From positions 1 through 51,323 of the forward strand of contig JACPAL010000008.1 in assembly GCA_016180855.1 (NCBI GenBank): 51,323 bases of DNA, read 5' to 3'. Numbering within the stretch: position 1 is the first letter of the stretch; every line of letters begins with the position of its first letter. The position numbers and the translations under genes are program-made. Below the pieces are notes generated by a model that made no database searches, was not told where the DNA came from, and saw only the letters and a list, made by a program, of their open reading frames with translations. This DNA is from Deltaproteobacteria bacterium. Its GTDB lineage: Bacteria > UBA10199 > JACPAL01. Below are positions 1 through 51,323 of this stretch, piece after piece.

Positions 1-142
1 TCACGTCGTCAACGCACCATCAAGTACGCCTCCTCGTTCGTCAGCCGCTGCCTCGTATCACTCGTTTCTCCCAAAGATGCAGCATGGTAATGGCAGGCAT
101 CCTACCAACACGCTCTGCTCAGGGCAACCGCAATTTAGGAGT

Positions 143-2155
143 TCAAACCTTGATTCCCAAGGTCAGCTCCCGGTCTCTCAACACCCGGATTTGATCCCGA
201 ATCTCGGCAGCCTTTTCAAACTCCATAGCGGTAGCGGCCTTCTTCATCTTCTCCTTCAACTCTTGAATGGTGGTCGCCAGTTGATCGGCCGACACCTCTT
301 GTCCAACACCTTGCTTTTCAACAGGAACGGTAAAATAATCCTTTTCGTAAACAGACCGAAGGGCCTCACTGATATTCTTCTTAATCGACGTCGGGGTAAT
401 CCCATGCTTCGTGTTGTATTCGGCCTGGACCTCCCGGCGCCGCCGGGTTTCTGCCAGCGCCTTCTTCATCGATTCGGTCTCCTGATCGGCATAAAGAATC
501 ACCTCGCCATTGGCATTCCGTGCCGCGCGACCAAAGGTCTGGATGAGTGACCGTTCCGATCTCAAAAAGCCCTCTTTGTCGGCATCAAGGATCGCAACGA
601 GCGAGACCTCGGGCAAATCCAATCCCTCGCGCAGAAGATTGATCCCAATCAGGACATCAAATTCCCCCAGCCGGAGGGAACGCAAAATCTCTACCCGCTC
701 CAGTGTCTCCACATCGGCATGAAGGTATTTCACACGTATCCCTTTCTCCTGATAGAAACGGGTCAGATCCTCGGCCATTTTTTTGGTCAGTGTCGTTACC
801 AAAACCCTTTCCTTTCGTTCAACGCGGGCCCGAATCTCCTTCTCCAGATCAGCGACCTGCCGAGCCACCGGGCGAACAACCGGTTTTGGGTCGAGCAGGC
901 CCGTTGGCCTCAACAGTTGTTCGACAACGAAACCCTTGGACTTCTTGAGTTCATAATCGGCCGGGGTCGCTGAAACATAGACCGTCTGATTCGCCAACTT
1001 CTCAAACTCTTCAAACTTCAGGGGACGATTATCCTTCGCCGAGGGGAGGCGAAATCCATACTCAACAAGCGTCTGCTTCCGGCTCCTGTCTCCATTGTAC
1101 ATCCCGTTGAGTTGGGGGATCGTTATGTGGCTCTCATCAATAATGAGTAGAAAATCGCGCGAATAATAATCGATGAGTGTTGGAGGAGGCTCGCCCGGGC
1201 CACGACCCGTCAGATGGCGTGAATAATTCTCAATCCCCTTACAGAATCCCATCTCTTCCATGAGCTCCAGATCAAAGTTGGTCCTCTGTTCCAGGCGCTG
1301 GGCCTCGAGCAATTTGGCATGATTTCGGAGGAAGGTCAGTTGCTCCTGAAGCTCTTCCCGGATTGTCTGGATCGCCCGCCGGGTCTGTTCCTCGCGAGTT
1401 ACAAAATGGGACGCAGGATAGATTGTCATTTGATCCAAATCTCTTAGGACCGTCCCTCGTAACGCATCAATTTCTGAGACCCTCTCAATCTCATCACCAA
1501 AAAACTCGACACGAATCGCACGCTGTTCTTCATGGGCCGGGAAAATTTCCACCACATCACCTCGAACACGGAATGTTGCCCGATGGAAATCGTAGTCGTT
1601 CCGCTCATATTGAACCTTGACCAGATCTTTCAGAAGCTGGCTCCGCGGCAACTCCGCTCCTTTTTGAATGGAAACGACTAAACCATGATACGACTCCGGA
1701 GAGCCAATACCGTAGATACAAGAAACTGACGCAACAATGATCGTATCCCGCCTCTCCAGGATGGAACGGGTTGCCGAGTGGCGGAGCTTGTCAATCTCTT
1801 CATTAATGGAAGAGTCTTTCTCAATATAGAGATCTTGCGCCGGAACATACGCCTCAGGCTGGTAGTAATCATAATAAGAAACAAAATATTCAACGGCATT
1901 TTCAGGGAAAAGCTCTCGAAATTCAGAAAAAAGTTGAGCGGCCAGGGTCTTGTTGGGCGCAATCACCAACGCTGGTCTGTTCAGATTGGCGATGACATGG
2001 GCCATGGTAAAGGTCTTGCCCGATCCCGTCACCCCCAGAAGGGTTTGATGCCGTTCACCCTTTTGCAAACCCTCTATCAGTGAGGCAATCGCCCTTGGCT
2101 GATCCCCCTTGGGAGAAAACTCTGATACCAGTTTGAACTTTTTTGAATCCCTCAT
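143..2155 (-). CDS. uvrB: UvrABC excinuclease subunit B
   Basis: UvrB is the damage-verifying helicase-like subunit of nucleotide excision repair. UvrA loads it on DNA and it then recruits UvrC for dual incision. The 670-residue product is full length for the family. Visible landmarks are the Walker A motif [12 protein letters not shown] near residue 43, the tyrosine-rich beta-hairpin region [15 protein letters not shown] that clamps DNA, a DESH Walker B box near residue 339, late helicase motifs around [12 protein letters not shown] and QTFGRAARN, and a C-terminal UVR coiled-coil ([18 protein letters not shown]) that contacts UvrC. The ATG at 2155 gives the usual N-terminus. The gene stands alone and diverges from the gene at 2312 across an AT-rich spacer. 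I see no coding signal in the 142 bases left of its stop codon. Confidence 0.98.
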
Positions 2156-2311
2156 TGTATTCTCAATTATTTTTTATAATAAAATTTATAAAATAATTAT
2201 TATATTTCATATAGTTATTATTAAATACGTATTCTAAAAACAAATTAAACAAAAAAATAAACTGGACTCGCCGCTGCCGTTCGCCGATAATTCCTTTAAG
2301 AGGCCTTTGCC
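2156..2311. promoter_or_regulatory. AT-rich divergent promoter region
   Basis: This spacer separates the divergent starts of uvrB and the TIGR02147 gene. Positions 2160-2260 are extremely AT-rich compared with the flanking genes. A 10-bp palindrome AATACGTATT lies at 2224-2233, and several TATAAT-like hexamers occur on both strands, so no single promoter can be picked with confidence. The composition and divergent layout are observed. The regulatory role is inferred. Confidence 0.4.
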
Positions 2312-3139
2312 ATGCCGGATATCTTCAACTATCTCAACTACCGCCACTACCTCAAGGACTACTATTCCGAAAAAAAGGGGAAAAAGGGGTCCCATTTCTC
2401 CTTCAGGTCCTTTTCGAGGCTCGCCGGTTTAAGTTCTCCCAATTTTTTGAAGCTCGTGATTGAAGGAAAGAGGAATCTGGGGGGCGACGGGATTCAGAGC
2501 TTCATCAAGGGGCTCAGACTCAACAAGGAAGAATCGGTCTTTTTTGAGGACCTGGTTCATTTCAATCAGGCAACAACGGATGAAGAAAGAAATCAGCACT
2601 ATCAAAGGCTCTCCCGCTCCCGCCGGTACCGCCAGGTCAAACAGATTGAGAAGGATTACTTCGTTTATTTTTCACGTTGGTATTACGCCGCCATTCGTGA
2701 GTTAGTACTCCTCCCGGAGTTTAAGGAAGATCCAATCTGGATTGCCTCGAAACTGGCCCCTGCCATCACACCGAATGAGGCACGGGTTGCCATTGAACTC
2801 CTGCTCGAGCTCGGATTCATAAAAAGGGACAAGAATGGCAAACTGACGCAATCGGAAAGAAATATCACAACCGAACGGGAGGTCGCTTCCCTTGCAATCA
2901 AGAATTTTCATCGGCAGATGATTGAGAAGGCGGCAGAATCGATCGAAAAGACTTCTCATGAAAAGCGGGATATCTCCTCACTGACCGTCGCCTTGTCTAA
3001 GGAGAAGTTTGAGGAGACGAAGAGAAGGATCCAGGAATTCCGTCGGGAGTTGAATGTGCTTCTCTCCGAAGAGGGAAAAGCCGATTCGGTCTATCAGATC
3101 AATTTTCAGATCTTCAACCTCACGGAGGTCCGGTGGTGA
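2312..3139 (+). CDS. TIGR02147 family protein (DUF4423-like)
   Basis: The 275-residue product matches the pattern of the TIGR02147 family. The N-terminus is aromatic and tyrosine-rich (MPDIFNYLNYRHYLKDYY), followed by a helix-turn-helix-like stretch (FSRLAGLSSPNFLKLVIEGK, residues 34-53). A long helical DUF4423-type region then includes the typical RYRQV...YFSRWYYAAIREL segment around residues 110-135. The family is large and paralogous in Fibrobacter and occurs in Bdellovibrio relatives. Its biochemical role is not established, though the fold and N-terminal motif suggest a DNA-binding regulator. It overlaps the following lipoprotein gene by 7 bp, so the two are probably co-translated. ATG 2312 is the only start that gives the complete family N-terminus. 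A weak AAGAGG-like ribosome site precedes it. Confidence 0.85.
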   Translation: MPDIFNYLNYRHYLKDYYSEKKGKKGSHFSFRSFSRLAGLSSPNFLKLVIEGKRNLGGDGIQSFIKGLRLNKEESVFFEDLVHFNQATTDEERNQHYQRLSRSRRYRQVKQIEKDYFVYFSRWYYAAIRELVLLPEFKEDPIWIASKLAPAITPNEARVAIELLLELGFIKRDKNGKLTQSERNITTEREVASLAIKNFHRQMIEKAAESIEKTSHEKRDISSLTVALSKEKFEETKRRIQEFRRELNVLLSEEGKADSVYQINFQIFNLTEVRW

Positions 3140-3795
3140 TCTACCCAAAGTGGCTTATTCTCTTAGCCTTCCTGTCTCTCCTGATCACTGGCTGTCTCGG
3201 TATAGGAACGGAGACGGGAAATCCCCAGCGTGAAGGAACCAGCTCTGCCGATGGCGAGACGGGAAGTGCGGCATCAGAGGAGGAGGAGACAAGCTCCTAT
3301 TCCCAGGATGAATTCGGGGTCGTTGTCGAATATTCGGAGGACTGGAGCCTTTCAGAAGAGTTTCCGATTAGACAAACCGCAGGGGCCGTTGATGACAACA
3401 CCTTCGCATCAGACGCCGGAGGTGATGATGTCGCCGCCTCTTCACCTGGAAGTCGGGGAATCGATACGACCAATGCCCCCTCAACCGTATTTACAGATGG
3501 TGAAACTGAAGTAACGATATTCTTCGTAACCCTCGACACAGCACCAGCAAGCCTGCTGGGATATCTTGAAGAGACGTTTCCTGACCTGTCGAAAACAAGC
3601 TTTGTCCCCTTTTCCAACAGCTACATCTCAGGTTACCAATATGACGATCCGGCAGTTGGCTCCAATGGAGGCGATCAGCAGGAGTATTTTTTCTTAAAAG
3701 GATCCCGCCTCATCTACGTCGTAGCCGAGATTTTCGCCGATAAAGACGGCCGAACAAACTTTAACACCCTCATCAACTCCCTCCGTTTTCAATAG
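3133..3795 (+). CDS. Lipoprotein of the GTETGNP type, unknown function
   Basis: The 220-residue product begins with a lipoprotein signal: a hydrophobic core LILLAFLSLLITGC with the lipidated cysteine at residue 21. The mature protein starts GIGTETGNP, an N-terminal signature I associate with lipoproteins that sit beside TIGR02147 genes. A low-complexity Ser/Glu/Gly linker follows to about residue 55. The C-terminal domain (residues 55-220) resembles small alpha/beta folds that handle a post-translational or secretion role, but I cannot name it. The start is GTG 3133 or GTG 3136, inside the end of the preceding gene. This tight overlap implies that the predicted regulator and the lipoprotein act in one process. 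Confidence 0.8.
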   Translation: MVIYPKWLILLAFLSLLITGCLGIGTETGNPQREGTSSADGETGSAASEEEETSSYSQDEFGVVVEYSEDWSLSEEFPIRQTAGAVDDNTFASDAGGDDVAASSPGSRGIDTTNAPSTVFTDGETEVTIFFVTLDTAPASLLGYLEETFPDLSKTSFVPFSNSYISGYQYDDPAVGSNGGDQQEYFFLKGSRLIYVVAEIFADKDGRTNFNTLINSLRFQ

Positions 3796-3800
3796 AGGGC

Positions 3801-3818
3801 TGTATTCTTCAGAATACA
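3801..3818. promoter_or_regulatory. 18-bp inverted repeat, candidate operator
   Basis: TGTATTCT and AGAATACA form a perfect 8-bp inverted repeat around a 2-bp centre, just after the stop of the lipoprotein gene and 75 bp before the start of the beta-propeller gene. No T-run follows, so it does not look like an intrinsic terminator. The small spacer and symmetry fit a homodimeric repressor site. The role is inferred. Confidence 0.35.
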
Positions 3819-3892
3819 ATTTCATCCTCGCCAAGTAGCGCAAGGGGACTCCTTTCAACGATAATTGGTACAAGAAACAGAAAGGAGTCTTT

Positions 3893-5812
3893 ATGAAAAA
3901 CATTCTGTCAGGAACGATCATCGGAGGGTTTTCACTCCTCCTCGTTACACTTTCCGCCTGTAACGCAACGATGGAGGATGATGTCGATCAAGTCATCATT
4001 GACCCCGATCAACCCCAGGTTCGAATTGATTACAAGGATGGTCCGTCAAATTGCGAACGTCTGGATCAATATCTTAACGGATTTAAAGAGGCAGGGACCA
4101 ACGTGCCGACCTCCAACCCGGTGGCCTCATCACCAATGAATCAGTCGGATGGTGCAACCGCCAGTAGCGAGCCCGTAAATGACACTTCCTCTGACAACGG
4201 TCCAGAAGAGATGCCCGGCAGTCCACTTCAGGTGAGGGAGGCGGATATCGTTAAAGTGGATGGAAACAGGATTTATCTCGTCAGGCAGAAAGCGGGTGAT
4301 TCTAACTCCTCCTTGATGCTCTACCATCTGGAAAATGAACAATTTTTTCTCCAAGACAGCCTCAACATCAGGGGACTCTCAAAGGAGTTTCACCTCAAAG
4401 GGGATACGCTTCTCATTATTGGAGAGTCTAATAATCGAAGTTTTGAGACAAAATTGACCCTCATCAAACAAGACCAAAAAGGGAGACTCGTTGTGCAGCA
4501 GGAGACAAACTTAAGCAAGGCAAGATACATCACCTCACGCACGGTTGGTAGCACAGCCTATATCGTTCTTGAGTCATCTCTCCCTGTTTTACCCCCTTTC
4601 TGTTCTTGTGAGAGGACACTCGTACCCTATGAGGAGAAGTCCTCTGAATCGAAGAGACTAACGATGACAACGGTTCCATCTCAAAACCGTCTCATTTCAA
4701 TTCTCTCCTTCGAAATGGAACAAGAAAAACCAGACCTCTCGGCAAGATCAGTCGTTATTCAGGGGACCAATCCAATCGTCTCGGTGAATGAGGAGTCGAT
4801 CTACATCGGGACCTCTCTCATGAGAGGGGATTATTCCCAGATCTTCAAATTTGGCCTAAACAAGGAAGGGACAGAGGTCTCTTTTGAGGCGGCCGGTATG
4901 ATCCCGGGACACCTCTCCACAGCGTTTGTAGGCGGGGAGTACAATGACCAGTTCTCCATGGATGAATACGAGGGGTATCTGCGCGTTGCAACGACCTCCG
5001 GACAGCTCCGTCGATCCGGAAGATCCGGGACTGAGAGCTCCCTGTTTGTATTGAAGCAAGAAGGTGAGGAGCTCAAAATGGTTGGCACCTTGAGGGACCT
5101 TCATGCGGGTGAGGCGATCTACGCAGTCCGCTTTGTGGGGGATCGTGGCTATGTGGTGACCTTCAAGAAGATTGATCCTCTTTTTATTATTGATCTTTCC
5201 AATCCGGAAAACCCCGAAAAAGTAGGTGAGTTGGAGGTTCCGGGCTTTTCCACATACCTCAAACCACTTGATGAGCATCATCTCCTCACGATCGGTAAGG
5301 AGGCGGATGATCAGGAATCGTTCGCCTGGTTTCTCGGAGTTAAACTTTCCCTCTTTGATGTGAGTGATCCCTCTAAACCTCAGTTGGTTGACAGTGTTGT
5401 GATCGGTGAGCGAGGAACCGAATCGGAGGCATTGCGTGATCACCGTGCCTTCAATTATTTCAGCGAGAGAAATCTTTTGGCGATCCCCGTGGATCTGGTC
5501 GTTACAACACCTAACAACGATGAAGGCTGGCGATCCGTTGGCACTGTCGATCATTCAGAGGAACAGATTTGGAAGGTCGATCCCTCAAAGGGGTTTACCT
5601 TCATAGGGGCGATTCGCCACGATGATCTCCTCAATAATGAGACACCTGCCCAATGCTACGACTGGGACCGCCCTTATACTGAACGAGCCACCTTAAGGAG
5701 GGCCCTCGAGGTTGACGATCAACTCGTGACGCTCTCGGACAAAGGGCTCAAGTCAAATAGCTTTGAGGATCTCGCAGAGATTTCGTCGATCCTCTTTCCG
5801 CAGGACGGGTGA
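3893..5812 (+). CDS. Secreted beta-propeller domain lipoprotein
   Basis: The 639-residue product has a signal peptide ending in the lipobox LSAC (cysteine 23), so it should be a membrane-anchored lipoprotein. After a Ser/Pro/Asn-rich linker (about residues 55-110) comes READIVKVDGNRIYLV, the entry motif of the secreted C-terminal beta-propeller family (Pfam Beta_propel, COG4880), distantly related to WD40. Repeating blade-like strands continue to the C-terminus, with conserved segments such as LRDLHAGEAIYAVRFVGDRG and DPLFIIDLSNPENPEKVGEL. The catalytic or binding role of the family is unknown. A ribosome site AAAGGAG lies 5 bases before ATG 3893. It follows the lipoprotein gene by 97 bp and may form an envelope module with it. 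It ends 8 bp from the convergent cysS gene. Confidence 0.9.
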   Translation: MKNILSGTIIGGFSLLLVTLSACNATMEDDVDQVIIDPDQPQVRIDYKDGPSNCERLDQYLNGFKEAGTNVPTSNPVASSPMNQSDGATASSEPVNDTSSDNGPEEMPGSPLQVREADIVKVDGNRIYLVRQKAGDSNSSLMLYHLENEQFFLQDSLNIRGLSKEFHLKGDTLLIIGESNNRSFETKLTLIKQDQKGRLVVQQETNLSKARYITSRTVGSTAYIVLESSLPVLPPFCSCERTLVPYEEKSSESKRLTMTTVPSQNRLISILSFEMEQEKPDLSARSVVIQGTNPIVSVNEESIYIGTSLMRGDYSQIFKFGLNKEGTEVSFEAAGMIPGHLSTAFVGGEYNDQFSMDEYEGYLRVATTSGQLRRSGRSGTESSLFVLKQEGEELKMVGTLRDLHAGEAIYAVRFVGDRGYVVTFKKIDPLFIIDLSNPENPEKVGELEVPGFSTYLKPLDEHHLLTIGKEADDQESFAWFLGVKLSLFDVSDPSKPQLVDSVVIGERGTESEALRDHRAFNYFSERNLLAIPVDLVVTTPNNDEGWRSVGTVDHSEEQIWKVDPSKGFTFIGAIRHDDLLNNETPAQCYDWDRPYTERATLRRALEVDDQLVTLSDKGLKSNSFEDLAEISSILFPQDG

Positions 5813-5820
5813 AGGAAACG

Positions 5821-7242
5821 CTACTTCACTGTCCAGGTCGTCGTCCCGTCCGGATTGTCCCGAAGTTCAATGCCCTTCGCGAGAAGCTCCTTGCGGAGGG
5901 CATCCGCTCTTTGCCAATCCTTCAAGCGTTTTGCCTCCAACCTTTCACGGATTTTTGATTCAACCTGTTCCGGAGCAAGCTGACTGGAAACAAGCGAGTT
6001 TTTCTTTCTCTTTTCCAGAAACTGAACCGGATCCTCTCCAAAAATGCCAAGAACTGTACTGCTTTTTTGGAGTTCCTCAAAGAAGCAATCCCGGCTGGCA
6101 GGATCAACCGAAGTTTGTTTATCCAGCCAGCTATTGAGCCGGCGAAGTCGGTTAAACAAAGTCCCTATGAACTGGGCGGTATTGAAGTCATCATCCAGGT
6201 TTTTTTCAAACGTGGAGAGCAGATTCATCTCAGGCAGCGGTTCACTCCCGGCCGGGAGTGACTTGAGTCTGGCAAGCGTCTCATAAAACCGTGTCACCGC
6301 CTCGGCGGCATCATCCAAAACAGATTCGTTAAAATTAAGGGGGCTTCGATAATGACTCGACAACAGAAAAAAACGGACCGCCTCCGATGGCCAATGGGAA
6401 AGTATATTACGAACTGTTTTTATGTTCCCCAGCGATTTGCTCATCTTTTCCTGGTCGATGTTCACAAAACCATTGTGAATCCAGTACCGAACAAACGGGT
6501 TTCCCGTGGCCGCCTCACTCTGGGCAATCTCATTTTCATGATGAGGAAAGATCAAATCTCTTCCGCCCCCATGAATATCAAAACTCTCTCCCAAATACTT
6601 CATGCTCATCGCACTGCACTCCAGGTGCCAACCCGGCCTCCCTTCGCCCCACGGCGAGGCCCATTTTGGCTCTCCCGGCTTGGCACCCTTCCAGAGGACA
6701 AAATCGAGCGGGTCCTTTTTCTTCTCATCCACTCCAACCCGGGCCCCTGATTCGAGCTCATCAATCTTTTTATGGGACAGATTGCCGTATCCTTGAAAGC
6801 TCCGGACGGAATAGAGGACATCCCCTCCCACCTGATAGGCAAACCCCTTCTGTTCAAGCTCTCGAATCAAATCGAGCATCTCCTGGATGTGGAGGCTGGC
6901 TCGTGGCTCCTTGTGAGGTGGTTGAACACCCAAATTCTTCATGACCTCCGTGTAGGATTGAATATATTTTTCAGAAACAGCCTCACAGGAAAGACCAGAG
7001 TCGTTCGCCTTCTTGATGATCTTGTCATCAACATCGGTAAAATTGCGGACGTAGGTCACATCATACTTGCGATACAAAAGGTACCGATAGATTGTGTCAA
7101 AAACCACGGCGGCACGGGCATGTCCCAAATGGGATTCATCGTAGGCCGTGATACCGCAAACATACATTCGGACATGGGGGGGATGAATCGGTGTAAAATT
7201 CTCTTTTCGACGCGTCAGACTGTTGTAAATCGTGAGGCTCAT
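5821..7242 (-). CDS. cysS: Cysteine--tRNA ligase
   Basis: This enzyme charges tRNA-Cys with cysteine in the cytoplasm. The 473-residue product is typical of bacterial CysRS. The class I signature HLGHARAA follows MYVCGITAYD near residue 28, whose cysteine is a zinc ligand. WHLECSAMS and the HHENEIAQSEA box supply the remaining zinc-site residues. KMSKSLGN near residue 268 is the KMSKS loop. The C-terminal anticodon region is complete. It is the last gene of a minus-strand operon (carD, ispD, ispF, cysS). Its ATG at 7242 overlaps the ispF stop by 4 bp, which implies coupled translation. Confidence 0.98.
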   Translation of the reverse strand: MSLTIYNSLTRRKENFTPIHPPHVRMYVCGITAYDESHLGHARAAVVFDTIYRYLLYRKYDVTYVRNFTDVDDKIIKKANDSGLSCEAVSEKYIQSYTEVMKNLGVQPPHKEPRASLHIQEMLDLIRELEQKGFAYQVGGDVLYSVRSFQGYGNLSHKKIDELESGARVGVDEKKKDPLDFVLWKGAKPGEPKWASPWGEGRPGWHLECSAMSMKYLGESFDIHGGGRDLIFPHHENEIAQSEAATGNPFVRYWIHNGFVNIDQEKMSKSLGNIKTVRNILSHWPSEAVRFFLLSSHYRSPLNFNESVLDDAAEAVTRFYETLARLKSLPAGSEPLPEMNLLSTFEKNLDDDFNTAQFIGTLFNRLRRLNSWLDKQTSVDPASRDCFFEELQKSSTVLGIFGEDPVQFLEKRKKNSLVSSQLAPEQVESKIRERLEAKRLKDWQRADALRKELLAKGIELRDNPDGTTTWTVK

Positions 7243-7712
7243 TGATCCGTCAGCAAAACGATGACCTGCGCCACAACCGCTTCGCCGCGGCCGACCTCTC
7301 CTATCCCCTCACCTGTCTTCGCCTTGATATTGATCCGATCGGCCGGTAGCCGCAACACCTCCGACAGGTTCTCTTTTATCTTTTTTAAGTAGGGCGCCAG
7401 TTTAGGACGCTCCAGGTGAACCGTCCCGTCAAGATTCTCAATGAGAAATCCGTTCTTATACAACAGGAGGCATGCTTCTTTCAAAAAATGAATAGACGAG
7501 GCGTCTTTCCATCGGGGATCTGTATCCGGAAAGTACCCTCCGATATCCCCCAGACCGGCAGCCCCTAAAAGGGCATCTGTGATGGCATGAAAAAGAACAT
7601 CACCATCCGAATGGCCGAGTGGTCCTTTGTCAAAAGGAATCTCTACCCCTCCCAACACGAATTTTCTTTGGGGAACCAGCTTATGGATGTCGTAACCCTG
7701 TCCGATCCTCAT
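7239..7712 (-). CDS. ispF: 2-C-methyl-D-erythritol 2,4-cyclodiphosphate synthase
   Basis: IspF cyclises CDP-methylerythritol 2-phosphate to MEcPP with loss of CMP in the MEP isoprenoid pathway. The product carries the metal-binding DIHKL motif at residues 8-12, the GHSDGDVLFHAITDALLGA motif near residue 40, and the C-terminal region INIKAKTGEGIGEVGRGEA. I place the start at ATG 7712 (MRIGQGYDIHKL, 157 residues) because the family begins there. The upstream in-frame extension lies inside ispD. The gene overlaps the ispD end by about 32 bp and the cysS start by 4 bp. The product uses what IspD makes after IspE phosphorylation. No ispE is visible in this window. Confidence 0.97.
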   Translation of the reverse strand: MRIGQGYDIHKLVPQRKFVLGGVEIPFDKGPLGHSDGDVLFHAITDALLGAAGLGDIGGYFPDTDPRWKDASSIHFLKEACLLLYKNGFLIENLDGTVHLERPKLAPYLKKIKENLSEVLRLPADRINIKAKTGEGIGEVGRGEAVVAQVIVLLTDQ

Positions 7713-8397
7713 GAGATGCCTTTTCCCAAATCGGGAGGAATGTCTTTGCCAATTCCCAATCATCCCGGGTGGTAATCTTTATATTCCAAGGAAGCCCTGT
7801 AATCACCTTAATTTTTCTGCCAAGGCGTTCCACGAGCATCGCCTCGTCCGTCCCATAGAAATTATCTTTTGTTGCCTTCTCAAAAGCCTCTCTCAGGATC
7901 TCATAGGAAAACGCCTGGGGAGTCTGAATACTCCAAAGGTAGGTTCGATCAATCGTTTCTCTCACCCAGCCTTCCTCTGTGACACTTTTTGTGGTCTCTT
8001 TTAATGGCAGACCCGGGATACATCCCCCAACCGCCTGGGCCCCTTCCAGGACTGATTCAATGAGAGAGGGGGTTACAAACGGCCGTACCCCATCATGAAC
8101 CAGAACAAAATCGCACGAAGGTAATATCTTGAGCCCTAGACGGACCGATTCCTGACGTTCCTTTCCTCCCGGGTAGATTTGAACCGGTTTTTTACGGGCA
8201 ATCCACTGGCTCCACTGCTGGACCGCCGAGGTCTCCCCTTCAGGAACAGCAAGATAAACCCCATCAATGAGAGGAGAATTCTCAAAGGCACGCAATGTAT
8301 AGGAGAGAAGCGGCTGCCCTTCCAGGTCCAGAAACTGCTTTTGAGCCCCAAAGCGTCTGCCGATTCCTGCTGCAGGAATAATGGCAAAAACCTTCAT
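7681..8397 (-). CDS. ispD: 2-C-methyl-D-erythritol 4-phosphate cytidylyltransferase
   Basis: IspD transfers CMP from CTP to methylerythritol 4-phosphate in the MEP pathway. The N-terminal nucleotide-binding motif is IPAAGIGRRFG, with QKQFLDLEGQPLL after it. VLVHDGVRPFV in mid-protein and the downstream IKITTRDDWELA segment are characteristic. The start is ATG 8397, whose A is also the last base of the carD stop (TGATG arrangement). A TTG one codon earlier is a less likely alternative. The C-terminus (WEKASHEDRTGLRHP) runs about 10 codons into ispF, giving an unusually long coding overlap. The product is about 238 residues, close to the family norm. Confidence 0.97.
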   Translation of the reverse strand: MKVFAIIPAAGIGRRFGAQKQFLDLEGQPLLSYTLRAFENSPLIDGVYLAVPEGETSAVQQWSQWIARKKPVQIYPGGKERQESVRLGLKILPSCDFVLVHDGVRPFVTPSLIESVLEGAQAVGGCIPGLPLKETTKSVTEEGWVRETIDRTYLWSIQTPQAFSYEILREAFEKATKDNFYGTDEAMLVERLGRKIKVITGLPWNIKITTRDDWELAKTFLPIWEKASHEDRTGLRHP

Positions 8398-8888
8398 CAA
8401 GACTTGAATATTTTTGTGATCTTTTTGAGGATCTCTTCCTCATCCTCTCCCTGGGCAATGGAGAGCTCCTTGACTAAAAGGCTACGGGCTGTATCGAGCA
8501 TCTTTCGCTCGCCAAAAGAGAGTTCTTTCTCAAACTTCAGAATGGAGAGGTCCCGCAAAACCTCGGCAATTTCATAAACTGAACCGGTCTTGATTTTGTC
8601 CATGTACTCCCGGTAACGTCGGTTCCAGGTCTGGTTATCGATCGCAATATCTCTTTCCTTAAGAATTTCATAGACTTCATCAACCTGATCCTCGTCAATA
8701 ATCTCACGGAGCCCAACCGACTGAACATTCTGCTTCGGCACCATGATTGTCATGCCGTTATCGAGAATTTTCAGGATGTAAAAAGTCTGTTTGCTCCCGG
8801 AAATTTCTTTGGTCTCAATCGCCTTAATTTCACCCACCCCATGAGCAGGATAAACCGCCTTGTCCCCCGGTTTGAATTCAGATGGCAT
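8397..8888 (-). CDS. carD: CarD-family transcriptional regulator
   Basis: The product has the CarD/CdnL layout. An N-terminal RNA-polymerase-interaction module (FKPGDKAVYPAHGVGEIKAIE, with the conserved YPxHGVG) is followed by a helical C-terminal DNA-contact domain (NRRYREYMDKIKTG, EVLRDLSILKFEKELSFGERKML). Proteins of this group stabilise open complexes at housekeeping promoters in several phyla. The start is ATG 8888, preceded by a strong AGGAGG site, which gives 163 residues. An in-frame extension to 8936 lacks homology-like features. It heads the operon carD-ispD-ispF-cysS. In the roughly 290 bp upstream lie a hairpin repeat and, on the other strand, tRNA-Phe. Confidence 0.93.
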   Translation of the reverse strand: MPSEFKPGDKAVYPAHGVGEIKAIETKEISGSKQTFYILKILDNGMTIMVPKQNVQSVGLREIIDEDQVDEVYEILKERDIAIDNQTWNRRYREYMDKIKTGSVYEIAEVLRDLSILKFEKELSFGERKMLDTARSLLVKELSIAQGEDEEEILKKITKIFKS

Positions 8889-9009
8889 ATTCCTAAAACC
8901 TCCTTTGTCCACTTGATTTGAAGCCCTGGCCCGCAAGCGTTGCTAAGTACTTCGACTCGTAATTACCATGACGTATATACAAAGCCAAAAAAAATACCCG
9001 CTCAGCACT

Positions 9010-9056
9010 AGTCCTGAGTAAATAAATTCGTCACCGAATTTATGAATCGAAGGACT
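9010..9056. repeat. Hairpin dispersed repeat, copy 1
   Basis: Positions 9022-9056 are identical over 35 bases to 28324-28358. The core is a perfect stem, ATAAATTCG-TCAC-CGAATTTAT. In this copy only, an outer pair AGTCCT (9010-9015) and AGGACT (9051-9056) extends the hairpin. The repeat lies between carD and the tRNA gene, outside any gene. It may be a REP-like element or an RNA hairpin. Its function is unknown. Confidence 0.75.
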
Positions 9057-9179
9057 AAGAGTCCGGCGGGTGTATCACAATTGGTCAAGATCGTCAAAAG
9101 CTTTCTTCCCCTTTTCTTGACACCTTTTGAAACCTTTGACATACCGACACCCTCCAAAGATTGTTTGTTGTTGTTTGGG

Positions 9180-9252
9180 GGGCAGGTAGCTCAGTCGGTA
9201 GAGCGACAGACTGAAAATCTGTGCGTCGGGGGTTCGATTCCCTCCCTGCCCA
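9180..9252 (+). tRNA. tRNA-Phe (GAA)
   Basis: The cloverleaf is complete. The acceptor stem is GGGCAGG (9180-9186) with CCTGCCC (9245-9251) and discriminator A. The D-arm is GCTC/GAGC. The anticodon stem ACAGA/TCTGT encloses the loop CTGAAAA, giving anticodon GAA for phenylalanine. The T-arm GGGGG/CCCTC contains TTCGATT. CCA is not encoded after the discriminator, so it must be added by CCA-adding enzyme. Confidence 0.97.
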
Positions 9253-9582
9253 CATCTACCAACCCTTAGGACTCCACGACCGAGGGAATGGCACGGCATC
9301 GAAAGTCGCTACTCGCGACGCCAACAACCCCATGGAATAGCGGCAGAATCCGCTCCCAACTACCCTTGCGACCCACCACGAGTTTGACTGGGCCCTAGCT
9401 GACCTACCCTACCAAAAAGGGGATCCAGGTTTCCCCCCTGGACCCCCCTTATACCTTACGCAAGCCCCAAACAGCTTTCAGTAGAGGTTATCGTCACTCT
9501 TCATAACAAGTTGCTAAACCCAACCTCCAAAAGTATAAAAAATCTTCCAAAAAGAACTGATTTGATTTATGGGATGCAAACT
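9253..9582. other. Non-coding spacer with several hairpins
   Basis: No convincing reading frame occupies this spacer between the tRNA and the beta-barrel gene. It holds at least three local inverted repeats: GTCGC/GCGAC near 9306-9320, AGCGG/CCGCT near 9339-9354, and the strong G/C hairpin at 9419-9446. It lacks the tmRNA tag and pairing signatures. It could encode a small structured RNA on either strand, but nothing identifies one. Confidence 0.4.
9414..9448 (-). terminator. Intrinsic terminator reading leftward, no obvious upstream gene
   Basis: On the minus strand a stem of ten base pairs with one bulged base ends in five T residues (the A-run 9414-9418 on the plus strand). The arms are GGGG plus TCCAGG at 9419-9429 and CCTGGA plus CCCC at 9437-9446, with a 7-base loop. 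On the plus strand only a short T run follows. No minus-strand gene precedes it, so it would terminate an unannotated leftward transcript or antisense reading. Confidence 0.45.
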
Positions 9583-10068
9583 ATGTTTAAGAAAACCCTC
9601 GTCCTTTTACTGATTATCTTTCTCACCTCCAGCAGCCTTTTTGCTCTGGGGGCTGAGCACAAGAAGCTTGGTACGGGGGTCTCTATTGGCGAACCGATCG
9701 GATACAGCTCCCGCTTTTTTCTGATGGATCAGCTCAGTCTTGATCTGGTGTTTGGTTATGGATTTGCCGAGGAGGCGTTGGTGATTATGCCGACTGTCAG
9801 CTTTCATCTTCGACGAATCCTTGATTATGACGGCGAGAAGTTCTCGCTGGTCCCTTATTTTGGTGGGGGACTCAAGACCGGTATCGATCTTGGTGGACGA
9901 AACGATGGGGAGGGACTGGTCGGTATGCGATTCCCCTTGGGAGCCTCTCTCGTTGTTGCTGATGGAGCCTTTGAAATTGGGGCCGAGTTTGCCCCAGGAG
10001 CCGAGTTTTCACCTGATTCAGGATTTGATCTGACCGGCGGTATCAGCCTCCGCTACTATTTCTTTTAA
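9583..10068 (+). CDS. Outer-membrane beta-barrel protein, DUF3996-like
   Basis: A signal peptide (MFKKTLVLLLIIFLTSSSLF) is followed by a roughly 135-residue domain of alternating glycine- and aromatic-rich strands that ends in aromatic residues (LRYYFF), as outer-membrane barrels do. The segment GTGVSIGEPIGYSSRFF resembles the start of the DUF3996 family described from spirochaetes. I place the start at ATG 9583, which sits directly before the lysine-rich n-region. ATG 9574 and an upstream in-frame extension to 9511 are less signal-peptide-like. It leads the plus-strand run of genes and its ligand or role is unknown. Confidence 0.75.
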   Translation: MFKKTLVLLLIIFLTSSSLFALGAEHKKLGTGVSIGEPIGYSSRFFLMDQLSLDLVFGYGFAEEALVIMPTVSFHLRRILDYDGEKFSLVPYFGGGLKTGIDLGGRNDGEGLVGMRFPLGASLVVADGAFEIGAEFAPGAEFSPDSGFDLTGGISLRYYFF

Positions 10069-10070
10069 CG

Positions 10071-10526
10071 TTGTTTAAAATACTCTTCCATCGGTCGGGT
10101 CTTCTGGTTCGCATTCTTGAGATCGTCGGACTTTTAAATACCTATCGATTTTTTCGGGAACCGTCCACAACCCACCTCACCACCCTGTATGCATTTCTCC
10201 TGGTCAATTACCTCTTCATCCGCCTGTGTGACCTTGTCCCGTGGTATACAAAAAGTGGGCACTCATTTTGGGACAAGAAGATTGGAATCCGGGTTCACTT
10301 TCAAAAGGCGTTGGTCCCCACCTCTTATATCCTGGCAATCGTCTCTTCCCTCTGTCTGTTACAAATAGAACCTCTTTCTACGATACTTCTCCTGTTGGCC
10401 GGAGCTTGCTTTATCATTATGACGCCCGTTAACTTTATTTTGATCTGGTTTCATCTTCACGATAAAGAGAAAATACCTGTAAATTATTTTAGTTTAAATA
10501 AACAGTGGGCCTCATCCTCTCTATGA
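10071..10526 (+). CDS. Predicted inner-membrane protein, unknown function
   Basis: The 151-residue product starts at TTG 10071, two bases after the previous stop. It has about three hydrophobic segments: around residues 38-58 (YAFLLVNYLFIRLCDLVPW), 83-98 (VPTSYILAIVSSLCLL) and 102-127 (LSTILLLLAGACFIIMTPVNFILIWF). Polar and basic loops lie between them. No motif lets me assign a function. It overlaps the crotonase-like gene by 4 bp (ATGA), which supports that it is a real, co-translated gene. Confidence 0.6.
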   Translation: MFKILFHRSGLLVRILEIVGLLNTYRFFREPSTTHLTTLYAFLLVNYLFIRLCDLVPWYTKSGHSFWDKKIGIRVHFQKALVPTSYILAIVSSLCLLQIEPLSTILLLLAGACFIIMTPVNFILIWFHLHDKEKIPVNYFSLNKQWASSSL

Positions 10527-11299
10527 AAAAATATCTTCTGATTGAAACCGATGGCCCCGTTCTCTGGATCTATCTAAATCGCCCTGAGGTAAAAAACGCC
10601 TTTAACCTGGAGATGGCAGAGGAACTCCAAAAGGCGATCCAAAAAGGGATAAAAGATGATTCCGTATCTGTCCTCGTCCTCTCAGGACGTGGAGATACTT
10701 TTTCAGCAGGGGGAGATATCCGTCTCATGAAAGAGACAAGGGATAGAAAACGATTCTTCCTCAAAATTTCCCGGATTATCAATCAAGCTGTTGTAAACAT
10801 GCAGAAAGGGGGAAAACCTGTCTTGGCGGCCCTCCCCGGTTATACAGGGGGAATCGCACTGGGGCTTGCTTTAGGAACCGATATTCGAATCGCCTCAACC
10901 CATGCCACCTTCAATGCTGCAACAATCCGACTGGGACTTGTTGCCAATGGAGGAACCACCTCCTTCCTGCCACGCCTTGTCGGCACAGCGCGCGCTGCCG
11001 AGATCTTATTTGCGGGTGAGAGTATCGGGGCAAATAGGGCAGAGCAGATCGGATTGATCAATCATGTTGTCACTCCGGAAGAATTAAAAAAAGTGACCCA
11101 GGAATTGGCCCTCAAATTATCTCAAGGCCCCCAGCAGGCCCTCCGGCGCTTAAAGCAGATCTTCTATCAGGGCCTTCATTCCCCTCTCCCGGCCCAGCTT
11201 GAGCGTGAGCGGCAGGCAATCGCCTGGTCGGCAACAACACCCGATTTTGAAGAAGGAATAACCGCTTTCCTCGAAAAGAGAAAACCGCTATTCAAATAG
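10523..11299 (+). CDS. Enoyl-CoA hydratase/isomerase (crotonase) family protein lacking both catalytic glutamates
   Basis: The 258-residue product has the crotonase fold. NRPEVKNAFNLEMAEEL is the N-terminal signature, SAGGDIRLM forms the first oxyanion-hole turn, and GYTGGIALGLALGTDIRIAS the second. Aligning by eye on rat mitochondrial hydratase, the two catalytic glutamates (Glu144 in GGCELA and Glu164 in QPE) are replaced by glycine and threonine (GGIALGLA and NAAT). It is therefore unlikely to be a standard hydratase and may be an isomerase, thioesterase or other crotonase variant acting on an unknown acyl-CoA. The start is ATG 10523, overlapping the previous stop. tsaD follows after 5 bp. 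Confidence 0.88.
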   Translation: MKKYLLIETDGPVLWIYLNRPEVKNAFNLEMAEELQKAIQKGIKDDSVSVLVLSGRGDTFSAGGDIRLMKETRDRKRFFLKISRIINQAVVNMQKGGKPVLAALPGYTGGIALGLALGTDIRIASTHATFNAATIRLGLVANGGTTSFLPRLVGTARAAEILFAGESIGANRAEQIGLINHVVTPEELKKVTQELALKLSQGPQQALRRLKQIFYQGLHSPLPAQLERERQAIAWSATTPDFEEGITAFLEKRKPLFK

Positions 11300-11304
11300 A
11301 TCTT

Positions 11305-12348
11305 ATGATTGTCTTAGGCATTGAGACTTCTTGCGATGAAACGGCAGTCGCCCTGCTTCGTCATGACAAGAGACGATGGACACTCCTTTCCAACAAGATT
11401 GCCTCCCAGGAGGAGATTCACACACCATACGGAGGAATTGTCCCGGAGCTGGCCAGTCGCCGTCATATCGAGATATTGCGGCCGATGGTTGAAAAAACTC
11501 TTGAGGAGGCTAACACCCCTTTAAACAAAATTGACGGGATTTCCGTCACGCACGCCCCGGGGCTTGTCGGTTCCCTTCTCGTCGGTCTCTCTTTTGCCAA
11601 GAGTCTTGCCCTGGGCCTTCAAATCCCGTTTATCGGGGTAAGTCATCTGGAGGGTCACCTGAATGCCCCTTTTCTCGAACACCCCGGAATCCCCTACCCT
11701 CACATCGCCCTTGTCGTCTCCGGGGGGCATACCGCCCTTTACTGGGTCAAACAGTTTGGGACCTACCAGTTCCTGGGAGGGACCCGGGATGATGCCGCAG
11801 GTGAGGCGTTTGATAAAACGGCAAAGCTCCTGGGCCTTGGTTATCCGGGAGGTCCGGCGATTGATCGACTTGCCAAGGAGGGAAATCCAAGGGCGATTAA
11901 ATTCCCAAGGCCAAAACTTCCTGATTATGATTTCAGCTTTAGCGGATTGAAAACGGCGGTCCGCAAAGTGATCGAGGGCAAGAATGGGCAACCAACCCAG
12001 GACCATCAGTTATTAATGGACCTCTGCGCCTCCTTCCAGGAGGCAGTCATCGACCATCTCACCCAAAAAACAATGTTGGCGGCGAAGAAGAAACAAGTGA
12101 AGGCGGTTCTCCTAACGGGTGGTGTCGCCTGCAACTCGCGTCTCAAAGAGAAACTGAGTGAGTCCTGCCGAAGGGCAACGCTAAAATTTTTTCACCCGTC
12201 TCCGCTCTTCTGTACCGACAATGCGGCGATGATCGCCTACACCGGCGGGCATTATCTCCTTCAAGGGAAGTCGTCACCGATGAACCTGAACGCCCTTGCC
12301 AGTCTCGACCTGAAAAATGTGAAAGGGGCCTATGGGTCTTGTTGCTAG
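11305..12348 (+). CDS. tsaD: tRNA N6-adenosine threonylcarbamoyltransferase
   Basis: TsaD transfers the threonylcarbamoyl group to A37 of ANN-decoding tRNAs, working with TsaB and TsaE. The 347-residue product begins MIVLGIETSCDETAVALL, the ASKHA phosphate-binding start of the family. Also visible are the metal-ligand histidines in GVSHLEGHLNA, the phosphate-2 region VVSGGHTALY, and GGVACNSRLKEKL followed by CTDNAAMIAYTGG near the C-terminus. The last codons overlap the rsmA start by 17 bp. Both genes serve RNA modification and translation quality. Confidence 0.98.
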   Translation: MIVLGIETSCDETAVALLRHDKRRWTLLSNKIASQEEIHTPYGGIVPELASRRHIEILRPMVEKTLEEANTPLNKIDGISVTHAPGLVGSLLVGLSFAKSLALGLQIPFIGVSHLEGHLNAPFLEHPGIPYPHIALVVSGGHTALYWVKQFGTYQFLGGTRDDAAGEAFDKTAKLLGLGYPGGPAIDRLAKEGNPRAIKFPRPKLPDYDFSFSGLKTAVRKVIEGKNGQPTQDHQLLMDLCASFQEAVIDHLTQKTMLAAKKKQVKAVLLTGGVACNSRLKEKLSESCRRATLKFFHPSPLFCTDNAAMIAYTGGHYLLQGKSSPMNLNALASLDLKNVKGAYGSCC

Positions 12349-13147
12349 CAAGAACCTTGGTCAGCACTTCCTTTTAAATCCGACGACGATCGATCAGATC
12401 GTCAAGAAGGCAGGAGTGAAGGCAACGGAACAGGTATTGGAGATCGGCCCGGGTCCCGGTGTTCTGACACGCAGGCTTGCCGAGACAGCAAGACGGGTTA
12501 TCGCCGTGGAAAAGGATGAGCGATTTGCGGCGCTCCTTACAAAAGAGTTGGAAACTTATAAGAACCTGACGATTGTTGGGGGAGATATCCTGGACTGTTC
12601 AATGGAGAAACTTCTTGGGGAAGGAAAATGGAAGGTCGTGGCTAATCTTCCCTACAACATCGCCACCGAAGTGATATTTCATCTCCTGAAAACCGATTTC
12701 CTCTTCTCCGCCTTCTACCTGATGGTACAAAAAGAGGTGGCAGAACGATTAGTCGCCTTGCCGGGCTCCAGGAGTTACGGGCTCCTTTCGATCTTCAGCC
12801 AGATTCTTTGCCAAAATCGGATCATCATGAAGCTGCCGCCAGGCGCCTTCACGCCCCCTCCCAAGGTCTCCTCGGCCATCGTTGAATTTCTGATCCATGA
12901 GGAGCCCCGTTTTCCAATCCATCACCTCCCAACATTTGAGTTAGTGGTCCAGGCCGCCTTCTCGCAGCGGCGTAAGATGATTCATAATTGTCTTAAGTCA
13001 GGTCTCCCCGACCATCCCTGGGATCAGATGGAGAGAGCGATGCGGGCAGCCGACATCTCACCAAACCAGCGGGCTGAAGAGATCTCCATAGAGAAGTATG
13101 TCGAGCTCGCCAACAACCTGTTTGAATCTCAAGGTAGCCTTGCCTAG
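12332..13147 (+). CDS. rsmA: 16S rRNA (adenine(1518)-N6/adenine(1519)-N6)-dimethyltransferase
   Basis: RsmA (KsgA) dimethylates two adjacent adenosines in the 3' hairpin of 16S rRNA during late 30S assembly, using S-adenosylmethionine. The 271-residue product has the family N-terminus KNLGQHFLLNP, SAM motif I VLEIGPGPGVLT, an acidic motif II VIAVEKDERF, and the catalytic NLPYN at about residue 108. The C-terminal domain includes AAFSQRRKMIHNCL. ATG 12332 lies inside the tsaD end and is preceded by AAAGGGG. Confidence 0.98.
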   Translation: MGLVASKNLGQHFLLNPTTIDQIVKKAGVKATEQVLEIGPGPGVLTRRLAETARRVIAVEKDERFAALLTKELETYKNLTIVGGDILDCSMEKLLGEGKWKVVANLPYNIATEVIFHLLKTDFLFSAFYLMVQKEVAERLVALPGSRSYGLLSIFSQILCQNRIIMKLPPGAFTPPPKVSSAIVEFLIHEEPRFPIHHLPTFELVVQAAFSQRRKMIHNCLKSGLPDHPWDQMERAMRAADISPNQRAEEISIEKYVELANNLFESQGSLA

Positions 13148-13181
13148 ACATTCACCCTCAAATTCGGTAAACCGACCCACC

Positions 13182-13820
13182 GTGGAAAAGTTACGCTATA
13201 TTGCCGTTGAGGGGCCGATCGGTGTTGGGAAAAGCACGCTCGCCAAGAAGCTGGCCGAGGACTTCAAGGCACGCCTGGTTTTGGAGGAAGCGGGGGGAAA
13301 TCCGTTTCTTCCGATCTTTTATCAAGACCGGGCCAAACATGCCCTGAAAACGCAGATCCTTTTTTTGATCAACCGTTACCTCCAGCAAAAGGAGATGGGT
13401 CAACAGGATCTCTTCTCGCAAATGGTCGTTTCCGACTATCTGTTTGCCAAAGATCGGCTGTTTGCCTCCCTCAATCTTAATCGGGAAGAGCTTTTCCTTT
13501 ATGAAAAAATCTACTCGCTTCTTGATGTCAATCTGGTCAAACCGGACCTCGTTGTTTTTCTCCAGGCCTCCCGGGAGGTTCTGAAAAAACATATCAGAAA
13601 ACGAGGTATTGCCTATGAAAGGAATATCGACGAAGAGTACCTCGACCAGCTGACGGAGGCCTACAACCGGTTCTTCTTCACCTACCATGAAACCCCCGTG
13701 CTGGTCGTGAATGTGACGGATATCGATTTTGTCAAGAACGCCGGGGATTATGAAAATCTGAAACGGGAGATTTTAAGCGTCAAAAAAGGGCCAAAGCACT
13801 ATGTCTCCATCGGAAAATAA
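13182..13820 (+). CDS. Deoxynucleoside kinase (dCK/dGK family)
   Basis: The product phosphorylates deoxynucleosides in salvage. It has the P-loop VEGPIGVGKSTLAKKL at residues 8-23, a DYLFAKDRLFA motif corresponding to the nucleoside-site region, and RKRGIAYERNID, the arginine-rich lid that closes over the phosphates. At 212 residues from GTG 13182 it has the normal family length. A longer in-frame start at 13098 would sit inside rsmA and adds a non-homologous proline-rich stretch. The 20-bp overlap with panB indicates coupling. Substrate preference cannot be read from sequence. Confidence 0.9.
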   Translation: MEKLRYIAVEGPIGVGKSTLAKKLAEDFKARLVLEEAGGNPFLPIFYQDRAKHALKTQILFLINRYLQQKEMGQQDLFSQMVVSDYLFAKDRLFASLNLNREELFLYEKIYSLLDVNLVKPDLVVFLQASREVLKKHIRKRGIAYERNIDEEYLDQLTEAYNRFFFTYHETPVLVVNVTDIDFVKNAGDYENLKREILSVKKGPKHYVSIGK

Positions 13821-14682
13821 GAAGGCTGTTCAAAAAATGACGGTACCTCTCATTCAAAAAATGAAGAGGGGGGGCGAGAAGATTGTGATGGTCACCTGCT
13901 ATGACTACTCCTTTGCACGGCTGATTGACGAAGCGGGTGTCGATATTGTCTTGGTGGGGGATTCCTTGGGGATGGTCATTCAGGGGCAAAAGAGTACGTT
14001 GCCCGTTACGCTGGAAGAGATGATTTATCATTCACGGTGCGTTGCACGCGGCCTGACACGCCCCCTCTTGGTAACCGACATGCCTTTTATGAGCTACCAG
14101 TCAAGCCAGGGAGAGGCGATCAAAAATGCGGGACGTCTTCTCAAAGAGGGAAAAGCGGAGTCGATCAAGCTCGAAGGGGGTGTTGAGGTTGCTGATCTGA
14201 TCCATCGGATGAACCGGATCGGTATTCCCGTCATGGGGCATATCGGTCTTCAACCACAGTCATTCCACAAATACGGCGGCTACAAAATTCAGGGGAAGAC
14301 TCCTCAGGAGGAGCGGCACCTTCTGGAAGATGCCCTGGCGGTGCAGGAGGCAGGATGCTGGTCTGTTGTTCTTGAGGGAGTTCCCGTTGACGTGGCACAA
14401 AAAATAACCGGACGCTTGAAGATTCCAACCGTCGGTATCGGATGCGGGCCTTCGTGTGATGGACAGGTTCTGGTCCTGTACGACCTCCTCGGCATGAACC
14501 CCGATTTTAATCCAAGGTTTCTGAAGCGATACGCTAATCTTGCTGAGGTGGTCACGGAGTCTGTCTCCCTTTTTCGGCAAGAGGTAAAAGATCAACGTTT
14601 CCCTACCGAGGAACATGGCGTCAGGAGGAATGTTATCGATGCAACTCTCAAGATCCGCCAAAGAAACGCATCAGGCACTTGA
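13801..14682 (+). CDS. panB: 3-methyl-2-oxobutanoate hydroxymethyltransferase
   Basis: PanB adds a hydroxymethyl group from 5,10-methylene-tetrahydrofolate to alpha-ketoisovalerate to give ketopantoate. The 293-residue protein contains MVTCYDYSFARL, the Mg-binding VGDSLGMVIQG, TDMPFMSYQ, KLEGG and HIGLQPQS, in the order of the family. ATG 13801 lies inside the deoxynucleoside kinase gene, and the 3' end overlaps the panC start. With panC it supplies two of the pantothenate/coenzyme A steps. panD and panE are not in this window. Confidence 0.98.
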   Translation: MSPSENKKAVQKMTVPLIQKMKRGGEKIVMVTCYDYSFARLIDEAGVDIVLVGDSLGMVIQGQKSTLPVTLEEMIYHSRCVARGLTRPLLVTDMPFMSYQSSQGEAIKNAGRLLKEGKAESIKLEGGVEVADLIHRMNRIGIPVMGHIGLQPQSFHKYGGYKIQGKTPQEERHLLEDALAVQEAGCWSVVLEGVPVDVAQKITGRLKIPTVGIGCGPSCDGQVLVLYDLLGMNPDFNPRFLKRYANLAEVVTESVSLFRQEVKDQRFPTEEHGVRRNVIDATLKIRQRNASGT

Positions 14683-15487
14683 AGCAATAAGGCAGAGCGG
14701 GAAGAGAACGGTTTTTGTCCCGACCATGGGCGCCCTGCATGGGGGGCACCGCTCTCTCTTCCGTACGGCAAAGGATATGGGCGGATTCTCGGTGGCCAGT
14801 ATCTTTGTCAATCCGACACAGTTCAATCAGGAGGAGGATTTCAAAAAATACCCTCGTCCCCTTGAAATCGATCTCACCATTTGTGAGGAGGAAAAAGTCG
14901 ATTTTGTCTTTGCTCCACCCGAAAATGAGATCTATCCCGACGGTCTCGAGACAGATATTCCGGTCCCAAATATTGGACTTCTGATGGAGGGCGAATTTCG
15001 TCCGGGGCATTTTGCCGGTGTCTGTACCGTCGTCCACCGCCTCTTCGAGGCTGTCAACCCTACGATCGCCCTCTTTGGGGAAAAAGATTACCAGCAGTAC
15101 CTGGTCATCCGTGACATGGTGAAGAAACAAAACCGGCCCATCTCTATTATCTCTTGTCCAACGATCCGGGATCGGAATGGCCTCGCCTTAAGCTCTCGCA
15201 ACCGTCGACTTTCTCCTGCTGGCTATGAGAAGGCACTGACAATTCCCCGTCTACTCCGATCCGCTCAACAGATTGCCCAAGAGGGGGAAAGAGAGGCCTC
15301 AAAAATAATCTCCCAGTCCATTTCAAAAATCTCTTCCGCCGAGGCAGACCAACTCAAGATAGACTATTTAAAGATTGTCGATTCCAATAACCTCGAACCT
15401 CTCAAGAAAATCGACAACCAGGCCCGCATCTTGATCGCCGCCTGGGTGGAGGGGATCCGCCTGATTGATAATGATCGATTGATTTGA
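14639..15487 (+). CDS. panC: Pantoate--beta-alanine ligase
   Basis: PanC condenses pantoate with beta-alanine using ATP. The HIGH-like motif GALHGGHRSLF is preceded by VPTMG. IFVNPTQFNQEEDF and the KMSKS-like LSSRNRRLS are clear. I choose ATG 14639 because AGGAGG at 14623-14628 is 10 bases upstream. ATG 14630 is too close to that site, and ATG 14615 would lie upstream of it. The gene overlaps the end of panB by about 44 bp. The product is 282 residues, the usual length. Confidence 0.97.
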   Translation: MQLSRSAKETHQALEAIRQSGKRTVFVPTMGALHGGHRSLFRTAKDMGGFSVASIFVNPTQFNQEEDFKKYPRPLEIDLTICEEEKVDFVFAPPENEIYPDGLETDIPVPNIGLLMEGEFRPGHFAGVCTVVHRLFEAVNPTIALFGEKDYQQYLVIRDMVKKQNRPISIISCPTIRDRNGLALSSRNRRLSPAGYEKALTIPRLLRSAQQIAQEGEREASKIISQSISKISSAEADQLKIDYLKIVDSNNLEPLKKIDNQARILIAAWVEGIRLIDNDRLI

Positions 15488-15518
15488 AAATAAAAAACAG
15501 GTAACAACTAAAATCGCC

Positions 15519-16763
15519 TTGAAGATTCTATCGGCCTCCTATCTTTTGCCGATTTTCTCCCCACCGATTCGGGAAGGAGCCGTTGTTATTGATAAAGAAA
15601 AGATTGTCGAGACCGGTCCACGAAAAAAAATAGAGAAAAAGTACCCGACAGCCAGTCGGGAAGAATTTGATAACGCGGTTCTGATGCCAGGTTTGGTCAA
15701 CGCCGACAGCCACCTGGAGCTCTCCTCTCTTGAAGGGACAACCTCGCCCAGTTTTATTGACTGGTTTTTTGCCTGCCTGGAACATCAGCAAAAAATAACC
15801 CCCGAGGAGCGCCGCCGAAATATTCAGGAAGGAAGTCAACGCCTCCTCCGCTCCGGAACTACCTGCATCGGTGATGTGGGAGGGTACACCGGTATTGTTT
15901 CAGACATTGCAGAAACCCCATTGCGAATGGTTTTGTTCCCGGAGATCATGACCTCGGCCGGTGAGTCGATCTCGGACCATTATCAGGCGTCGCTGGAAAT
16001 CGTTGAGGAGATCCTCTCCCGACAATCGGAACGGATCACAGCCGGCATTGCCCCCTACTCGGCCTACACCCTCTCACGACATCTCCTGAAAATTATTGCA
16101 GTCCATGCACGGCAGACGAAGATCCCGGTTAAGATCCACGCCGCCACCTCATTCGCGGAGATGCAGTTTTTCTTTGAGTCGAGGGGAGAGATCGCAGAGG
16201 CCCTCTTCCCCCGGCTCGGATGGACCGACTCATTACCTCCCGCCCATCGGAAGACACCGATCGAATTCCTCCACTCAATCGGTTTTCTGGAAAGCGCACC
16301 GATCCTTGTTGGCTGTCCCCACCTCTCCGATAAAGATCTGCCATTGCTTGTCCGTTCCAAAAGCAAGGTGGTCTGGAGACCCCGTGTTCAAAAATATTTT
16401 CAGCTCGGGGAAACTCCCGTCTCCAAAATTCAAAAGGCCAAGATTCCACTGGGTCTTGGAACCAACGGGCTGGGAGGTCGGCATTCCCTCTCCTTGTGGG
16501 ATGAGATGCGCGCGGTCAAAGCGGCCTGTACAGCGGAAGATCTCATACGTCTCGCGACAGAGGGAGGGGCTCGCGTGCTTGGGCTGCAGGATCAAATTGG
16601 AACGATCGAAAAAGGAAAGAAGGCTGACCTGATCTGTGTCAAGATCCCCCTCTCTCTGGTTAAATCAAGGAGCCGGGCCGCCCTGTTTCAACACCTGGTC
16701 GATCAAACAACGGAAAAAGAGATCCTGGCGACCTACATTGACGGGCAATCGATTAAGGTCTAG
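15519..16763 (+). CDS. Amidohydrolase-superfamily protein with degenerate metal site
   Basis: The 414-residue product has the architecture of the S-adenosylhomocysteine/aminofutalosine deaminase-type amidohydrolases: GLVNADSHLELSSLEG, HAATSFAEMQFF, GCPHLSDKDLPLL, GLGTNGLGG and a C-terminal GTIEKGKKADLIC segment. The expected zinc and catalytic residues are mostly replaced. HxH is D63-S-H65, the HxxE glutamate is T210, the histidine before CxHL is G265, the HCP motif is W286-R-P288, and the terminal aspartate of GTDS is N316. It is probably a pseudoenzyme or a repurposed member. It starts at TTG 15519 with a weak ribosome site. It sits between panC and a DUF985 gene, which gives no functional clue. 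Confidence 0.8.
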   Translation: MKILSASYLLPIFSPPIREGAVVIDKEKIVETGPRKKIEKKYPTASREEFDNAVLMPGLVNADSHLELSSLEGTTSPSFIDWFFACLEHQQKITPEERRRNIQEGSQRLLRSGTTCIGDVGGYTGIVSDIAETPLRMVLFPEIMTSAGESISDHYQASLEIVEEILSRQSERITAGIAPYSAYTLSRHLLKIIAVHARQTKIPVKIHAATSFAEMQFFFESRGEIAEALFPRLGWTDSLPPAHRKTPIEFLHSIGFLESAPILVGCPHLSDKDLPLLVRSKSKVVWRPRVQKYFQLGETPVSKIQKAKIPLGLGTNGLGGRHSLSLWDEMRAVKAACTAEDLIRLATEGGARVLGLQDQIGTIEKGKKADLICVKIPLSLVKSRSRAALFQHLVDQTTEKEILATYIDGQSIKV

Positions 16764-16773
16764 AGGCACGTTC

Positions 16774-17274
16774 ATGTCACCTTCTGCCGAAGAAATTATA
16801 AAATTATTCGACTTGAAGCCTCACCCCGAGGGAGGATATTACTCGGAGACGTACCGCGCCAAGGGGATCATTCCCCACCACACCCTCCCGAAAGGCTTTA
16901 AGGGAGACCGAAACTTCTCAACAGCGATCTATTATCTCCTCATGGAGGGACAACAATCCAAGCTCCATCGTTTAGCCTCCGATGAACTGTTCCATTTCTA
17001 TTTAGGCGACCCCTTAACCGTCGTCATGATTTTCCCCGACCGTGTGGAAAAAGTAGTGATGGGCCAAGAGATTGCAAAGGGACAGAGGCTCCAATGGACC
17101 ATCCCGGCAGGCTGCTGGTTTGGAGGGTACCTCTCTCCGGGAAGTCGTTTCAGCTTGATCGGTTGCACCGTCGCCCCCGGCTTCGACTTCGCGGATTTTG
17201 AGGCAAATCCAAACCAAGACAAATTGATGAGAGCGTTTCCCCACGCCAGAGAAGAGATTCTAAGGTTCACCTAA
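16774..17274 (+). CDS. DUF985-family cupin protein
   Basis: The 166-residue product begins MSPSAEEIIKLF, then LKPHPEGGYYSETYR, the hallmark of DUF985 cupins. The cupin core includes STAIYYLL, the histidine pair in KLHRLASDELFHFY (metal-site-like), and an AGCWFGGYL/SLIGCTVAPGFDF second half. Some homologues have been linked to sugar epimerase-like folds, but the reaction is unknown. I use ATG 16774, ten bases after the previous stop. The upstream in-frame extension lies within the amidohydrolase gene. It precedes smpB, whose ribosome site overlaps its stop. Confidence 0.88.
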   Translation: MSPSAEEIIKLFDLKPHPEGGYYSETYRAKGIIPHHTLPKGFKGDRNFSTAIYYLLMEGQQSKLHRLASDELFHFYLGDPLTVVMIFPDRVEKVVMGQEIAKGQRLQWTIPAGCWFGGYLSPGSRFSLIGCTVAPGFDFADFEANPNQDKLMRAFPHAREEILRFT

Positions 17275-17286
17275 AGGAGCGCCAAA

Positions 17287-17760
17287 ATCCCCCACCCATC
17301 ATCCCCCTCCGGCAAAAAAATCATTGTAGACAATAGAAAGGCGGGATTCCGTTACCTGCTTCTGGAACGATTCGAGGCCGGTCTCGCCCTGAGAGGGAGC
17401 GAGGTCAAGTCGCTCCGGGACGGCAAGGTAAATTTGGGGGATAGCTATGTTGTGGGACACCAGGGGGAGCTCGTTCTGATCAACTGTCACATCTCGCCCT
17501 ACACCGCCGCCAGTTATACCAACCATGAACCGCTCAGAACAAGAAAACTCCTTCTTCATGCCGAAGAGATCGAACGATTACTCGGCAAGATGAAGGAGAA
17601 GGGACTCACCCTGATCCCAACCAAGCTCTATTTCAAAAATGGACGAGTGAAGTGCGAGATCGCTCTGGCGAAGGGGAAAAAGCTGCACGACCAGCGGGAA
17701 GAGCTCAGGAAAAAGGCGCATGTGCGTGAGATTGAACGGGCGATCAAGGCAAAGAGATAA
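17287..17760 (+). CDS. smpB: SsrA-binding protein SmpB with apparent ATC start
   Basis: SmpB binds tmRNA and delivers it to stalled ribosomes for trans-translation. The coding frame contains the whole family: KKIIVDNRKAGFRYLLLERF, EAGLALRGSEVKSLRDGKV, SYTNHEPLRTRKLLLH, the LIPTKLYFKNGRVKCEI region, and the basic tail KKLHDQREELRKKAHVREI. No ATG, GTG, TTG or CTG occurs in frame between the upstream stop (17272) and the conserved domain. The only well-placed candidate is ATC 17287, seven bases after AGGAG (17275-17279), giving 157 residues. ATT 17323 is a weaker option. A TTG at 17434 would remove the first domain. An ATG-to-ATC change, assembly error, or genuine rare start explains this. Confidence 0.88.
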   Translation: MPHPSSPSGKKIIVDNRKAGFRYLLLERFEAGLALRGSEVKSLRDGKVNLGDSYVVGHQGELVLINCHISPYTAASYTNHEPLRTRKLLLHAEEIERLLGKMKEKGLTLIPTKLYFKNGRVKCEIALAKGKKLHDQREELRKKAHVREIERAIKAKR

Positions 17761-17762
17761 TC

Positions 17763-18452
17763 CTAAAGTTTTACTTGCAGGGCAGAAATGGCCCGCTGAA
17801 TCTCCCCAATTCCTCTCCTGAGCAGTTCGATCTCGGTCTCCACAGGAAGACCATCCTCCGTAAGAATATCACGCCCTGTCTCTGTCCGAAGTCTTTCAAT
17901 CTGCTCCAACAGACCACTCTTGGCCTGCTCCAGGCCACGAACCTGTCTTGGAAAATCATCCGGGTCAACACCCTCCAGGACGTCCCGGACCATTCGTGTA
18001 AAAACAGTAGGAGAAGACCGACGATCCTCTCGCGGTTGCGGCCTGATACGAACCGCCTCACCCGGAAGCCGGTCGAGTCGCTTGCCCTGAAGTTTTGACT
18101 TGCCGGTAGAGGTATGAAGTCCCGAACGCATCCCGCTCCGGAGTCCCCCTCGCCCACTCCACCCTACCTTGAGCCCCCCGCGACTCCCTCCACCAACACC
18201 CATTTTCCATGTTCGTCCTGTCCCGCTGACAGGTAATTTCCATTTTCTGGCAGCGGCAAACCGGCGGACGGTGTTTGACAGGGCGGAACCACCCGAGGCA
18301 ACCGCATGACGAATAACATGGGCGGAACGGGAGGTCGCCGCACGGCGAAAGCCAAAGGCAAGCACGGGAGCGACGAGCAACGCCCCCCAAAAACTCCTTT
18401 CGGATTGTACAGGCCCGGTAACAGCCCCTGGGGGGGGAGAGAGTAGTGACAT
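17763..18452 (-). CDS. Hypothetical Gly/Arg-rich protein with C-terminal coiled coil
   Basis: I do not recognise this protein. A hydrophobic N-terminal stretch near residues 21-34 (FWGALLVAPVLAFGF) could be a membrane segment. A long Gly/Arg/Ser-rich linker follows to about residue 140. The C-terminus (PDDFPRQVRGLEQAKSGLLEQIERLRTETG and ELLRRGIGEIQRAISALQ) looks like a helical, coiled-coil-forming region. The proposed start is ATG 18452, with GTG and TTG codons directly upstream as alternatives. It lies 2 bp from the convergent smpB end and just after the symporter gene. The C-terminal codon pattern looks genuinely coding. The Gly/Arg-rich part is less certain. Confidence 0.5.
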   Translation of the reverse strand: MSLLSPPPGAVTGPVQSERSFWGALLVAPVLAFGFRRAATSRSAHVIRHAVASGGSALSNTVRRFAAARKWKLPVSGTGRTWKMGVGGGSRGGLKVGWSGRGGLRSGMRSGLHTSTGKSKLQGKRLDRLPGEAVRIRPQPREDRRSSPTVFTRMVRDVLEGVDPDDFPRQVRGLEQAKSGLLEQIERLRTETGRDILTEDGLPVETEIELLRRGIGEIQRAISALQVKL

Positions 18453-18500
18453 CACCAACCTTGTCGCAAAAAACAGGAGGGAGTTGTTAGTTAAATCTTT

Positions 18501-19895
18501 TTATGTCGCTACTTTGGTGGAAGCTGGGGTTAGCAACGAAACTACCACGAGCAATACAATCGATACCCCAAACGCCGGGAAAACAGTATCGATTTCCGTT
18601 CTGGCCGACAAACCGGAAAGCTCCCAAAAGAGGGTCATGCCGGTTCCACCAATCATAGAAGAGAGGGCACCGGCGGTCGTCGCCCGTTTCCAGACAAAGG
18701 CAGCGACGAGTGCCGGGGTAATGCCGGTCCCGTAAATCGTATAGGCATAAAGTGCCACACTCAAGAATTCATCGGAAAGGGTGGAAAGGGCGTAGGCCAG
18801 AAGTCCCAGCAAAACCACAAACAGCCGGCTCATCCAGACAATCTTCCGTGCAGAAGCGCTCCGGTCAAAAAACCGGTGGTAAATATCCTGCACAAGAGAG
18901 GTCGCCGGGGCCAGGAGATAGGAAGTGGCGGTATCCATGATGATCGCCAGGATTGTTGTCATCAAGACTGCCGAAAGAACAGGCGGCAGAAAGTCCCTGG
19001 CGGCAATCGCAATGACCCGACCATGATGGGTCAGATGTGGGTTGGTCCACTCCAACGCCGAGGCAGCAAGGGCGGTCAAGACAATCGCCATCTCAACCAG
19101 AATAACACCAAACAACATCCACCAGGTAGCCCGCCGGGCGACTGATTCGCTCTTGGCCGAAAAAAATCGCTGATACATATTGGCATCTCCCAGGACAAGA
19201 AGGGCCCCAGGGAGAAACAACGCAATCGATTCCTTCAGAGAAAGTGGCCCAATCCACTCAAAATGATCAGGCGGCAAGACCGTCCTCATCCCCTCCAGCC
19301 CCCCTGCCTTCATCCAAAAGGCAGGAAGCGTGACACAAAGGCCGATGATCATCGTCATCCCCATAATTGTGTCGGTGTAGGCAACGGAATACATCCCCGC
19401 AAAGGCGGTAAAGAGGATCACGAAAATAACAACGAGGCTAACGACAAGATGGTGGGGGATATCGGGCCAAACCAAGTTAAGAACAGAGGCCGCGGCCCGA
19501 TACTGGTAGGAGACAATCGTTACGTAGGCAATAACCAATGTGATGGCACCAAGAATCCTCGCGGCGACGTGATACCTCTCCTCCAAAACATCCTGAACGG
19601 TGATCTTGGCAAACCGTCTTGCACGCGGTGCGAGAAGGGTCAGAACTAGAATACCAACAACATCTCCCACAAGAATAACCCAGGCGGCGATCCCAACCCG
19701 AAATGTCTTCTCGGCATGACCAAAAATCGAACCGGTGCCGATCCAGGTCGCGAGCATTGTTCCAAAAACGATGAAGGTCGGAAGACTCCGACCGGCAACG
19801 GCAAAATCCTCTCCCGTATGGACCTTTTTGGAGTAAAACCAGCCGATGACCGCCAGCGCGACAAAATAGGAAATGATGAGAATCGTAACCGTCAC
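18501..19895 (-). CDS. Sodium:solute symporter family transporter
   Basis: The 464-residue product is a polytopic membrane protein of the SSF family, which moves a solute with Na+ through the inner membrane. Features include the N-terminal helix TILIISYFVALAVIGWFYSKK, the GEDFAVAGRSLP loop, and ATWIGTGSIFGHAEKTFRVG with the small-residue sodium-site region. VSYQYRAAASVLNLVWPD and twelve to thirteen hydrophobic segments follow. The C-terminus ends in a last hydrophobic helix VLLVVVSLLTPAST. Substrate cannot be read from the sequence. It resembles the proline/pantothenate/monocarboxylate branches. It is transcribed leftward on its own, with 57 bp to the divergent small-protein gene. Confidence 0.93.
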   Translation of the reverse strand: MTVTILIISYFVALAVIGWFYSKKVHTGEDFAVAGRSLPTFIVFGTMLATWIGTGSIFGHAEKTFRVGIAAWVILVGDVVGILVLTLLAPRARRFAKITVQDVLEERYHVAARILGAITLVIAYVTIVSYQYRAAASVLNLVWPDIPHHLVVSLVVIFVILFTAFAGMYSVAYTDTIMGMTMIIGLCVTLPAFWMKAGGLEGMRTVLPPDHFEWIGPLSLKESIALFLPGALLVLGDANMYQRFFSAKSESVARRATWWMLFGVILVEMAIVLTALAASALEWTNPHLTHHGRVIAIAARDFLPPVLSAVLMTTILAIIMDTATSYLLAPATSLVQDIYHRFFDRSASARKIVWMSRLFVVLLGLLAYALSTLSDEFLSVALYAYTIYGTGITPALVAAFVWKRATTAGALSSMIGGTGMTLFWELSGLSARTEIDTVFPAFGVSIVLLVVVSLLTPASTKVAT

Positions 19896-19952
19896 AGGCT
19901 ACGTTCTAAACATCTCTTGTCACTCCAGCAAGAAATAAAGTAGGAGAAACAG

Positions 19953-20213
19953 ATGCTTCGCCTCCTTGCCCTTTTTCTTATTATTTATCTTTTCTACTCC
20001 CTGTTTCTTCAGTCATTGCCGCGCCTCCTCCGATTTTTTTTGAATAGACAATTCCGAAAAATGGGACCGGTGGGAGGAAAAACGGAAACGCAGGGTCGGG
20101 TAACGGAGGCCATGGTCGCCTGTCAGACCTGCGGCACCTTTGTCAGTCAATCACAGGCCGTTGTTCAAAAGGGACACTCTTTCTGTTCGGAAAAATGCGC
20201 ACAGGGGCATTAG
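19953..20213 (+). CDS. PP0621-type small membrane protein with Cys motif
   Basis: This 86-residue protein has one N-terminal hydrophobic segment (LRLLALFLIIYLFYSLFL). A C-terminal domain follows with four cysteines, C57-x2-C60 (CQTCG) and C78-x3-C82 (FCSEKC), an arrangement likely to bind one zinc. The layout matches the PP0621 family of small membrane proteins, whose function is unknown. A GTAGGAG site precedes ATG 19953 by about 7 bases. It is divergent from the symporter and is followed by the 104-bp repeat. Confidence 0.75.
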   Translation: MLRLLALFLIIYLFYSLFLQSLPRLLRFFLNRQFRKMGPVGGKTETQGRVTEAMVACQTCGTFVSQSQAVVQKGHSFCSEKCAQGH

Positions 20214-20257
20214 AAAAACGAAAGCCGTGCCGACAAATAACCTCTCCCCTTGCTGTT

Positions 20258-20361
20258 TATGGTTTATCAATTTTCAATTAGTACAATTTAAAATGACCAA
20301 CCATAAGTATTTCTAACTTTTTATCCGCACTACCGTACGAATAAAAAGTTGAAATACTATA
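20258..20361. repeat. 104-bp inverted repeat, left copy
   Basis: By eye this segment matches the reverse complement of 28456-28559 at about 101 of 104 positions. The differing positions are around 20268, 20271 and 20355. Within it, 20306-20358 forms a long hairpin: AGTATTTC then AACTTTTTAT on the left, ATAAAAAGTT then GAAATACT on the right, with a CCGCAC-TACC-GTACGA middle holding two C-A mismatches and a 4-base loop. It ends 25 bp before apaG. The two copies face each other about 8.1 kb apart. Confidence 0.9.
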
Positions 20362-20386
20362 TAAAAGAGATGATAAAAACAGGCTT

Positions 20387-20779
20387 ATGCCGTCTTCGGA
20401 GGCGATAACACAGGGAATCCGTATTCAGGTGGAGAGCAAGTATCTCCCTGAGCGCTCCGACCCGGAACAGGGGATCTATTTTTTTGTCTATCAGATCCGG
20501 ATCTCCAATGAGGGGGATCAACCGGCGCAGCTGATCAGTCGTCACTGGATTATTACGGATGCCCATGGTCATGTTGAGGAGGTGAAGGGACCGGGCATTG
20601 TGGGTGAACAACCGATGATCGAGCCGGGTGAATTTCACGAATACAGCAGTTTTTGCCCCCTCAAGACCCCTTCCGGATCGATGAAAGGCACCTATCAGAT
20701 GATTCGCGAAGATGGAGAGAGCTTCGATGCCGAGATCGCCCCTTTTCGTCTCTCACTCCATGGCGAAATGCTGCACTGA
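20387..20779 (+). CDS. apaG: ApaG domain protein
   Basis: The 130-residue product matches ApaG throughout: IRIQVESKYLPERSDPEQ, YFFVYQIRISNEGDQPAQLISRHW, VKGPGIVGEQP, MIEPGEFHEYSSFCPL and a final MKGTYQM region. ApaG has an immunoglobulin-like fold and is linked genetically to Mg/Co tolerance and diadenosine tetraphosphate metabolism. Its exact role is unsettled. ATG 20387 gives the standard N-terminus. It is the first gene within the block bounded by the inverted repeats and precedes acs by 67 bp. Confidence 0.95.
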   Translation: MPSSEAITQGIRIQVESKYLPERSDPEQGIYFFVYQIRISNEGDQPAQLISRHWIITDAHGHVEEVKGPGIVGEQPMIEPGEFHEYSSFCPLKTPSGSMKGTYQMIREDGESFDAEIAPFRLSLHGEMLH

Positions 20780-20846
20780 AGCTTCTGCTGATGAAAGTGT
20801 TAATCTGAACGTTGACAGACAATAGATAATCTGGTTTTTGGCGACC

Positions 20847-22838
20847 ATGTCTTCCACGAAGATCGACTCTTTAAGTCAAGAATCCCGTTCTTTTCCTCCC
20901 TCTCTTCCGCTCCAAAAAAGGGCCTATCTAAAAGACCTGACGGCGTATCAGGAAATGTACCGGCGTTCCCTGGAGGACCCCAACGGTTTTTGGGGCGAGA
21001 TTGCCGATTCCTTCTTCTGGTTCAAAAAATGGGATCGTGTACATCATTATAACTGGAAGGGAAACATCGACATCCGCTGGTTTGAAGGGGGAAAGACCAA
21101 TATCTGTTATAACGCCCTCGATCGACACCTCCCAAAACTTCGCGATCGCACCGCCTTCCTTTGGGTCGGAAATGAACCCGGCGAGGAGAAACGAATCAGC
21201 TACCAGGAACTCTGGGAGCAGGTTGGACGTGCCGCCAACATGCTGAAATCGCTTGGCGTGAAAAAGGGGGACCGGATCGCCATCTATATGCCGATGATCC
21301 CGGAACTCCCCGTTGCCCTGCTCGCCTGCGCCCGTATTGGAGCAATCCACTCCGTCATTTTTGGAGGGTTTTCGGCCGAGTCGCTCAAGGATCGGATTGT
21401 CGATGCCGGCTGTCGCGTGATCCTCACAAGCGACGGCGGCTTTCGAGGCCCCAAAAAAATCCCGATGAAGACAACGGTCGATGAGGCGATCGAACTCTCC
21501 CGGAAGGCAGGACAGGCGATCGACCACTGTCTTGTCGTCCGTAGAACAGGCGACCCGGTCCCAATGAAACCAGAACGGGACCTCTGGTGGCACGAGGCGA
21601 GCGAGAACGCCTCAATTCATTCTGAAGCAGAGGTCCTCGATGCCGAAGAACCGTTGTTTATCCTCTATACCTCCGGTTCTACAGGTAAACCAAAGGGGGT
21701 CCTCCATACAACCGCCGGTTACATGATCTACGCCGAACAGACATTCAAATATGTCTTCGATTACCACCCCGAAGACCTCTTCTGGTGTACGGCCGATATC
21801 GGCTGGGTCACGGGACATAGTTATATTGTTTACGGACCGCTCCTCTGCGGTGCGAGTTGCATCCTCTTTGAGGGGGTCCCGAATTATCCCCACCCAGACC
21901 GGTTCTGGGAGATTATTGAACGCTACAAGGTAAACACCTTTTATACCGCCCCAACGGCGATTCGCGCCTTGATGCGAGAGGGGGATGATTGGCCGAAGAG
22001 GCATGATTTGAGTTCACTTAAGATTCTTGGGACCGTTGGGGAGCCGATCAATCCGGAGGCCTGGATCTGGTATTACGAAAAGATCGGTGGCCGGAGGTGT
22101 CCTGTTGTCGACACCTGGTGGCAGACCGAAACGGGCGGGATTCTGATCACGCCGCTTCCCGGAGCGATGCCAACAAAACCAGGTTCTGCCTCACTTCCGT
22201 TTTTTGGAGTGGAACCCGCAGTCCTCAGGGAAGATGGGACCGAATGCGAAACAAATGAGGGGGGACTGCTGGTCCTGAAACGTCCCTGGCCCGGGATCAT
22301 GAGGACCGTTTATGGTCACCATGAGAGATTCAAGGAGACCTACTTCAGCCGCTTCCCCGGCGTTTATTTTACGGGGGACGGGGCTCGTCGCGATGAAGAC
22401 GGCTATTACTGGCTTATGGGACGTATCGATGACGTGCTGAACGTCTCCGGTCACCGCATTGGAACCGCGGAGGTTGAAAGTGCCCTCGTTTCTCATCCTT
22501 CCGTTGCCGAGGCGGCAGTGGTCGGGTTTCCCCACGAAATCAAGGGACAGGGGATCCATGCCTATGTCATCCTCAAGCAGGGGTTCTCTAACTCACCAAC
22601 CTTGCAAAAGGAATTGATCGACCATGTTCGAAAAGAGATCGGACCAACCGCGAAACCGGACCGTCTCCAGTTCGCCCCGGGCCTTCCTAAAACACGCTCC
22701 GGCAAGATCATGCGGCGAATCCTTCGGAAAATTGCGGAGGGGAAACCGGATGAAGTCGGCGATGTGACGACGCTGGCCGATCCACATGTCGTTCACCAAC
22801 TTCTTTCGCAACCCCTTGAGATCTCTTACGATGTATGA
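20847..22838 (+). CDS. acs: Acetyl-CoA synthetase
   Basis: The enzyme activates acetate to acetyl-CoA via acetyl-AMP. The product of about 663 residues has the adenylate-forming core motif YTSGSTGKPKG, the acetate-pocket segment VDTWWQTETGG, the hinge region GDGARRDEDGYYWLMGRIDD and LNVSGHRIGTAEVE. The C-terminal PKTRSGKIMRR contains the lysine acetylated in known Acs regulation. I use ATG 20847. A TTG three codons earlier (20838) is possible because no strong ribosome site discriminates. The following gene starts 6 bp after its stop, suggesting co-transcription with the HAD/phospholipase D protein. Confidence 0.98.
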   Translation: MSSTKIDSLSQESRSFPPSLPLQKRAYLKDLTAYQEMYRRSLEDPNGFWGEIADSFFWFKKWDRVHHYNWKGNIDIRWFEGGKTNICYNALDRHLPKLRDRTAFLWVGNEPGEEKRISYQELWEQVGRAANMLKSLGVKKGDRIAIYMPMIPELPVALLACARIGAIHSVIFGGFSAESLKDRIVDAGCRVILTSDGGFRGPKKIPMKTTVDEAIELSRKAGQAIDHCLVVRRTGDPVPMKPERDLWWHEASENASIHSEAEVLDAEEPLFILYTSGSTGKPKGVLHTTAGYMIYAEQTFKYVFDYHPEDLFWCTADIGWVTGHSYIVYGPLLCGASCILFEGVPNYPHPDRFWEIIERYKVNTFYTAPTAIRALMREGDDWPKRHDLSSLKILGTVGEPINPEAWIWYYEKIGGRRCPVVDTWWQTETGGILITPLPGAMPTKPGSASLPFFGVEPAVLREDGTECETNEGGLLVLKRPWPGIMRTVYGHHERFKETYFSRFPGVYFTGDGARRDEDGYYWLMGRIDDVLNVSGHRIGTAEVESALVSHPSVAEAAVVGFPHEIKGQGIHAYVILKQGFSNSPTLQKELIDHVRKEIGPTAKPDRLQFAPGLPKTRSGKIMRRILRKIAEGKPDEVGDVTTLADPHVVHQLLSQPLEISYDV

Positions 22839-22844
22839 GGCGTC

Positions 22845-25406
22845 GTGAGAAATTCTTCTGTTCCAAGAACCTCTTCTTTAACGGCCGGGAACTGGGTTCG
22901 CGAGCAACTGGAGAGAATAGAACCGGAAGAAGAACCGGTTAAAGATCAATTTTTAGCAGCGACCCGACTGGCGGCCACATTAAAACCGGATGCCCCTGAT
23001 CCGGTTTTGGATCCGGAAGAGTTTGCACTGTTCAAAACAGTTTTTGAAAAAAGACCGCGGCTTTTTTATTGGTCTGATATCAAAGAAGAGGTCCGAAGGG
23101 CCCATCGCTCCCTCACCATGATTCAGGAAATACTGGAAGAACTACCACCCGGCTTCGAGGAAGCGGAAAAAAGAGAACTCCTCTCTCTCCTTTCACGTGC
23201 CTCAACATCGGAAAGAGATCCTTACAACCAATGGCAACCCCCTGCCCTCGATTGGTTTTTGGCCACCTTGAGGCAATACCGCCGGATCGACTCTCCCCAA
23301 AAAAGATTTCTCGACTATCTCGCCCCGTTACAAAAGAAAAAAGAGATCCGGTCGTCCGATTTTGTCCTGATCTACAATCAGGTAAAAAATGAGGCGTTCC
23401 CTTTTCGAAAAACGCCTCCCATCAAGAGCGGAATCGATTTCCTCCCGTTGACATTAACCCCATTTCATCAGGTAGCGGTCGATGGACAAACAATCCCCCT
23501 CCGACTGAAAGTAAGTCCGTTCCACCCGTCAGGAGTGGTGCTCCGACCGATCAAAATGGATGGTCTCGAAGTGGAGTTTTACCGAAAAGATTCAACAAAT
23601 GGCCAAAAGATCTTACTCGGAACCGGTATCACAGATGCAGACGGTATCGCCACCCTCCATTACAGGGTGGAGTCACCCGATCCCCTCAATCTCCTCTACA
23701 ACATCAAAAATGATCCGCGGGACTTTCGACAATCAAAAGGTCACCTGCAAATTCTCTCCACAAAAAAACCGGTCATCGCCGTTGATCTGGATGGACTTAG
23801 AGACGATCATCTCTTTTGGAGCGGGGTAACCGAGTCATTGCAGAAATTGACAGCCGCAGGTTACCAACCGGTTGCGATCGTTCATCGAGGTGCTAGCACG
23901 GAGCACTATGCCAAAATGGTAACCGCGCTGGAGCCATTAAAAATTCCTGCCCTCTATAATGATTTTTCAGACGGGACCTTTGATCCCAACGGAAACGGAT
24001 TTGATGAGACGCAATTGGAAAAGCTCAAACGGCTCAAGTTTGAATCAGGAATCCCTGTTGTTGGAGTCCTCACACGGGAGATTCATCAACCCGCCTCTTA
24101 CCAGGAGGCCCAAATCGAGATTATCCCGTTTGAGGACGATCTGGCCTCTCATACAAAAGCGTTGGCCCAAAACCACCGGGGTTTTCTTGCAAGGGTCGAA
24201 TCGCCTGATTTTGATCCGGAAACCTTCTACTGGGATGGAATGACCGAGTCACGATGGCGAGAAGGGAACAAGATTCAACTTTTTCCCGGAAATGAGCATG
24301 CCGCAAACGCACTAAAGAGAGTCCTCCGAGAGGCCCGATCTTTTATCTCATTTCAGGGGGTCACATTGATTGATGATCCGTTTGGAAAAGAGGTCCGGGA
24401 CCTCCTGATACAAAAAGCCAGAGGAAATAATGAGTCGCCGCCAATCCCTGTAAAGCTCATCCTGGATGGCGCGTTGGGAAATTTCATCTTTCCGACAGCA
24501 AGCGGGTTTGGCCGGACCGATGGAGACGATATTGACCGACTCGAAGAGAACGGTGTTGAGGTCGCCGAACATGAACTGTACGAATACTTTGATTGGGATG
24601 AGACATTCTTTGGAGTCATGACAAGGCTCCACGCCAAGTTTCTGATTGCCGACTCTCCTGAAGGAGTCGTAGCCATGGGGGGAGGAAGACACCCCTCCAC
24701 ATCCTATTTTGGCACAAGAGCGGATAAGGCCGAATTCAACTGGTTTGAAAAACTGACCTTCAGTATCGATCTTGGTCCTTATCAGGACTTAAGTTATACG
24801 GTCCGCGGCCCAATTGTTGAAGATATCCATCGCGAGTTTATTGAAAGCTTTGAGTATTATAAGGAGAAGCGCCTCGGAGATGACGAAAAGAGAAGACTTC
24901 TGGATCCCCAACTCTATCAACCACATCCAATCGGAGCAGGAAGCACACCGGCCCGCCTCATCTTGCACCGGCCCTATCAAAATCAGAACTGCCAGAACGT
25001 CCTGACCCGTTTTCTGGAGTCACCAACCTCCCGGGAAGTCACCTTTGTCAATTCGTTTGAACCGACGGAGGCTCTCAAGGAGGCGATGAAGAAGGCAGCG
25101 CGGGAAGGAAAACAGGTACGATGGATTGTCGGGAAACTGGGTCGCTTCTATGATGACCGGAGGGACAAGGTCTTTCAGGAGATGCTTGACGCCGGCGTTG
25201 AGATTTACCGGATCCCTTACAAGCTCCACACCAAGTTGTACGGCACCCCTCAGTACTACGCCTTTGGGAACCATAATGTGGACACTTTTTCCTTAAGGGA
25301 TTTGGAGGATCTTCTCATGGTTCCGGCAAACTCCAACGGCGGAGAGCAGGCCTCCCGATACATTCAAGAACTGCTCGCTGCGGCAACCCCTCTCCATAAA
25401 AGATAG
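22845..25406 (+). CDS. HAD-like plus dual phospholipase D-like fusion protein
   Basis: The 853-residue product starts at GTG 22845 and has no signal peptide. The N-terminal 180 residues are helical and unassigned. Residues about 195-310 look like a beta-rich domain. From about 312 a HAD-like segment begins AVDLDGLRDDHLFWSG (D314, D316), resembling the LNS2/APP1 phosphatidate phosphatase type. Residues about 480-853 contain two phospholipase D-like modules: HAKFLIADSPEG with H596 and K598, and HTKLYGTPQYYAFGNHN with H795 and K797, which lacks the usual aspartate. This suggests phospholipid hydrolysis or transfer, perhaps with one degenerate active site. The combination adjacent to acs is unusual. 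Reaction and substrate are inference. Confidence 0.75.
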   Translation: MRNSSVPRTSSLTAGNWVREQLERIEPEEEPVKDQFLAATRLAATLKPDAPDPVLDPEEFALFKTVFEKRPRLFYWSDIKEEVRRAHRSLTMIQEILEELPPGFEEAEKRELLSLLSRASTSERDPYNQWQPPALDWFLATLRQYRRIDSPQKRFLDYLAPLQKKKEIRSSDFVLIYNQVKNEAFPFRKTPPIKSGIDFLPLTLTPFHQVAVDGQTIPLRLKVSPFHPSGVVLRPIKMDGLEVEFYRKDSTNGQKILLGTGITDADGIATLHYRVESPDPLNLLYNIKNDPRDFRQSKGHLQILSTKKPVIAVDLDGLRDDHLFWSGVTESLQKLTAAGYQPVAIVHRGASTEHYAKMVTALEPLKIPALYNDFSDGTFDPNGNGFDETQLEKLKRLKFESGIPVVGVLTREIHQPASYQEAQIEIIPFEDDLASHTKALAQNHRGFLARVESPDFDPETFYWDGMTESRWREGNKIQLFPGNEHAANALKRVLREARSFISFQGVTLIDDPFGKEVRDLLIQKARGNNESPPIPVKLILDGALGNFIFPTASGFGRTDGDDIDRLEENGVEVAEHELYEYFDWDETFFGVMTRLHAKFLIADSPEGVVAMGGGRHPSTSYFGTRADKAEFNWFEKLTFSIDLGPYQDLSYTVRGPIVEDIHREFIESFEYYKEKRLGDDEKRRLLDPQLYQPHPIGAGSTPARLILHRPYQNQNCQNVLTRFLESPTSREVTFVNSFEPTEALKEAMKKAAREGKQVRWIVGKLGRFYDDRRDKVFQEMLDAGVEIYRIPYKLHTKLYGTPQYYAFGNHNVDTFSLRDLEDLLMVPANSNGGEQASRYIQELLAAATPLHKR

Positions 25407-25428
25407 ATCATCTCAAGATCCCCAAAAA

Positions 25429-26343
25429 TCAAACAAGGGAGAGGATAATCTTCCCTCTGACATGTCCCGTCTCGATCTCCCGGTGGGCCTCTCGAACCTG
25501 ATCCAGAGAAAAGAGCTTGTGAAGATGAACCGTGAGCTTTCCTGCCTCCGCGAGCTCTCTTAATTGATTTAAATGATCCGGCTCCGGCCTCACAAAGACA
25601 TAGCCGGGGGTAATGCCCCTTTGCGAAAAGTAATCCTGATCAATTTCCAAAATGGAGGTAAGACGCCCACCCTTCTTTAAAACACCTGCACTCTTTTTCT
25701 GAAACTCACCACCAACGGTATCAAAAACCGCATCGATCCCCTGAGGAAAATCCTGAAGCACCGCCTGAACAAAGTCTTTCTTTGTATAATCAATTGCCTT
25801 ATCGGCCCCAAGTTGTTGGACGTACTGGTGGTTTCTTGAACTCGCCGTGGTAATAACTTTGACCCTACTATTTTTGGCGAGTTGAATTGCATACCCTCCG
25901 ACCCCTCCGGCACCGGCATGTATCAGGATCGTCTCTCCCTTCTTTATCTTGAGACTTTCGAAGAGGGATTGATAGGCAGTCAGACCGGCAAGCGGGATCG
26001 CAGCCGCCTCTTCAAATCTCAAGTTTTTTGGTTTTAGGGCAAGATGCCTCGGCTCCAGCGCAATAAACTCGGCGTATGTTCCATCCTGAATCTTCTCCTT
26101 GCGCGTGTAGGCGAAAACCTCATCTCCCTTCCTAAACCCAATGACCTCTGAGCCAACCGCCTCTACAATCCCTGAGGCCTCCCAACCGGGTATGATCGGA
26201 AACTGATGAGGCATCCGCCCTTTCAGAAGTCCCAGGCGGATCTTCCAATCGACCGGATTCAGACCGGCAGCGATAATCTTGACCAGGACCTCACCCGATC
26301 CAAACTTGGGTAGCGGTACCTCCGCCAATTCCAAGACATCCAC
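25429..26343 (-). CDS. NADP-dependent quinone oxidoreductase-like MDR protein, apparent 5' frameshift
   Basis: The 304-residue frame belongs to the medium-chain dehydrogenase/reductase superfamily, quinone oxidoreductase branch. It shows GSGEVLVKIIAAGLNPVDWKIR near the N-terminus, IHAGAGGVGGYAIQLAK as the nucleotide-binding glycine motif, ASSRNHQYVQQLGADKAIDY and a C-terminal HREIETGHVRGKIILSL. No structural-zinc cysteines are seen. The frame's first codon (GTG 26343) starts mid-domain. The true family start, ATG 26377 (MKAVIYSK), is out of frame because of an A5 run on the coding strand, at 26353-26357 of the given strand. Removing one A would join them as MKAVIYSKFGGVDVLEL. It may be an error, a slippage site or inactivation. 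Confidence 0.85.
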   Translation of the reverse strand: MDVLELAEVPLPKFGSGEVLVKIIAAGLNPVDWKIRLGLLKGRMPHQFPIIPGWEASGIVEAVGSEVIGFRKGDEVFAYTRKEKIQDGTYAEFIALEPRHLALKPKNLRFEEAAAIPLAGLTAYQSLFESLKIKKGETILIHAGAGGVGGYAIQLAKNSRVKVITTASSRNHQYVQQLGADKAIDYTKKDFVQAVLQDFPQGIDAVFDTVGGEFQKKSAGVLKKGGRLTSILEIDQDYFSQRGITPGYVFVRPEPDHLNQLRELAEAGKLTVHLHKLFSLDQVREAHREIETGHVRGKIILSLV

Positions 26344-26380
26344 CCCGCCAAATTTTTGAATAAATGACCGCCTTCATGTA

Positions 26381-26436
26381 TGATCAATCAACCATTGATC
26401 AAGTTATCAATTTTATCAAACTGATAAAATTATCAA
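26381..26436. promoter_or_regulatory. Two inverted repeats in divergent promoter region
   Basis: TGATCAA (26381-26387) pairs with TTGATCA (26395-26401) around seven bases. TTTTATCA (26411-26418) pairs with TGATAAAA (26422-26429) around three bases, flanked on both sides by TTATCAA. The region lies just upstream of the oxidoreductase start and about 110 bp upstream of the divergent secreted-protein gene. This is a good location for a repressor, such as those controlling stress oxidoreductases. The repressor is not visible nearby. Confidence 0.5.
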
Positions 26437-26545
26437 AATGAGAGCTTAATCGGCCATGTTGTAAAAAAATACCATTACTATTCAGATGGTTATTGAATCA
26501 ACGAGGGCCGGATTCTGGCGTACATTTTGCAGGAATTACGATGCG

Positions 26546-28255
26546 ATGAAAAGAGTTATTGGAATCTTCGTCTTGAGCCTCCTGCTTTTTAGCCATCTTT
26601 CTTTTGGGGCCAATACGGAAAAGATGAGAGGAGTACAACCGGGGCCAAAAATACCACGAGGCTCAACAGACCTTTCAAGGCAGGTCAAGGAGACCCGTAA
26701 AAAGGAGTCCCCCCGAAAAAGAACCTTTAAGGAACTTTTCCGAGATGCCCGTGACTGGTTTGTGGCGGAGGTCGATGATCTCTTGACCCCTGTGGCAACA
26801 GCAACCTGCGGGAATGGAGTCATAGAGCCTCCCACAGAAAATTGCGACGGCGAGGCCGATTGTCCCTCTCATTGTGTTCGACCAAGACCTCCCATGAACT
26901 GTGCCCCTCATCCAAATCGTCTCTTGTGTCCGACATCAGGCTCTCCATGGTCATTGATATCTGGATCGGAAGATCAAAATGAAGTCGGCATGAGTCTGGA
27001 GCTCGATGCCTCCGGAAATCTCTATACCGTAAGCCGTGAAGGGTATGGAGCCGCTACCCATGGTATTGTCACGAGACAAATGGACAGCTGTGGTACCCTT
27101 ATTTGGGAAAAAAGGATCATCTATATTCCACCCACCCCTATTTACACTGAGATCGAGCCAGTGACGACATCTTTGGACAGCATCGGTGTCGATGGATCGG
27201 GCAATAGTTTTGTCATCGGTATAAAGGAAGACCTCCCGGGGGGAGGGAGTGGTTGGAGTATCAACGGGGATGGCACGTGGGTTTTCGTGAGGGGATATAA
27301 TTTTACGGGCGATCTCATATGGGAAGAGAATATTGACCAGGTTGGAAATTCGGCGGCCATAGAAGTTGATTGCGCGGGGAATGTCTACGTCGCCGGGTGG
27401 TCTGTCCCTCCTGTTGGTTCAGATCCAAAAGAGGTCCCAAGGGTCTGGGTCCGAAAGTATAAATTAGATGGCACGGGGACACGGGTCTTGGCCTGGGAAT
27501 CGACTGACTACGACAGCAAGTTGGCCCATGACTATGTTTCATCGATGACCGTCGATGGAGCGGGGAATCTCTACGTGCTTGGATGGACCCATCTTCAGGA
27601 TCCTTCGGCGCTCCCGGGGAGTGGATTGCAATATCCCAACGCCCTCCTCCTGAAGTATTCGCCGGACGGGGCTCTTTTGCAACGAGCGGTCCGACCTTCG
27701 ATCATCGGCAAACTCCGCGGACACTCGATAGGGCCTGATGGAAACCTCTATGCCACTACAGCCTCTGAGGGAGCGATCGTGGAGAAAATCTCATCAACAG
27801 ACCTCTCTCATCTCGAGTGGATAACATTAGACGATATTTCACCCCCTTATTACCCTGAAGAGCCTATTCAGGTCCCGCAAAGATTCGCAGATAATGTGGC
27901 CTTTAGCAGTGAGGGAAACATGTACGTTACAGGCTGGAAGTATCTGGAAGGGACCTCATCAACCAGTAATAAAAATTATCCCTGGGTAAGCAAATTGAAT
28001 CCTCCGGGGACCGAACTGCTCTGGGAAAACCTCGTCCCAGGCGTTTGGGATGGGCGTGGAGACGCCCTCAATTACAATTTTGGGGTCACCTTCTTCGATC
28101 TGGCCGTTGATTCTTTTGGAAACAGCTATTCCATCGGGGGCATCATCAATCACGACCCCTCAGACCTGAGGTATCGTGCTGCCGATATTTTGATTCAGAA
28201 GGCAACGCCCTCTGGTAGTACAGATGGCTGGGGAGGGACATTTTCGGGCCCTTGA
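26546..28255 (+). CDS. Secreted SBBP-type beta-propeller protein with Cys-rich motif
   Basis: The product has a signal peptide (MKRVIGIFVLSLLLFSHLSFG, cleavage near FGA). An Arg/Lys-rich stretch and CGNGVIEPPTENCDGEADCP follow, resembling the cysteine-rich 'CGNGxxEpgEeCD' modules of myxobacterial surface proteins. Then come about seven repeats of the type D-x-x-GN-x-Y: DASGNLYTVS, DGSGNSFVIG, DCAGNVYVAGW, DGAGNLYVLGW, GPDGNLYAT, SEGNMYVTGW and DSFGNSYSIGG. These are blades of an SBBP beta-propeller. An extracellular or periplasmic role is likely, with the ligand unknown. I use ATG 26546 because the signal peptide starts there. An in-frame ATG at 26486 adds a non-signal extension. A terminator hairpin follows the stop. 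Confidence 0.8.
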   Translation: MKRVIGIFVLSLLLFSHLSFGANTEKMRGVQPGPKIPRGSTDLSRQVKETRKKESPRKRTFKELFRDARDWFVAEVDDLLTPVATATCGNGVIEPPTENCDGEADCPSHCVRPRPPMNCAPHPNRLLCPTSGSPWSLISGSEDQNEVGMSLELDASGNLYTVSREGYGAATHGIVTRQMDSCGTLIWEKRIIYIPPTPIYTEIEPVTTSLDSIGVDGSGNSFVIGIKEDLPGGGSGWSINGDGTWVFVRGYNFTGDLIWEENIDQVGNSAAIEVDCAGNVYVAGWSVPPVGSDPKEVPRVWVRKYKLDGTGTRVLAWESTDYDSKLAHDYVSSMTVDGAGNLYVLGWTHLQDPSALPGSGLQYPNALLLKYSPDGALLQRAVRPSIIGKLRGHSIGPDGNLYATTASEGAIVEKISSTDLSHLEWITLDDISPPYYPEEPIQVPQRFADNVAFSSEGNMYVTGWKYLEGTSSTSNKNYPWVSKLNPPGTELLWENLVPGVWDGRGDALNYNFGVTFFDLAVDSFGNSYSIGGIINHDPSDLRYRAADILIQKATPSGSTDGWGGTFSGP

Positions 28256-28284
28256 GCTACTCCCCTTTGCTGGTAAAATGAACC

Positions 28285-28312
28285 TCCCCCCGGCAAGACC
28301 GCGGGGTTTCTT
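28285..28312 (+). terminator. Rho-independent-like terminator after propeller gene
   Basis: The arms CCCC...GG and CC...GGGG with loop CAAGA (28285-28306) form a GC-rich stem followed by TTTCTT (28307-28312). It lies 30 bp after the stop of the secreted propeller gene. The stem is imperfect by one or two bases. The placement is right for transcription end. Confidence 0.55.
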
Positions 28313-28323
28313 GGCGGAGGCGG

Positions 28324-28358
28324 ATAAATTCGTCACCGAATTTATGAATCGAAGGACT
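28324..28358. repeat. Hairpin dispersed repeat, copy 2
   Basis: These 35 bases are identical to 9022-9056 and in the same orientation. The core hairpin ATAAATTCG-TCAC-CGAATTTAT is followed by GAATCGAAGGACT. In this copy the left outer AGTCCT arm is absent. The sequence flanking the repeat differs between copies, so the repeat unit is short and was dispersed or conserved independently of neighbours. Confidence 0.75.
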
Positions 28359-28455
28359 TAGTCTGTACCCTCACAGAGTACGAAAAATGTCCTCAAAGAG
28401 CACTTTTCCGCACCACCTATAACCTTCAGTCGAGAGTAAAAGCAGAAGGATTCAC

Positions 28456-28559
28456 TATAGTGTTTCAACTTTTTATTCGTACGGTAGTGCGGATAAAAAG
28501 TTAGAAATACTTATGGTTGGTCATTTTAAATTGTACTAATTGAAAGTTAATAAACCATA
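28456..28559. repeat. 104-bp inverted repeat, right copy
   Basis: This is the reverse-complement partner of 20258-20361, matching at about 101 of 104 positions. The internal hairpin lies at 28459-28511. The copy ends 53 bp before the cytochrome start. The flanks outside the repeat do not match between the copies, so the 104 bp is the repeat unit. See the left-copy entry for the stem. Confidence 0.9.
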
Positions 28560-28612
28560 GAAATATCAACCGACGGAATTCTGGACGAGTTAGAGCAGTA
28601 AGGAGAAATGAT

Positions 28613-30379
28613 ATGACCCCTATGAAACCAATTCTTGCTTTAGTGGGAGCCGCGGCGGGCGCAGCAGGTTTGCTTGGCTGCTCCTCCAGTTCACAATCGA
28701 CTAATCGAGGCCAGGAAGCCCCCCCGATAACCACCAATGGTGATATTCCCTACTCCAAGGAGTTTCCATCCTATCAACAATGTGTCGATTACGTAAACAA
28801 AAACTCACAGAAGGTTGGAACGGGCGATCCTTTCATCGGTTCCTGCATTTTTGAGCACGGAGTTCCCAATCCACTCCGTGTCGCAGGCGCCGCCTACGAC
28901 TTTACCAAATATACAAATCTGATGATGTACATCACGCTGACCGACAAAGAAAAACAGCAAGTCCTGGCGGCCGGTGCAGGCATCAAAGAGGATAAAGAGG
29001 CCGGGGAGGTGATGTATAAACAGTTGGTCCAAGTCCTCTGGAATTACACCGGACTGGCAAGAAAGCCGGACGGACTCGGTCGAACCAACTGGGAAGGTCA
29101 GGGAGTTGTTTGGGCCGACAAAGTGAGAACCCCGGTCTCCTGCGGGTGGTGTCATACCGGAAAGGTTCCGACCAAGACAGGATTTGAATATCGTCCGGGC
29201 GTCCCCAATAAAGAGATTCAAGTTGCTAAATTCCCGCTCCGAATGAAAAAGGTGCTCGATGCGCTTGAATGGAATTGGTGGAAGGCACGTTGGAAGAACC
29301 ATGACGACCTGCTTCCCAAACCGCTGGCCCTTGTTGCTCGAGAGGCGCTTCGCGAAGGAGATCCCGGATTCAATATAGGGCGTCGCTTTGAGCTTTGGCT
29401 GGGAGGCATGCTTTATGATGAAGACTCCCTTGGCTATACAATCGCGCGGGTGCCTGTCTGGATTCACGGAGGCATTTTTGTCAGCCTGCGGGATCCGGTC
29501 GATTTTGAACCAAGCAAGCTTCGACAAATGGCATTTTCCCTCAAACTCTTATTTGGTGCCAGCTTACCGGAACTTAGCATGGGGAACGGAAATGTTCCAA
29601 TCGGACCCGGCTACTGGAGAGACAATCACCTTCAGCAAACACTCTTCCGACTCGGGTTTCTGGACAACACATATACCGGAATCTCAAAGGCGGGGCTTCC
29701 GGTTGAAAACGGAACACCGGCCCAAATGACAGCTCGTTGGAAAGATCTCTATGCGTTTATTCAAAGCTTGAGACCTTCTCCTTTTCCATTCCCTATTGAC
29801 GAAACTTTGGCACGTGCCGGTTTTGAAGTCTTTCAGGAGAATTGCAAGAGTTGCCACAATATTGATGTGGGTCCCTCCGGCATTGTCTCTCAATTCAGAG
29901 AAACCCGTACGCACCCCAGTACCGTTATCGGCAGTGAACCATTCGATCGCAATTATTTTGATAATGCGTTACACCCAGACTATCTGGATAGGCTCAACCG
30001 CTCTCAATTCATTACGCAAAAGGAAAGGCATCCCGTTTACACAAGGCCGAAAGGGTTGGTGGCACAGAGCCTAGCCGGTGTCTGGGAGAGTTACCCCTAC
30101 GGCTATTCCGACTGCTGGCCTGACCTCCTTTCCTCTATCTCAGGGAGTGAGCGTCCGCTTGTCTGGAAGATGTCTCCGGATGCCTATAATCCGGAGCGTG
30201 GCGGCATGGTTTATTCCGATTTAAGTAACACACAAGAGAAACCGGGCTCACTCGGCACGTCTGTTGTCGACCGGCGAGTCGAAGGGTTCAAATGCACGGG
30301 ACACGATTTTGACCAGCTTCTCACACCCGAAGAGATAAGGAGTGTGGTTGCATTCTTGAAGACAGTTCGTAGCGAATAA
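28613..30379 (+). CDS. Di-heme c-type cytochrome lipoprotein, RoxA-like
   Basis: The 588-residue product has an N-terminal lipoprotein signal (AAGAAGLLGC, lipidated C23) with a Ser-rich linker. It carries two covalent heme c sites: C177-GW-C180-H181 and C411-KS-C414-H415. The spacing, the conserved GLVAQSLAGVWESYPYG region and PAQMTARWKDLYAFIQSL resemble the RoxA/di-heme peroxidase-type secreted cytochromes that oxidise polymers or peroxides. It lacks the usual YLHDG motif. The substrate is not known. The ribosome site AAGGAG is about 7 bases before ATG 28613. It likely sits in the outer membrane or periplasm and would need c-type cytochrome maturation genes elsewhere. The stop is followed by convergent minus-strand genes with a 10-bp gap. 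Confidence 0.88.
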   Translation: MTPMKPILALVGAAAGAAGLLGCSSSSQSTNRGQEAPPITTNGDIPYSKEFPSYQQCVDYVNKNSQKVGTGDPFIGSCIFEHGVPNPLRVAGAAYDFTKYTNLMMYITLTDKEKQQVLAAGAGIKEDKEAGEVMYKQLVQVLWNYTGLARKPDGLGRTNWEGQGVVWADKVRTPVSCGWCHTGKVPTKTGFEYRPGVPNKEIQVAKFPLRMKKVLDALEWNWWKARWKNHDDLLPKPLALVAREALREGDPGFNIGRRFELWLGGMLYDEDSLGYTIARVPVWIHGGIFVSLRDPVDFEPSKLRQMAFSLKLLFGASLPELSMGNGNVPIGPGYWRDNHLQQTLFRLGFLDNTYTGISKAGLPVENGTPAQMTARWKDLYAFIQSLRPSPFPFPIDETLARAGFEVFQENCKSCHNIDVGPSGIVSQFRETRTHPSTVIGSEPFDRNYFDNALHPDYLDRLNRSQFITQKERHPVYTRPKGLVAQSLAGVWESYPYGYSDCWPDLLSSISGSERPLVWKMSPDAYNPERGGMVYSDLSNTQEKPGSLGTSVVDRRVEGFKCTGHDFDQLLTPEEIRSVVAFLKTVRSE

Positions 30380-30389
30380 CAATACTATA

Positions 30390-31127
30390 TCATGGAAACC
30401 TATTGGCCTTCCTCTTCATCGCCTCCTGACGGATCGCTCGGATCACGGCCGGCATCACCCTCTTGACACCCCAACGAATGAGGAATTTCGGGACGTGGGC
30501 GTCCGGGTCCGTCCGAACCGAATAGACAAATCGAGTCCGGCGAGGATCCCCCTCAAAAGGGGCAAGAACCATCTCCGCCTCCAAGGACTTGATATTCCCA
30601 GCCGCCTTCGTCATCGTGGCACGGTAAAGACCGGTCAAACTTTTTGTCTCATCATCCTGAACACGAATAATCATCCAGCGATTTTTTACCGGCCACGGGA
30701 CATCATAAAACTGGAAGGCATCATGGCCCCATTCCCCTCCAACGAGCCTTTGAGACCTCATCGAAAAAGACTGCCGTCCAAGAATTTCGTAAAAATGGCC
30801 AACCTTCTTACTCTCCCCGACCTGGTTCGTTATCTTTGGAGTAACGAGGCGACTATCCAGCAAGGTTGGAATCTCATAGCTTAGCCACCGGTCGGAATCG
30901 ATGAATATCTGCCAAACAAGCGATGGCGGGGCCTCAATGGCAGCGATCATCTTCGCCCAGACCAGAGCTCCCTCATACCCACCCTCGGAAACAACCTCTC
31001 CACGACGCAACCTCTCATCGACTGACAGCGGCTGTGAGGAGCCAGCTGTAACAGACGTTGCCCCTATCAGAAGAATACCTGCGAGAAATACTTTCCTTTT
31101 GAAAATGAAGGGGATCACACAGCTCAA
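30390..31127 (-). CDS. Exported START/SRPBCC domain protein
   Basis: The 245-residue product has a signal peptide ([21 protein letters not shown]). The roughly 200-residue domain resembles START/SRPBCC lipid- or hydrophobic-ligand-binding folds: [67 protein letters not shown]. It is coupled to the upstream lytic transglycosylase gene: TTG 31127 overlaps its stop by 4 bases. An alternative start is GTG 31118. Being the last gene of the division-gene run, it may act in the envelope, but ligand and function are unknown. Confidence 0.8.
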
Positions 31128-32671
31128 GCTTCTTCAGGTAACGATCCGAACGACCGAATCTTTAGCTTACTGCCAACCTTGATTGTCCTATGACGTACCA
31201 ACGCATTCCATTTCTTGAGCTGCCTGACCGAGACATTAAATCTCTTTGCAATCTCCCATAGAGTATCACCGGTCTGTACTTCGTAGAGAATAAACGCCCC
31301 ACTGGAGGCTCCACCAGTTGACTCCTCAAGGTGGGCCGAGGTTGGTGCTGAGGCCTTTGTGACAAGACGAAGCGTCTTCCCCTGTTGCAGATTGTCCCAG
31401 TTGACATGCGGGTTCATCGCTCGCAGTCTGGAAGGACTGACACCAAGTCGCCGACCAATCTTGAGGATTCCATCGCCACGCCGGACACGATATCTCAAGG
31501 TCCCACCGCTATCCGCATATCTCAACTCACGTCCTGAGGGGCCATGGAGTCGCAACCTCTCCCCTTCCGGTGCGTCATAGGGGATCAAAACTCTTTGCCC
31601 GGGTGACAAGATGGTTGATGTCGTGGTCTGATTGACCGCCGCTAACAACTGGATCGGAACTCCATACCGATTGGCCAATAACTTGAGCGATCCCCCCTGC
31701 TTCACCTCATAAACCTCACGGGCGATCTTCTCATCGGGAGTCAGAAGCCCACAACGGGTTTCAAACGCCTCAATACCGGACATCGGTATTTTCAGGCGAT
31801 ACTGACTCTCATTCGGTGGGGTCACCCAGTTCCTTATCTCGGGATTCAATTCCTTGAGTTCTTGATAGGTACTGTTGGCACATTGGGCAGCAATCCGAAG
31901 ATCGATCGGCGCACTGAGAGAGACAAACTGATATGGAATCGGCTTCTGGTAAGCAATCCGCCCAAATCCATAAGCCGATGGATCCCTGCTGATGAGTGCC
32001 GCGGCAATGATCTTGGGAACGTAGTTTCTGGTTTCGCGTCTTAGGTAGGTACGTCCATGCTGCGTCATCTCCCAAAAATCGACCGTGTGGTATTTTCGAA
32101 TCGCACGACGGATCTTCCCCTCACCGGCATTGTAAGAAGCCAATGCCAAATACCAGTCTCCCAAACTTTCATGGAGATCCCTGAGATGACGTGCAGCAGC
32201 ATCAGTGGAACGCTCGGGATCTCTCCGTTCATCAATCCAGGAGCTTACCTGAAGGCCGTAGCGTAAGCCGGTCCGGTACATGAACTGCCATTTGCCAGTC
32301 GCCTTGGCACGGGAATAGGCATTCGGATTAAACCCGCTTTCAACAAGGGCCTGATAAGCCAGATCTTCGGGCAGTCCATACTGTCGGAAGATCTTCTGAA
32401 TCATCGGGAGATACCTGCCGGATCTCTGAAGATAGAGCTCAAATTTCTCGCGCCCCGGCCCTTGAAAATATTCAATCTGTTCCTGAACCTGATCGTTCAT
32501 GACAAGCTTGAGCGGGGGAAGTTTGGAATGAACCCTCTCCTCACGATCAATCTCATCAACGGAAGGGAGATGGCGTGCAACCTGTTTTGGAGCCGTAGCG
32601 CAGCCGAAAGAAAAAACCAGCCATAAAATGACAGCCAGTTTGAAACAGCCCTCACCCCAAGAGGTTGTCAT
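31124..32671 (-). CDS. LysM-containing lytic murein transglycosylase lipoprotein
   Basis: The 515-residue product is a lipoprotein (VFSFGC, cysteine about 24) with an SLT/MltD-like catalytic domain: [23 protein letters not shown] contains the catalytic Glu, and [18 protein letters not shown] the second motif. Three C-terminal LysM modules follow, starting near [30 protein letters not shown] and [15 protein letters not shown]. It cleaves peptidoglycan glycan strands at the cell envelope. I choose ATG 32671 because it begins the signal peptide. An in-frame extension to 33037 overlaps ftsZ and has no family features. It follows ftsZ after 79 bp, and its stop is coupled to the START protein. Confidence 0.9.
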
Positions 32672-32684
32672 TAAAACCTTGCCC

Positions 32685-32729
32685 TTCTCCCGCCCTTCGG
32701 CATGGCTCAGGGCAGGCCAAGGGGAGAGG
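32685..32729. repeat. Inverted repeat of the CTTCG-GCTCAGG type
   Basis: GCCCT (32692-32696) pairs with AGGGC (32709-32713) around TTCGGCATGGCTC's interior, and outer CTTCTCC/GGGGAGAGG arms extend it. The CCCTTCGG...GCTCAGGG layout resembles a short intergenic hairpin repeat common in environmental genomes, as far as I recall. It lies between ftsZ and the lytic transglycosylase, so it could modulate RNA stability there. Confidence 0.5.
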
Positions 32730-32750
32730 ACTCCTTCAAATACAGGAGAT

Positions 32751-33974
32751 TCAGTCAGCATGTTTTCTAAGGAACGTCGGTATGTCATATTCATCTCCAT
32801 CCGGGTCTGGTACAAACACCTCCGGACCCAAATCCTGAAGCATTTTTTTGAGATCGGTCTTGATCGGGACTTTAGCACGGTTTCTATGAAGCTGTGAACC
32901 CTCTTCTGAGGCTGCTTTTGTTGATGGGGAAACCAAGGACTCTGCCATAGCGGGACGCGGCATCCAATCGTTTCTCTTTTGATAGGCCGTAAAGGACGAT
33001 CCAACGACAGGCCCGTTCTTTTCAAATCCGGTGGCAATCACGGTCACCCGAATCGATTCTTTCATCGACTCCTCAATGACAGCCCCGAAAATGATGTTGG
33101 CCTCCGGGTGAGCCTCCTCCTGAATCAGCTTGGCCGCTTCATTCACCTCATGCAACGTCAGGGTTTTTCCACCGGTCACATTAAGGAGAATTCCAGTTGC
33201 CCCGGTCATCGACAGATTTTCAAGCAACGGCGATGAGATCGCCCGGGTTGCTGCATCGATGGCACGATGTTCACCCGAGGCGACACCGCTTCCCATCAGG
33301 GCGATCCCTTTTTCAGCCATGACGGTACGAACATCCGCAAAGTCGAGGTTGATCAATCCTTTGACGAGGATCAAATCGGAGATCCCCTGAACGGCATGCA
33401 GGAGGACCTCATCCGCCTTGTGGAACGCCTCAAGCATCGGCATCTCTTTCCCGGCCACCACGAGGAGACGCTCATTCGGAATAGTGATCAACGTATCGAC
33501 AATTTCACGCAATTCATCGAGCCCCTGCTCGGCATAGCGGAGTCTCCTTTTCCCTTCAAAAGAAAACGGCTTGGTGACAACGGCAATCGTCAGTGCCCCC
33601 AGATCCTTGGCGATCCTGGCAATAACGGGGATCGCCCCTGTCCCCGTCCCACCCCCCATGCCAGCGGTCAAAAAGACGAGGTCGCACCCCTGAAGCATCT
33701 CGGTGATCTCCTCTTCACTCTCAATCGCGGCACGACGACCAACCTCCGGATTGGCCCCCGCCCCCAAACCTTTCGTCAAATCCCGGCCAAGTTGAATTTT
33801 TGTCTTTGCAAGGCTCGCTCGAAGCGCCTGAACATCGGTGTTCGCCGCAACAAACTCAACACGATCCAATTTCCCCTCAATCATTGTGTTGATGGCGTTG
33901 CCCCCACCCCCTCCAATACCCAAAACTTTGATTGAGGCTCCTCCCGGCGATTTTTTTTCTATCAGTTCAGACAT
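32751..33974 (-). CDS. ftsZ: Cell division protein FtsZ
   Basis: FtsZ is the tubulin-like GTPase forming the cytokinetic ring. The 407-residue product shows [15 protein letters not shown] at the N-terminus, [11 protein letters not shown], the tubulin signature [15 protein letters not shown] near residue 105, and the T7 loop [11 protein letters not shown]. After a variable linker, a C-terminal peptide [14 protein letters not shown] would contact FtsA and other partners. ATG 33974 begins [12 protein letters not shown]. It lies 15 bp after ftsA, completing the ftsQAZ order. Confidence 0.99.
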
Positions 33975-33989
33975 CTCCCCCCCACTTCA

Positions 33990-35216
33990 TCAAAAAATCT
34001 CTTCCAACCACTCGCGCATCCGTTCCTTCACTCGTGAATAGACGTTCCCTTCGCGCGAGCAGAATAGCTTAGATCCCTGATTTTGGCTACCAAAACGTAC
34101 AAGACCGACACCGGTTGCATACAAAGGACTCTTGACGACCTCCACCAATCCGCCAATCCCATGAGGGACACCGATCCGAACCGGAAGATTAAACACCTGT
34201 TCGGCAATCTCGATCATTCCAGGCAAAAGCGTACTCCCACCGGTCAGCACAACCCCCGACGGAACAAGATCCTCGTAGCCCGATTTGACAATCTCCTGCC
34301 GAATAAGTGTCAGAAGTTCTTCGATCCTGGGCTCGACAATTTCTGAAAGGATCTGTCGAGAGAGAATCCGGTCCGCCCCTCCACCGATGGAAGGGACTTC
34401 AATCGTCTCATCTTTCTGAACAAGCGAGGTCAGCGCACAACCGTAACGCAGCTTGATCTTCTCCGCCTCGAGAAAAGGAGTCCTCAATCCGACAGCAATA
34501 TCGTTCGTGACATGATTACCCCCGATGGAAAGAACCGTCGTATGAACAAGGCTTCCTCCGGAGAAGACTGCCAGATCGGTTGTCCCACCGCCAATATCGA
34601 GCAAAACAACGCCCAACTCCTTCTCCTCGGGTGTAAGCGTTGCTTCGGCGGAGGCCAGTTGTTCCAGAATGATATCCTGTACATTCAAGCCCGCCCGGTT
34701 ACAGCATTTGACGATGTTCTGGGCCGAGGTCACCGCCGCCGTCACGATATGAACCTTGGCCTCCAGCCGAACACCGGCCATTCCGACCGGATCCCGGATA
34801 CCGTCCTGCTCATCGACAACAAACTCCTGCGGAATGACATGAATCACCTCCCGGTCCAGCGGGATCGCGACCGCCTGGGCAGCATCAAAGACACGATCCA
34901 GATCGGAGGAGCGAACCTCCCCCTCTTTGAGGGCAACAATTCCGTGGCTGTTGATCCCCCGAATATGACCACCGGCGATCCCTGTGAAGACCGATGAGAT
35001 CTTCCTTCGGCTCATCCCCTCGGCCTCTTCAACCGATTTTCGGATCGAATCAACAGTGCTTTCTATGTTGATCACAACCCCCTTTCGAAGCCCCTTGGAA
35101 AGGGAGGATCCGAGTCCGATAATATCCACCCCGTCATCGGTAATCTCCGCAACGACCGTCGAGATCTTTGTGGTCCCGATATCGAGACCGACAATGATGT
35201 TGTCTTCTTTTGCCAT
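33990..35216 (-). CDS. ftsA: Cell division protein FtsA
   Basis: FtsA is the actin-like membrane tether of the Z ring. The 408-residue product starts IIVGLDIGTTKISTVVAE (phosphate-1), continues with VVLLDIGGGTTDLAVF (phosphate-2) and VVLTGGSTLLPGMIEIA (adenosine region). The last residues VKERMREWLEEIF form an amphipathic helix that would bind the membrane. A GGTGAG ribosome site precedes ATG 35216. The gene is 3 bp after ftsQ and 15 bp before ftsZ. Confidence 0.98.
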   Translation of the reverse strand: MAKEDNIIVGLDIGTTKISTVVAEITDDGVDIIGLGSSLSKGLRKGVVINIESTVDSIRKSVEEAEGMSRRKISSVFTGIAGGHIRGINSHGIVALKEGEVRSSDLDRVFDAAQAVAIPLDREVIHVIPQEFVVDEQDGIRDPVGMAGVRLEAKVHIVTAAVTSAQNIVKCCNRAGLNVQDIILEQLASAEATLTPEEKELGVVLLDIGGGTTDLAVFSGGSLVHTTVLSIGGNHVTNDIAVGLRTPFLEAEKIKLRYGCALTSLVQKDETIEVPSIGGGADRILSRQILSEIVEPRIEELLTLIRQEIVKSGYEDLVPSGVVLTGGSTLLPGMIEIAEQVFNLPVRIGVPHGIGGLVEVVKSPLYATGVGLVRFGSQNQGSKLFCSREGNVYSRVKERMREWLEEIF

Positions 35217-35219
35217 AGC

Positions 35220-35918
35220 TCACCCCCCCTTTAGAAAAACTCTTTTGTTGTAGGTTAAATCGATCGAGAGATTCTTTGTCTTTGCATTGAGCACTTCTGG
35301 CAAAATGCCAGAGAGACGATCAATCCTCTTGTCCCATTCTTCCTTCCCCAAAATCGCCTTCACCACGGGACGAAGGGTGAAAAGAACGACCCCTTTGGAT
35401 TCATCCCAGTGGATTTCTGACAGACCAACCGTTCTTAACAACTCCTGCTCATAAAAAGAACGGATAATGCCAACGAGTCCCGCAACCTCCTGCTCCTTCC
35501 CCTTTTTGAGACCGGTAATAATCGGCAGATTTTTGGGATCCCTCCCCTCCAGCTTCTTGAAGATCTTTCCCTCTCGGTTCACAAGATGAAGACCATTCCA
35601 TTGAATGAGAGCAACCGGCTCCTGTTCCTCCAGAGAAATCACCAGGCGACCTGGGAAAGCCTTGGCAAGGGCAACACCCTCAATCCACGGAGAGGAGAGG
35701 AGGCGGTCATGAACCTTCTTTAAGGAGAGACGCAGAAGATTGTCTCCCCGATGCAAGCCCGAGAGCGCAATCACACTTTTCTCCGTAAGATGCCGCGGGG
35801 GTGTTAAAAGAACAATATCGGACAGACGAAAAGGACGCAGCGGTGGCAAGAGCCAAGGGAGCGGAAGGGCCACGAGGAGAAGAATCAGCCACCAGAATTT
35901 GAATAGAAAGCTCTTCAT
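35220..35918 (-). CDS. ftsQ: Cell division protein FtsQ
   Basis: The 232-residue product has one N-terminal transmembrane helix (FWWLILLLVALPLPWLLPPL) and a POTRA-like domain (VIALSGLHRGDNLLRLSLKKVHDRLLSSPWIEGVALAKAFPG), the FtsQ/DivIB pattern. It recruits the FtsL/FtsB complex to the divisome. Its start ATG 35918 overlaps the ddl stop by 4 bp, and its stop is 3 bp before ftsA. The position ddl-ftsQ-ftsA-ftsZ supports the assignment. Confidence 0.93.
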   Translation of the reverse strand: MKSFLFKFWWLILLLVALPLPWLLPPLRPFRLSDIVLLTPPRHLTEKSVIALSGLHRGDNLLRLSLKKVHDRLLSSPWIEGVALAKAFPGRLVISLEEQEPVALIQWNGLHLVNREGKIFKKLEGRDPKNLPIITGLKKGKEQEVAGLVGIIRSFYEQELLRTVGLSEIHWDESKGVVLFTLRPVVKAILGKEEWDKRIDRLSGILPEVLNAKTKNLSIDLTYNKRVFLKGG

Positions 35919-36826
35919 AATTTGAGTGTCGCCCCCTGAAGAATGCGTTCACAAAGGTCCTCATAGGAGATACCGATCGAGGCAGCCGCCTTGGGAACAA
36001 GACTCGTCTCCGTCATGCCGGGAATCGTGTTCGCTTCGAGAAACTGCGGAGTCTCTCCCTCCAGGATAAAGTCGAGTCGGGCCACTCCGGCCAGACGGAG
36101 GGAGCAATAAATCTCCCGGCTGACCGCCTGTGTCTTCTTTTGGATCCCTTCTGAAACCCGGGCCGGGACAATGTATTCCGTCATCCCCTTGGTGTATTTT
36201 GCCTCGTAATCGTAGAAGCCACCGCGTGGCACCACTTCAATGATCGGTAACGGTTCCCCGTTAAGAAGCCCCACCGTCAATTCACGTCCGGTAACAAATT
36301 TTTCGACCATGACCCAGGCGTCCAGAGAAAATGCCTTCTCAAGTGCCGGTCGGAAGGATGACGGCTCCCTGACAATCGAAACGCCCAGCGTAGAGCCCTC
36401 ATTGTTCGGTTTGACAACCACCGGAAGCGGAAGGGGCGATTCCTGAGGAAACTCGGCCCCGTGAATCATCCGCCAGTCGGCTGTCGAAAACCGGTCCCCG
36501 CGGACAAGCCGTTTGGTCAGGTCCTTGTCCATGGCGATCGCTGAGGCGAGTGGTCCGGAGCCGGTATAGGGAACCCCCATCACCTCCAGCATCCCCTGAA
36601 TCGTCCCATCCTCGCCAAAACGCCCATGGAGCATGAGAACGGCCACCTCAATCTTTCCCTGAAAAATTTTTTCTGCGACCCGTCGGTCGGCATCAATTTC
36701 CACAACGGAATAACCCCGGCTCCTCAAAGCAGAGGCAACCCCATGTCCGCTCCGGAGGGAAATCTCCCTCTCACCGGAGAGCCCCCCCATCAGCACACCT
36801 ACTTTTTTCTTTTTGAGATCCTGCAT
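35915..36826 (-). CDS. ddl: D-alanine--D-alanine ligase
   Basis: Ddl makes the D-Ala-D-Ala dipeptide used by MurF. The 303-residue product has VGVLMGGLSGEREISLRSG, VPYTGSGPLASAIAMDK, VVKPNNEGSTLGVSIV and the C-terminal ATP-grasp signature VARLDFILEG...FLEANTIPGMT. The start is ATG 36826 (MQDLKKKKVGV) preceded by GAGG. A longer in-frame start at 36877 falls inside murB. It begins 4 bp after the murB stop and its own stop overlaps ftsQ by 4 bp. Confidence 0.98.
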   Translation of the reverse strand: MQDLKKKKVGVLMGGLSGEREISLRSGHGVASALRSRGYSVVEIDADRRVAEKIFQGKIEVAVLMLHGRFGEDGTIQGMLEVMGVPYTGSGPLASAIAMDKDLTKRLVRGDRFSTADWRMIHGAEFPQESPLPLPVVVKPNNEGSTLGVSIVREPSSFRPALEKAFSLDAWVMVEKFVTGRELTVGLLNGEPLPIIEVVPRGGFYDYEAKYTKGMTEYIVPARVSEGIQKKTQAVSREIYCSLRLAGVARLDFILEGETPQFLEANTIPGMTETSLVPKAAASIGISYEDLCERILQGATLKL

Positions 36827-36830
36827 TACC

Positions 36831-37745
36831 TCATTCCTCCCCCACAATCCTGATCTCAGGTTCCAAAAGAACCCCATGCCTCTCCTTCACCTTGTCCCGA
36901 ATCAACCCGACCAAAGCGAGTACATCCCGCGCAGACGCCTGCCCCTCGTTCACAATAAAGTTGGCATGCTTGGGGGAGACACGGGCCCCTCCCACACGCA
37001 CGTTCTTAAGACCCGATTCCTCAATATAAAATCCGGCATGTCCCTTGGACGGGTTTTTAAAAACAGAACCGATGTTCGGGACATTAAGCGGCTGGGTCTC
37101 GATTCGTTTTTCCCGATCCGCCTGAATCTTCTCACGGATCGATTCGGGAGAGGCCGGATTTAATGAGAGACGCGCAGAAAGGAGAACGGCCCCCTGAGGA
37201 AAGTGACTCTTGCGGTATTCAAACCGGATCTTCTCCTTAGGCCAAGTCACGAGTTTGCCGTCCTTCTCCACAAAAGTAACTTCCTGCACAACGGTTCCAA
37301 TCTCTCCCTTACGAGTCCCGGCGTTCATAAAGAGGGCTCCTCCAACGTTTCCCGGAATACCGGCCAGTGCCTCGATACCGGACAACCCCTCCTGAGCGGT
37401 CCAATCGACCAACCGGGGGAGACCGACACCGGTCTCCACATAAACCGTCTTCTCGTCTTCCTTGCGGATTGCCGAGAAACCGCGTGACAGTGAAACGACG
37501 ATCCCCCGGATCCCTTTATCCCTCACCAACAGATTGCTACCGGCCCCCAAGACAAAATGAGGGATCTTCCGGCTCTTGGTCCAAAGCAGGAGTTTCGATA
37601 ATTCCTCCACCTGTCGGGGATAAACGAGTGCATCCGCCGCCCCCCCAACGCGCAGGGTGGTGTAGCGCGACATCGGCTCATCAAAAAGTGTCTCTCCACA
37701 AAGTTTTTTTATCTCGTCCTTCATCGTGTCCGTCAAAAGGGTCAC
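36831..37745 (-). CDS. murB: UDP-N-acetylmuramate dehydrogenase
   Basis: MurB reduces UDP-GlcNAc-enolpyruvate to UDP-MurNAc with NADPH and FAD. The 304-residue product shows the FAD-binding RVGGAADALVYPR, HFVLGAGSNLLVRDKG, YRKSHFPQGAVLL, NIGSVFKNP and IEESGLKNVRVGGARVS, matching type IIb MurB. It starts at GTG 37745 within the murC stop (GTGA). ATG 37724 is a less likely alternative. murC and murB are adjacent as in many dcw clusters. Confidence 0.97.
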   Translation of the reverse strand: MTLLTDTMKDEIKKLCGETLFDEPMSRYTTLRVGGAADALVYPRQVEELSKLLLWTKSRKIPHFVLGAGSNLLVRDKGIRGIVVSLSRGFSAIRKEDEKTVYVETGVGLPRLVDWTAQEGLSGIEALAGIPGNVGGALFMNAGTRKGEIGTVVQEVTFVEKDGKLVTWPKEKIRFEYRKSHFPQGAVLLSARLSLNPASPESIREKIQADREKRIETQPLNVPNIGSVFKNPSKGHAGFYIEESGLKNVRVGGARVSPKHANFIVNEGQASARDVLALVGLIRDKVKERHGVLLEPEIRIVGEE

Positions 37746-39109
37746 CTTTCTTGTACCCGTCTCACCAACTCCCGCCCCACCTTCCAGATGTCACCGGCTC
37801 CTAATGTTACAATCATGTCTCCCTTTTTCATGCCGGCCTCCACCCCCTTCAACATCTCCTCAAAATCATCACAGTAAACCGCCTTGGCGATCTTTCCGGT
37901 CAATGCCCTGCCGGTGATCCCCTGAATCGGTCGTTCACCCGCCGCATAAATTTCGGTGATCAAAAGATGATCGGCATCACCAAACGCCTCGGTGAACTCC
38001 TTCATGAGAAGCTTGGTACGACTGTAACGATGGGGTTGAAACAGGACCCAGAGCCTTCCCTTTTTCAGGGAGGCGGCCGTTCGAAGCGTCGCACGAATCT
38101 CTTCAGGATGATGACCATAATCATCAACCACCATCACCGGTTTTTCCAGATGAACCTCAAACCGCCTGGAAATCCCTCGAAACCGGGAAAGTGCCCTTTG
38201 AACTGCACTGAACCGGATCCCTAGCTCCTGAGCCACCGCGATCGCCGCGAGACTGTTCAAGACGTTATGTCGGCCCGGGAGGGAAGCCAGACGAACCTTT
38301 CCCAGAAGTTTTCCCGCACGATACACCTTGAAGGTACTCCCAAGACCGACTGTCCGTATCCCCTTGGCCGTCAGATGAGGCTCTCCATAACGGCTTTCCA
38401 GTCCATAAGTGACAAAACGTTTAACAAACTTTTTGGCGATATCTGCCACAACGGGATGATCCAGGCAGAGGACCGCCAGGCCGTAGAACGGGACCTTCCC
38501 GGCAAATTCCTGAAAGGTCTTCTTCAAAGAGGAAAAGTCCCGATAATGATCCATATGTTCGGGATCGATGTTCGTAATCACAGCAATGGTAGGGGCGAGA
38601 TGAAGAAAGCTCCCGTCCGATTCATCCGCCTCCGCCACGAGAAACTTCCCCTTCCCCAAACGGGCATTGGAGCGGAGAGATTTGAGACGCCCACCAATCA
38701 CCATGGTCGGATCCAGCCCCCCCTCCGCAAGAACACTCGCGATGAGCGAGGTCGTTGAGGTCTTGCCATGGCTCCCGGCGATTGCGATGCCGTATTTCAT
38801 CCTCATGAGCTCCGCAAGCATCTCGGCGCGGGCGATGACCGGTAATCCACGCCGCAGTGCCTCATCAACCTCGGGATTTTTTCGGGAGACAGCCGAGGAG
38901 GTCACGACCACCTGGGTTGAATCGACGTGGGAGGCAGAGTGTCCAATCGAAATTCTCGCCCCCCGTCTCTTAAGCCGATCGGTCATCGACGACCTGGCAA
39001 GATCAGAACCTGAAACCTGGTAGCCAAGATTGAGCAAAACCTCTGCAATGCCGCTCATGCCGATTCCTCCAATTCCGACGAAATGTATCCGGCGAATATG
39101 TTCATACAT
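37742..39109 (-). CDS. murC: UDP-N-acetylmuramate--L-alanine ligase
   Basis: MurC adds L-Ala to UDP-MurNAc. The product starts MYEHIRRIHFVGIGGIGMSGIAEVL (ATG 39109), a typical MurC N-terminus. The Mur ligase P-loop is AIAGSHGKTSTTSLIASVL, followed by VAEADESDGSFL and NIDPEHMDHY. VDDYGHHPEEIRATL carries the C-terminal DDYGHHP motif. At 455 residues it is normal. The stretch upstream in frame to 39187 is part of murG read in another frame. murG and murC overlap by 8 bp. Confidence 0.98.
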   Translation of the reverse strand: MYEHIRRIHFVGIGGIGMSGIAEVLLNLGYQVSGSDLARSSMTDRLKRRGARISIGHSASHVDSTQVVVTSSAVSRKNPEVDEALRRGLPVIARAEMLAELMRMKYGIAIAGSHGKTSTTSLIASVLAEGGLDPTMVIGGRLKSLRSNARLGKGKFLVAEADESDGSFLHLAPTIAVITNIDPEHMDHYRDFSSLKKTFQEFAGKVPFYGLAVLCLDHPVVADIAKKFVKRFVTYGLESRYGEPHLTAKGIRTVGLGSTFKVYRAGKLLGKVRLASLPGRHNVLNSLAAIAVAQELGIRFSAVQRALSRFRGISRRFEVHLEKPVMVVDDYGHHPEEIRATLRTAASLKKGRLWVLFQPHRYSRTKLLMKEFTEAFGDADHLLITEIYAAGERPIQGITGRALTGKIAKAVYCDDFEEMLKGVEAGMKKGDMIVTLGAGDIWKVGRELVRRVQER

Positions 39110-40193
39110 GACGCACCAACGAAACCAGACGAAGAGCCATCCTCTCTGCAGCATCCCGGCCTGGGAGCGATCGCATCGCCTCCGCATGACGCCTCAAGTC
39201 CTCCCGATCCGCTTCATAATGAAGAATCCGATGGAGCAGTTTTTGCCTTCCGGCATCCGACATAATCTCCTGATCCGGAATCATCTCCGCCGCACCCCTC
39301 TCAACCAATTTCATCGCATTCCACCTCTGATGTTGGTTGACTGAATGGGGATACGGAATGAAGAGGGCCGGGCGCCCCGTTACCACAAGCTCTGCAATCG
39401 TGGATCCTCCAGCCCTCGAGATCACAAGATCCGCCTCGGAATACGCCCTTTTCATATCCTGAATGAAGGGAGAAACCTCGACCTTCTCCTCTCCGACACC
39501 CATCTTGCTGTACGCCTGCCTCACACGGTCAAAGTCACTCCTGCCTGTCTGATGAATCAAGCGTACCTGACGCCCTGATTCACGGAGGCCTGGCAGTATC
39601 TTGAGAATAGCCTCGTTCACAGAGGAGGCGCCTTGACTGCCTCCCAGGACCAAGAGGGTGAAAGGGCCGGTCTGTTTTTGAGAAGTTATCTTCAGCTCAG
39701 ACCTTGTTGGTGTTCCGAGCCATTCCACTTTCCTTGCGGGAAAATATTTCTCCATCCCCGGGAATGAGGTAAAAACGAGATTGGCAAACCGTGTCAGGAG
39801 ACGATTGGTGAGCCCCGGAATTGAATTCGGTTCGATGACGGCACGTGGAATCCTTAAAAACCAGGCCGCCAGAACAACGGGACCTGAACTGTAACCACCA
39901 CTCCCGAGAACCAGATCGGCCTCAAATTTCTTGAGGAGCGAAACGGCCCAGAAGAGAACAAGAGGTATGCGAAAGAGTGTGTTCATTTTTTCAAGAACCG
40001 GTCTCCCCCGAAGCCGGCCGACACGAATTCTTTCGTACGAAAACTGGTGCTGCCGGAGGACCTCTTCTTCCGGGCCCAATCCGGAAATAACAAACAGGAT
40101 CTTCTTATGCCCTTGATGGCGAAGTGACTCCGCCACTGCAATCCCCGGAAAGAGATCCCCTCCTGTTCCTGTTGTCGCAATCACCGTATTCAT
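39102..40193 (-). CDS. murG: UDP-GlcNAc:undecaprenyl-PP-MurNAc-pentapeptide GlcNAc transferase
   Basis: MurG converts lipid I to lipid II at the cytoplasmic face. The product (363 residues) begins MNTVIATTGTGGDLFPGIAVAESL. Donor-side motifs include GGSQGASSVNEAIL and the UDP-binding DLVISRAGGSTIAELV, then a C-terminal HSVNQHQRWNAMKL. The start is ATG 40193, overlapping the ftsW stop by 4 bp. The reading frame extends back to 40634 but that part runs through ftsW and lacks MurG character. Confidence 0.98.
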   Translation of the reverse strand: MNTVIATTGTGGDLFPGIAVAESLRHQGHKKILFVISGLGPEEEVLRQHQFSYERIRVGRLRGRPVLEKMNTLFRIPLVLFWAVSLLKKFEADLVLGSGGYSSGPVVLAAWFLRIPRAVIEPNSIPGLTNRLLTRFANLVFTSFPGMEKYFPARKVEWLGTPTRSELKITSQKQTGPFTLLVLGGSQGASSVNEAILKILPGLRESGRQVRLIHQTGRSDFDRVRQAYSKMGVGEEKVEVSPFIQDMKRAYSEADLVISRAGGSTIAELVVTGRPALFIPYPHSVNQHQRWNAMKLVERGAAEMIPDQEIMSDAGRQKLLHRILHYEADREDLRRHAEAMRSLPGRDAAERMALRLVSLVRHV

Positions 40194-41287
40194 GCCTTGC
40201 TCCTCGAAGCGATATTGAGCAAAATTCCGACCGCAATCATGGAGATCACCATGGAGCTCCCCCCGTAACTGACAAAGGGAAGCGTCAGTCCTTTTGTCGG
40301 AAGAAGCCCCGACACGACCCCCACATTGATGACAACCTGGATACCGACCATAAGCCCAATCCCCATCGCCAGGTAGGAAGAGAACAGATCCGGAGCTCTC
40401 CAGGAGATCCGAAAGACGCGATAAAGCCAGATGATGAAGAGACCCAGAACGGTCAGCGTCCCTAAAAGTCCCATCTCCTCCCCAACGACGGAGAAAATGA
40501 AATCGGTATGGGCCTCCGGGAGATAAAAAAGTTTCTGCTTTCCCGATCCCAACCCCTGACCAAACAGACTCCCAACATGAAATGCCACATAAGACTGGAT
40601 GATCTGAAAACCGGCTCCTCGTTCGTGTTCCCACGGATTTAGAAAGGCAAGAATTCTCATGCGTCGATAGGGGACAGAGGCGACCAGATAATAAAGCGCA
40701 GGCATTGCTAAGAGAATCTCAGAGGCAAGAAAGGAAGGCTTCGCCCCCCCCACAAACATCATAATGAAGAGGGTCGCCCCCATCACGGCACCCCCTCCCA
40801 AATCCTTGCCCAAAAGAACTCCGCCGATCAGAAGGCCAGAGAAAACCAGGGGAGAGATCCAGGTAAAAAGAAACTGAACCTTTTCCTGTTTCTTGGAGAG
40901 GATATAGGCAAGATAGATAACGAGGGCGATCTTGGCCATTTCGGACGGCTGGAGAGTAATCGGCCCAAGTCGAATCCAACGGGAGGTCTCACCGACCCGA
41001 ACCCCGAGCGAGGGAACAAAAACCAGTCCCATCAGGAGAATCGAGATCAAGAGGAGCGGGTAGGCCAACCGCGCATAGAAAGTAAGAGGGATTATACGGG
41101 CCACCACCATCCCGATGAACCCAACAAAAACAATTACGACTTCTCTCTTCAAGAAATGGAGACTGTCTCCAAATCGTTCCTTGGCCAGAATCCCGGAGGC
41201 GGAGAAGACCATTGTCATGCCGACCGCCACAAGAAAAAGAGTCGTCAGGAACAGGGTGTAGTCAAATGGTTTGCGAAGGGTCATCAT
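40190..41287 (-). CDS. ftsW: Probable lipid II polymerase FtsW
   Basis: FtsW is the SEDS-family polymerase for septal peptidoglycan, working with FtsI. The 365-residue product has about ten transmembrane segments, the early TLFLVAVGMTMVFSAS, the conserved PLLLISILLMG, LQPSEMAKIALVIYLA and the late GQGLGSGKQKLFYLPEAHTDFIFS motif characteristic of FtsW/RodA. Context (between murD and murG in the dcw cluster) makes FtsW the likely identity rather than RodA. ATG 41287 overlaps the murD stop (ATGA). Confidence 0.97.
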   Translation of the reverse strand: MMTLRKPFDYTLFLTTLFLVAVGMTMVFSASGILAKERFGDSLHFLKREVVIVFVGFIGMVVARIIPLTFYARLAYPLLLISILLMGLVFVPSLGVRVGETSRWIRLGPITLQPSEMAKIALVIYLAYILSKKQEKVQFLFTWISPLVFSGLLIGGVLLGKDLGGGAVMGATLFIMMFVGGAKPSFLASEILLAMPALYYLVASVPYRRMRILAFLNPWEHERGAGFQIIQSYVAFHVGSLFGQGLGSGKQKLFYLPEAHTDFIFSVVGEEMGLLGTLTVLGLFIIWLYRVFRISWRAPDLFSSYLAMGIGLMVGIQVVINVGVVSGLLPTKGLTLPFVSYGGSSMVISMIAVGILLNIASRSKA

Positions 41288-42633
41288 GTAAGTTGGGCAA
41301 CAATCTCCTGAAAATGTTTTCCCCTCTCCTCAAAATTTTTGTACTGGTCAAAACTGGCGCACCCGGGCGAGAGAAGCACCCGATCACCCGGCTTCGCCTC
41401 CTCGCTTGCCTTTTTGACCGCATTTTCCATAGTGCCAACCTCTGCAATGGAGGCCGTCTCTTTGAGTTGACGCGCCATGAGGCGAGAGGCATCACCAATC
41501 AACAAGAGGCTTTTGACCTTTTGGGCTATGAGGGAGCGCAGAGGGACAAAACTCCCTCCTTTATGTTTTCCGCCGGCAATCAGGATCACCTGATGGTCCT
41601 TGAAACCCGATAGTGACTTGGCCAGCGCATCGATATTGGTCCCTTTTGAATCATTATAATAGAGAACACCGTTCCGCTCGCGTACCAACTGCATCCGGTG
41701 GGGCAGGCCCTCAAACCTCTCAAGAACCTCACGAATCGTCTTCGATGGGACTTCGCAAATCCGTGCGACCCCGATAGAAGCCATCATGTTCTCAACGTTG
41801 TGGAGACCGATCAGCTTCACCTTCTCCAGGGGATAATCCTCAAACTCCCCCTTCCAACGCCGGACAATCCTTCCACTGGAAACGAACAGGCCATCCTGGA
41901 GAATCGAATGTATTGAAAACGGAAGGTGTCTCGCCTTTGACCGGGAGAGATACGACTTCAGCGGCTGACTTTCCTGATTGAAAACGACCCAGTCGCGATA
42001 GGTCTGATCCTTGAGGATCCTCATTTTCGCGTGAACGTAATCACGGAACGTAGCGTAACGATCGAGATGATCCTCCGTCAGATTGAGCAGTACAGCGACC
42101 TTGGGATGGAATTTTTTCACGGTTTCCATCTGAAAACTGGAAACCTCCACGACCGCATAATCGTATTTCTTATTCTCCATAACGACCTCCAGAAGTGGTC
42201 GACCGATATTTCCGGCCAATGCCACCTTCTGCCCCGAGGCATTGATCAACTCGGCAATCAGGGTTGAAGTTGTTGATTTGCCGTTCGTACCGGTCACTGC
42301 GATGAAAGGAGATTGAAGGTACAAAACCGCCACTCCCATCTCTCCCAGAATCGGAATCCTTTTTCGGTGGGCCCGCTTGAGTCCGGGAATCTCCATCGAA
42401 ACCCCCGGCGAGACACAGATCAGATCCTGCCGCACAAAAATATCTCCATCGTTGTTCCCCAAATGCCACTCGATCGGGAGTCCTTTCCATTGTTGAACAA
42501 TCCTTGAGAGATCTTCTTCCTGTTTGAGATCGGTGACGGCCACACGCGCCCCCTGATCCAGAAAAAAGCGTGTGGCCGCCTCTCCCGATCGCCCTAACCC
42601 TACCACCAAAACTTTTTTGCCCTTGAGGCGCAT
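41284..42633 (-). CDS. murD: UDP-N-acetylmuramoylalanine--D-glutamate ligase
   Basis: MurD adds D-Glu to UDP-MurNAc-L-Ala. The 449-residue product starts MRLKGKKVLVVGLGRSGEAATRFF, with the P-loop FIAVTGTNGKSTTSTLIAELI, the ligase motif EDHLDRYATFRDYVHAK and the C-terminal YYNDSKGTNIDALAKSL (carbamoylated lysine region precedes). The full family length is present. The 51-bp gap to mraY is the second-longest in this cluster and is pyrimidine-rich. Confidence 0.98.
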   Translation of the reverse strand: MRLKGKKVLVVGLGRSGEAATRFFLDQGARVAVTDLKQEEDLSRIVQQWKGLPIEWHLGNNDGDIFVRQDLICVSPGVSMEIPGLKRAHRKRIPILGEMGVAVLYLQSPFIAVTGTNGKSTTSTLIAELINASGQKVALAGNIGRPLLEVVMENKKYDYAVVEVSSFQMETVKKFHPKVAVLLNLTEDHLDRYATFRDYVHAKMRILKDQTYRDWVVFNQESQPLKSYLSRSKARHLPFSIHSILQDGLFVSSGRIVRRWKGEFEDYPLEKVKLIGLHNVENMMASIGVARICEVPSKTIREVLERFEGLPHRMQLVRERNGVLYYNDSKGTNIDALAKSLSGFKDHQVILIAGGKHKGGSFVPLRSLIAQKVKSLLLIGDASRLMARQLKETASIAEVGTMENAVKKASEEAKPGDRVLLSPGCASFDQYKNFEERGKHFQEIVAQLT

Positions 42634-42684
42634 TTTCTACCCTCACCCCCTCATCTCTCCTCTCACTCACACTCCCCTTTCCCG

Positions 42685-43761
42685 CTATCTCAACTTCAAG
42701 GTCCCCAATGCCACCAAACACAACACCAGAGAAACAATCCAAAACCTCACAATCACCTTCGGCTCCTGCCATCCTTTAAGCTCATAATGATGGTGGAGCG
42801 GGGCCATCTGAAAAACCCGCCGACCAAAAATCTGGAAAGAAAGAACCTGGGTGATCACAGAAACGGTCTCCAGAACAAAAATTCCACCGATCAGAATCAA
42901 TAGAATCTCGTTCTTCGTCATGAGCGCGAGGAGACCAAGGGCCGCTCCCAAGGGAAGTGCCCCGACGTCCCCCATGAAGATCTCCGCAGGATAGGTATTA
43001 AACCAGAGAAATCCCAGAAGGGCCCCCGCCACGACCCCGCCAAAGATAGCCAGCTCTCCCGCGCCGGGGATATGGGGGATCTGGAGATAATTAGAAATCC
43101 GGATATGTCCGGCGAGATACGCCAGAACCGCATAGGAGATATAAGCCAAAAGCGAAGGACCGGTTGCGAGACCATCGAGACCATCGGTCAGATTGACCGC
43201 GTTGGAGGTACCGACAATCACAAAAATCGCAAACGGGAGATACCAAAGCCCCAAATCAGGTCGCATCATCTTAAAGAACGGGAAGGAAAGCCGCGTGTCG
43301 GCCGGAAAACTGTGATAGAGAAAAATGGCCGCAATCAACGCAGCCCCGACTTGAAAAAGAAACTTGTACCGTCCTCGGATCCCCTTGTTTGACTTCAAAC
43401 GAATCTTTTTCCAGTCATCAGCAAAACCGATCCCGGCAAACGCAGCATAAACAGCCAAGGCAACCCAGACAGGGGCACTTCTTAAGTCAGCCCAAAGAAC
43501 GGCCGAGACAAAGATACAGAAAAAGATCAAGAGACCTCCCATGGTCGGTGTCCCTGCCTTAACCTGATGGTGAGCCGGTCCCTCTTCCCGAATCGATTGC
43601 CCCCACTGCAATCTCTGAAGGAGGCGGATCTGCCACCGCCCCAGAAGAAAATAGAGAAGAAGAGCGGTCAATAAACCGCCAAAGGTTCGAAACGTGATGT
43701 ATTTGAAAAGATTGAAGACGATATATTGATCGGCCAATGAATAAAGAAGAGAGTAAAACAT
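42685..43761 (-). CDS. mraY: Phospho-N-acetylmuramoyl-pentapeptide-transferase
   Basis: MraY moves phospho-MurNAc-pentapeptide to undecaprenyl phosphate, forming lipid I in the inner membrane. The 358-residue product has about ten transmembrane helices and the conserved DDWKKIRLKSNKGIRGRYKF, NAVNLTDGLDGLATG, GFLWFNTYPAEIFMGDVGALPLG and the histidine motif MAPLHHHYELKGWQE. ATG 43761 is 1 bp from the murF stop, so they are surely co-transcribed. Confidence 0.99.
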   Translation of the reverse strand: MFYSLLYSLADQYIVFNLFKYITFRTFGGLLTALLLYFLLGRWQIRLLQRLQWGQSIREEGPAHHQVKAGTPTMGGLLIFFCIFVSAVLWADLRSAPVWVALAVYAAFAGIGFADDWKKIRLKSNKGIRGRYKFLFQVGAALIAAIFLYHSFPADTRLSFPFFKMMRPDLGLWYLPFAIFVIVGTSNAVNLTDGLDGLATGPSLLAYISYAVLAYLAGHIRISNYLQIPHIPGAGELAIFGGVVAGALLGFLWFNTYPAEIFMGDVGALPLGAALGLLALMTKNEILLILIGGIFVLETVSVITQVLSFQIFGRRVFQMAPLHHHYELKGWQEPKVIVRFWIVSLVLCLVALGTLKLR

Positions 43762-43762
43762 C

Positions 43763-45139
43763 TTAGTGTCTCAACGCCTCCACCAATCGTTCCAGATGCA
43801 TTCCCCTCGATCCTTTGACCAGCACAAGGTCTCCCCGTTCAAGCAACGAGTGGATTCTTTCACAGGATCGTCCATTCAAATGAGGAAAGAAGAACGCCTT
43901 GTCTTTGGAAAATCCAGCCCTCACAGCCCCCTGACAAAGATCACGTCCTCTTCTCCCGACTCCGACAAGAAGATCAACTCCCGTGCGGGCGACAATGCCC
44001 CCAATTTTCTTGTGTTCCGGCGAGGCATGGTCACCTAACTCAAACATATCACCCAAAATGGCGACACGCCTCCTGGCCTGAATTTGGCCCAAAAAAGCCA
44101 ACGCCTTTTCTGTGGAATCGGGATTGGCGTTGTAGCCATCATTCAAAATCGTCCAGTGTTTTGTTCGAACAACCTGTAGACGCCATTTCAGCCCCTTAAA
44201 ATGGGCGAGGGCTCTCTTCAGACTATTCCAGGAAACCCCGAAGTGGCGGCCAACAGCAATGGCTGCGAGTGCATTCTCGACATTGTGAGATCCCAAGGCC
44301 GGCAGGGAGAATTTCACCGCCTCTCCCCCAGAATGAACCTGAAAACTGACCCCTCGCAGATTATGAACCCGAAAGTCCGAACCCCTGACATGACACCTCT
44401 TCCCCCATCCGAAGGTAACAACCGGCACATGACTCATCTTTCGTAGCGAGGAAAGATAAGGAGAATCTCCATTCAGAAAGGCAACGCCGTCACGACGGGG
44501 CAATCCCTCCAGCAGTTCTCCCTTGGCACGAACGACATCCCGCAAACTCCCAACTCCTTGGAGATGGGCACGACCGACATTGGTAATAACCCCCACCTGG
44601 GGAGAGGCGATCTCCACAAGGCGCCTGATTTCTCCCGGGGCATTCATCCCCATCTCAAGGACAGCGACCTTATGTCTCCGACCCAACCTGAAAAGATTCT
44701 GGGGAAGGCCAATGGCGTTATTCAAATTCCCTTCGGTTTTGAGGAGAGGGTATTTCTCCGAGAGAATCTGCGCAATCATCTCCTTGGTCGTTGTCTTTCC
44801 GTTGGAACCGGTCACCGCGACAACGGGAATCGAAAATCGCCTTCTCCAGAAACTTGCCAGATCTCCCAGCGCACGAGTTGTGTCGGTGACACGCGCAATG
44901 TTTTTGCCTTTGAAACGAGGCGAAAGATTTTTCATCACAACAGCCCCTCCAGCCCCTTTGCGAAAGGCCAGTGGAAGATAATCATGCCCGTCAAATCTCT
45001 CCCCCTGCAGCGCAAAAAAGAGATTCCCCCTCTTGATCGTTCGTGTATCCGTGGAAACACCCCGCATCATTGCCCCTTCCCTCCCCGCCACCAGTTTTCC
45101 TGACGTCGCCCTCAAAACCTCTGCCATCGATAGTTTCAT
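43763..45139 (-). CDS. murF: UDP-MurNAc-tripeptide--D-alanyl-D-alanine ligase
   Basis: MurF adds D-Ala-D-Ala to the tripeptide precursor. The 458-residue product has the N-terminal RGVSTDTRTIKRGNLFFAL domain, the P-loop VVAVTGSNGKTTTKEMIAQIL, EMGMNAPGEI, TNVGRAHLQGVGS and the C-terminal ILNDGYNANPDSTEKAL. All three Mur ligase domains are complete. Its start at 45139 overlaps the murE stop by 4 bp. Confidence 0.98.
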   Translation of the reverse strand: MKLSMAEVLRATSGKLVAGREGAMMRGVSTDTRTIKRGNLFFALQGERFDGHDYLPLAFRKGAGGAVVMKNLSPRFKGKNIARVTDTTRALGDLASFWRRRFSIPVVAVTGSNGKTTTKEMIAQILSEKYPLLKTEGNLNNAIGLPQNLFRLGRRHKVAVLEMGMNAPGEIRRLVEIASPQVGVITNVGRAHLQGVGSLRDVVRAKGELLEGLPRRDGVAFLNGDSPYLSSLRKMSHVPVVTFGWGKRCHVRGSDFRVHNLRGVSFQVHSGGEAVKFSLPALGSHNVENALAAIAVGRHFGVSWNSLKRALAHFKGLKWRLQVVRTKHWTILNDGYNANPDSTEKALAFLGQIQARRRVAILGDMFELGDHASPEHKKIGGIVARTGVDLLVGVGRRGRDLCQGAVRAGFSKDKAFFFPHLNGRSCERIHSLLERGDLVLVKGSRGMHLERLVEALRH

Positions 45140-46629
45140 CGCCCCGATTCACCCTTCACAGATCCACCCAAGATCTCTTTCAAGACTTCCTGATCACTGA
45201 AATGAAATTTTTCCTTGCCGATGATCTGGTAATCTTCATGCCCTTTACCCGCAATGAGAATCCCGTCGCCAGGGCGAGCCAGTTCAAGCGATTTTCGCAG
45301 CGCCTCCCGTCGATCCGGAATCCGGAGAAGTTTTCCGTGAGGAAAATTGGTCTCTCGAATCCCCTTCCAGATTTCGTTGATAATTTTTTCCGGCTCTTCG
45401 GTCCGCGGGTTGTCCGAGGTCACAATCACCAGATCACTGAACTGGGTCACTTCGCGGCCCATCATCGGCCTCTTGTGAGGATCCCGATCCCCTCCACACC
45501 CAAAAACGGTGATGAGCCGACCCGGGACAACTCCCTTGACTGTTTGTCCCACCCGCGCCAGCGCGTCCGGCGTGTGGGCATAATCAACAAAGATAAAAAA
45601 ACCGCGGTTGTTGGGAATCGACTCCAGTCGCCCCGGCACCACTCTAACCGCCTCTATTCCCTGGATCATCTGGTCCATCGAGATACCCGCGCCATGTGCC
45701 ATACCGATCGCCACGAGAATATTTTCCAGATTAAAACGCCCCATGAGCGAAGAGTTGAGAAGCCCTTCCTTCCCCTCTAAAACAAATTTGAGTCTTGAAC
45801 CGGATGGCCCCATCTCAAAAGATTTTCCATAAACGGTACAAGACGGCTCAAACCCGACCTCGATCAGACGCTCCCCGCATTCTCCAACAATTTTTCGACC
45901 CCAGGAATCCTCCCGATTGATCACACAGAACTTGTCCCTCTTTTTACTCGCCGGGAGAACCTCGGTAAAAAGTCGCAATTTGGCAGCAAAATAATCTTCC
46001 AGGGTGGTATGGTAATCGAGATGATCCCAAGTCAGATTGGTAAAGGCGACCCCATCAAAATGGATCTCGCGGACCCGTTCCTGGTCAAGTGCATGGGAGG
46101 AGACCTCCATCACAACATGGGAAACATTGGATCTCTTCATTTCGGCAAGTAAACGTTGAAGAGCGAGGGGACCGGGGGTTGTATTCGGGGCCTCCAGAGT
46201 TTTTCCCGGGTAGCGGTAGTTCACTGTCCCCAAAACACCGGGGACAAATCCGGCCACATTGAAAATTGATTCAAGAAGAAAGGTTAATGTCGTCTTGCCG
46301 TTGGTCCCTGTAATACCAAATAAACGAAGGTGCTTCGAGGGCTCTTCATAAAAGCGTGCCGCCAGTTGAGGAAGGGCCAGACGCGGATTTTCCACAGCAA
46401 ACTGCGGCACCGTAACTCCAGAAACCGGTTTTGAAAGAACGACCGCAGAGGCGCCTTTGTAAACCGCCTCCGTAACATACGCTCGGCCATCCTTCTCATG
46501 TCCCGGAATCGCTACAAAAATATCCCCGGGACAAACCTGACGAGAATCAGAACTGACTCCCTCAACCTCCAAGTCGCCGGAGAAGGAATTTAGCGGAATA
46601 ATCCCATGAAACAGTTTTGAGAGCTTCAT
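45136..46629 (-). CDS. murE: UDP-MurNAc-L-alanyl-D-glutamate--2,6-diaminopimelate ligase
   Basis: MurE adds the third peptide residue. The 497-residue product has GVSSDSRQVCPGDIFVAIPG, the P-loop FGITGTNGKTTLTFLLES, FTNLTWDHLDYH and VIVTSDNPRTEEP. The DNPR motif is characteristic of enzymes that use meso-diaminopimelate, so the peptidoglycan is probably DAP-type. I use ATG 46629 (MKLSKLFHGI). The in-frame extension to 46704 would overlap ftsI. It lies 8 bp after the ftsI stop. Confidence 0.97.
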   Translation of the reverse strand: MKLSKLFHGIIPLNSFSGDLEVEGVSSDSRQVCPGDIFVAIPGHEKDGRAYVTEAVYKGASAVVLSKPVSGVTVPQFAVENPRLALPQLAARFYEEPSKHLRLFGITGTNGKTTLTFLLESIFNVAGFVPGVLGTVNYRYPGKTLEAPNTTPGPLALQRLLAEMKRSNVSHVVMEVSSHALDQERVREIHFDGVAFTNLTWDHLDYHTTLEDYFAAKLRLFTEVLPASKKRDKFCVINREDSWGRKIVGECGERLIEVGFEPSCTVYGKSFEMGPSGSRLKFVLEGKEGLLNSSLMGRFNLENILVAIGMAHGAGISMDQMIQGIEAVRVVPGRLESIPNNRGFFIFVDYAHTPDALARVGQTVKGVVPGRLITVFGCGGDRDPHKRPMMGREVTQFSDLVIVTSDNPRTEEPEKIINEIWKGIRETNFPHGKLLRIPDRREALRKSLELARPGDGILIAGKGHEDYQIIGKEKFHFSDQEVLKEILGGSVKGESGR

Positions 46630-46637
46630 CTCATCCC

Positions 46638-48614
46638 TCACGGAGAGGCCTGGAACGTGATCCGACATACCTCTCCTTTCTTCAGTTCCTTTCCTGGCGG
46701 ACAATTCTGATTCACAACAACACCGGAGCCGATCAGCTCAGCCGAAATTTTCCTGTCATCCAAAACCGCAAGGACTTCACGCATCGACATCCCGATGAAC
46801 CGGGGAGTCCCTTTTTGAGAAGACCCGACGGAGGAGGCTAAAAGAGAAGCAGGCCCATTCAACGAAGCGAGGGAGGCTGTCATGACCGAGGCAGGCCCCT
46901 TTTCTTTTTCTGTCGGAGAAACACCCAGCTCACGAAGGGCCGTCCAGGCAATTTGGCGAAAAACAGGAGCAGCGACTGTCCCTCCATAGTAACTCCCCCT
47001 CGGCTCATCCACCGTCACGAGCACAACAAGGCGGGGATTATTGGCCGGAACAAAACCAACAAAGGAACTCATGAAATCAGAATGGGAATATTGCCGTCCC
47101 TTGATTTTCTGCGCCGTTCCGGTTTTCCCGGCTACATGATATCCCGGAATCTGCGCCAACGTGCCGGTCCCCCCCTCTTCCGTTGCACGAACCAGCATCT
47201 GCGAAAGAACCCTCGCCGTGGAATCTTTGAGAATTTTTTTGGATGGAAGGATCGGCTTCCAGACCGTCTTTCCAACGGAATCAGTCACCTTGGAAACGAA
47301 GTGAGGAAGAATATCTTCCCCTCCTGCACCAATAATCGCCATCGCCCTTACCATCTGCAGGGGCGTCACACGAATTCCTTGACCAAAGGCGATGTTGGCA
47401 AATTCAACCTCTCTCCATTGGGAGACCGGGCGGACAAATCCGGAAGTTTCTCCGGGGAAGTCGATCCCGGTCTTGCGACCAAAACCGAACGCCCCAATAG
47501 TAGAAGCAACCTCTTTCTGCCCAACACGCCGACCGACCTTGAAAGTTCCGATATTGGAGGAGACCTTGATAATGTCCGAAAAACTGAGCATTCCGTAGGG
47601 ATGCGAATCGTGAATCACGCGGTTGCCAACGCGATAGCTTCCGTTCTCACAGAAAAATTTTTCGTCGGGATTAACGGCCTTCGATTCAAGGGCCGATGCT
47701 GCAACAATCACCTTAAAAATGGACCCGGGCTCAAATCCGTCCGTCACCGCCCGGTTTTTCCATTGAGACCAGTCATAGTCCTGAAAGGCATTGGGATTGA
47801 AACTGGGATAGGTCGCCATACCGAGGACGGCTCCCGTTTGAGCTTCCAGAACAATGCCGGTGCAGGCCTTCGCACGAAACTTCGAACAATTTTGTTTAAG
47901 CTCTTCTTCCACGGCAAATTGAATGGCACGATTGATCGTGAGCCAAACATCATGCCATTGCTCCTGACCCGCTCCCGGCAGGCTTGGCATCTCAAACTCA
48001 CGACCACGGGCATCACGAAAGGCGACTTCCGGTGTTTCATCACCACGCAAATATTTGTCATAGGTCAGTTCTATCCCGCCCAGACCAGCCCCATCCAGAC
48101 TGACCGCGCCGAGGATCTGACTGGCCAACTCCCGATTCGGATAAAATCGTTTTGACTCACCAACCCACTCAAGACCCGGATCATCCAACCCATGAAGACC
48201 GTCTGCTTCCTGCGGGGTCAGATGCCTTTTGATCCAGACATATTTTTTCGTGGAGGTCAGTTTTGAGAAAATATCCGCAAACGGGAGGGAAAGCTGCTTG
48301 GACAATACCTTGGCCAGCCTCCCCGGCTCGCTCACCTTGCGGGGTCTCGCGGCCAAAGAAATTGTCGGGATGCTAACGGAAAGCTCTTGCCCCTGACTAT
48401 CATAAATGGTCCCTCGGGGAGAAATCCGTGGGATGACCGCTTGGTATTGGGTGTTGGCGATCTTCTCCAGTCGCTTGTCAGGAATGAGATGCAGATGAAT
48501 ACAGCGATAAATGAGGATTCCAAAGGAGCCTGTAAAAAAAACAAAGACTACGACCATTCGCCTTCGGATGCGCGAACGATCTTCGCGGGCATGAAACATT
48601 TTTTTGAGTCTCAT
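46638..48614 (-). CDS. ftsI: FtsI-type penicillin-binding protein with PASTA domain
   Basis: This class B transpeptidase cross-links septal peptidoglycan with FtsW. The 658-residue product has an N-terminal membrane helix (MVVVFVFFTGSFGILIYRCI), the dimerisation region RGTIYDSQGQELSVS, the active-site EPGSIFKV (SxxK), the SxN motif KVSSNIG, and KTG in GYHVAGKTGTAQKI. A C-terminal PASTA-like domain (PRFIGMSMREVLAVLDDRKI...) is more typical of SpoVD and some delta-proteobacterial FtsI proteins. The start overlaps the ftsL stop by 4 bp. Confidence 0.97.
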   Translation of the reverse strand: MRLKKMFHAREDRSRIRRRMVVVFVFFTGSFGILIYRCIHLHLIPDKRLEKIANTQYQAVIPRISPRGTIYDSQGQELSVSIPTISLAARPRKVSEPGRLAKVLSKQLSLPFADIFSKLTSTKKYVWIKRHLTPQEADGLHGLDDPGLEWVGESKRFYPNRELASQILGAVSLDGAGLGGIELTYDKYLRGDETPEVAFRDARGREFEMPSLPGAGQEQWHDVWLTINRAIQFAVEEELKQNCSKFRAKACTGIVLEAQTGAVLGMATYPSFNPNAFQDYDWSQWKNRAVTDGFEPGSIFKVIVAASALESKAVNPDEKFFCENGSYRVGNRVIHDSHPYGMLSFSDIIKVSSNIGTFKVGRRVGQKEVASTIGAFGFGRKTGIDFPGETSGFVRPVSQWREVEFANIAFGQGIRVTPLQMVRAMAIIGAGGEDILPHFVSKVTDSVGKTVWKPILPSKKILKDSTARVLSQMLVRATEEGGTGTLAQIPGYHVAGKTGTAQKIKGRQYSHSDFMSSFVGFVPANNPRLVVLVTVDEPRGSYYGGTVAAPVFRQIAWTALRELGVSPTEKEKGPASVMTASLASLNGPASLLASSVGSSQKGTPRFIGMSMREVLAVLDDRKISAELIGSGVVVNQNCPPGKELKKGEVCRITFQASP

Positions 48615-48949
48615 GAGTCACGCGCCGAAATCATCGTTACTGTTTTTTCAGGTGGTTTTTTGAGTCCCATCTGCTGGGCCATCTTCTCAAGACGAAAAGG
48701 AGACCGTAGGGTTGCCAACTCCAATCGGAGGGTATGCGCCTCCCCCTTCAGTTTTTCCTGTTCGTCCATCATCTGTCGAATCTGATAGCCATTTTGCACT
48801 ACCAAAACCCGAGTCCAAACATGGAGCAGCGCGAAAACAAAACAGAGGGAAAGAATAATCCCGGCACGACGCGCAAAGAACCTCATCTTCAGATCCTGTG
48901 AGCGGATCACATGGGAACGACGACGTTGTTGTCTTAAAAAAGGTTTCAC
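48611..48949 (-). CDS. ftsL: Cell division protein FtsL
   Basis: The 112-residue product has a single transmembrane helix (GIILSLCFVFALLHVWTRVLV) followed by a coiled-coil-like region (NGYQIRQMMDEQEKLKGEAHTLRLELATL) and the LEKMAQQMGLKKP segment typical of FtsL. FtsL binds FtsQ and FtsB and helps activate FtsWI. It starts at GTG 48949 immediately after the rsmH stop, and its stop overlaps ftsI. Identification rests partly on its position between rsmH and ftsI. Confidence 0.92.
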   Translation of the reverse strand: MKPFLRQQRRRSHVIRSQDLKMRFFARRAGIILSLCFVFALLHVWTRVLVVQNGYQIRQMMDEQEKLKGEAHTLRLELATLRSPFRLEKMAQQMGLKKPPEKTVTMISARDS

Positions 48950-49822
48950 CTAAATCTTCTCTCCAATGCGAAGCCTGGCCGAGCGGGATCGCGGATTTTC
49001 AGCGATTTCCCGCTCAGCCGGCCGAATAGGCTTCGGAGTCAGAATCTTAAAACTCCCCCCGAGCTTTAAGGTTCGCAATCTCTGTTTGATCCTTCGATCT
49101 TCGAGCGAATGATAGGCAATGAAAACGGCCCGTCCCCCTTCAGACAAAAGACCAGGGAAAATTTCCAAGAAGCGTTCCAAACGTTCGAGCTCCTTGTTCA
49201 CCGCAATGCGGAGTCCTTGAAAAGTCCGGGTTGCCGGATGAATTTTAGAGCGGCCAGGCAATACCGAGGCAACAAGTCTCGCCAAATCTGATGTGGTCCG
49301 CAAACGTTGCAACGGAGTCCTTTTGAGTACTGCCGCCACGCGCCGAGCACGCGGCTCCTCGCCAAAATTTCGGATGATCCTCTCCAAGTCTTTTTCGGAA
49401 CTGCGACGAATCAGATCCAGGGCGGTTTGTGTTGATGAAAGATCCATCCTCATGTCAATCGGGCCCTCCTGTCGGAAACTGAAACCCCGATCGGCCCTAT
49501 CAAACTGCAAGGAAGAAACACCAAGATCGAGCAAAAACCCGTCCACGGCCGTATGCCCCAAGCCCCGGAGAATCTCCGGCAACTCCTCGTAATGGCCGTG
49601 GACAAGTTGAACGCTCGCCCCAAATTCCTGAAGACTTTGTTTTGCATGTTCCAGAATCTCTTCATCACAATCGACTCCAATTAATTGCCCTGCTCCCTCC
49701 AGACCTCTCAGGATCAACCCCGCGTGTCCTCCTGTACCGACCGTTGCGTCAAGGTAGACGCCCCCTTTCTTAAGGTTCAGACCTTCAAGAACCTCTTCAA
49801 CAAGGACCGGCTTGTGAAACAA
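48950..49822 (-). CDS. rsmH: 16S rRNA (cytosine(1402)-N4)-methyltransferase
   Basis: RsmH (MraW) methylates C1402 of 16S rRNA. The product shows HKPVLVEEVLEGLNL, SAM motif YLDATVGTGGHAGLIL, FLLDLGVSSLQFDRADRGFSF, RRVAAVLKRTPL, HPATRTFQGLRIAVN and FIAYHSLEDRRIK, the full family set. I prefer TTG 49822 (290 residues), since GAGGG lies 5 bases upstream and the family begins there. TTG 49834 is possible but has no ribosome site. Either way it overlaps the STAS gene by 26-38 bp. Confidence 0.97.
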   Translation of the reverse strand: MFHKPVLVEEVLEGLNLKKGGVYLDATVGTGGHAGLILRGLEGAGQLIGVDCDEEILEHAKQSLQEFGASVQLVHGHYEELPEILRGLGHTAVDGFLLDLGVSSLQFDRADRGFSFRQEGPIDMRMDLSSTQTALDLIRRSSEKDLERIIRNFGEEPRARRVAAVLKRTPLQRLRTTSDLARLVASVLPGRSKIHPATRTFQGLRIAVNKELERLERFLEIFPGLLSEGGRAVFIAYHSLEDRRIKQRLRTLKLGGSFKILTPKPIRPAEREIAENPRSRSARLRIGEKI

Positions 49823-50156
49823 TTCCGCCCTCAAAACTCATGATGGCCGACTCCAAAGAATCAAAGGTTTCAAAAAAATCCTCCACACCGGATACGCGGA
49901 GAATGTTGCGATGATAAAGGCTCATATTGGCCAGCTTGATCTGGCCGCGCAACGTGTGAGCCGCAACAACAAGAGAAACCATGTCAACAAGAACCTTGAA
50001 GTCGACATGCTCCACACGATCAAAGTCGAGAATAATTTTGGGCCAATCGGTATGGATCAGACGCGCCAAGCTACGGCGCAGCTCTCTTCCCTCAAAGAGC
50101 TCAATATCTCCCGCCAATCTAAAAATGGAAATGTCTGCCACTTTTTGAAATGTCAT
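49797..50156 (-). CDS. STAS domain protein lacking the phospho-acceptor serine, inside the dcw cluster
   Basis: The 119-residue product is a lone STAS domain: FRLAGDIELFEGRELRRSL, IILDFDRVEHVD, VAAHTLRGQIKLANMS, FFETFDSLESAI. STAS proteins of the anti-anti-sigma type switch partners by serine phosphorylation in a DSSGL-like motif. Here the site reads D52-F-K-V-L56, so phosphorylation there is unlikely. It overlaps mraZ by 1 bp (TAATG) and rsmH by at least 26 bp, hence co-translated. An inserted STAS gene between mraZ and rsmH is unusual to my knowledge. It might bind a septum-associated partner, but function is inferred only. Confidence 0.85.
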   Translation of the reverse strand: MTFQKVADISIFRLAGDIELFEGRELRRSLARLIHTDWPKIILDFDRVEHVDFKVLVDMVSLVVAAHTLRGQIKLANMSLYHRNILRVSGVEDFFETFDSLESAIMSFEGGIVSQAGPC

Positions 50157-50596
50157 TAGAGCCCCAAGTCAGCCAATTTATCGGAAAAGGAATGAAGATC
50201 CCTCTCCGCATCACCAAAAATCTTCTGCCACCTTGACTTCGCCCAGATTTCGATTCGCTTGGTCATCCCGACCAGAACAACATCGCGCTCAAGACTCGCA
50301 TACTCACGAAGGGTTGATGGGATGACAATCCGTCCGTTCGGGTCTAGCGGGCACTCCGTTGCCGCAGAAATAAAAAATCTCTGGAGTGACTTCACTTCGG
50401 AACGGAATTGAGGAAGGGAAGCAACCTTTTCTTCCACCCTCTTCCATTCTTTGACAGGATAGGCCCAAAGACAGTCATCAAAATTTGTGACGATCAGCTT
50501 TTCTTCATCTTGGGCAGCCAGAATCTCGCGAAATCGCGAAGGGATCGAGAGGCGCCCCTTCTGATCGATCATATGTTCGTATCTTCCACGGAACAC
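50156..50596 (-). CDS. mraZ: Transcriptional regulator MraZ
   Basis: MraZ is a ring-forming AbrB-fold regulator that represses its own dcw operon in characterised bacteria. The 146-residue product starts MFRGRYEHMIDQKGRLSIPSRFR at GTG 50596, with the second half DPNGRIVIPSTLREYASL repeating the swapped-hairpin motif. A purine-rich ribosome site (AGGGGGAT) precedes the start. It heads the minus-strand cluster. The promoter and TGGGN repeats upstream fit autoregulation. Confidence 0.97.
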   Translation of the reverse strand: MFRGRYEHMIDQKGRLSIPSRFREILAAQDEEKLIVTNFDDCLWAYPVKEWKRVEEKVASLPQFRSEVKSLQRFFISAATECPLDPNGRIVIPSTLREYASLERDVVLVGMTKRIEIWAKSRWQKIFGDAERDLHSFSDKLADLGL

Positions 50597-50623
50597 CCCG
50601 GTATCCCCCTATGAACCGTTAAA

Positions 50624-50658
50624 TGGTTCAATATGGGATTTTATGGGACGATATGGCC
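50624..50658 (+). promoter_or_regulatory. MraZ-box-like repeats phased by 10 bp
   Basis: Four TGGNN pentamers start at 50624 (TGGTT), 50634 (TGGGA), 50644 (TGGGA) and 50654 (TGGCC), each separated by exactly five bases. The two central ones match the TGGGN-N5-TGGGN repeats reported for E. coli MraZ. They are written on the strand opposite to mraZ and overlap the -10 element and spacer of the promoter, which would allow autorepression. An inverted repeat TGAACC/GGTTCA (50612-50630) overlaps the first. Confidence 0.6.
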
Positions 50659-50666
50659 AAAGTCAA
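50638..50666 (-). promoter_or_regulatory. Sigma70-type promoter for the dcw operon
   Basis: On the minus strand, TTGACT (AGTCAA at 50661-50666 on the given strand) and TAAAAT (ATTTTA at 50638-50643) are separated by exactly 17 bases. Both match the -35 and -10 consensus well. Initiation would fall near 50631, giving a leader of about 35 bases before the mraZ GTG at 50596. Confidence 0.65.
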
Positions 50667-50685
50667 ATAAAATCGAAAAGTTGCC

Positions 50686-50694
50686 TGTGGATAA
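50686..50694 (-). promoter_or_regulatory. Consensus DnaA box upstream of the dcw promoter
   Basis: TGTGGATAA on the given strand is the complement of TTATCCACA, a perfect match to the DnaA-box consensus. It is 20 bp upstream of the -35 element. One such 9-mer can arise by chance in a window this long, so regulatory use is a hypothesis. Confidence 0.4.
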
Positions 50695-50824
50695 TTTGTT
50701 GATAATTAAGGAACTTTAATGGCAAAAGCCAACTTTATTATCATTCCGCACTGCCAATGAGTCTCCACTTAAAGATTTGCTTGTTAGGTAAGATGGCTAA
50801 CCAATGAATCCGGAAGTGAAAAGA

Positions 50825-51163
50825 CTAAGCCTGCCAAGGATGCTCAATAATTCCATCCGTTGGTGCTACCTGCCCCATCTCATCAGGCGTCAGCTTGTAG
50901 ACATGGATCGCATCGTAAGGGCAGTTTTGCTCGCAGAGTTTACAGCCTATACAGGTTTCTATATTAACATGCACAAGCGGGAGAGAGCCCTCAACCTGTT
51001 CTCCCCCCTCCATCTGGAGACATTCCGGCACGGGACACCAATGGACACAGTATTCACAGCCAACGCAGGCATCCTTTTCCACCAGCGCCTTCATTTTGGG
51101 CTTGGTTGCCTTAGCCGGCTGAGATGGTGCAGGAGTTACCGGTGTTTCTGTTGTTGTTTCCAT
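50825..51163 (-). CDS. 2x[4Fe-4S] ferredoxin-type protein
   Basis: The 112-residue product has a proline/threonine-rich first 20 residues. Two [4Fe-4S] motifs follow: CVGCEYCVHWCPVPEC (starting about residue 33) and CIGCKLCEQNCPYDAI (about residue 71). It should carry low-potential electrons in the cytoplasm. The partner enzyme is not visible. ATG 51163 gives METTTETPVT. About 230 bp separates it from mraZ, and it is transcribed in the same direction. The early residues have no signal peptide. Confidence 0.9.
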   Translation of the reverse strand: METTTETPVTPAPSQPAKATKPKMKALVEKDACVGCEYCVHWCPVPECLQMEGGEQVEGSLPLVHVNIETCIGCKLCEQNCPYDAIHVYKLTPDEMGQVAPTDGIIEHPWQA

Positions 51164-51291
51164 CGATTGTCTGACGATACGTCCTCAACGCCATTGTGTC
51201 AATCAGCCAGCTCTGCATGAAGAGAACAACAAGAAGACAAATGGAGAAACCTATTTTTGAAAAAGCCGATATCCTTTAAGTAGGAGGTTCT

Positions 51292-51323
51292 ATGAACAAA
51301 CTATCTCTATCGGCTCTAGGGAT
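51292..51323 (+). CDS. Start of a gene truncated by the window edge
   Basis: ATG 51292 follows a strong AGGAGG (51282-51287). The ten visible codons read MNKLSLSALG, a lysine-then-hydrophobic start that fits a signal peptide. The gene continues past the end of the window, so its product cannot be assigned. Confidence 0.45.
   Translation, partial: MNKLSLSALG

Follow-up and report, generated by a model that had tools for sequence, protein, structure and literature searches.

The window analysed here, a stretch of DNA with a total length of 51,323 nucleotides, carries a regulator gene, two lipoprotein genes and a perfect palindrome, flanked by a divergent uvrB gene and the convergent genes cysS-ispF-ispD-carD (Table 1). 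All elements described in a first-pass annotation, i.e. the regulator, the TETGNP lipoprotein, the palindrome and the propeller lipoprotein, were found to be present by family profiles, lipobox patterns and a sequence scan. The regulator is a full-length member of TIGR02147/DUF4423 (PF14394), the 'Fibrobacter succinogenes paralogous family', and scores above both cut-offs, with 277 bits against the curated TIGR02147 profile (cut-off 50; model positions 1-271 of 272) and 160.9 bits against DUF4423/PF14394 (gathering cut-off 30). The propeller gene matched PF09826 Beta_propel with 350.2 bits (gathering cut-off 22.4) over model positions 11-494 of 495. None of the curated families was matched above its cut-off by the TETGNP lipoprotein, the N-terminus of which consists of a signal peptide ending in ...LITGC-LGIG-TETGNP. 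Its lipobox ITGC and the lipobox LSAC of the propeller are pattern matches only, from which lipidation is predicted; the envelope system proposed previously would likewise be placed in the envelope by these lipoprotein signals only.

Table 1. Genes and predicted regulatory elements of the regulator-lipoprotein-propeller locus in the window
Feature	Position	Strand	Remarks
TIGR02147/DUF4423 regulator	2312..3139	+	275 aa; family profiles and predicted model
TETGNP lipoprotein, predicted PsbP-like fold	3136..3795	+	first GTG at 3133; best Foldseek match CyanoP
TETGNP codons	3208..3225	+	begin five residues past the lipobox cysteine
PF09826/COG4880-type beta-propeller lipoprotein	3893..5812	+	639 aa; LSAC lipobox
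Codons of HTH helices 2-3 (residues about 34-51)	2411..2464	+	residues vary with operator bases
Palindromic operator (predicted), TGTATTCTTCAGAATACA	3801..3818	+	18 bp, perfect palindrome
Degenerate operator (predicted), CGTATTCTAAAAACAAAT	2228..2245	+	left half-site only; regulator's own promoter
Predicted promoter of the regulator-lipoprotein operon	2263..2291	+	TGGACT - 17 - GATAAT
-10 element of the predicted propeller promoter	3860..3865	+	GATAAT

The 7-bp overlap between the regulator and lipoprotein genes noted in the first-pass annotation holds if translation starts at GTG 3133, and a start at GTG 3136 results in a 4-bp GTGA overlap. The latter is the likelier start because 4 bp is the most frequent overlap in the family (76 of the 161 TIGR02147 genes with a downstream lipoprotein), and the true overlap is therefore probably 4 bp. 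The lipoprotein is predicted to have a PsbP-like fold: CyanoP ranked first in the Foldseek search (E 4.8e-4, probability 1.00, TM-score 0.43 by query length, 14% identity), a call that comes from one moderate-confidence model (pLDDT 73.9). By sequence, it reached 15.6 bits against PsbP_2 (PF18933), which is below the gathering cut-off of 27. The regulator model (pLDDT 87.8) combines an Xre-type, HigA-like HTH domain (residues ~8-90; Z about 8 against HigA), an ArsR/MarR-type winged helix (residues ~111-187) and a C-terminal helix, and no TPR-type entry was among the matches listed. The resemblance is at the domain level only, as Foldseek returned nothing at E <= 0.001 for the whole TIGR02147 model, and no credible relative was found by sequence among solved structures.

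Pairing of a regulator with a lipoprotein holds generally in the TIGR02147 family. Across several phyla, a lipoprotein gene starting within -80..+150 of the TIGR02147 gene was found on its 3' side in 161 of 194 cases, compared with 76 of 1138 for other ORFs, and in the window genome all eight TIGR02147 paralogues have such a partner (8/8). The strict motif [TSVI]xxGNP is present in the partners of 97 of these TIGR02147 genes and a looser form in those of 132; 7-11 control ORFs (about 1%) contain it. It is located just past the lipobox (median 8 residues) in otherwise unrelated lipoproteins. The motif is specific to TIGR02147 partners. Lipoprotein-like ORFs far from TIGR02147 genes gave 5 raw matches among 331, all of them explained, and the 1.75 Mb of flanks contained no genuine case. 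Each T[ED]xGNP match in DNA distant from TIGR02147 was either out of frame or within an unrelated protein, with lipoproteins accounting for 0 of 20. That TxxGNP is a chance motif, or one of lipoproteins in general, was rejected on the basis of these distant matches, none of them genuine. A rather unlikely reading, in our view, is that TxxGNP serves as a tag for sorting or anchoring a class of surface lipoproteins, which TIGR02147 proteins regulate because the expression of these lipoproteins is switched. The placement of the motif right after the lipobox of unrelated proteins speaks for such a tag, as does its presence on the propeller itself in Desulfobacteraceae; a general tag, however, would be expected also without a TIGR02147 neighbour, contrary to what was seen in the flanks and the 20 distant matches, and the one-to-one coupling of the genes would need another reason.

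The third gene of the locus takes part in this arrangement as well. In the class of the window, 20 of 25 PF09826 genes have a TIGR02147 gene as neighbour, three are at contig edges and two elsewhere; the same adjacency applies to 9 of 12 canonical propellers from another phylum in a sample that was drawn propeller-first. The co-occurrence test proposed in the first-pass annotation came out positive in both samples, in which the gene orders regulator-lipoprotein-propeller, regulator-propeller-lipoprotein, propeller-regulator-lipoprotein and divergent arrangements were found. These adjacency counts also ruled out the propeller as a random neighbour. Regulator, lipoprotein, palindrome and propeller form a conserved module whose arrangement is far beyond chance. 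The regulator-lipoprotein pairing itself is family-wide, and the propeller is one partner among many.

The palindrome TGTATTCTTCAGAATACA, with TC as spacer, is the sole match in the window at <=3 mismatches (0.09 expected). The 2.2-Mb genome contains no other perfect match, and its second-best match is situated 67 bp upstream of a further TIGR02147 paralogue. A genome scan at three mismatches was near chance (16 matches versus 12 for the control, both strands counted), and no further targets could be named from it. Palindromes of the form YGTNNNC-N4-GNNNACR were found upstream of 39 of 187 TIGR02147 genes, so that a clear palindrome is present in only about a fifth of these promoters, compared with 2 for the reversed form and about 1.6 for other regions. 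Ahead of the propeller, the palindrome is kept in four genomes (named loci L066, L071 and L111). It is absent at many loci of the class that have the module, among them L058, L060-L063 and L065, and palindromes of this form were not found in propeller promoters of the other phylum. HTH residues 32, 35, 43, 44 and 48 are among the top columns covarying with operator positions 4-6, as calculated from 40 sites in 27 clusters at 60% identity with ancestry uncorrected and with non-HTH columns scoring too. The operator sites thus vary with recognition-helix residues. A link between the regulator and such palindromes, as proposed in the first-pass annotation, is supported by the site enrichment, the covariation and the spacing of the promoters.

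With respect to promoters that are predicted and not mapped, the palindromes centre at -61.5/-62.5. In the window, the operator centre lies at -61.5 of the regulator promoter and at about -62.5 of the propeller promoter, which is a CRP-like class I position. Over 44 sites, a promoter at offset 58/59 from the operator was enriched with a z of 7.9 (0 of 5000 permutations), and offset 58 peaked above other offsets. The half-site of the regulator's own promoter is at -84 with GATAAT 58 bases downstream, and genome G001 is alike (-86, 58), retaining TGGACTC and CGATAAT of this promoter with unchanged spacing; the propeller promoter offset of 59 is also found in G001, though the intervening DNA has diverged. 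Given that a promoter of its own is predicted for the propeller downstream of the palindrome, this gene is probably co-regulated with the other two genes, but not strictly co-transcribed with them as had been assumed. The -61.5 site fits activation without proving it. That TIGR02147 is instead an autorepressor acting at the palindrome, with the lipoprotein as a mere target and TxxGNP as a non-regulatory element, appears unlikely to us: many Xre-type proteins resembling the HTH, such as HigA and C-proteins, repress their own operons, and a secondary promoter peak at offset 26 puts the -35 over a palindrome arm, but this peak is partly trivial owing to the similarity of the right arm, NNNACA, to a -35, whereas the strongest peak sets the operator outside the core promoter, and the motif is confined to TIGR02147 partners.

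We assign a probability of roughly 55% to the reading that TIGR02147 is a class-I-like activator of its own lipoprotein operon and, in the window, of the propeller, with the lipoprotein as the envelope-side partner. TIGR02147 proteins would then be dimeric Xre-type activators, each dedicated to one envelope lipoprotein, and one mRNA with coupled translation would yield both the regulator and the TxxGNP lipoprotein. The regulator would bind TGTATTCT-N2-AGAATACA as a strong site at about -62 of the propeller promoter and, in its own promoter, the degenerate copy at -61.5, so that lipoprotein and propeller would be switched on together, through class-I-like activation combined with a weak positive autoregulation. 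The activity of the regulator, in turn, would probably be monitored or co-determined by its TxxGNP lipoprotein. The pairing, the specificity of the motif, the conservation of the three-gene module, and the operator family with its promoter spacing were shown computationally, and direct binding, activation rather than repression, dimerisation and the envelope function are those steps that we infer.

A doubtful variant is that the regulator senses the lipoprotein before export, i.e. that the uncleaved precursor or an N-terminal TxxGNP peptide binds DUF4423 and that the state of export or processing sets transcription, as in RRNPP pairs or secretion-coupled regulators. The translation-coupling 4-bp overlap and the motif specificity would agree with this, and the covariation with TIGR02147 columns is stronger for the motif positions than for those of the lipobox; this suggestive coevolution, however, is uncorrected for ancestry, not separable from it and spread over both domains. 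Neither a peptide nor a complex is known, and the model predicts a winged helix, with TPR repeats such as those of RRNPP receptors absent among the matches listed. Very improbable is the view that the neighbours are ordinary unrelated genes kept in order solely by vertical descent: related genomes often hold paralogous TIGR02147 genes (up to 12 per genome in the class of the window), but the association spans two phyla and several gene orders and changed about 11 times on the tree.

Returning to the activator reading, we tentatively consider, at low probability, one-to-one TIGR02147-lipoprotein signalling across phyla in which the tag is read before export or as a returned fragment. If this is true, a single envelope protein would, by its state, control its own gene and helpers, and several such pairs, each with its own operator code, would operate in parallel within one cell in Bdellovibrionota, Fibrobacterota, UBA10199 and relatives. 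Little-studied groups hold many TIGR02147/DUF4423 genes, for which no function has been described. They gain a testable role here through the operator family predicted for them, the code of the recognition helix, the geometry of activation and a partner lipoprotein carrying a new motif, and PF09826 proteins and many 'hypothetical' lipoproteins become interpretable as the outputs of dedicated regulators.

As stated in the first-pass annotation, the functions of these families are undescribed: the open-access literature search gave no match for TIGR02147 or TETGNP and no description of family function, motif or pairing. DUF4423 occurs in a table entry only, as Bd3700 in a list of predator proteins that are up-regulated when growing inside prey (PMC12546842), and PF09826 only in a benchmarking example (PMC12950615). 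In the family entries of TIGR02147/DUF4423, neither function nor operator nor partner is given, and the lipoprotein pairing, the operator family and the activator spacing are added here. The apparent control of an envelope propeller by a regulator-lipoprotein pair through a palindromic DNA switch looks like an undescribed mode of cell-surface protein regulation. Compared with Xre-type regulators such as HigA antitoxins and the C-proteins of restriction-modification systems, the HTH fold and the palindromic operator are alike, but TIGR02147 adds a winged-helix domain, its partner is a lipoprotein and not a toxin, and the operator lies at -61.5 and not over the promoter. In RRNPP regulator-peptide pairs, the receptors have C-terminal TPR repeats and a short exported peptide re-enters the cell. 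Pairs such as PlcR-PapR and Rgg-SHP likewise couple an HTH gene to a gene located downstream, the exported product of which bears a short conserved element, whereas the TIGR02147 partner is a whole, often large lipoprotein and the predicted C-terminal domain is a winged helix. The lipoprotein export signal of Bacteroidetes is a short motif near the lipidated cysteine of unrelated lipoproteins; TxxGNP is alike in position, but differs in sequence and occurs only beside a dedicated regulator gene. PsbP/CyanoP/DcrB-type proteins share the predicted fold of the TETGNP lipoprotein at the low identity given above. Finally, the third gene is a full-length member of the COG4880/PF09826 beta-propellers, which are newly linked to a dedicated regulator here.

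The three-gene group formed in the window by a TIGR02147/DUF4423 regulator, a small lipoprotein and a PF09826 beta-propeller lipoprotein is a real module, and the first-pass proposal to check whether these genes co-occur in other genomes gave a positive result. PF09826 was found in 25 copies in 23 of the 46 genomes of the window's class, and matching against TIGR02147 places revealed a TIGR02147 gene adjoining 20 of them on the same strand; three of the remaining copies lie at contig edges (one, L072, beside the lipoprotein of the module) and two elsewhere (L277, L278). In a second, propeller-first sample of 192 genomes from the phylum of an Oligoflexia genome, TIGR02147 was present within about 1.5 kb of nine of the 12 canonical propellers; another lay near a TDTGNP lipoprotein, and two had neither in the flanking DNA examined. 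Very long proteins of this phylum with partial PF09826 matches (L298-L306, L308, L309; 983-1212 aa), mostly not beside TIGR02147, look like a different architecture.

Features of the window locus
Feature	Position	Strand	Remark
uvrB	143-2155	-	divergent from three-gene group
Half-site of TGTATTCT, second in window	2156-2163		abuts uvrB start codon
TIGR02147/DUF4423 regulator	2312-3139		first of three-gene group
Small lipoprotein	3133/3136-3795		second of three-gene group
Palindrome TGTATTCTTCAGAATACA	3801-3818		between lipoprotein and propeller genes
PF09826 beta-propeller lipoprotein	3893-5812		third of three-gene group
cysS, ispF, ispD, carD			convergent with three-gene group; ispF, ispD and carD named from their own sequences

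The order regulator-lipoprotein-propeller is shared by the window, L058, L062-L067, L070 and others, while the order regulator-propeller-lipoprotein, in which the lipoprotein carries TDVGNP or VDVGNP, occurs at L059, L060, L061 and L075. Gene orders in the second phylum include propeller-regulator and divergent pairs, and in two Desulfobacteraceae the propeller itself follows the regulator and bears TDIGNP or TDVGNP. When 192 TIGR02147 proteins were placed on a tree, the 27 cases of propeller association required about 11 changes, and the association is therefore not one inherited block.

The pairing of regulator and lipoprotein was assessed in the window's class plus 80 neighbourhoods from Bdellovibrionota, Myxococcales, Fibrobacterota/Chitinivibrionia, Desulfobacteraceae and others. 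Downstream DNA was long enough for 194 distinct TIGR02147 genes; 161 of these were followed by a lipoprotein within -80 to +150 bases (108 overlapping or abutting), and the partner carried [TSVI]xxGNP in 97 cases and a looser form in 132, at a median of 8 residues past the lipobox cysteine. The control of 1138 other ORFs yielded 76 downstream lipoproteins and 7-11 motifs, some of which are probably part of regulator-propeller-lipoprotein operons. Of the misses, several were motif variants (TETGTT, TEVSNP, TETGNS) or signal peptides lost by the filter. All eight paralogues in the window's genome have a partner, seven downstream and one upstream (L279, TETGSS). The regulator-lipoprotein overlap noted in the first-pass annotation is present; its 7 bp correspond to a start at GTG 3133, but a 4-bp GTGA overlap from GTG 3136 is likelier, since no other junction comes close to -4 in frequency among family members (76/161).

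Apart from the motif the partners are diverse, that of the window having a predicted PsbP/CyanoP-like fold. Bdellovibrionota partners (L183, L186, L190, L199, L203, L211, L213) share a cysteine-containing pattern, ICxxLxxC...C, and form a further partner type, for which the regulator often has a propeller next to it. In Fibrobacterota/Chitinivibrionia (L206-L256) the motif drifts to SETGNA/SETTNG-like forms, followed in many partners by apparent carboxypeptidase-regulatory-like repeats. For L173, L174, L105, L114, L152 and L169, some of them low-scoring, no partner was detected at the expected place; this minority may represent a separate subgroup or strays.

The TxxGNP motif belongs to the regulator-lipoprotein pair. 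In flanking DNA totalling 1.75 Mb, the 331 lipoprotein-like ORFs at a distance from TIGR02147 included five raw matches, of which two were other possible starts of a neighbouring partner, one was the contig-edge L072 and two were not credible lipoproteins; none of 20 distant T[ED]xGNP DNA matches fetched from whole genomes was a lipoprotein. Pair specificity together with weak covariation suggests a regulatory role of the tag, which might instead serve surface sorting.

The window is a complete contig of 51 kb from a 2.2-Mb genome, in which the palindrome TGTATTCTTCAGAATACA is the sole perfect match. The second-best match, TGTTTTCTTTAGAAAACA (2 mismatches), precedes a different TIGR02147 paralogue by 67 bp, and among the 3-mismatch matches one is upstream of the lipoprotein-TIGR02147 operon of paralogue C6. 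Palindromes of the form YGTNNNC-N4-GNNNACR (score at least 9.5) occur upstream of 39 of 187 TIGR02147 genes, compared with 2 when the sequence was reversed and about 1.6 for other regions. A clear palindrome was found for no more than roughly one-fifth of the family; this form is absent from the second-phylum propeller promoters examined and from many module loci of the window's class. A TGTATTCT palindrome separates lipoprotein and propeller in the window, L066, L071 and genome G001 (L111). The half-site at the uvrB start is conserved in G001 (-156/-159 relative to the start of the regulator); it could connect uvrB with the regulator or belong to the uvrB leader.

In the window and G001 the propeller GATAAT lies 59 bases past the palindrome start although the intervening DNA has diverged, and both regulator promoters have a degenerate half-site with GATAAT at 58. 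The best predicted promoters cluster at offset 58/59 (44 sites; mean score 7.17 vs 5.51, z 7.9, 0/5000 permutations), from which TTG...17...TAnnnT emerges, and offset 58 stands out against other offsets. This places the operator centre at -61.5/-62.5, the typical position of a class I activator such as CRP. At the C6 paralogue, where the lipoprotein precedes the regulator, a palindrome (L279:4441-4458) lies upstream with a TTGAAG-17-TATAAT promoter at offset 58, which indicates that the operator tracks the operon and not the regulator gene. The predicted structure of TIGR02147 combines a HigA-like HTH with an ArsR/MarR-like winged helix. Its recognition helix varies with the inner operator bases (SPNF mostly with TGTATTC, TSNF with TGTGTTC, SSGF with TGTTTTC), and the columns covarying most strongly with the operator include residues 32, 35, 43, 44 and 48, in a comparison that is uncorrected for ancestry and in which other columns score too. 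We infer both binding and the sign of regulation here: the most likely role of TIGR02147 is activation of its own lipoprotein operon and, in the window, of the propeller.

In the open-access literature searched, no paper assigned a function to TIGR02147/DUF4423 or described either the TxxGNP motif or the pairing. While the kinds of component, an HTH activator, a lipoprotein and a propeller, are already known, their one-to-one regulator-lipoprotein coupling, the motif and the operator code appear to be undescribed.
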